A stretch of DNA of 26,363 bases from a virus, in IMG/VR virus record IMGVR_UViG_3300030106_005167, positions 1 through 26,363 of that record, one strand, 5' to 3'. The translations under genes were made by a program, and so were the position numbers. This document shows, piece after piece, positions 1-26,363 of the stretch (within the stretch, counting starts at the first letter, position 1; the number at the start of each line of letters is the position of its first letter). Below the pieces are notes generated by a model that was not told the DNA's origin, did no database searches, and saw only the letters and a program-made list of their open reading frames with translations.

Positions 1-1781
1 TTACAACCCTCTAGTATCTCTATACAAGAGTTGTCTTCAGTGTTAGCAAATTCGTTATAGTTAAACGCTAGAGAGTCTAGACATCCATACACTACTGGTA
101 TACAACTAAAATCTTCTGTGTTAGCTTCTTCGTTATAATTAAAAGCTTCAGGATCAGTGCAACCTAACACTGTAATAAAACAAGTACCATTGTCTACGTT
201 AGCTTGTGGGTCGTAATTATCAGCAACAGGATCCATGCAACCAAAGTATATGCAACTACCATCTTCTACATTAGCAGCAAAGTTATAGTTCCAAGCTGTA
301 TTATCCATACAACCAACTACTACAGCAACACATCCACCATCATCTACATTAGCTAATGAATCGTAATTAAAAGCTAATTCGTTTGTACATCCATATACTG
401 CTTCAATACAGCTACCGTCATCTGTGTTAGCTTCATCGTTATAATTTATTGCAGACTCTTCTAAGCAACCATATACCTTAGGTATACAGTAGTCGCCACA
501 AAAAGGTAGCGAGTGATATACGTGCCAAAAAGGTGCTTGATAAGGTTTTAAAGCGCCTTGACCATTGTTAGCAAAAGGGTATACACCACCTTGTAATGTA
601 ATGTTACCAGCAGAGTTAATAAGTCTAAACGAGTTGTGCATCGTTTGAAAAGCAACTTCAGCTGGTGGAGTTTGTGGATTAGCTATTTCAAAGTAATAAA
701 CCTTAACTGGTTTATCTGTCTCTAGTATTATATTAAACTCTTGAGAATAATAACCAGGTCCCATAGTGTAAGTGCCTAGTATACTATCTTCTTGTACTAC
801 ACCTATATAGCAATCACCCCATCCGTCGCCACCATCATCTTCAATTACAAGCTTGTATTCACATACAGGTATTATTTCATTTAACGTAGCAAGCGAGTCG
901 TAGTTAAAAGCGTTAGGGTTTATACAACCAAGTGTGTGTAGTGTTTCGCAGCTACCATCATCAAGGTTTGCTTGTGGGTTAAACTCTATGTAAGTATTAT
1001 TAGTACAACCCTCAACTACTGGTATATCACACTGCTGTAGCCATATGGGACCTGAATAAGCAGCGTTACCAAAGTTAGCCTGAGGTAGAGCCCATAAAGT
1101 ATCTAAACTACCACAAGGCTCTGCATCGCCTAGTACAATTATATTACCATCAGTTCCACTATTATATAAAGATCCAGCAACACCATCACCGTATGTGTCG
1201 CTAAGTATTATTTCAACTCCAGTTTCAGGTATACAAACATCATATATAATAGTTTGATTAGCCTCCTCATAAGTGTACTCTCCAGCTACCACATTATCAA
1301 CTGGTTGACCGTTAGATAAGTCTGTTATAATCCAACCTGTCTCACTTGGGAACTGATCAAGTGTTAGCTGTAAAATAATTTTGGCCTCTCCGTCAGAGCA
1401 ACTAACTCCAACACAGCTGCCATCGTCAACTTCTGCCCAAGGATTATAGTTTGGCGCTTCAGGTTCTGCACAACCAAACACAGGATAGTCACAACTACCG
1501 TCATCTATTGTAGCTTCAGGCACGAAGTTTAAAGCTAAAAAATCCATACAACCTAATATAGTATCTAATATAGGTATAGGACAATCACCTTCATCGTAGT
1601 TAAACTCTTCACAATTAAAATAAACAGGTATACCGTTATAAGTGTAAGCACCATCGTCACACCAGCCGTCACCTATCCAACCTGACACAGCTGTTACATC
1701 TGTGCCTAAACAATCATACAAAGTATCTTGAGCGTTTAAGCTACTAGATAAAATAATTAATAGTAAAAGTATTCTCTTCAT
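1..1781 (-). CDS. Secreted cysteine-rich repeat protein, Bacteroidota surface type (C-terminus beyond window)
   Basis: The frame is open from an ATG at 1779-1781 to the left edge, giving 593 codons with no stop. Residues 1-18 form a signal peptide: basic MKR, a run of Leu/Ile, then SLNA-Q as a likely signal peptidase I site. Residues 33-67 (WIGDGWCDDG, then NCEEFNYDEGDC) resemble an LNR/Notch-like calcium-binding motif. Ten copies of a 21-23 residue repeat of the pattern GC-x5-NYN/D-x2-AN-x-DDGSC follow at about 77-97, 103-123, 258-278, 285-307 (degenerate), 438-458, 464-484, 490-510, 514-534, 540-560 and 566-586; an eleventh starts at the edge. Between them lie two beta-type domains containing YGDG and GDGWGD. 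Such architectures are known from secreted Bacteroidota proteins; their presence in a phage late operon is unusual. It is the last gene seen in the minus-strand run, 11 bases after its neighbour. Role unknown: adhesion, surface modification of the infected cell, or a virion protein are all possible. Confidence 0.85.
   Translation of the reverse strand, partial: MKRILLLLIILSSSLNAQDTLYDCLGTDVTAVSGWIGDGWCDDGAYTYNGIPVYFNCEEFNYDEGDCPIPILDTILGCMDFLALNFVPEATIDDGSCDYPVFGCAEPEAPNYNPWAEVDDGSCVGVSCSDGEAKIILQLTLDQFPSETGWIITDLSNGQPVDNVVAGEYTYEEANQTIIYDVCIPETGVEIILSDTYGDGVAGSLYNSGTDGNIIVLGDAEPCGSLDTLWALPQANFGNAAYSGPIWLQQCDIPVVEGCTNNTYIEFNPQANLDDGSCETLHTLGCINPNAFNYDSLATLNEIIPVCEYKLVIEDDGGDGWGDCYIGVVQEDSILGTYTMGPGYYSQEFNIILETDKPVKVYYFEIANPQTPPAEVAFQTMHNSFRLINSAGNITLQGGVYPFANNGQGALKPYQAPFWHVYHSLPFCGDYCIPKVYGCLEESAINYNDEANTDDGSCIEAVYGCTNELAFNYDSLANVDDGGCVAVVVGCMDNTAWNYNFAANVEDGSCIYFGCMDPVADNYDPQANVDNGTCFITVLGCTDPEAFNYNEEANTEDFSCIPVVYGCLDSLAFNYNEFANTEDNSCIEILEGC
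3..470 (-). repeat. In-gene tandem repeat encoding GC...NY...DDGSC units
   Basis: Six complete tandem units plus the beginning of a seventh, spaced about 72-78 bases apart, each coding for a block with fixed Gly-Cys, Asn-Tyr, Ala-Asn and a closing Cys. The DNA copies have diverged (different codons for the same residues) while the protein pattern is kept, so the unit is under protein-level selection rather than being a recent slippage product. Confidence 0.85.
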
Positions 1782-1792
1782 ATATATTTAAT

Positions 1793-2152
1793 TTAACATT
1801 TCCATCTTCTTCTCGCAGCTTTCCCTCTTTCACTAGTCCAACTTCTTGATCTAGCACAAAAGCTTTTTCTACGTTTAGCAGCTTTACTACCTGCTTTGAC
1901 TTTACCTGTTACAGGCGCAGAAAGCGTACTGCCTGGGTTTTCTTTTTTATAAGCTTTTCTACCAGCCTCAGTCATACCAGCTCCTTCTTTAGCGTGAAGA
2001 AAGTGTCGACCTTTTCCTCTAGTAGTTTTTCTTAGTTTTTTAAACGGATGACCTTCAGTTCTTTCTTTAGGCAAGTTATCACCCTGCATAAACGTTCTAC
2101 GTCTACCGCAGCTAGTAACTTTATACGGATTATTTTTCTGTTTATATGCCAT
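1793..2152 (-). CDS. Small highly basic phage protein with KRRKSFCAR motif
   Basis: 119 residues, very rich in Lys/Arg, with scattered Cys and no membrane segment. The N-terminus MAYKQKNNPYK resembles that of the next gene upstream (MSYVQKNNPIKK). Residues 57-105 carry GAGMTEAGRKAYKKENPGS followed by KAAKRRKSFCARSRSW, a pattern I recognise from small uncharacterised proteins of marine phages (DUF6321-like, from memory). PFKKL at residues 36-40 belongs to the short tag shared with several neighbours. The start overlaps the stop of the preceding gene by one base (TAATG), suggesting translational coupling. Nucleic-acid binding is likely from composition, but the function is unknown. Confidence 0.75.
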   Translation of the reverse strand: MAYKQKNNPYKVTSCGRRRTFMQGDNLPKERTEGHPFKKLRKTTRGKGRHFLHAKEGAGMTEAGRKAYKKENPGSTLSAPVTGKVKAGSKAAKRRKSFCARSRSWTSERGKAARRRWKC

Positions 2153-2430
2153 TAGTTCTCACCACATTTTTTCTTTGGGTTACCTACTTGCACCCAGTTT
2201 TCTTTTTTAAACCAGTCTCTAAGAGTAGCACCTTTCTTTCTAGCGCCTTTTACATTTGACTTGCTAGACCTTCTATAACCACCACTTGCCGCAGCCTTAC
2301 GTTTAGCACTAGTAACTTTAGATCTTTCACTAGCACTCATGCTACGAACTTTAGCAGCAGGCAAACAAACTTTTTTTGTGCCTCCACCTTTAATCTTTTT
2401 TATAGGATTATTTTTTTGTACGTAACTCAT
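2152..2430 (-). CDS. Small highly basic phage protein, LRDWFKKENW motif
   Basis: 92 residues, strongly basic. The N-terminus MSYVQKNNPIKK matches the neighbouring 119-residue protein. The middle is Ser/Lys/Ala rich, and the C-terminus carries GATLRDWFKKENWVQVGNP ahead of a Cys-containing basic end. That motif recalls a small uncharacterised family in phages and large DNA viruses (DUF5872-like, from memory, not verified). It overlaps the preceding gene by 23 bases and the following gene by one. Function unknown; the set of basic proteins could coat or condense DNA, or be packaged in the head. Confidence 0.7.
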   Translation of the reverse strand: MSYVQKNNPIKKIKGGGTKKVCLPAAKVRSMSASERSKVTSAKRKAAASGGYRRSSKSNVKGARKKGATLRDWFKKENWVQVGNPKKKCGEN

Positions 2431-2872
2431 TTTGCTTTTTTAATTGCGCTTTAGCTTGTTTAGCTAATCTTGATTGTTCCATTTTACCCATAACTCTAGC
2501 TCTCTGCTCTAACACTGTTAGTATCTGTATTTTTCTAGCGTATGGTTTATTTATTCTTTTTACTTTAGCTATCGTCTTTCTAGCATCAGACACTGTAGCA
2601 AATTTTATAGATACAGTATCTTTAGGATTTTCATCTGTATATAATCTTCTGCCACTGCCTTTAGGTTTTTTACCAGTACCAACTAAAGGATCTTTACGTT
2701 TCTTAGCAGGTGAAGGCCTATTAGTTTGCATGTTGATAAACCAATTAGCTAACTGTTTATCTCTAGCTGTAGCATCTTTTCTAGACTTTAATTTTCTAGC
2801 TTTTTCTACAGTTACATCACCTCCATACAGCTTAGATATTCTAGCTTTTAAAACACCTCTATAAGCTTTCAT
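2408..2872 (-). CDS. Basic hypothetical protein
   Basis: 154 residues, rich in Lys/Arg and predicted largely helical. Near the N-terminus is LKARISKLYGGDVTVEKARKLKSRKD, a helix-turn-helix-like helical stretch; further on are KLAN-type segments and a Lys/Gln/Ala-rich C-terminal helix (about residues 105-154). There are no Cys residues, signal peptide or membrane segments. The start overlaps the previous stop by 4 bases and the end overlaps the next gene by 23 bases, so it sits inside the same translation-coupled cluster of small basic proteins. I do not recognise the family. Confidence 0.65.
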   Translation of the reverse strand: MKAYRGVLKARISKLYGGDVTVEKARKLKSRKDATARDKQLANWFINMQTNRPSPAKKRKDPLVGTGKKPKGSGRRLYTDENPKDTVSIKFATVSDARKTIAKVKRINKPYARKIQILTVLEQRARVMGKMEQSRLAKQAKAQLKKQNELRTKK

Positions 2873-3132
2873 TTTTTACCTAATCTTTTTCTAACTATAT
2901 CCATAGTTCTGCGCATCTTAGCTGCATACTTAGGATCTTTACCTCTTCTAAAAACAACTTGTTGATTTAAGCTACTGATAATCTTAGATAGATTACCTTT
3001 GCGAGACTTAATCATCCAGCTAGCTAAAGATGAAGCTGACAGTTCTTTGAACTTACCCTTAGCGTCTGGTGCATCAGAGTGTTTAAAGTCACCCATCTTT
3101 TTCTTAAATGGTGAGTTCATTTTAAATGCCAT
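2869..3132 (-). CDS. Basic small protein with MAFKMNSPFKKK N-terminal tag
   Basis: 87 residues from the ATG at 3130-3132. A longer frame to 3204 exists but would overlap the upstream gene by about 70 bases. The chosen start is supported because its first 12 residues, MAFKMNSPFKKK, are almost identical to the N-terminus of the next gene upstream (MAFKMKSPFKKK). The rest (GDFKHSDAPDAKGKFKELS, then ASWMIKSRKGNLSKIISSL) is helical and basic and ends in RKRLGKK. No membrane segment. Beyond the shared tag the two proteins are unrelated. Function unknown. Confidence 0.65.
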   Translation of the reverse strand: MAFKMNSPFKKKMGDFKHSDAPDAKGKFKELSASSLASWMIKSRKGNLSKIISSLNQQVVFRRGKDPKYAAKMRRTMDIVRKRLGKK

Positions 3133-3133
3133 A

Positions 3134-3301
3134 CTACTTCTTTTTACTAGTACCCCAGTTAGAAGCGCCTTTCTTTCTACATTGTACAAGCTGACCTGAA
3201 GCATAAGCTGAAGGCCAAACCTTAACTCTTGATTTTACCTTGTGATAACAAGCATCTTTAGTACCTTTCTTTTTAAAAGGTGATTTCATTTTAAAAGCCA
3301 T
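3134..3301 (-). CDS. Very small basic protein with KVWPSAYASG motif
   Basis: 55 residues from the ATG at 3299-3301; an upstream TTG start would add six residues and run into the preceding gene. It begins MAFKMKSPFKKK, the tag shared with the following gene. The body reads DACYHKVKSRVKVWPSAYAS followed by GQLVQCRKKGASNWG. The KVWPSAYASG-x-LV-x-CR pattern is one I recognise from many small phage and giant-virus proteins of unknown role. The two Cys could be functional. One base separates it from the next gene's start. Confidence 0.7.
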   Translation of the reverse strand: MAFKMKSPFKKKGTKDACYHKVKSRVKVWPSAYASGQLVQCRKKGASNWGTSKKK

Positions 3302-3305
3302 AACT

Positions 3306-3518
3306 TTATTTTTTAGCAAACTTTTCTACGCCTGATATACCGAAGCAACCAAGTACAACCCAAACAAAAGAGTTGTACACGTATTCGTTTATTATTAAAT
3401 CCTGACCTACCCAACCAGTGACTAAGTCAGCTATCATTATTAAACACATAACAGCAAAAGCTATAAAACCAACTACGGCTTTTTCGTTCCAGTCGTTATT
3501 ATCTTTAAATATTTCCAT
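3306..3518 (-). CDS. Small membrane protein, holin-like
   Basis: 70 residues with two hydrophobic segments, about residues 14-36 (FIAFAVMCLIMIADLVTGWV) and 46-64 (FVWVVLGCFGISGV), a charged N-terminus with DNND and a basic C-terminus (EKFAKK). This is the size and layout of class II holins, which form pores in the inner membrane at lysis. No endolysin is adjacent, so the assignment rests on topology alone; another small membrane role is possible. The start overlaps the stop of the 110-residue upstream gene by one base. Confidence 0.65.
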   Translation of the reverse strand: MEIFKDNNDWNEKAVVGFIAFAVMCLIMIADLVTGWVGQDLIINEYVYNSFVWVVLGCFGISGVEKFAKK

Positions 3519-3850
3519 TACGCAACTTTAACGGTGCCACCATCATTGTACAACGTTCCAGCTGTTCCTCTACTTTGAGGTAGACTTCTAGCGTTAGTTA
3601 CGCTAGTAATATCAACGCCATCATCACTACTGTTTTGGACAGACTTAACTAGTATATGTAAGAAAGCTCTAAGCTTGTCTGCTGTTATATTTCTATTACC
3701 ATCTTGAAAAAGCTCTTCTACCATATCTAACAGTTCTGCTCTTTCTCTTTTTTCATTTGCATCTACAGTTACTTTAGAATCTGTATTTGTTGCGACTAAA
3801 CCTCTATATCTAGTTCTTCTTTCTGAGTTTGTATAATCTCCTTTTGCCAT
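3518..3850 (-). CDS. Hypothetical virion-type protein with LYNDGGTVKVA C-terminus
   Basis: 110 residues, soluble. The N-terminal third is charged and helical (NEKRERAELLDMVEELFQDG), the middle is ITADKLRAFLHILVKSV, and the C-terminus is Gly/Thr-rich, ending SRGTAGTLYNDGGTVKVA. Endings of the type LPxS....AGxLYNDxGTVKV are common in phage structural proteins, which supports a virion or tail-associated role. It directly follows the giant fibre gene (16-base gap) and could be a fibre partner or assembly factor. No enzymatic motif seen. Confidence 0.65.
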   Translation of the reverse strand: MAKGDYTNSERRTRYRGLVATNTDSKVTVDANEKRERAELLDMVEELFQDGNRNITADKLRAFLHILVKSVQNSSDDGVDITSVTNARSLPQSRGTAGTLYNDGGTVKVA

Positions 3851-3866
3851 TTTATTTATTTATTTA

Positions 3867-6800
3867 TTATATGAATGAATCGTCGAAATCGTCTGACCAG
3901 TTTTTAGAAGCACCAGTGCTATGTTTAGCGCTACTAGCACGAAAGTTTCTTTTAACTTCTGATGCACTTAATACTCTGTTGTAAAGCTTAACATCATCTA
4001 TTAAACTAGTATATTGCCTTGTAGCAAGGCTATTACCATCAACATAATGATCTACTCCTATTCTCAAAGGAGTTGCAGTATCAACATCTACATTAAGACC
4101 AGCGTTGTTTTGAGTATGGTCATCTCGCTCATCACCATCAAGATATGTTTTTATAACAGTGTTAGATCTAGTAATAACAGCGTGATACCACTGACCTTCA
4201 TTTAAACCTGAACTAGGACCAAAGTACCTTGTTTGTGAACCAGGGTTTAACCTAACACCAAACCTAGCGCTATTTGTTGCTAAATTAAAACCACTACCAC
4301 CGCTTGTGCTAATGTCACCATTAGAAAGTATAACGTTCCAACCACTACCTTGATCTTCATACGCGTATTTAACCCAACACTCTAGACTAAAATCTTCTTT
4401 ACCAAAAGCATAGTCTTGTGAAGGTATTTCCGCGTAACCATTTTTATCAAAGTTAAAAGATTTTTGTCTTACTCTATTCATTGGTAAACCTAAAGAATCT
4501 TTTTTAAACAAAGGAACTTCTTGCAATTGTAACAGCTTACTTATATTAGATGTACCGTTATTACCGTAAGGTGATAAATCAGTCCAAGTGTCAACACCAT
4601 TGTTTCTCCAATATCCTAATAAATCTTTTTCAATTAAGTTTAAGTTTCTAGCAGATATAATGTTTCCTTGAATTTTTGTATCAGTAAATGGAAATATCTG
4701 TATGTGTTGACTTGTTGCGTTATCACATAAAAACTCTTTTTGATATAACTGAAACTCGTTAGTTGCTTCTACACGCTGAGCCTCACCAGAACCAGTCTGA
4801 GGATCTTGACCATTAGTTTTTGAAAGTCTAAAATAAACTTCACCAGGTATTTTAGATTTTAATTCAACTTGAATAACGTATCTTTTACCAATAGTTAAGT
4901 GAGAAGAAATGTCAGTTGTTAATCTATGATGCCAAGTGTTATCACCTACAGTAACTATTTCTATAGAAAAACCATTTAGTATACTTGAAAGTCTATTTAA
5001 ACCATTAAGACCGTCTGAAGTAAAGCCATGATTAGTAAAGAAAACACTATCAGAAGTGAGATTATAACCGCTACTACTACCATAAGCAGTAAACTCAGAA
5101 AAGTCACCATCAATATCTTTCTCTTCATTAATACTACTGTGATCTCTAATATCTAAAGCTGTACCATCGTTAAATATTTCTTGGACTTCAGCTGAAGAAA
5201 GTTCTTTATTAAATATAGATAATTCATCTAAAAAACATGTTGAAGAACTCGTTGAACCATAACTACCTATATATCTGTATCTATACGTTCCATCACTGTT
5301 ACCACTTCCAGCAACTGTATTAGTTAATACACCATTAACGTAACACTTAGCGATTGGATCATTTCCACTTGCTCTAGTAACACATATATGAGATAACTTA
5401 TTTTCTGATAAATCAGGGAAGTCAAAAGTTACAACGCTATTATTTATTCTCCAATATAACAGCTCGTTTTGGTCTTCTATTCTAATATAATCTTCACCGG
5501 TAGCAGTTCCAAGAATATAATTTTCAGGCGTGTCGGCATTTACTCCTATCGCATACCAAAAAGATATACTAATAGGTTCGTTATCTGCAATAGTTTGCAT
5601 ACTACCAAGATCAACTTTTTCATTTACACCAGTAAAAACTCCTTTCTTAGAATAAGAAGACATAGCAAATTGAGGTATATAAGGTTGATTATATACCCAG
5701 TTAGCATCTACAAAACTAGTTTGTAAAGCTGAATTAGGTAACGTTATTTCTTTTATAGTTAGATTATCTATATAGCCCGCAGCATTGTTATTACTTCCGT
5801 CTTCTTTTACACCAAAATACTTAGTATTAGCACTATGTGTAAAAAACTTTGTGTAAGTGGTAAACGCTATGTTAGATGATGTTATAGTTGCTAGTGCTGT
5901 CTGTACAGAAGATCCAGTACCAGTTTTATTCAATGCAGATGTGTTGTTAAATTGTAATATAAAATCATCGCCAGACCCAAGATGTCTAACATCTACTTTA
6001 AGTACATATAGTTTATTAGCAGTTAATATAGAGTCTAAATCTAAATAACTTCTATCACCATTGCCTATAGCTTGAAACTTTATAGAGTGACTACCGTTGC
6101 TAAAAACAGAAGAGTCTGCTGTTATTTTTGAAGAAGTAAAACCTGTAGTACCGTCTGTACTAGTTGGTATGTTAACACTTTCGTTGGTAACACTAGTAGG
6201 ATTAGCAAATGTGTTTAGTTCTTTACCTAAAATCGGAGCAGCGTTGTAAACTCTACTGTTTTGCCCTTCATTTAATCTAAATAAACCTTTACAGAAGTGG
6301 GGTAGTATAGACTCGCTAGTTGTTATTTCTTTTACAGAAGCGTTTGTTACGTAAAGATCACAACTCACACCAGAGCTATGTCTATATATTCTAAAATCGT
6401 CGCTTGTAGCAAATAATCTAAACGTATGAGTACCATCACCTAAATTTCTAATAACAGCTCTAGCGTTGTACACTTGAATCTCACTGCCTGCTAATATTTC
6501 TTCTACACCTATTGTAACCTCATAAAGCCTACCAACAGTTAAAACATCTTGACTTATACCTACAGCGGCATTATCACTGCTTGTATGATCAAATTTTATT
6601 CTTACTTTCCCGTTCTCATATATAACATCATCTACTCCATTGCCTTGATCGTTTAGCTTAGTCCAGTCGTTTGGAAAAGGATCTGTAGTAAAATTACCAT
6701 TAGTTATAACCTCTTGTCCTAAAACTTTAGTTCTGATGTCGTCAATAACATCCTTGTCAGGGTTGTTATAATCAAATGATACATCGTCGTTTGACCAAGC

Positions 6801-8786
6801 TACGTCGTATATTTGAAAGTCTGCTTGCTTACCTCTAAAATAATAATTGTCCGTAGCACCGTGTCTTCCTATAGCTAAGGAATCTTGCGTAGTAAAAGGA
6901 AGAGTTGATTCTTTAGCATACACAAATTTACCATCTAAATAAACTCTAGCCATTAAACCATCTACAACAACAACTACTCTATACCATCTGTTAAGCTCTA
7001 ATGATGGGATGCTACCGGTCTCTATACCAGTTCCAGGGTTGTTACCAAAAGCTAATCTTAGTGTATTAACACCACCATCACTTGGTGTCCAAAGATAAAA
7101 CCTATTATCACCATTTTGACCTGTAGAAAATATCATATAATTACCCATCTCACTAGCGTTGAACCAAGTTGCTACCGTAAACTTGGTAGTGTAAGTAACA
7201 TAAGTATTATCTAGTAAACCAGTATCTATATAATCTGAGTTGTGACCACCTGTATTAGCAAAGTTCAAACAAGTACCACTATATAACACAGCATCATTTC
7301 TATTGTTTGAAAAGTCTTTAACAGAGTTTGTAATGGCTCGACAACTTATATTACCTATAGTACCACGGAAACTACCTCCAAAAAATCTTAACTTACCTTT
7401 ATCAGTTAAAGAGTTTGGCGCTTTTATTATAACCTTATGATGTCCTACAGAGTTAAACGTACCTCCACCAGAAGGAGTACCATCATTCCCGTTATTAATA
7501 TCGCAAACTAAACCACCACTTGTTCTAGATAATATATCAAACTCTACCTGGTATTCTCTATTAGTTTCTGCGTCTATAAATACTTCTAAATTGTTGTTGT
7601 CAGAAACACACTCTGCGAAACCGTCTTTAATTTCCCAACCTGTTTTGTTCGTCCAACTATAAGGATTCAACTTATACATTTTGAGTTCCTTTATAGTAAA
7701 ATTGTAAGCAGTTGAATTTTGTGTTTCTCTAGCTACGATTATAGTGTCAGAGGAAGCGTTAGGTGTCCATACAAATTGAACATGTTTCATAACACCATTA
7801 CCGTTGACGTCGTGCGCAAGTGTTGTTGTCGTAGCTGACGATACAAGACCACCACTATTACTAGTGTTATCTTGGAAGCGTATTTGTTTTCCATCAGCGC
7901 CTGCTCCGGGTAGTATTGAAGCCCTAAGTAAATACTGACAGCCAACGTCGTAATTCCAGTCAGCGCTGGCTTCAGTTTGTTGAACATAACTAAAATCGTT
8001 AAGACTATTATTGTCATCAGTATCAGGTACACTAATAAGAATACCTCCGCTAACACTAGAAACAGAAGTTATAGTATTACCTGAATCGTCTACTTTATCA
8101 CCACTAGTACTCCAGTTAGAAAGATTTGTTATACTAGGTAGTAAGTTACTAGTTGCAAGCTTACCATGATTAACTCTTTTAACACTTAAATTACTAATAG
8201 TTATAGATCCATTAGCACCATCTAATTTAAAAGCTATATTAGTTCTAGGACCAGCTGTACCTCCAAAAGTAAAGTACTCAGTGTGAGTTCCAACAGTTCT
8301 AGGTATAGCTGAGTAACTATCACCGGTGAAAACTCTAAATTCACCTGAAGCAGCAATATCACCTGTAACGCTTTCAACAGTGTAAGTAAGCACAAAGTCT
8401 GAGTCGGTTGGAAAACCTACACCAACAGTTCTATAATACTTTTCAGTTGTGTTACCAAAAGCTCTACCTACGTTGTTCACAGTGTGGTCAGTTACTACTA
8501 TAGTTAAAGAGTTATTACTTATAGAAGCAGAATAACTAGTAGGGTTAATATCTGGAATATTCCAGTCTATACCACCAGGAAGTGCAGAAGTATTAGTTAG
8601 AGCACCGTCTTTCGTAAAACCTCCGTTTACAAAGAGCTCTGGCCCTGTGTTAAAATCAGAGTTTTCAATTCTTTCTTCACCTAAAGGAGCTTGAGTTTTA
8701 TCAGATTTAAACCAAGCTTTTAAACCTCTAAGGACGACATTAGCAACCCTGCTACCTGCCGTAACTACGTTACCAATACCTAACAT
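3867..8786 (-). CDS. Giant tail fibre/adhesin with three LamG-like domains and carbohydrate-binding-like modules
   Basis: 1639 residues, by far the largest gene here. Three concanavalin/laminin-G-like jelly rolls are visible. Residues ~515-680 contain FTVATWFNASE, WYRVVVVVDG, ARVYLDGK and ADFQIYDVA. Residues ~1050-1215 contain ISISFWYAI, HICVTR, KCYVNGV and LDELSIFNKELSSAEV. Residues ~1440-1615 contain FSLECWVKY, GQWYHAVITR, KTYLDGD and IDDVKLYNRVLSASEV. Between and before them are blocks of ~150 residues resembling carbohydrate-binding beta-sandwiches, at ~50-205, 210-370, 690-822, 855-1015 and 1225-1385, often starting like LFVNGGFT or VITNGNFT and ending ITISNLSVKRV or IKEIT. LamG and carbohydrate-binding-like folds commonly bind glycans, so this is probably the receptor-binding fibre recognising host surface polysaccharide. 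No signal peptide and no catalytic motif are evident. The next gene starts only one base from its start codon side. Confidence 0.85.
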   Translation of the reverse strand: MLGIGNVVTAGSRVANVVLRGLKAWFKSDKTQAPLGEERIENSDFNTGPELFVNGGFTKDGALTNTSALPGGIDWNIPDINPTSYSASISNNSLTIVVTDHTVNNVGRAFGNTTEKYYRTVGVGFPTDSDFVLTYTVESVTGDIAASGEFRVFTGDSYSAIPRTVGTHTEYFTFGGTAGPRTNIAFKLDGANGSITISNLSVKRVNHGKLATSNLLPSITNLSNWSTSGDKVDDSGNTITSVSSVSGGILISVPDTDDNNSLNDFSYVQQTEASADWNYDVGCQYLLRASILPGAGADGKQIRFQDNTSNSGGLVSSATTTTLAHDVNGNGVMKHVQFVWTPNASSDTIIVARETQNSTAYNFTIKELKMYKLNPYSWTNKTGWEIKDGFAECVSDNNNLEVFIDAETNREYQVEFDILSRTSGGLVCDINNGNDGTPSGGGTFNSVGHHKVIIKAPNSLTDKGKLRFFGGSFRGTIGNISCRAITNSVKDFSNNRNDAVLYSGTCLNFANTGGHNSDYIDTGLLDNTYVTYTTKFTVATWFNASEMGNYMIFSTGQNGDNRFYLWTPSDGGVNTLRLAFGNNPGTGIETGSIPSLELNRWYRVVVVVDGLMARVYLDGKFVYAKESTLPFTTQDSLAIGRHGATDNYYFRGKQADFQIYDVAWSNDDVSFDYNNPDKDVIDDIRTKVLGQEVITNGNFTTDPFPNDWTKLNDQGNGVDDVIYENGKVRIKFDHTSSDNAAVGISQDVLTVGRLYEVTIGVEEILAGSEIQVYNARAVIRNLGDGTHTFRLFATSDDFRIYRHSSGVSCDLYVTNASVKEITTSESILPHFCKGLFRLNEGQNSRVYNAAPILGKELNTFANPTSVTNESVNIPTSTDGTTGFTSSKITADSSVFSNGSHSIKFQAIGNGDRSYLDLDSILTANKLYVLKVDVRHLGSGDDFILQFNNTSALNKTGTGSSVQTALATITSSNIAFTTYTKFFTHSANTKYFGVKEDGSNNNAAGYIDNLTIKEITLPNSALQTSFVDANWVYNQPYIPQFAMSSYSKKGVFTGVNEKVDLGSMQTIADNEPISISFWYAIGVNADTPENYILGTATGEDYIRIEDQNELLYWRINNSVVTFDFPDLSENKLSHICVTRASGNDPIAKCYVNGVLTNTVAGSGNSDGTYRYRYIGSYGSTSSSTCFLDELSIFNKELSSAEVQEIFNDGTALDIRDHSSINEEKDIDGDFSEFTAYGSSSGYNLTSDSVFFTNHGFTSDGLNGLNRLSSILNGFSIEIVTVGDNTWHHRLTTDISSHLTIGKRYVIQVELKSKIPGEVYFRLSKTNGQDPQTGSGEAQRVEATNEFQLYQKEFLCDNATSQHIQIFPFTDTKIQGNIISARNLNLIEKDLLGYWRNNGVDTWTDLSPYGNNGTSNISKLLQLQEVPLFKKDSLGLPMNRVRQKSFNFDKNGYAEIPSQDYAFGKEDFSLECWVKYAYEDQGSGWNVILSNGDISTSGGSGFNLATNSARFGVRLNPGSQTRYFGPSSGLNEGQWYHAVITRSNTVIKTYLDGDERDDHTQNNAGLNVDVDTATPLRIGVDHYVDGNSLATRQYTSLIDDVKLYNRVLSASEVKRNFRASSAKHSTGASKNWSDDFDDSFI

Positions 8787-8787
8787 A

Positions 8788-9153
8788 CTAATCTCCTATA
8801 TAAGCGATTATCTTACCAGACGTTAAATCTACAGTGGTCCATCTACCATAGATAGTAAGTCCAGCTTGAAATGTAGTGTCATCTTGAATTTTTTTACCTC
8901 CAATACCAAGAGCTGTTGTTCTTGGGCTAGCACTGTGAGCTTCTTTGTCTGTGCCCACATACTGAAGTCCACGATCTTCATTTTCAATGTCAGCTATTAA
9001 ACCTCCTGAATTATCAAAAGTGCAGTCTTCAATTACAGTTATAGCTACGAACACCTTACCTATAGGAGGTTTTATATCGCTAACAGTTACATCTATAAAC
9101 ATAGATCCTAGTTGACCAAAAGAATATGATGTTTGAGTGTTATTAATTCCCAT
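8788..9153 (-). CDS. Small virion structural-type protein
   Basis: 121 residues, probably all-beta. It starts MGINNTQTSYSFGQLGSMFI, followed by KPPIGKVFVAITVIEDCTFD and ending TIYGRWTTVDLTSGKIIAYIGD. Alternating hydrophobic strands, low charge, and the closing GRWT..D...G..IAYIG pattern are typical of small beta proteins I associate with marine phage structural modules. It lies right after a terminator and directly upstream of the giant fibre in transcription order, so a tail or fibre-attachment role is plausible but not shown. Confidence 0.7.
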   Translation of the reverse strand: MGINNTQTSYSFGQLGSMFIDVTVSDIKPPIGKVFVAITVIEDCTFDNSGGLIADIENEDRGLQYVGTDKEAHSASPRTTALGIGGKKIQDDTTFQAGLTIYGRWTTVDLTSGKIIAYIGD

Positions 9154-9223
9154 TTTATATTGTTTAAATTATTTACTTTGCTATAAATAGAGTATTACAC
9201 ATTAGCGAGTTTTATTACCCTAT

Positions 9224-9253
9224 AAAAAAATAGCCACCCAAAAGGATGGCTAT
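9224..9253 (-). terminator. Rho-independent terminator
   Basis: On the minus strand a 10-base stem AUAGCCAUCC / GGGUGGCUAU (one U-G wobble) closes a UUUU loop and is followed by seven U. On the plus strand the wobble becomes a C-A mismatch, so the hairpin is better formed in the minus-strand transcript, the direction of transcription here. It sits in the 120-base gap between the 128-residue and 121-residue genes. Confidence 0.85.
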
Positions 9254-9273
9254 TAATATTAAGAATTTTAAAA

Positions 9274-9660
9274 CTATGAATCTAAAGAAATAGTAATACC
9301 AAATGAAGCGTCACCGATTATATCAGAAATACCTCCAAAGTATATACCATTATCTACATCAATAACACTGATTACACCACCTTTTGAGTGTGGTCCAGCG
9401 TTACAAGCTTCAGCCATAGCTTGAGCTATAATCTTACATCTATGGTAAGATCCAGCTGTATCGTGCTTGTCTGCGTGAGTAACTTCTACGTAATCACCTA
9501 ATACGGCAGCATCAGTATCGTTATTAGAGCTTTTAAAAAATATTCTAGTTGTAGTAGCAGTTTGCGGTTCTACACCTATAAAATTAGAAGCTTTCCACAT
9601 TCCAGCTTCTCCACTAGCGTTTGCTCCATCGCCTTTTCCAAAATATAAATAATTTTCCAT
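9274..9660 (-). CDS. Small structural-type protein, paralog of the next gene upstream
   Basis: 128 residues, beta-rich. It begins MENYLYFGKGDGANASGEA and contains CNAGPHSKGGVISVIDVDNG. The neighbouring 112-residue protein begins MARNFLYFAESDVQES and contains SNPHSGGFIVVADANVANG; both also share a central R.(E/F)....(E/Q)(T/V)....H. segment and a Lys/Gln-Ala helix, so the two look like diverged tandem duplicates. Located between the capsid gene and the fibre, they may be head decoration or completion proteins. A terminator follows 20 bases after the stop. Confidence 0.7.
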   Translation of the reverse strand: MENYLYFGKGDGANASGEAGMWKASNFIGVEPQTATTTRIFFKSSNNDTDAAVLGDYVEVTHADKHDTAGSYHRCKIIAQAMAEACNAGPHSKGGVISVIDVDNGIYFGGISDIIGDASFGITISLDS

Positions 9661-9685
9661 TTCTAAATAATTTATAAGTTAACAA

Positions 9686-10024
9686 TTAAGCTATAGTACA
9701 GTTAGTCACCAAGCCATTAAAAGCTTTGTGATACGTTGCTGTTTGACCATTAGCTACATTAGCGTCAGCCACTACTATGAAACCACCTGAATGTGGATTT
9801 GAATTTGCTATAGATACAAAAGCATCTAAAACAGCTTTTTGATTACCGCTAGCACAAGCTAGAGTAATAGTTTCTCTAGTCTGATGTCCTTCTACGTCTT
9901 CAAAACGAAGTGCAACGCCACCAGCAGCTATGTCGCATCCTAAGTAGCTGTCTGCAGGTATCATACAAGCATCTTGAGATTCTTGAACGTCGCTTTCTGC
10001 AAAATACAAAAAATTTCTTGCCAT
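9686..10024 (-). CDS. Small structural-type protein, paralog of the following gene
   Basis: 112 residues. The N-terminus MARNFLYFAESDVQES, the PHSGGFIVVAD block and the overall length match the 128-residue gene downstream, indicating duplication. The N-terminal strand is followed by a Cys-containing region (DACMIPADSYLGCDIAAGG) and a helix (NQKAVLDAFVSIANS). There is no signal peptide or membrane segment. It starts after an A-rich leader (AAAAAAAATGGC), which fits Bacteroidota-type initiation without a Shine-Dalgarno sequence. Probably a minor virion protein; unproven. Confidence 0.7.
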   Translation of the reverse strand: MARNFLYFAESDVQESQDACMIPADSYLGCDIAAGGVALRFEDVEGHQTRETITLACASGNQKAVLDAFVSIANSNPHSGGFIVVADANVANGQTATYHKAFNGLVTNCTIA

Positions 10025-10094
10025 TTTTTTTTGTTTTAATAATTAATAATTGTTTACGAATTTAGGTTTAAAGTTTATGGATTAAGGTTTATGA

Positions 10095-10133
10095 TATTAA
10101 TTAAAGAGATGCGGCTATGATAACCGCTTCTCT
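10095..10133 (-). terminator. Hairpin terminator overlapping the stop of the 280-residue gene
   Basis: Minus-strand stem AGAGAAGCGG / CCGCATCTCT (one internal A-A mismatch) with a 9-base loop, followed by TTTAATTAATA. The stop codon (10115-10117) lies in the loop. The U-tract is interrupted, so it is weaker than the other two terminators in the window. Confidence 0.5.
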
Positions 10134-10957
10134 ATATTAGTATATACTTCCATACCTTCATCAGTTTTAAACCAATGAGCTAAAGCAGTATATGGGTGTT
10201 CGTCGAACGGAACTGTCATAAGTTTTCTATTGTTTGATCCCCACATAAAATAACGTTGATCAGAAGATAACTTTATAATGTTTAGTTCAGTTGCTTTAAT
10301 ACCAAAGTTCCTTAGCTGTACATTATCGTCATTAACTAATTCTAAGAACAGTTCAGGATTATTCTTTGCGTATAGTAATAAATCTCGTTTAAGCTCCTTA
10401 GAACTCATCTTAGACACTTCAGATCCGATCTCAGCTCTCATAACAGCTTCAGCCATATCAATATCTAAGTCTTTTGCTACCATTAAAGCTTCAATCTCTA
10501 ACTCAAGAGTGTCAATTTCATTTTTAGCTATTTCTTGAGGTTTATATTCATAATATAAGTTGCCTCTATCTGGATGATATTTGGATAATAACTTTTGTAA
10601 AACAGTTTTCTCTTTTTCAACAAACAAAGCGCCGTTTCTAAAAACAATATGCGCTAATCTTTGGTCGCCTTTCATTTCATCTACAAAAGGAGTTCTTTGA
10701 TTTTCGCAATACTTCAACTCTCTTTCATAGCCTTTAGTTTCATCAAACCAGTATATACCAGAACTTCTAACACTTCTTGATAAAGGTTTGTTATTACTAG
10801 TTAAATAATAAATTCTATCTTTTACTTCCCAAGAAGGTTTAACTACTTTTTCTTCAACCTTTGGTTTTAGTGGTGCAACTACAGTTTCAACAGATTGTTC
10901 CACCACTTGTTCAACTACAGTTTCTTTAACTGCAGCTTTTGTTTTCTTTTTTGCCAT
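10115..10957 (-). CDS. Virion-associated-type hypothetical protein next to the capsid gene
   Basis: 280 residues. Residues 1-42 are a low-complexity Lys/Val/Glu-rich tail (repeats of VVEQ and KVEEKVVKP). A mixed alpha/beta region follows with DRIYYLTSNNKPL, GIYWFDETKGYERELKYC and FVDEMKGDQRLAHIVFRNGA. Residues ~120-205 are helical and acidic, and the C-terminus reads DQRYFMWGSNNRKLMTVPFD then YTALAHWFKTDEGMEVY. It lies immediately after the major capsid gene but behind a strong terminator, consistent with a protein needed in fewer copies. I cannot name the family; a head minor protein is a reasonable guess from position. Confidence 0.65.
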   Translation of the reverse strand: MAKKKTKAAVKETVVEQVVEQSVETVVAPLKPKVEEKVVKPSWEVKDRIYYLTSNNKPLSRSVRSSGIYWFDETKGYERELKYCENQRTPFVDEMKGDQRLAHIVFRNGALFVEKEKTVLQKLLSKYHPDRGNLYYEYKPQEIAKNEIDTLELEIEALMVAKDLDIDMAEAVMRAEIGSEVSKMSSKELKRDLLLYAKNNPELFLELVNDDNVQLRNFGIKATELNIIKLSSDQRYFMWGSNNRKLMTVPFDEHPYTALAHWFKTDEGMEVYTNIEKRLS

Positions 10958-10977
10958 AATATAATAAAATAAAAATT

Positions 10978-11008
10978 AAAAAATAAGGTGGGGCCGAAGC
11001 CCCAACCT
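10978..11008 (-). terminator. Rho-independent terminator with UUCG tetraloop after the capsid gene
   Basis: The minus strand reads AGGUUGGGGC-UUCG-GCCCCACCU then UAUUUUUU. The stem is 6 base pairs next to the loop, one bulged U, then 3 more; the C(UUCG)G loop is an exceptionally stable tetraloop. It lies 4 bases beyond the capsid stop codon. Confidence 0.9.
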
Positions 11009-11011
11009 ATA

Positions 11012-12511
11012 TTACTTCAATAACATAAAGTTGTTCGCACCTTGAGTGATTAAACATCTTTCAGTTAGCATGTGAAGTTGCATTGCATCTAAAGCAGATG
11101 TAGCAGCACCTACAGAACCTGTTACCCAAGTCTTCATTCTTCTATCATCAGTTTGTGAAGCTCTGTAACGCACGTGTAAGAACGGACGTTTCATTGAAGC
11201 ACCAACAGTTTGATCATATACAGATGAAGTACCTGCAGGAATAAATACCCCACGGATAGCTTCAGATCCAGCAGTAGCGTTAATACCACCACGAGTAGCT
11301 AAATCATTTAAGTATCTAAAGTCAGACTTGTAGAAGTCGTAAGAACCTCTTCTGAAGCCAGAGAAACCTAAATTTAAAGCCATATCTTCGTCGTTGTCAA
11401 ATACCCCGTAAGAAGTACCACCAGCTCCGTAAGAATTCATAGAAGCAAGCATATCGTCGATAGCTAAAGAAGAAGCTCTATTAACAAATAACATGTACTC
11501 TTCAATAGCACCTTGCTTGTCAAATTCTGCTAATATAGCGTCAAACTCAGAAAGATCAGTAGCAGCGTTAACACCTGAAATACCAGAAGTTACGTTACCT
11601 CTCTTTTCTATAGCTTGGAATAAACCTTGAGTACCGAAGTTTGTTGGTATACCTAATTTACCATCAGCATCAGAAGTACCGTCAACACCATCTTCACCTT
11701 CTAACATTGCCATTTCAACGTAATCGTTAAAACGAGCTCTTGTATCAGCTTCAGACTTTAAGTACCATAAATAACCAGAAGCTCCGCCTTCAGAAGAAAC
11801 TTCAATCCAACCAATACGAGATGCATCAGATCCTGATACTTCGTAGTAGTCTTTCATTATAATAGGCTTGTTAGTAAAAGTTTTGAATGTAGGCTCGTTA
11901 GCACCTCTTTGATCAGTAACCGCTGGAACAGCAGCATTAGAATAATAAGAAGTACCTTTACCATATTCAGAACCATAAACTAAACAAGTTGTAGCACCTG
12001 CAGTTTCAGAAAGTCCAGTACAGTCAGCAGCACCATAAGGCTCTACAGCTATACTAGCACCATCAACAGCAACAACAATAGCTTTAATAACTTTATTGTT
12101 ACTAGAAAGTATTACAGTATCGTTAACTCTAATACCGTGTTTAGCGTCAACATAATCTGTGTTACCATCAATATCAGATGTAACAGTAAATTTACCACCG
12201 TTTTCAGTAGCAGGATTGTTACCAATGTGACCATCAACATCCATCGTACCTTTGTAAGATAAATGTAGTCTTGATTGTTCAGACCATACAACTTGATCAG
12301 CTGTCATAGCCTCTTCAGCACCTACTTGCTCTAAGAAACCTGAGATAGTTCTCGGTCCGAAAACTTCAGCTTCTTTTTCCATTAGGTCTGGAACGTATTG
12401 TTGACCCCAACCAGCGTTTGTGCCAGAAGAAAGGTCTAAGTAATTAGTTGAAAGCGTTTGCTGTTGTGAAGCAGGTACACTATTCAACTGAGCACCGGGA
12501 TTAATTGCCAT
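11012..12511 (-). CDS. Major capsid protein
   Basis: 499 residues, identified mainly from position after portal and scaffold and from composition: a balanced soluble protein rich in Gly, Ala, Asn and Ser, with no enzyme motif. The N-terminal part contains SSGTNAGWGQQYVPDLMEKE, EVFGPRTISGFLEQVGAEE and QVVWSEQSRLHLSYKG. A helical region ~255-270 (KSEADTRARFNDYVEMAMLE) is followed by AIEKRGNVTSG and a C-terminal domain with FLHVRYRASQTDDRRMKTWV. This is consistent with an HK97-fold shell protein. The adjacent strong terminator fits a gene expressed at high level. The start follows the A-rich leader TTTTACAAAATGGC. Confident as capsid; fold assignment is by inference. Confidence 0.85.
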   Translation of the reverse strand: MAINPGAQLNSVPASQQQTLSTNYLDLSSGTNAGWGQQYVPDLMEKEAEVFGPRTISGFLEQVGAEEAMTADQVVWSEQSRLHLSYKGTMDVDGHIGNNPATENGGKFTVTSDIDGNTDYVDAKHGIRVNDTVILSSNNKVIKAIVVAVDGASIAVEPYGAADCTGLSETAGATTCLVYGSEYGKGTSYYSNAAVPAVTDQRGANEPTFKTFTNKPIIMKDYYEVSGSDASRIGWIEVSSEGGASGYLWYLKSEADTRARFNDYVEMAMLEGEDGVDGTSDADGKLGIPTNFGTQGLFQAIEKRGNVTSGISGVNAATDLSEFDAILAEFDKQGAIEEYMLFVNRASSLAIDDMLASMNSYGAGGTSYGVFDNDEDMALNLGFSGFRRGSYDFYKSDFRYLNDLATRGGINATAGSEAIRGVFIPAGTSSVYDQTVGASMKRPFLHVRYRASQTDDRRMKTWVTGSVGAATSALDAMQLHMLTERCLITQGANNFMLLK

Positions 12512-12528
12512 TTTGTAAAATTTTTAAA

Positions 12529-13674
12529 TTAGCGTTTATTTTTTATTTTAAATTTAAGCGATCTTGAATCGTCTCCTAAAACCCTAACTTTTAAACCTCC
12601 AGCTGTAACCTCACCGTGAGACGACCTCGCCTCAGTGTTAACGTTTTTAGCTTCTGCAACGCTTTGCTTTATAGCGTCAGCCCTGCCTTGTTCGTAAAAG
12701 TGTTTAGCTATAGCATCTGGATTCATAGCCGCAAACAGAGATTTATGATAACCCGCAGCGTCTTTAATAGATTTATCTTCACCAATAAACTTATTGACAA
12801 AATTATTTATGTCGCTTTGAGATGTCTTAACCTCATCTATATTCTTGACGTTGTACCTATACTTCTTGTCTCCAACATTGAAATCAAAACCTTTGAACTC
12901 TTTATTGAAAACAGCATCTGTTCTCTGTCTGAATTTTCTTTTATTATCTTCTGTAGCTTTTGTTTGAGCTTCAGTATCTTTGTTGTATCTATTAAAAAAG
13001 TCTACTGCTTTTTGTTGTTCTGGTGTTAAGTTACTACCAGCTTTTATTTCTTCGTAGTAAGTAGCTTTTTGTTTTTCTAAATACTTACGAGCTTTAGCAG
13101 CTTCTTCTTTTAATTTTATTTTCTTTCTTTTTATATCTTTAGCATCGTCTACCTCCTCATCATAGCTAAAAGTTTCATCTAATAAAAAGCTTCTTTCTTC
13201 TGCAGATAAATGGGGTTTTGTTTGCCTATAATACTCATCAAGAACATCTGATGTATCTAACTTGTTGATGTCAGTATTTAATCTAACATAATCTTCTAAG
13301 TTACCACCAGTCTCATCCATAAAGTCTATTAACTTCTGTATGTTTTCAGGCAGCGGTTTGCCAGTAGCTTCAGCTTCAGCTATAGCTTCTTCAACAACTT
13401 CTTCAACCTGTTCAACTTCTTGCTGAACTTCTTCTTCAGTTATTTCTTCTAATACTGGTGCTTCTGCTTCTTGTACTTCTCCTTCCGGCTGTACTTCTTC
13501 TTGTTCTTGTGGGGTGTCGGTGTTTTCATCGCTTCCCACCACTCCTGCTGGGTCAGCTGTTGTTTCTTCAGTTTCATTGGTTACTTCTTCAGTTTCTTGG
13601 GTTGGTGGATTATCTAAATCTACTTTATAGATTTCTGGTTCTTGATTACCTAAATTTACTTTAGTTATTTCCAT
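12529..13674 (-). CDS. Capsid scaffolding protein (putative)
   Basis: 381 residues between portal and capsid genes, the usual place for scaffold. Residues ~1-105 are extremely acidic, dominated by Glu, Thr, Val and Gln (for example QQEVEQVEEVVEEAIAEAEA). The centre is charged and helical, with a Lys-rich segment DIKRKKIKLKEEAAKARKYL. The C-terminus is basic (GLKVRVLGDDSRSLKFKIKN), as expected for the coat-binding end of a scaffold. The C-terminal ~20 residues contain no recognisable protease triad, so a maturation protease function is not supported. Polar low-complexity sequence means homology detection would be weak; the call is from context and composition. Confidence 0.75.
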   Translation of the reverse strand: MEITKVNLGNQEPEIYKVDLDNPPTQETEEVTNETEETTADPAGVVGSDENTDTPQEQEEVQPEGEVQEAEAPVLEEITEEEVQQEVEQVEEVVEEAIAEAEATGKPLPENIQKLIDFMDETGGNLEDYVRLNTDINKLDTSDVLDEYYRQTKPHLSAEERSFLLDETFSYDEEVDDAKDIKRKKIKLKEEAAKARKYLEKQKATYYEEIKAGSNLTPEQQKAVDFFNRYNKDTEAQTKATEDNKRKFRQRTDAVFNKEFKGFDFNVGDKKYRYNVKNIDEVKTSQSDINNFVNKFIGEDKSIKDAAGYHKSLFAAMNPDAIAKHFYEQGRADAIKQSVAEAKNVNTEARSSHGEVTAGGLKVRVLGDDSRSLKFKIKNKR

Positions 13675-13708
13675 AATAAAATTTTATAAAATATTAAAAA
13701 ATAATGAA

Positions 13709-16024
13709 TTAGAATTTATCTATTCCTGCTTCACCTGTTACTATATCATTACCTGACGATTCAAAACTTTTAACGGATTCACCCTCTTTTGTTTTCTGGA
13801 GTTTGCTGTTAAGTTCGAACTCAAGTTGCATAAGCTCTTTTTTAATTTGAGCCTCTTGTTGTAAATATCTAGACTTCAACTCTGCTTTTTGATTTTCTAG
13901 TTTAGAATCTATTTCAGCTTTAGCTTGATTCTTTTGTATCTCTGCTTGTGCAGCTACTTCTTGAGCTTGCTGGTTAGCCTGTGATTGAGCTTGTATATTT
14001 TGCTGCTGTATTAGTTGATCTCTCTCTTGTTTCTTTTTACGTTTAACTTTCAATAGTTGATTAGCAAGCTTAACGTTTCTAACATCACGAAGATCTATAG
14101 CATCGTCTAAGTCTATCAAGCCTTGGCTAAGTGCTACTTGAATATTGTTTTCAAGCATAGCTTTTTCTTCTTCATCTGGCATTAGTTCTATAAATATACC
14201 AAAGTCGTACAAGTGTAAACCTTTTAACTCTTCTAGCGTAGCAACATTATGGCTACCTATAGCTCTAACAAAAGCCTCTCTTGTCGGTGAGTACTCCAAT
14301 ATATCAGCTATCCTAAGAGATAAGCACTCCGCGTTCTCAGCAGTTAAGTAAAGCATAGACTGTAGTATGTGTCTAGTTGCCGTGTTACTATTTGCTGCGG
14401 CCAACTTTTGTACACCTACTAAAGCATTTTTATCTGGCATACTACCATCACGAGCTTCGTTAAGCCCGGTGACATCACGTATCATTTGTAAGTAATAGTT
14501 GTAAGTAGCAATAAGACTTTGAAGCTTATTACCACCACTACCGTTTTGTATCTGCTGTATAGGTACTTTACCAGGGTTCATATCACCTTCAGAAGTAAAT
14601 GATCTACCAATAACCGAACCAGTTTGGAAGAACATATTTAAAGCTTCTTGCGGATTGTAATTCGTACCATTACCTAAATCTATTTCAGCTAAACCATCAG
14701 CATCTAAGTACACACCATCAGGTACCATGCGATTCATAACCTGCTGAATCTTTAAATGAGTTAACTGTATAGTATCTGCAAAACCTGTTATTCTACTTAC
14801 TAATGACTGTATTCTACCTTCATAAACTCTAGGTGCTACTATATTATAGTTCATCTTAACTTTACCGAAGTCAGATTTACTTCTCATCATGTTAGGTGAC
14901 ATTTGCCATCTAAGCAGTTTGTTAGTACCTAAAACATAAACACCTTCGTACATTACTTCAATAACTTCATCTAATCTACTAAAATCACCTTCCATGTTTT
15001 CAGGCGGATTAAACGTGTCATCTTTCTTTATTACTTTCTCAGCTCCAGTACCTGTTGTTTTAAGTTTATAAACGTTGTTAGCGTGAGTCTTGTAGTTAAA
15101 ATAAAGAACGTGAACTTCGTTTCTATCTTTATTATATTTAGATTCTACTAGAGTTCTAGAGTTATCTACTATATGTTTAACTTCCTCTTCTGTTAAGTTA
15201 GGAAACTCTTTTACTAATTCATTTATAGGTATACACTTAACTTCACCAACGTAGTATATATCATCAAAGTAAGGTGAGTTAGTGTAAGAATAAACTAAGT
15301 TTGCTGGATCTACGTATTCAACTTTAGCACCGTCGCTGTAGTTAAAGTTTGTTTTAGTTGCACCTATACCTATGGTAACTAAATCATATAAACACCTACG
15401 TTTTATTAAATCATAGTTGCAACCTTCCATTAAAGTATTTATAGCTTGCTCTTCTGCTATCTCTACAGCTTGCTTATAGTTTAACTGCATATGTAGCGAG
15501 AGTTCTTCTTCTGTATCTGGTAGAGTTTCTGGATTATTTTCATAAAAGTTTAAACCCATAGTAGCTTGCACCGTATCATTAAACTCTTTAGATCTCATGT
15601 CTCTCAACATAGACTCCATGTACTCTGTTCTCTTGCTTACGCCATAATCATCTTGAGAAAATGCATTTATCTCATAGTTTCTCTGTGACATACCGTTGAC
15701 AACAATATCTACAAACTTAGGTATTATAGGTACAGGCTTCCAATCTAAGTTTAAGTAGCTTAAGTCACCGTTTATAGATAATTCGTTTTTATACTTTTCT
15801 ATAGACTGTTCGCCTCTAGCATATAGCCTTAGGTTATGAAAACTATTTATATTATCTCCATATCTACTATTTTGACTATAGTTACCAGAGTTGTATCTTG
15901 AAGCTTTACCATTGAACCACTCGAGCTCTATAGCTTTAGCAACCTTCATACCGTACTCGTTCGTCATCTTCTCTAAGTCACTAACCGCTTGAGAAGGAAA
16001 ATAATTCATGCCAGACTCTGCCAT
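13709..16024 (-). CDS. Portal protein
   Basis: 771 residues, directly downstream of the terminase. Portal-type features include an N-terminal helical region with SRYNSGNYSQNSRYGDNINS, ENLR-like SFHNLRLYARGEQSIEKYK and PVIPKFVDIVVNGMSQRNYE, a long acidic middle with VEYVDPANLVYSYTNSPYFD, and a helical section with SRITGFADTIQLTHLKIQQV and IRDVTGLNEARDGSMPDKNA. The last ~110 residues form a Gln/Lys-rich coiled coil (about 660-745), like a barrel extension or tail-facing helix. Length is close to that of large portals such as P22 gp1. It forms the dodecameric DNA channel at the capsid vertex and docks the terminase. Start is 2 bases from the terminase stop. Confidence 0.88.
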   Translation of the reverse strand: MAESGMNYFPSQAVSDLEKMTNEYGMKVAKAIELEWFNGKASRYNSGNYSQNSRYGDNINSFHNLRLYARGEQSIEKYKNELSINGDLSYLNLDWKPVPIIPKFVDIVVNGMSQRNYEINAFSQDDYGVSKRTEYMESMLRDMRSKEFNDTVQATMGLNFYENNPETLPDTEEELSLHMQLNYKQAVEIAEEQAINTLMEGCNYDLIKRRCLYDLVTIGIGATKTNFNYSDGAKVEYVDPANLVYSYTNSPYFDDIYYVGEVKCIPINELVKEFPNLTEEEVKHIVDNSRTLVESKYNKDRNEVHVLYFNYKTHANNVYKLKTTGTGAEKVIKKDDTFNPPENMEGDFSRLDEVIEVMYEGVYVLGTNKLLRWQMSPNMMRSKSDFGKVKMNYNIVAPRVYEGRIQSLVSRITGFADTIQLTHLKIQQVMNRMVPDGVYLDADGLAEIDLGNGTNYNPQEALNMFFQTGSVIGRSFTSEGDMNPGKVPIQQIQNGSGGNKLQSLIATYNYYLQMIRDVTGLNEARDGSMPDKNALVGVQKLAAANSNTATRHILQSMLYLTAENAECLSLRIADILEYSPTREAFVRAIGSHNVATLEELKGLHLYDFGIFIELMPDEEEKAMLENNIQVALSQGLIDLDDAIDLRDVRNVKLANQLLKVKRKKKQERDQLIQQQNIQAQSQANQQAQEVAAQAEIQKNQAKAEIDSKLENQKAELKSRYLQQEAQIKKELMQLEFELNSKLQKTKEGESVKSFESSGNDIVTGEAGIDKF

Positions 16025-16026
16025 AT

Positions 16027-18252
16027 TTATTTTATTATTGTTGAATTAAAACCAGTATTCTTATACTTGGATATTTTAATATTTAAAGGTTGTCTTCTGG
16101 TTTCTGGGTTAGGCGCATACAACTGCCTGTTGCAAGCCATTATAGCTAAGCCGCTACTAATAGAGGCATCATGCTTAGTTCTTTTATTTATATCAAACTT
16201 ACTCCAATCATTTAACGTATCGTTAAAATACATAGTACCATACGTACCATCTTGAAGTAAACCCACGTGATCATTAATGTACATTTCAATAGCAGCTGCG
16301 TGAGCCTGCTTTATATCTTCACTAGAGTTTGGTATACCACCAACTTCTTTTTCAGCTGTTGAAAGCTTATTCCATATTTTGTCTGGCCTGTTCATGCTAA
16401 AACCTCTATAACCTCTACGTCTTAGATAATATAAAAGTCTAGGCTTATTGTTCTCAGCAAGTATTGGCATACCGTAAAACACTAACGACATTAATACGTC
16501 TTCAAAAAATATCTCAGCTGTCTGCGGCCTAGCAATGTATTCTAAAAAGAAAGTGTTAGCAGGTGCATCTTCCATGCTAAACTTAGTTAGTCCATGTAAC
16601 GCTCCTTTAGATCCTTTACTATCAACAGTACCACTAATGTCATAGCTATCACAACCAAACGCACCAACATGCTCGTTTCCAGGGTATCTAATCCCATTTT
16701 TTAGTATTACGTTATTTTGCATATTACCACTAGGTACCCAGCTAACTTTAAACCTACCATTAGGATCAGGATTAAATTCTACTCTAGTATCTTTTATTCC
16801 TTGTTGCCATTGGAAATTACCTGTAGTAAGTACAGAAGAATTTCTATTACCCTCGTTGTAGTCGATTTGCTCGTAGATTTTGATGAGGTTGAATAATGAG
16901 TTTTTAGTCTCGTCTCTAAACGCATGCTCTTCTGTTCTAGGAAATTGTCTGTAAAATTCGTTTAAAGCATCTTGATCATCTTTCAAACCATCTACTTCAT
17001 TATCCCAATAATCTACAACACCTATATCTATTAATTGGCCATGCGGTCCTCTAACATCGCTATGTGGTGTATCAAAGACCGGAAGTCCGAACTCATCAAT
17101 AAAGCCCTCATAGTTCCATTCCATTGGGATAAACAAAGAATATAAACCACTCTTTGTCTGGCCATTTCTATTTCGTCTTGTAACGTCCGAGTCATTATAA
17201 AGTTTTTTAAAGTTATCACCACCTTTATCTAAAGCGTTTGATGTTGATCCCATCATACACTTACCTACTATTCTACCACCTAACCTTAAACAAGTTTTAG
17301 TTACTCGCCAGTTGTTTAATATATTATCTGGTCTTTCCCACTTACCACTTTCATCATGTACTAATAAAGCTAACTTTTCACCATCGTAACTATTATCGCC
17401 AGTGTTCTTCCAGTCAATAGTAGTATCAAGACCTTCCATATCGTCTTCAGCTTCTGACTCTCTCATCTTACGTCGTGTAAACTTTTTAGCTGGTATACGA
17501 TATGCTAACTCAGACTTTGGTCTGTCCATACCGTCTTGTATAGGTTTAAAGAAAAAAGGATAATTAATACTTATAGGTACTATTTTATCTGTAAACATTT
17601 TCTTCGCATCAGCACCGCTTTTAGACAACACCCCAAATCTACTATCACTTGCAAGAGTGGCTAAGTTAACGGTTTCAGCCGAACTCATAAACGAAAAACC
17701 AGAACGTCTGTTCTTTAAATAACACATACCATAGCAGCGCTGATCTGCTTTACACGCTTCCCAGAATATAAAAAATAATCTGTTTGACTCTCTAAAGTCA
17801 GGAGCACCTACATCTATTTTGCTCCATTGTAAATACATATAGTAGCTACCAGTCAAGTATGTTGGCTTACCATTATTCATAAACCAAAAACCGTTTTCTC
17901 TTCTATCAAACTCTTGATTTATATAATCGTAATGTTGTTCTTTAAACTTTAAAGGTAGATCGTCCCAATCAAATCTAGTTTTTATCTTAGAAAAAGCAGG
18001 GTTAAAACTAAACCTACTCCACTTCTGTTCTTTCTTTTTGTCGCTGCGTTTGTATATAGACTTAGGCGCTAGAGGTAAAGCTATTTTTAAGCCTTGTATT
18101 TCTAGCACCTCACCTATTTGACCAGTCTTAGATATTACAACAATATCATTTTCTTTGTTGTAACCATACTCCCATTTTTTAGATTTGTTTAATCTTTTAA
18201 TGGTGTTTAATCTTACACTGTCTACTTTGTTTACTAAAGTTTGTTCGTACAT
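16027..18252 (-). CDS. terL: Terminase large subunit (ATPase/nuclease)
   Basis: 741 residues. The ATPase domain has a divergent Walker A region at 178-193 (YLKNRRSGFSFMSSAE), with RRSGFS in place of a classic GKT, and a clear Walker B LALLVHDE at 294-301, followed by SGKW and a coupling-type segment CMMGSTSNALDKGG. The C-terminal part fits an RNase-H-fold nuclease: Asp535/Asp538 in GAFGCDSYD, acidic Glu571/Glu584-585 downstream, and Asp695 in KHDASISSGLAI. The N-terminal ~120 residues (FKEQHYDYINQEFDRRENGF, then GKPTYLTGSYYMYLQW) are of the type seen in large marine-phage terminases. It packages DNA into the prohead through the portal encoded next. The start overlaps the stop of the small upstream gene by one base. 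Confidence 0.88.
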   Translation of the reverse strand: MYEQTLVNKVDSVRLNTIKRLNKSKKWEYGYNKENDIVVISKTGQIGEVLEIQGLKIALPLAPKSIYKRSDKKKEQKWSRFSFNPAFSKIKTRFDWDDLPLKFKEQHYDYINQEFDRRENGFWFMNNGKPTYLTGSYYMYLQWSKIDVGAPDFRESNRLFFIFWEACKADQRCYGMCYLKNRRSGFSFMSSAETVNLATLASDSRFGVLSKSGADAKKMFTDKIVPISINYPFFFKPIQDGMDRPKSELAYRIPAKKFTRRKMRESEAEDDMEGLDTTIDWKNTGDNSYDGEKLALLVHDESGKWERPDNILNNWRVTKTCLRLGGRIVGKCMMGSTSNALDKGGDNFKKLYNDSDVTRRNRNGQTKSGLYSLFIPMEWNYEGFIDEFGLPVFDTPHSDVRGPHGQLIDIGVVDYWDNEVDGLKDDQDALNEFYRQFPRTEEHAFRDETKNSLFNLIKIYEQIDYNEGNRNSSVLTTGNFQWQQGIKDTRVEFNPDPNGRFKVSWVPSGNMQNNVILKNGIRYPGNEHVGAFGCDSYDISGTVDSKGSKGALHGLTKFSMEDAPANTFFLEYIARPQTAEIFFEDVLMSLVFYGMPILAENNKPRLLYYLRRRGYRGFSMNRPDKIWNKLSTAEKEVGGIPNSSEDIKQAHAAAIEMYINDHVGLLQDGTYGTMYFNDTLNDWSKFDINKRTKHDASISSGLAIMACNRQLYAPNPETRRQPLNIKISKYKNTGFNSTIIK

Positions 18253-18527
18253 TACTTACTTCTACCTTCAGCAAAACCTTGAAACTTAGGTTTACTTGTT
18301 TGTGGTTTATCTAGTTCTTTCAGTATACGCTCTTCGTCTTCTATTCTAGTTAGTATTTCGAAAGCATCGAATATAGCTAACTTCTTTGTGGCTGCAGCGT
18401 TCTTTAACCTATCAGCTGATATATCATCATCAGAGTCTACAATAGGTTCTTCAGCAACCTTTATAAGTTCTTCAACTGCTTTTCGCCCAGCTTGGATTAT
18501 ATTCTTCTTCGTCTCCTTTGTATTCAT
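18252..18527 (-). CDS. Putative terminase small subunit
   Basis: 91 residues from the ATG at 18525-18527; a TTG two codons earlier is possible. It is helical and charged: NIIQAGRKAVEELIKVAEEP, an acidic DSDDDISADRLKNAAATKK segment, then LAIFDAFEILTRIEDEERIL, which could form an oligomerising coiled coil. Immediately upstream of terL and overlapping its start by one base, it is the best candidate for the DNA-recognising small subunit, but no defined helix-turn-helix is readable. Its 5' end lies within the 3' end of the upstream gene for 56 bases, a large overlap for this genome. Confidence 0.6.
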   Translation of the reverse strand: MNTKETKKNIIQAGRKAVEELIKVAEEPIVDSDDDISADRLKNAAATKKLAIFDAFEILTRIEDEERILKELDKPQTSKPKFQGFAEGRSK

Positions 18528-19062
18528 ATTCAATTGTAATAAATTTATTCATAACTCTATAAAGTCTCTCGCCATCAACAACAAACTCATATTCACTACT
18601 AGGTGTAAACCCAACGAGCTGAGTAGGTAAAAAAGTACCATCAGAATATTTAACTATACCTACTAAAGGTCTTTCAGGGTTATTACTATAGTTATCTTTT
18701 GATTTTATAGGTTTTACGAACGTATAACCATTAGTGCAGGACCAGCCTTTATTGTTGTACATGTATATTTGATCAGGCGAAGCTAAGTATTCTTCTTCGT
18801 TTAAAAACCCTCTACTGTTCTTCTCTACACCTTTAACGTTATGCCAACGTCTAAATATATTGTGATGTACTATTATCTCTTGTCCTTCTTGAAGTTTATG
18901 TATATTATTAACAGGAACAGAGACAACAACAGCTTTACGGTTAATATATCCATGATTAAATATTTCAGTATTAACTATTAAGCTCTTGTCATCACTAACT
19001 TTAATAGAGTTGTTATATCTTTCGCCTGCTGGCCTTATAACATACTCGTATAAAGGTTTCAT
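18472..19062 (-). CDS. Tandem GroES-like (Cpn10) double-domain protein, putative
   Basis: 196 residues that read as two GroES-like units. Unit one, about 1-103, has KPLYEYVIRPAGERYNNSI, a possible mobile loop, NRKAVVVSVP, then EGQEIIVHHNIF and YLASPDQIYMY. This mirrors GroES strand order: RPLxDRVIV, mobile loop, GEVLAVG, VGDxVxF, and the closing ESDILAI. Unit two, about 111-183, has GYTFVKPIKS, RPLVGIVKYSD, then LVGFTPSSEYEFVVDGERLY and NKFITIEYE. Tandem Cpn10 proteins are known in chloroplasts (Cpn20). Here it would be a second co-chaperonin beside the canonical groES at 21493-21765, perhaps for folding a large virion protein. The match is by eye and the mobile-loop tripeptide is not obvious, so other beta-barrel roles are possible. 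Confidence 0.6.
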   Translation of the reverse strand: MKPLYEYVIRPAGERYNNSIKVSDDKSLIVNTEIFNHGYINRKAVVVSVPVNNIHKLQEGQEIIVHHNIFRRWHNVKGVEKNSRGFLNEEEYLASPDQIYMYNNKGWSCTNGYTFVKPIKSKDNYSNNPERPLVGIVKYSDGTFLPTQLVGFTPSSEYEFVVDGERLYRVMNKFITIEYEYKGDEEEYNPSWAKSS

Positions 19063-19286
19063 TAATATTCTAAATTATATTCAACTGATATAGCCATATT
19101 CTTGTTAAAATCTTTCCAAGGTATAACTACATTATCTTTTCTTATATATATAGAGTACTTATCTTCTTCTTCTAATATATCGCATATAGTATGACCACCA
19201 TAAACGTCCTGCCCTACGGCGTAGTGCATTGAATCGTTTTTATAGTCTTTACCTATAGTTATCTTTCTTATAATACTACTTGTCAT
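19062..19286 (-). CDS. Small conserved-type phage protein, function unknown
   Basis: 74 residues from the ATG at 19284-19286. An in-frame ATG at 19317-19319 would lengthen the overlap with the upstream gene from 11 to 44 bases, so the internal start is preferred. It is a soluble beta-type protein: IIRKITIGKDYKNDSMHYAV, GQDVYGGHTICDI, then YSIYIRKDNVVIPWKDFNKN and a C-terminal VEYNLEY. I associate this pattern with unnamed proteins of marine phages. The stop overlaps the start of the tandem GroES-like gene by one base. No catalytic motif seen. Confidence 0.6.
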   Translation of the reverse strand: MTSSIIRKITIGKDYKNDSMHYAVGQDVYGGHTICDILEEEDKYSIYIRKDNVVIPWKDFNKNMAISVEYNLEY

Positions 19287-19548
19287 CTTCTTGTCTATGA
19301 ATAGTACCGTCGTTAACATCTATATCACAAGTACCATATTCTTCTTCAAACTTCTTTTGTAGTACAACAACTTGACTTTGAGAGTTAGAAAGTCTGTGCA
19401 CAAGCTCGTGTTTTTGAGCTTCCATTTTACCTACTTCAAACTGTAGAGAGTTAATTGTTTTAACTAAAGCTTGTAACTCTTTTAATTGTTCCTCTGTTAT
19501 TTTTTCTGCTTTAGGTTTTAAGTCTATTACTTTTTCTTTCGTTGCCAT
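19276..19548 (-). CDS. Coiled-coil small protein
   Basis: 90 residues. Residues ~15-70 form a continuous heptad-like helix (ITEEQLKELQALVKTINSLQ, FEVGKMEAQKHELVHRLSNS, QSQVVVLQKKFEEEYG). The N-terminus is Lys-rich (MATKEKVIDLKPKAEK) and the short acidic C-terminus contains one Cys. There is no membrane anchor, so a spanin is not supported. It lies one base after the holin-like gene and could be a lysis accessory or an assembly chaperone; function unknown. Confidence 0.65.
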   Translation of the reverse strand: MATKEKVIDLKPKAEKITEEQLKELQALVKTINSLQFEVGKMEAQKHELVHRLSNSQSQVVVLQKKFEEEYGTCDIDVNDGTIHRQEDDK

Positions 19549-19549
19549 T

Positions 19550-19945
19550 TTATTTAATTTTAGTTTTCTCTAATGATCGACCACCGAAATATGCACCGAT
19601 CACTGTTATTAATACTAGTTGTAATAAGTCAGTCCACTTTTGTTCCACTTTAAAAGCTATAGTACCAGCGTCTATAAATATCATTAATACTGTTGATACT
19701 ACTAAAAAAACAAGTACAAGTGGTCTAACGTTTTTAGATAACCAAGAGTCAGACTTCATATCAGCCTCCCACCTAGTTGAAACTTGCTTTTGTACTTCTA
19801 ACTCATGGTTAGATATTAATTCTTTAATCTTCTGTTGTGCAGCTAGTTTTTCTTCTTTAGAAGTGGTGAGGTCGTCTAAGACCCCACCAACATCTTTAAT
19901 AAGCTTGCCTGCTCCAGAAGAAAAAACCTTTTGCAGTAATCCCAT
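19550..19945 (-). CDS. Holin of the GTA/3TM type (putative)
   Basis: 131 residues. The amphipathic Gly-rich N-terminus (GLLQKVFSSGAGKLIKDVGG, then VLDDLTTSKEEK) and a charged helix ending in QVSTRWEADMKSDSWLSKNV precede two membrane segments, about 72-92 (LVLVFLVVSTVLMIFIDAG) and 104-121 (LLQLVLITVIGAYFGG). The pattern RWEADMxSDSWLSKNxRP followed by transmembrane helices and IGAYFGGRSxEK matches what I know of the family called holin of 3TMs for gene-transfer-agent release. It would permeabilise the inner membrane at lysis. No endolysin gene is recognisable nearby. Confidence 0.75.
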   Translation of the reverse strand: MGLLQKVFSSGAGKLIKDVGGVLDDLTTSKEEKLAAQQKIKELISNHELEVQKQVSTRWEADMKSDSWLSKNVRPLVLVFLVVSTVLMIFIDAGTIAFKVEQKWTDLLQLVLITVIGAYFGGRSLEKTKIK

Positions 19946-20209
19946 TTACTTTTTCTTATAGTTCATTTTAGCCGGAGACTTCTTCATCATCTTAGCCGGC
20001 GCATCTTTCTTCATTAACTTCATAGCAGCAGGCTTAAGCATCTTTGCTGGTGAAGCTAATATTTTATCTCTTAATTCTTTTGGTAAATTCTTTTGTTTAC
20101 CAACTAAAGCTTTTTTAGCAGGAGATTTTTTCATCATTTTTGCTGGGGCTTTTTTAGCCATTTTTGCCGGTGATTTTTTCATCATCTTGGCAGGAGCTTT
20201 TTTCATCAT
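19946..20209 (-). CDS. SPAK-repeat lysine-rich protein, histone-H1-tail-like
   Basis: 87 residues made almost wholly of Lys, Ala, Met and Pro. Units of KK(A/S)PAKM(M/A) occur seven to eight times (at the N-terminus, around residues 52-57, and at 70-82), interrupted once by VGKQKNLPKELRDKILAS. Ser/Thr-Pro-x-Lys motifs of this kind are known from histone H1 and sperm-histone tails, where they bind the DNA minor groove; here the order is Ser-Pro-Ala-Lys. A role in DNA compaction, or as an internal head protein, is inferred. The start overlaps the PAP2 gene stop by 4 bases, and the two starts ATG ATG are adjacent. Confidence 0.7.
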   Translation of the reverse strand: MMKKAPAKMMKKSPAKMAKKAPAKMMKKSPAKKALVGKQKNLPKELRDKILASPAKMLKPAAMKLMKKDAPAKMMKKSPAKMNYKKK

Positions 20210-21072
20210 GATTCTTTTTGTTTGATGTGTTTGTACATTGATTTTCCTAGGAGCTCACCAAATTTACTATCACTCTTATAGTGGGCGTGAGCAACTCTCC
20301 TACTATAAGATATTTTTTTAGCTAACTTTTTAAAAGCGCTTTTATGTCTAGGGTATTTATCGCCTAATCTTAGGCCTATTAAAAACCCTTGAGCTGAATG
20401 ACCTGACGGATATGAAGCTGTTTTCATAGAGTCCATCTCTATGTCTTGCATAGGTATGTTACTTTTCTCAGCTACAACTTTAGGTCTAGGTCTATCAAAA
20501 TGTTTTTTAAGTTCTAGTATTATAGGCGCAGACTCTCTTATTAAGTCTTCAGCTATTTCAATATCATAGTTCTTTATACCTTTTCTTTTAGCTAGCATTT
20601 TAAATGCACTAGCTATATCGTCGTGATCTTTAACAAACTTTTTATTTAAAGGTATTTTATTTAACTCTTTTACTTCGAGCATAGTGTTAAAAGAATTATT
20701 ACTTGGTGGGCGCATTTTTTTAAACGGAGAAGATTTAAAGTCTTTAAAAAACTTATTATTTATAGCTTCGTTAGCTTCTTGTTCCCATGGAAATACATTG
20801 CTACCTTCAGCGTAGAACTTACCGTTATATTTTATCTTGCCGTCTTTTCTTTTGTACTTCTTACCTTTGTACTCTACATGATCATCAGTATAATCTAGCA
20901 CACCGTTCTTCATTTGCTTTGCGTGAAAACCTTCGTGCTCTAAAACTTCTTTCTCTAGTTTACTGCCAGGCTTAACAGACTTATCTATAAAAACGCTACC
21001 GTCTTTATTAGCTTCGCCTAATACGCCTTTGTCTAAAGTTTTTCTAAGTACTGGTGTGCCTTTGCTTATCAT
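20206..21072 (-). CDS. Fusion: HExxH metallopeptidase-like domain + PAP2-type phosphatase
   Basis: 288 residues with two parts. In residues ~1-110, VLEHEGFHAKQ holds HEGFH (46-50), a zinc-binding HExxH motif, followed by DDHVEYKGKKYKR and FPWEQEANEA, where Glu97 or Glu99 could be the third ligand; I recall similar HE..H..Q....YDD..V.WKGK.Y...PWE.EA proteins in phages. Residues ~125-288 carry all three signatures of the PAP2/acid phosphatase-haloperoxidase superfamily: K189-x6-R196-P197, PSGH at 222-225, and SR-x5-H264-x3-D268. No membrane helices are seen, so it is nearer soluble class A acid phosphatases than integral lipid phosphatases. A KSSPFKKMRPPS linker (113-124) separates the halves. 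Possible roles are envelope lipid or nucleotide phosphate removal plus cleavage of a wall or virion protein; substrates unknown. Confidence 0.8.
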   Translation of the reverse strand: MISKGTPVLRKTLDKGVLGEANKDGSVFIDKSVKPGSKLEKEVLEHEGFHAKQMKNGVLDYTDDHVEYKGKKYKRKDGKIKYNGKFYAEGSNVFPWEQEANEAINNKFFKDFKSSPFKKMRPPSNNSFNTMLEVKELNKIPLNKKFVKDHDDIASAFKMLAKRKGIKNYDIEIAEDLIRESAPIILELKKHFDRPRPKVVAEKSNIPMQDIEMDSMKTASYPSGHSAQGFLIGLRLGDKYPRHKSAFKKLAKKISYSRRVAHAHYKSDSKFGELLGKSMYKHIKQKES

Positions 21073-21509
21073 CTGTCTTTGTCTTTAATCATATCGTCAA
21101 TAGCCTTGTTCATAACCTTGTCTGTATAAGACTTGTTATTAAAGTAAGGATTTTTAATTGAAACAGGTATATCTTCTTCGCCTAGCAAAATTCTGTATAT
21201 CCTATTTATCATATGATTACACTTAAATGACGTTTTGTAAACTGCATACTTCATTGTTGTACGATTTCTTTCTCGCCAAACGTCTATCCAACCATCTCTA
21301 CGTAGTCTCTCCCACCTATGCTTATCCCATGAATAAGCGTATACTCCGTTAATAAATTCATCTCTTGTGAATCTATTTAAACAGTTTAAGTATATTAATA
21401 ATTCAAGGTCAGCGTCTTTTATGTTATTAGCCTTACATATCCACTTGCGTACTATTCTATAATACTTAAATAGCTGTATTTGTTTTATGTCATCAGCTGT
21501 TATCCTCAT
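21069..21509 (-). CDS. Winged-helix-like DNA-binding protein (putative)
   Basis: 146 residues. A helical N-terminus (DDIKQIQLFKYYRIVRKWIC) leads to LELLIYLNCLNRFTRDEFIN and then WERLRRDGWIDVWRERNR, followed by TTMKYAVYKTSFKCNHMINR and IYRILLGEEDIPVS. The helix - helix - (R)RDGWI - strand order with a basic turn resembles MarR-type winged helices, and I recognise the LRRDGWI..YK.SFKC.HM..RIYR..LGEE pattern from marine phages. A transcription regulator acting on the phage operons is a plausible inference. It overlaps groES by 17 bases and the PAP2 fusion gene by 4. Confidence 0.6.
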   Translation of the reverse strand: MRITADDIKQIQLFKYYRIVRKWICKANNIKDADLELLIYLNCLNRFTRDEFINGVYAYSWDKHRWERLRRDGWIDVWRERNRTTMKYAVYKTSFKCNHMINRIYRILLGEEDIPVSIKNPYFNNKSYTDKVMNKAIDDMIKDKDR

Positions 21510-21765
21510 CTACTAATACTACATCTCTTAAACGTATAACTCTATACATTACATCATCGTACTCTATATCATGACCAGCATGTTGATCATACATTACTAT
21601 GCTGTTAATCTTTATTAGCTCAGCTAAGTTACCAACAGATACTACTTTAGCTTTTTTATACCTGTTGTCTACATCTGTATCATCAGTAAGCAAAAGACCA
21701 CCTGATGTAGTCTTCTGCTCTTTTATTTTCTCTATAACTATATAATCGTTAACTGCTTTCATCAT
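21493..21765 (-). CDS. groES: Co-chaperonin GroES
   Basis: 90 residues, typical Cpn10 length. It reads KAVNDYIVIEKIKEQKTTSG, with GGLLL at the mobile loop (GGIVL in bacterial GroES), which contacts the GroEL apical domain. KKAKVVSVGN, an IKINSIVMYDQHAGH segment and the closing VMYRVIRLRDVVLV correspond to the standard beta barrel. There are two adjacent ATG codons (MMKAV). It caps the folding chamber of the GroEL encoded two genes upstream. The stop of the oxygenase-like gene overlaps its start (ATGA), so translation is probably coupled. Confidence 0.92.
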   Translation of the reverse strand: MMKAVNDYIVIEKIKEQKTTSGGLLLTDDTDVDNRYKKAKVVSVGNLAELIKINSIVMYDQHAGHDIEYDDVMYRVIRLRDVVLVDEDNS

Positions 21766-22175
21766 ATGAAAATTAAATAAACTATTCTATTGTCACTTCC
21801 TTTAACCATGTGTTCTACATCAGAACTGTGCGCTACCATGTCGTACTTAAACCTAATAACTTCTTCGTCTTTATAGTAAACAACGTCTTCTTCTTTTTTA
21901 GAGTCTATAAGTATAGAAGCACCAACTTGACACCAAGCCATGTGGTTATTAGAGCCAGTATCTACATGCCATTTATGGCCTTCGTTACTTGTTTTTTCAA
22001 GCACGCAATAAGAGTTTTTATTTACAGTAAAATTAAAATCATTTTTTATTATGCTCAGTATTTTACTTATAACTGGTAAGTCTATATTTTCTAATATATT
22101 AACTTTCTTATATCCTAATTCTATTAATTCTAAAGCATCTTTACTATTTATAGCTTGTTTATAAAGCTTTCTCAT
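21762..22175 (-). CDS. 2-oxoglutarate/Fe(II) oxygenase-like protein
   Basis: 137 residues. The facial-triad pattern is visible: His70-x-Asp72 (HKWHVDTGSNNHMAWCQVG), distal His122 (SSDVEHMV) and Arg130 eight residues later (GSDNRIVYLIFI), as expected for iron and 2-oxoglutarate binding in prolyl-hydroxylase-type enzymes. The strands between them (ASILIDSKKEEDVVYY) fit a short double-stranded beta helix. The N-terminal ~60 residues are helical. Substrate unknown; such small enzymes are common in marine phages. It overlaps groEL by 17 bases and groES by 4, so it is embedded in the chaperonin cassette, but a link with folding is only inference from position. Confidence 0.75.
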   Translation of the reverse strand: MRKLYKQAINSKDALELIELGYKKVNILENIDLPVISKILSIIKNDFNFTVNKNSYCVLEKTSNEGHKWHVDTGSNNHMAWCQVGASILIDSKKEEDVVYYKDEEVIRFKYDMVAHSSDVEHMVKGSDNRIVYLIFI

Positions 22176-23730
22176 TAATTCTAACGTTTGATATTACACA
22201 ATCAGCTGACATAATAGTTAAAGCTACAGACACAGCATTTTTTAACGCCGTCTTAGTTACTAAAACCGGATCTATAATACCAGCTTCAACCATATCAACG
22301 CATTCACCTGTTATAGCGTTAACACCTGTACCAATAGCACAATCACAGTCTCTACTACATGTAAAGCCTGAGTTAGCCAATATAGTTTCATATGGAGACT
22401 TAATGGCTTGTAGCAAAACATCACCAGCTTCGCTGGTCAAAATTTTTTCCGATGCGTTAAGTAATGCAACACCTCCACCCGGGACAATACCTTCTTGCAG
22501 TGCTGCTTTAGTAGCATATATAGCGTCTTCAACACGATCTTTCTTTTCTTTAAGTTCAACTTTAGAGTTAGCACCAACTCTTATTATACCTACGTTACCA
22601 GATAAAGTAGCTAACCTATCTTCTAGTTTCTTTTTAATAAACCCGTTTTTCTCTTCAGCTATTTTATTTTTAACTTCTACTATACGCTGCATTACATCAT
22701 TAGTAGTACAGTCCATAGTTATAGTAGTGTTCTTGTCATCAGTTACAGCAAAGTCAACTTCACCTAAGTGCTCAGGTGTTATTAAGTCTAGATCATCACC
22801 TAGTTCTTCGTTAATAACCGTACAACCAGTTAGTATAGCTAAATCTTCTATAGCATCTTTCTTAGTAGGACCAAAGCCAGGTGGATCAACTATGTTAACC
22901 TTAATATTACCCTTAACTTTATTCATAAGCAGTGCAGATTTAACTTGCTGTGATACCGGTGCTACTATAAGTAAAGATCTACCTTGCTTAATAACATGCT
23001 CAAGTACTCCTTGTATCTTACGTATGTTAGGTATTTCAGACGATACCGCTAGTATATACGGGTTATCTAGTTCACATATGTGTTTATCTGTGTTAGTAAC
23101 AAAATGTAGCGACGTAAGCCCGCAGTCTATCTGCGCACCATCTACAATATCAACGTAAGTGTCTTCAGATTCGCTCTCTTCCATCAACACTACGCCGTTT
23201 TTACCTACTTTTTCGTAAGCTTCTGCGATAATTTGCCCTAATTCAGCGTCATTATTGCAAGATATAGCAGCAACAGCCTTAAGCATATCGCCTTTAACGT
23301 CTAATGCTGTAGAATCTAGGTGATTTAACACCTCTTCTAAGCAACCATTAACCCCATCTTTGATTTGTCTGATTGATAATCCTGCAGCGACGGCAGAATC
23401 TATAGATTTTATGAGTGATTCAGCTAGGACGGTAGCAGTTGTAGTACCGTCACCAGCTTCTTTCACAGTATTTCTTGCAGCTTCCTTGATTAATGTTGCA
23501 CCCATATTCTCGACCGGATCAAATAAGACTACGCTTTCCGCAACGGTTACACCATCTTTTGTTATGACCGGTTTGCCTCGTCCATCTTCATACACTACGC
23601 ATCGACCTGACGCGCCTAACGTGGATTTAACGGCTTGTGACAACTTGTTAACTCCGGCAATTACTCTATTTTTTGCTTCATCACCGAAGTCAAGGTTCTT
23701 AACCAACTCGCTTGGTAAATTATATTCCAT
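22159..23730 (-). CDS. groEL: Chaperonin GroEL (60 kDa chaperonin)
   Basis: 523 residues against about 548 in E. coli. Equatorial ATPase motifs are intact: ITKDGVTVAESV (~56-67), AGDGTTTATVLAE (92-104), KDRVEDAIYATKAA with the catalytic Asp, and LQEGIVPGGGVALL. The apical part has SLLIVAPVSQQVKSALLMNK and VDPPGFGPTKKDAIEDLAIL. The C-terminal equatorial region has DMVEAGIIDPVLVTKTALKN. The protein ends VISNVRINEKAL and lacks the Gly-Gly-Met tail that lines the bacterial chamber. It probably forms the folding ring together with the phage GroES. Codon use and AT content match its neighbours, so acquisition was not recent. Phage-encoded GroEL is known but uncommon; here it is expressed with head genes, suggesting that a capsid or fibre protein is the client. 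Confidence 0.96.
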   Translation of the reverse strand: MEYNLPSELVKNLDFGDEAKNRVIAGVNKLSQAVKSTLGASGRCVVYEDGRGKPVITKDGVTVAESVVLFDPVENMGATLIKEAARNTVKEAGDGTTTATVLAESLIKSIDSAVAAGLSIRQIKDGVNGCLEEVLNHLDSTALDVKGDMLKAVAAISCNNDAELGQIIAEAYEKVGKNGVVLMEESESEDTYVDIVDGAQIDCGLTSLHFVTNTDKHICELDNPYILAVSSEIPNIRKIQGVLEHVIKQGRSLLIVAPVSQQVKSALLMNKVKGNIKVNIVDPPGFGPTKKDAIEDLAILTGCTVINEELGDDLDLITPEHLGEVDFAVTDDKNTTITMDCTTNDVMQRIVEVKNKIAEEKNGFIKKKLEDRLATLSGNVGIIRVGANSKVELKEKKDRVEDAIYATKAALQEGIVPGGGVALLNASEKILTSEAGDVLLQAIKSPYETILANSGFTCSRDCDCAIGTGVNAITGECVDMVEAGIIDPVLVTKTALKNAVSVALTIMSADCVISNVRINEKAL

Positions 23731-23761
23731 TATTTTATTAAATTAAATTAAATTACGATGT

Positions 23762-24058
23762 TTATTTAAAAGTCTTCACGACTTTGGGTCCATTAAGGAA
23801 CTCCAATTTTTTACTAAAGTGTTGCACACTGCCATCGATAGCAGCCTCAGCTCCATCGAGAGTTTCTCTACGTGTAATGTCAACCCATTTTTCTGTATTG
23901 TTTGGGTTGTTGACTTCTGTTTGGTAGTAACCATTTGGCAATTGTGTTATTCTCCAGTTCTTTTTATCAGACAGGTGTTTCCACTCTTTAATTTTTTCAT
24001 CTGATACTTGAGGTTGTCCAGTATTTACGGTACTGGTCTTGTAGTAATAATAGGTCAT
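23762..24058 (-). CDS. Small conserved-type phage protein
   Basis: 98 residues, soluble, mixed alpha/beta. It begins MTYYYYKTSTVNTGQPQ and contains VSDEKIKEWKHLSDKKNWRI, LPNGYYQTEVNNP, WVDITRRETLDGAEAAIDGS and VQHFSKKLEFLNGPKVVKTF. I recognise this pattern from uncharacterised proteins near terminase and chaperonin genes in marine phages; no function can be assigned. It is the second gene of the minus-strand run, with 31-base A/T-rich gaps on both sides. Confidence 0.65.
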   Translation of the reverse strand: MTYYYYKTSTVNTGQPQVSDEKIKEWKHLSDKKNWRITQLPNGYYQTEVNNPNNTEKWVDITRRETLDGAEAAIDGSVQHFSKKLEFLNGPKVVKTFK

Positions 24059-24089
24059 TTGATTTGTTTTTGGTTTATAATTGATTGAT

Positions 24090-24623
24090 TTATTTTCTTC
24101 TTCCGAATTTTAGCTTTTTAAACGGTACTTGTGTTCCTTTAGATTCTTTGTTCTTAGGTCCAGCCGCGTTATTTTTTACTTGTGTACCTTTCTTAAGATC
24201 TTCAGCGGTATTTGTAGTATATTTTTTACCTTTATAAGTAAATGTTTTACCAGCACCTAAAGTTTTTCTAGCTTGTTTGAAAGCTTGACCAAACGTTTGC
24301 TCTACCTTTTTAGGCGTAGTAGCTTTTGGTTTAGGTGTAGGATTAATTTTTTCTGCTTTAGCTGCTGTTTTAGTTGTTACAGCTGCAGCTTTAGTAGTAA
24401 GTTTATCTGCTTTAGCTTGAAGCTTATTTGCTTTTGAAGCACCTCTAGCTGTTACTTTAGCTGCTCTCTTACCAGGCTTACCAGCTATTCTAGCTGCTTT
24501 TTCTACATTACCTTTTGCTACGTTTCTAGCTACTCTTCTTTTATTTCTATCAGCCGATGCCTTTCTAACTTTGTCAGATGCCTTGCCGGCAGCAGCTTTA
24601 ACTTTAGCAATTGCTTTTCTCAT
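24090..24623 (-). CDS. Histone-H1-like Ala/Lys-rich DNA-binding protein (putative)
   Basis: 177 residues. Residues 1-~105 are an Ala/Lys/Arg-rich, H1-like region (KAIAKVKAAAGKASDKVRKA, ADKLTTKAAAVTTKTAAKAE) with a Pro-Lys stretch NPTPKPKATTPKK. Residues ~107-140 form a small folded-looking motif FGQAFKQARKTLGAGKTFTY then KGKKYTTNTAEDLKKGTQ, a pattern (F..AF..AR..G...F.W/Y.GK.Y.T) I have seen in other phage proteins. The C-terminus QVPFKKLKFGRRK carries the PFKKL tag found in several neighbours. As the first gene of the long minus-strand run it may coat DNA or enter the head; this is inference from composition. Confidence 0.7.
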   Translation of the reverse strand: MRKAIAKVKAAAGKASDKVRKASADRNKRRVARNVAKGNVEKAARIAGKPGKRAAKVTARGASKANKLQAKADKLTTKAAAVTTKTAAKAEKINPTPKPKATTPKKVEQTFGQAFKQARKTLGAGKTFTYKGKKYTTNTAEDLKKGTQVKNNAAGPKNKESKGTQVPFKKLKFGRRK

Positions 24624-24962
24624 TATTATTTTTTTTAAGTTCGAACTATAACAGTATAATCACAGTTACTTTTCTTTTTTTAAAAGTGTGACACTAGCTA
24701 GTTACTAGATCCTTTATATAGGCTATTGTCATAGTTTTCTGTATTGCAAATTTTGGGGTAAAGTGTAGCCCCCCTCCCCTATACCGGCCCCGCCAAAAAC
24801 AAAAACGCATTTTATAACGCCAGCCCCCATATGCGGGTTTTTATATATATAGTATTTTATATTTGATATAACTAAATTTTATACGAACTAAATACGACTA
24901 TATATAGATAATATAAATGTAATTAAAATAAATAAATAACAAATAAATAAAATAAAATTATT
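24624..24962. other. Divergent intergenic region with C/G-rich block
   Basis: 339 bases separating the minus-strand run from the plus-strand genes, without a usable reading frame. 24624-24760 should hold the leader and promoter of the long minus-strand operon; no copy of the plus-strand 25-base element is present in that orientation and no convincing sigma-type promoter can be named. 24765-24836 is rich in C runs on the plus strand (6, 4, 4 and 5 C) and so in G runs on the minus strand, in strong contrast to the AT-rich flanks. After GCGGGTTTTT the sequence is nearly pure A/T and leads into the plus-strand promoter-like element. An origin, packaging site or G-quadruplex is possible but unproven. 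Confidence 0.6.
24890..24914 (+). promoter_or_regulatory. Promoter-like element copy 1, T7-promoter-like
   Basis: AAATACGA-N9-GATAATAT. The first 8 bases match 7 of 8 positions of the T7 promoter at -17 to -10, the N9 (CTATATATA) matches 6 of 9 of T7 CTCACTATA, and the following G aligns with +1. A start there would give a 56-base leader before the ATG at 24963. Preceded by another TACGA at 24882-24886. Confidence 0.6.
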
Positions 24963-25196
24963 ATGACAAAATCAAATTCTATTACAACTAAACGATTCGT
25001 TATCAGAAAATCATTAATCGGTACTAATACAGTTATTAGCTTCGTTAATAAAAATAATAAAACAGTATCGTATAATCACGACGAAGTATATAACAAGCAT
25101 AAAGCTCGATTCGATGCTATGAATTGCTTCGCAAAATATAAGTCGTATACTAATTCAAATAATATTCCAGCATTCTGTCGCGATTTACAAATCTAA
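24963..25196 (+). CDS. Small early-type protein, paralog of the gene at the right edge
   Basis: 77 residues. KRFVIRKSLIGTNTVISF, KTVSYNHDEVYNKHKA, AMNCFAKYKSYTNSNNIP and CRD align along almost the whole length with the gene starting at 26121 (KRFVVRQSLIG, KTITYSHDKAY, AMNCWEKYKSYTATNNIP, LRD). Soluble; beta strands followed by a helix and one conserved Cys. No known domain recognised. It is preceded by the 25-base promoter-like element and an A/T-only leader; the next copy of the element begins on its own stop codon. The duplication with its own regulatory element suggests a small expanding family of host-interaction genes. Confidence 0.75.
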   Translation: MTKSNSITTKRFVIRKSLIGTNTVISFVNKNNKTVSYNHDEVYNKHKARFDAMNCFAKYKSYTNSNNIPAFCRDLQI

Positions 25197-25218
25197 TACG
25201 ACGATGCTCAGATAATAT
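25194..25218 (+). promoter_or_regulatory. Promoter-like element copy 2, overlapping a stop codon
   Basis: TAATACGA-N9-GATAATAT. Its first 8 bases are identical to T7 promoter positions -17 to -10, with G at the +1 position; the N9 matches T7 poorly (2 of 9). The TAA stop of the 77-residue gene is the first three bases of the element. The implied leader to the ATG at 25245 is 34 bases. Confidence 0.5.
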
Positions 25219-25244
25219 TAATATAAACTAAAATAAATTAAATT

Positions 25245-25325
25245 ATGCAAAACGGTTACAACTACGAATTTACTGACGCAAACGGAAATCTAATTGCTAT
25301 ATTCAGACTTGTTCGACTAAAATAA
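25245..25325 (+). CDS. Very small ORF, 26 residues
   Basis: Reads MQNGYNYEFTDANGNLIAIF followed by RLVRLK and TAA. It begins after an AAATAAATTAAATT leader like those of the other plus-strand genes and lies downstream of a copy of the 25-base promoter-like element, which is the main reason to list it. Too short to judge by codon use; it could be a real micro-protein or a leader peptide. Confidence 0.45.
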   Translation: MQNGYNYEFTDANGNLIAIFRLVRLK

Positions 25326-25349
25326 TATTAACTAATTAAATAAATTACT

Positions 25350-25418
25350 ATGCTAGAAATTATATTTATCTCCGCTCTTCTTCTTCACTATAAATTAACT
25401 GAAGATAATTACAAGTAG
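25350..25418 (+). CDS. Very small ORF, 22 residues, hydrophobic N-terminus
   Basis: Reads MLEIIFISALLLHYKLTEDN then YK and TAG. The first 12 residues are hydrophobic, so it might be a membrane-inserted micropeptide. It starts after TTAAATAAATTACT, similar to the leaders of the other small genes, 24 bases after the preceding stop, with no promoter-like element of its own. Weak support. Confidence 0.3.
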   Translation: MLEIIFISALLLHYKLTEDNYK

Positions 25419-25485
25419 AGAGAAGTCGCGGAACTACTCTTAACTAAATTTTACTTATTAATAATTTATCCACTTTATACGAACT

Positions 25486-25510
25486 AAATACGAAGTTAAA
25501 TAGATAATAT
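25486..25510 (+). promoter_or_regulatory. Promoter-like element copy 3
   Basis: AAATACGA-N9-GATAATAT followed by ATTTGTAA. The upstream TTTATACGAACT is shared with copy 1, and TAACTAAATTTTA occurs ahead of both (24870 and 25441 regions), so the whole leader has been duplicated. The rest of the 137-base gap before the next gene (25419-25555) shows only a weak AGTAG/CTACT inverted repeat near 25415-25440. Confidence 0.6.
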
Positions 25511-25555
25511 ATTTGTAAATAAAATATAATATAACAACTTAAAAATTAATAAACT

Positions 25556-25813
25556 ATGTCTACTATTATTAAAACTAATTCTTCAAATAAAATTATTACT
25601 ATAAACAATAATAAATATATTCCATTTCAACTTCATCAACTTCCAAAAAATTATCAAGAAATAGAATTATCAAGTCAATTCAAATTAAACGGATTAGTTT
25701 ATATATTAGTCGACTCATTAGTTAATAATTTTACAACTAAAAAACAATTACTAAATAAATATAATTCTACATTAACTTCAAATAAAAATATTTCTTATAC
25801 TAAATCAAGATAA
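25556..25813 (+). CDS. Small Asn/Lys-rich protein, unknown
   Basis: 85 residues, very rich in Asn, Lys, Ile, Leu and Ser (MSTIIKTNSSNKIITINNNK; SSQFKLNGLVYILVDSLVNN). A short hydrophobic stretch LVYILVDSLV is not long enough for a clear membrane helix. It uses almost only A/T-ending codons, more extreme than the minus-strand genes. It has its own copy of the 25-base element 45 bases upstream and is followed after 2 bases by the next gene, so the two form one unit. No family recognised. Confidence 0.65.
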   Translation: MSTIIKTNSSNKIITINNNKYIPFQLHQLPKNYQEIELSSQFKLNGLVYILVDSLVNNFTTKKQLLNKYNSTLTSNKNISYTKSR

Positions 25814-25815
25814 TT

Positions 25816-26040
25816 ATGACTAAACAAAATACTAAAAAATATATTCGTACTAGAATACAAGAAGATACTATGAAGAATCTTGGTATCGCATTAGAAGCAC
25901 TATCAGAAGTGCATAACGAAGAGCACTACTATAATCACGAGTTATCTAACGCTTGTCACGAACTTCGAATGAAGTTAATACCTATGATACAAGAGTGTCA
26001 TGACGAGAAAAATAAATTCAAGTCAGTACTTGATGATTAA
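25816..26040 (+). CDS. Small helical protein, unknown
   Basis: 74 residues, predicted nearly all helical and charged: KKYIRTRIQEDTMKNLGIAL, EALSEVHNEEHYYNHELSNA, CHELRMKLIPMIQECHDEKN. Many His (six) and Glu and two Cys stand out. The His/Cys positions (for example CHELR and ECHDEK) might bind metal, but no established motif fits. It is co-transcribed with the preceding gene (2-base gap); the next promoter-like element begins 9 bases after its stop. Confidence 0.65.
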   Translation: MTKQNTKKYIRTRIQEDTMKNLGIALEALSEVHNEEHYYNHELSNACHELRMKLIPMIQECHDEKNKFKSVLDD

Positions 26041-26049
26041 TTACAAATT

Positions 26050-26074
26050 AAATACGAATCACTACGGATAATAT
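26050..26074 (+). promoter_or_regulatory. Promoter-like element copy 4
   Basis: AAATACGA-N9-GATAATAT, where the N9 (ATCACTACG) shares TCACTA with the T7 promoter in register and G lies at the +1 position. The implied leader to the ATG at 26121 is 54 bases, close to the 53-56 bases of copies 1 and 3. Confidence 0.6.
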
Positions 26075-26120
26075 ATACGTAATGCAACGAAATAAATTAT
26101 AAACTATAAATTAAATAACT

Positions 26121-26363
26121 ATGTCAAATTTACTTAAATCAAAAAGATTTGTCGTTCGACAATCACTAATCGGTAAAGATACTAATGTTGAAGTATCATT
26201 TAAAAACGGTAAAACTATTACCTACTCACACGATAAAGCGTATGAGATTATGAAAACAGCTCTCGAAGCAATGAACTGCTGGGAAAAATACAAGTCGTAC
26301 ACAGCGACTAATAATATACCAAAAGTTCTTCGTGATACTGACGCAGTAATATCTTCTGAAGAT
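26121..26363 (+). CDS. Paralog of the 24963-25196 gene (partial, runs off right edge)
   Basis: 81 codons are visible with no stop. KRFVVRQSLIGKDTNVEVSF, KTITYSHDKAYEIM, AMNCWEKYKSYTATNNIP and LRDTD match the 77-residue gene 1.1 kb upstream over its full length; the C-terminus here is longer (DAVISSED and beyond). The Cys in AMNC and the KYKSYT block are invariant. Codon use is less AT-extreme than in the 25556 gene. It is preceded by its own promoter-like element. Function unknown. Confidence 0.7.
   Translation, partial: MSNLLKSKRFVVRQSLIGKDTNVEVSFKNGKTITYSHDKAYEIMKTALEAMNCWEKYKSYTATNNIPKVLRDTDAVISSED

Follow-up and report, generated by a model that had tools for sequence, protein, structure and literature searches.

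A candidate phage-specific promoter element and an accompanying sigma-70-family gene in podoviruses of Bacteroidota

In phages phiEco32 and 7-11, the phage-encoded sigma factors gp36 and gp47, respectively, serve middle and late genes, structural ones included, and the promoters of phage 7-11 are bipartite, with the form GTAAtg-16-aCTA (PMC8948821). The repeated element described here, found in a 26,363-nt stretch of viral DNA (the window), is the same kind of device, differing in its motif, its gene targets and its longer upstream block. The shared features are a podovirus, a phage-encoded sigma-70 relative, repeated phage-specific promoters, a start 6-9 nt from the element and the presumed use of host core RNA polymerase, whereas the copies here stand before small non-structural genes, and sometimes the sigma gene, have a motif and spacing of their own with a block reaching to -22, and approximately one-fifth of their starts look leaderless. 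In Flavobacterium, the sigma-A promoter has the box TAnnTTTG at -12 to -5, and leaderless mRNAs account for 5.5% in F. psychrophilum (PMC9723704). The placing of the box with respect to the predicted start and the existence of leaderless mRNAs are points of likeness, but the -10 sequence here is different and does not match TAnnTTTG, and it is preceded by a long upstream block. T4 middle promoters (a MotA box at -30 plus a -10) and PhoB-dependent pho-box promoters have an upstream box near the -10 in place of the normal -35, and pho boxes are direct repeats with an 11-bp period. The present element likewise has an upstream box close to its -10 and the 11-bp repeat period of pho boxes, but no MotA or PhoB homologue was identified and it is accompanied by a sigma gene. 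Within the open literature searched, nothing describing this system was found.

Four copies beside a divergent region

The window, 26 kb long, comes from a Bacteroidota podovirus and represents part of its genome; the terminase and capsid protein match those of Flavobacterium elemo phages, Cellulophaga phages and a Manatee Spring genome. Its structural module lies on the minus strand and is separated by a divergent region (24624..24880) from a set of small plus-strand genes, before which the first-pass annotation had reported four copies of (A/T)AATACGA-N9-GATAATAT with fixed spacing. Exact search and shuffling confirmed this: there are exactly four copies, at 24890, 25194, 25486 and 26050, all on the plus strand and all with an N9 spacer, and no further core copies with up to two mismatches elsewhere in the 26,363-nt window. 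Exact cores arose in none of 1000 dinucleotide shuffles of the window and once in 5000 shuffles of the region 24800-26363.

Each predicted promoter comprises an upstream block, a left core block (TAATACGA in copy 2 and AAATACGA in the others), N9, GATAATAT and four further bases, the core being exact in every case. Copy 1 (24881..24919, plus strand) ends in AAAT with a predicted +1 at G24919 (PWM 43.7), copy 2 (25185..25223, plus) in TAAT with A25223 (PWM 33.8), copy 3 (25477..25515, plus) in ATTT with G25515 (PWM 39.9) and copy 4 (26041..26079, plus) in ATAC with G26079 (PWM 43.7). The distance from GATAATAT to the ATG of the next open reading frame (ORF) is 48, 26, 45 and 46 nt for copies 1-4, respectively. 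These frames, all on the plus strand, are a 77-aa ORF for a small protein, KRFVIRKSLIG... (24963..25196), with homologues in all four near-complete relatives near the start of the same gene block; a 26-aa ORF that may or may not be translated (25245..25325); an 85-aa ORF (25556..25813), followed by a 74-aa ORF as the second gene behind copy 3 (25816..26040); and, after copy 4, a paralogue of the 77-aa protein that is open at the window end (26121..26363). By eye, the C-terminal end of a host protein (L233, 1750-2796, minus strand) contains a stretch that resembles these paralogues of about 75 aa.

Many relatives keep a single-copy block that in the window lies at 24683-24765 (minus), the late strand of the divergent region; it consists of CACTWTACCCCWAWATTTATAATA and, after it, an inverted repeat, TGACA...TGTCA. 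Five pairs are predicted in the repeat, and these are nearly invariant, so covariation says little. The block is possibly a late promoter and leader, or an origin; Rfam gave no match anywhere in the window, this block included.

Element anatomy and predicted start

The core stands as first described, but that description was incomplete in its extent, as conservation also spans TTACAAACT upstream and AAAT[A/G] downstream. A logo built from 410 distinct sites reads TTACAAACTAAATACGA-N9-GATAATATAAAT[A/G], a conserved element of approximately 38 bp. Position 29 of this logo is A in 54% and G in 45% of sites, mostly with T before it and A-rich sequence after it; among the 335 sites where no ATG starts at this position, about 99% still have a purine. 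Of 370 sites, 49 have their first ORF start (at least 35 codons) exactly at position 29, and a further 39 have an in-frame ATG a short way upstream. An ORF start within 100 nt is present on the same strand at 328 of 370 sites and on the opposite strand at 25 of 384. Because of the purine following T at position 29 and the spike of start codons at the same place, the start is placed 7 nt past GATAAT and not at the G of GATAATAT. On sequence grounds, the element has the form of a repeated promoter with a -10 box and a start about 7 nt downstream; its geometry looks like that of a sigma promoter from which leaderless starts would be frequent. The first-pass annotation had offered as its second option that GATAAT might be a -10 box or that another phage-specific factor is involved, and the +1 purine and the start-codon spike favour this option. 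Repeated copies near start codons would also suit an operator bound by a repressor, or an element that works at the RNA level, rather than a promoter; however, the directionality, the +1 purine and the start codons lying exactly at offset 29 oppose such a function, which we regard as highly improbable.

The original first suggestion, transcription from the G of GATAATAT by a T7-like single-subunit RNA polymerase, appears equally improbable. The identity counts given for it were correct (left block 8/8 in copy 2 and 7/8 in the others; spacer 6/9 in copies 1 and 4), and both the identity of the eight bases TAATACGA with -17 to -10 of T7 class promoters (NC_001604) and the N9 spacing fixed in all copies speak in its favour. 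Against it, the N9 match to T7 averages 2.99 of 9 positions versus 2.62 of 9 expected from base composition, GGGAGA is absent from +1 to +6, the element does not constitute a 23-bp T7-type promoter and is longer than one, and the start-site signals lie 12 nt downstream of a T7-type start. Nor was a T7-like polymerase gene found in the motif-bearing relatives: Pfam RNA_pol matched in 0 of 12 motif-bearing records, with T7 itself found in the same search (E = 1e-110), and phmmer with the T7 enzyme gave no match in the four near-complete relatives. The T7-like suggestion is left unsupported, given the lack of a gene in relatives and the position of the start signals.

The upstream block is a direct repeat with an 11-bp period (TACRAACTAAATACGA) that ends 9 bp before the -10 and is conserved as far as -22; in the window, the 11-bp direct repeat TACGAACTAAATACGA is visible in copies 1 and 3. 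Copies within one genome share letters at positions -8, -2 and 16, but not at N9 positions 8 and 9. Such genome-specific letters would fit a phage-specific reader, as expected.

Distribution of the element and its sigma gene

Further copies were found when the search was extended to other viral records: an exact scan of the collection for AAATACGA-N9-GATAATAT returned at least 119 viral stretches. In 50 viral records searched, 35 of them picked from the motif-scan matches listed and 15 via TerL, copies were present in 42, a figure that is not a frequency as most records were picked by the motif itself; there were up to 12 copies in each, nearly all on one strand per genome, and the reversed pattern gave none in the same 50. 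The viral records used throughout are fragments or contigs that have not been curated. The terminase is 62-89% identical to that of the window in 40 of the 42 motif-bearing records. With one exception, the strong copies in the four near-complete relatives occupy the strand that does not carry the structural module and sit no more than a few kilobases from the divergent point. The earlier reading of a phage-specific promoter, repeated ahead of the small plus-strand genes that it serves, is supported, and the element is very probably the promoter of a large, mostly uncultured family of Bacteroidota viruses.

A host promoter class or host regulon was considered and rejected, the motif being nearly absent from host-family genomes. 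At one mismatch it occurs in 2 of 300 host-family chromosomes, and it was found in 3 of 19 genomes of one genus; at two mismatches, it occurs in 6 of 120 host-family genomes versus 4 genomes with reversed-pattern matches. Separately, exact copies were seen in a few Bacteroidota chromosome contigs (L230, L232, L233, L234 and L235), mostly with GATAATAG. Some of these chromosomal copies precede small secreted proteins; the copies are not conserved across the genus or the family.

All four near-complete relatives encode a protein of about 250 aa with sigma regions 2 and 4. This sigma-70-family protein is matched by Pfam Sigma70_r4 (3.6e-7) and r2 (1.7e-5), both over the cut-off, and by TIGR02937 (2e-16) and phrog_351 (1e-21). 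Its AlphaFold model has a mean pLDDT of 78, and the top Foldseek matches are sigma-A chains of initiation complexes, over the length of the model. The gene was found in 31 of 60 records searched and in more than 300 viral stretches in one scan, while isolates of the phage collection gave no close sigma, only weak matches of 22-31% identity. Among motif-bearing records, the gene is present in every one of the 25 that measure 53 kb or more; those that lack it do not exceed 52.4 kb and are probably fragments. The window itself ends upstream of the place where relatives carry the gene.

As an independent sample, 80 viral loci were chosen by the sigma gene alone and the motif matrix was scanned over their 1.15 Mb, yielding 381 copies on the sigma strand, 6 on the opposite strand and 0 in reversed sequence; the matrix had been trained on motif-scan sites and some sigma loci lie on the same contigs, so the two sets overlap in part. 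The picture was the same at matrix thresholds of 14, 18 and 22. Twelve of the 80 loci had no copy, all of them with less than 2.5 kb upstream of sigma. In 16 sister-group records chosen by terminase alone, no sigma was found, in a search with no positive control of its own but with a closely similar profile having worked elsewhere, and the motif gave two weak matches, no more than in reversed controls. Both sigma and motif are missing from the isolates elemoE, Manatee, Panino and phi38:1. Promoter and sigma are hence present together in the relatives and absent together from the sister groups. What links sigma to the motif is co-occurrence, strand and proximity, and other genes of the block also co-occur with the motif, above all that for an adjacent 206-aa protein with a C-terminal helix-turn-helix (HTH), which lies beside sigma in 79 of the 80 loci (e.g. 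L223:2349-2966 and relatives). In Mantel comparisons of motif dialect with protein, the correlation was similar for sigma, the HTH neighbour and Erf, and an N9 control also correlated; the dialects do not single out sigma among the phage proteins compared.

Candidate readers of the element

We consider it likely that the elements are read by host core RNA polymerase together with the phage-encoded sigma-70-family factor. The promoter geometry, the presence of sigma in relatives and the joint presence and absence are points in favour that come from sequence; from these we infer that this sigma reads these sites, that the phage of the window carries it and when it would act. Under this proposal, GATAATAT would be the -10 box at -12 to -5, in the same place as the host TAnnTTTG box, and TTACAAACTAAATACGA an extended -35/spacer block at -38 to -22. 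The sigma would redirect host RNA polymerase to start at the purine 7 nt after GATAAT (24919, 25223, 25515 and 26079), and the products would be leaderless mRNAs, or mRNAs with short A-rich leaders, for small non-structural genes encoded on the other strand from the structural module. In relatives the sigma gene lies downstream of the copies on the same strand and sometimes under a copy of its own, for which reason the set is probably a self-amplifying delayed-early or middle class. By offset arithmetic, the copy nearest sigma in L303 and L341 puts the predicted +1 on the start codon of sigma, which suggests self-activation. No enrichment of a host-type promoter, as a source of the first sigma, was found in the divergent region.

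The block, in reaching -22, comes nearer to the -10 than the place that sigma region 4 normally contacts, which counts against a reading by sigma. As the block reaches -22 and holds an 11-bp direct repeat, a second DNA-binding protein is a serious alternative. One possible, though rather unlikely, arrangement is a two-protein system in which sigma acts jointly with the neighbouring 206-aa HTH protein on a single long bipartite site, and the two drive the leaderless early genes, together with sigma, from the start of infection. The -10 would then be recognised by sigma region 2, and contact with the direct-repeat block (-38 to -22) would fall to the partner or to a region 4 in an unusual position; the first sigma would need to arrive in the virion or come from leaky expression.

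Alternatively, host RNA polymerase with a host sigma could be assisted by a DNA-binding activator, e.g. the 206-aa HTH protein, sitting on an upstream box that replaces the -35 as pho boxes or T4 MotA boxes do, in which case the phage sigma would serve other genes. The 11-bp direct repeat in copies 1 and 3, conservation to -22 and the well-predicted fold of a protein that adjoins sigma so regularly fit this arrangement, which would also spare sigma from making its own first transcript. However, GATAATAT departs from the host box, TAnnTTTG (PMC9723704), near-absence of the motif from host-family chromosomes means that no host regulon uses it, and the HTH protein, although its fold is confidently predicted, had no PDB match below E = 0.001. 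We regard such an activator as unlikely.

The start problem of the sigma would likewise be solved if the sites were early promoters, active from the first minute, for a virion-packaged giant RNA polymerase of the crAss-like or N4-like kind, and the virion modules of these podoviruses do include proteins of 2,200 to 3,800 residues. The DFDxD motif is absent from these giant proteins (a single DMDID, in a G001 protein, is unshared), neither of the two scanned matched an RNA polymerase family, only the C-terminal part of the last giant protein is conserved, and the element has sigma-type geometry. The giant proteins were rejected as polymerase on the missing DFDxD and the lack of a family match in the two scanned, and a reader of this kind is very unlikely.

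With the phage sigma as the preferred reader, the element offers a testable transcription programme, with start sites predicted to the base, for common and almost uncultured Bacteroidota podoviruses. The motif marks regulated genes in new genomes and may serve as a phage-specific promoter in Bacteroidota, organisms in which standard promoters fail. A further question is how the first molecules of a phage sigma that belongs to its own regulon are synthesized.

Several further features were noted in the window. On inspection by eye, an open-ended ORF at 1-1782 (minus strand) resembles a secreted, cysteine-rich protein with DDGSC repeats. A lysine-rich repeat protein (APAKMMKKSPAKM) is encoded at 19946-20209 by a gene with a 24-bp tandem repeat. 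At 20206-21072, a phage protein has a PAP2-superfamily domain (Pfam 1.5e-7). A phage-encoded GroEL (22159-23730) and a probable GroES (21493-21765) are both kept in relatives.
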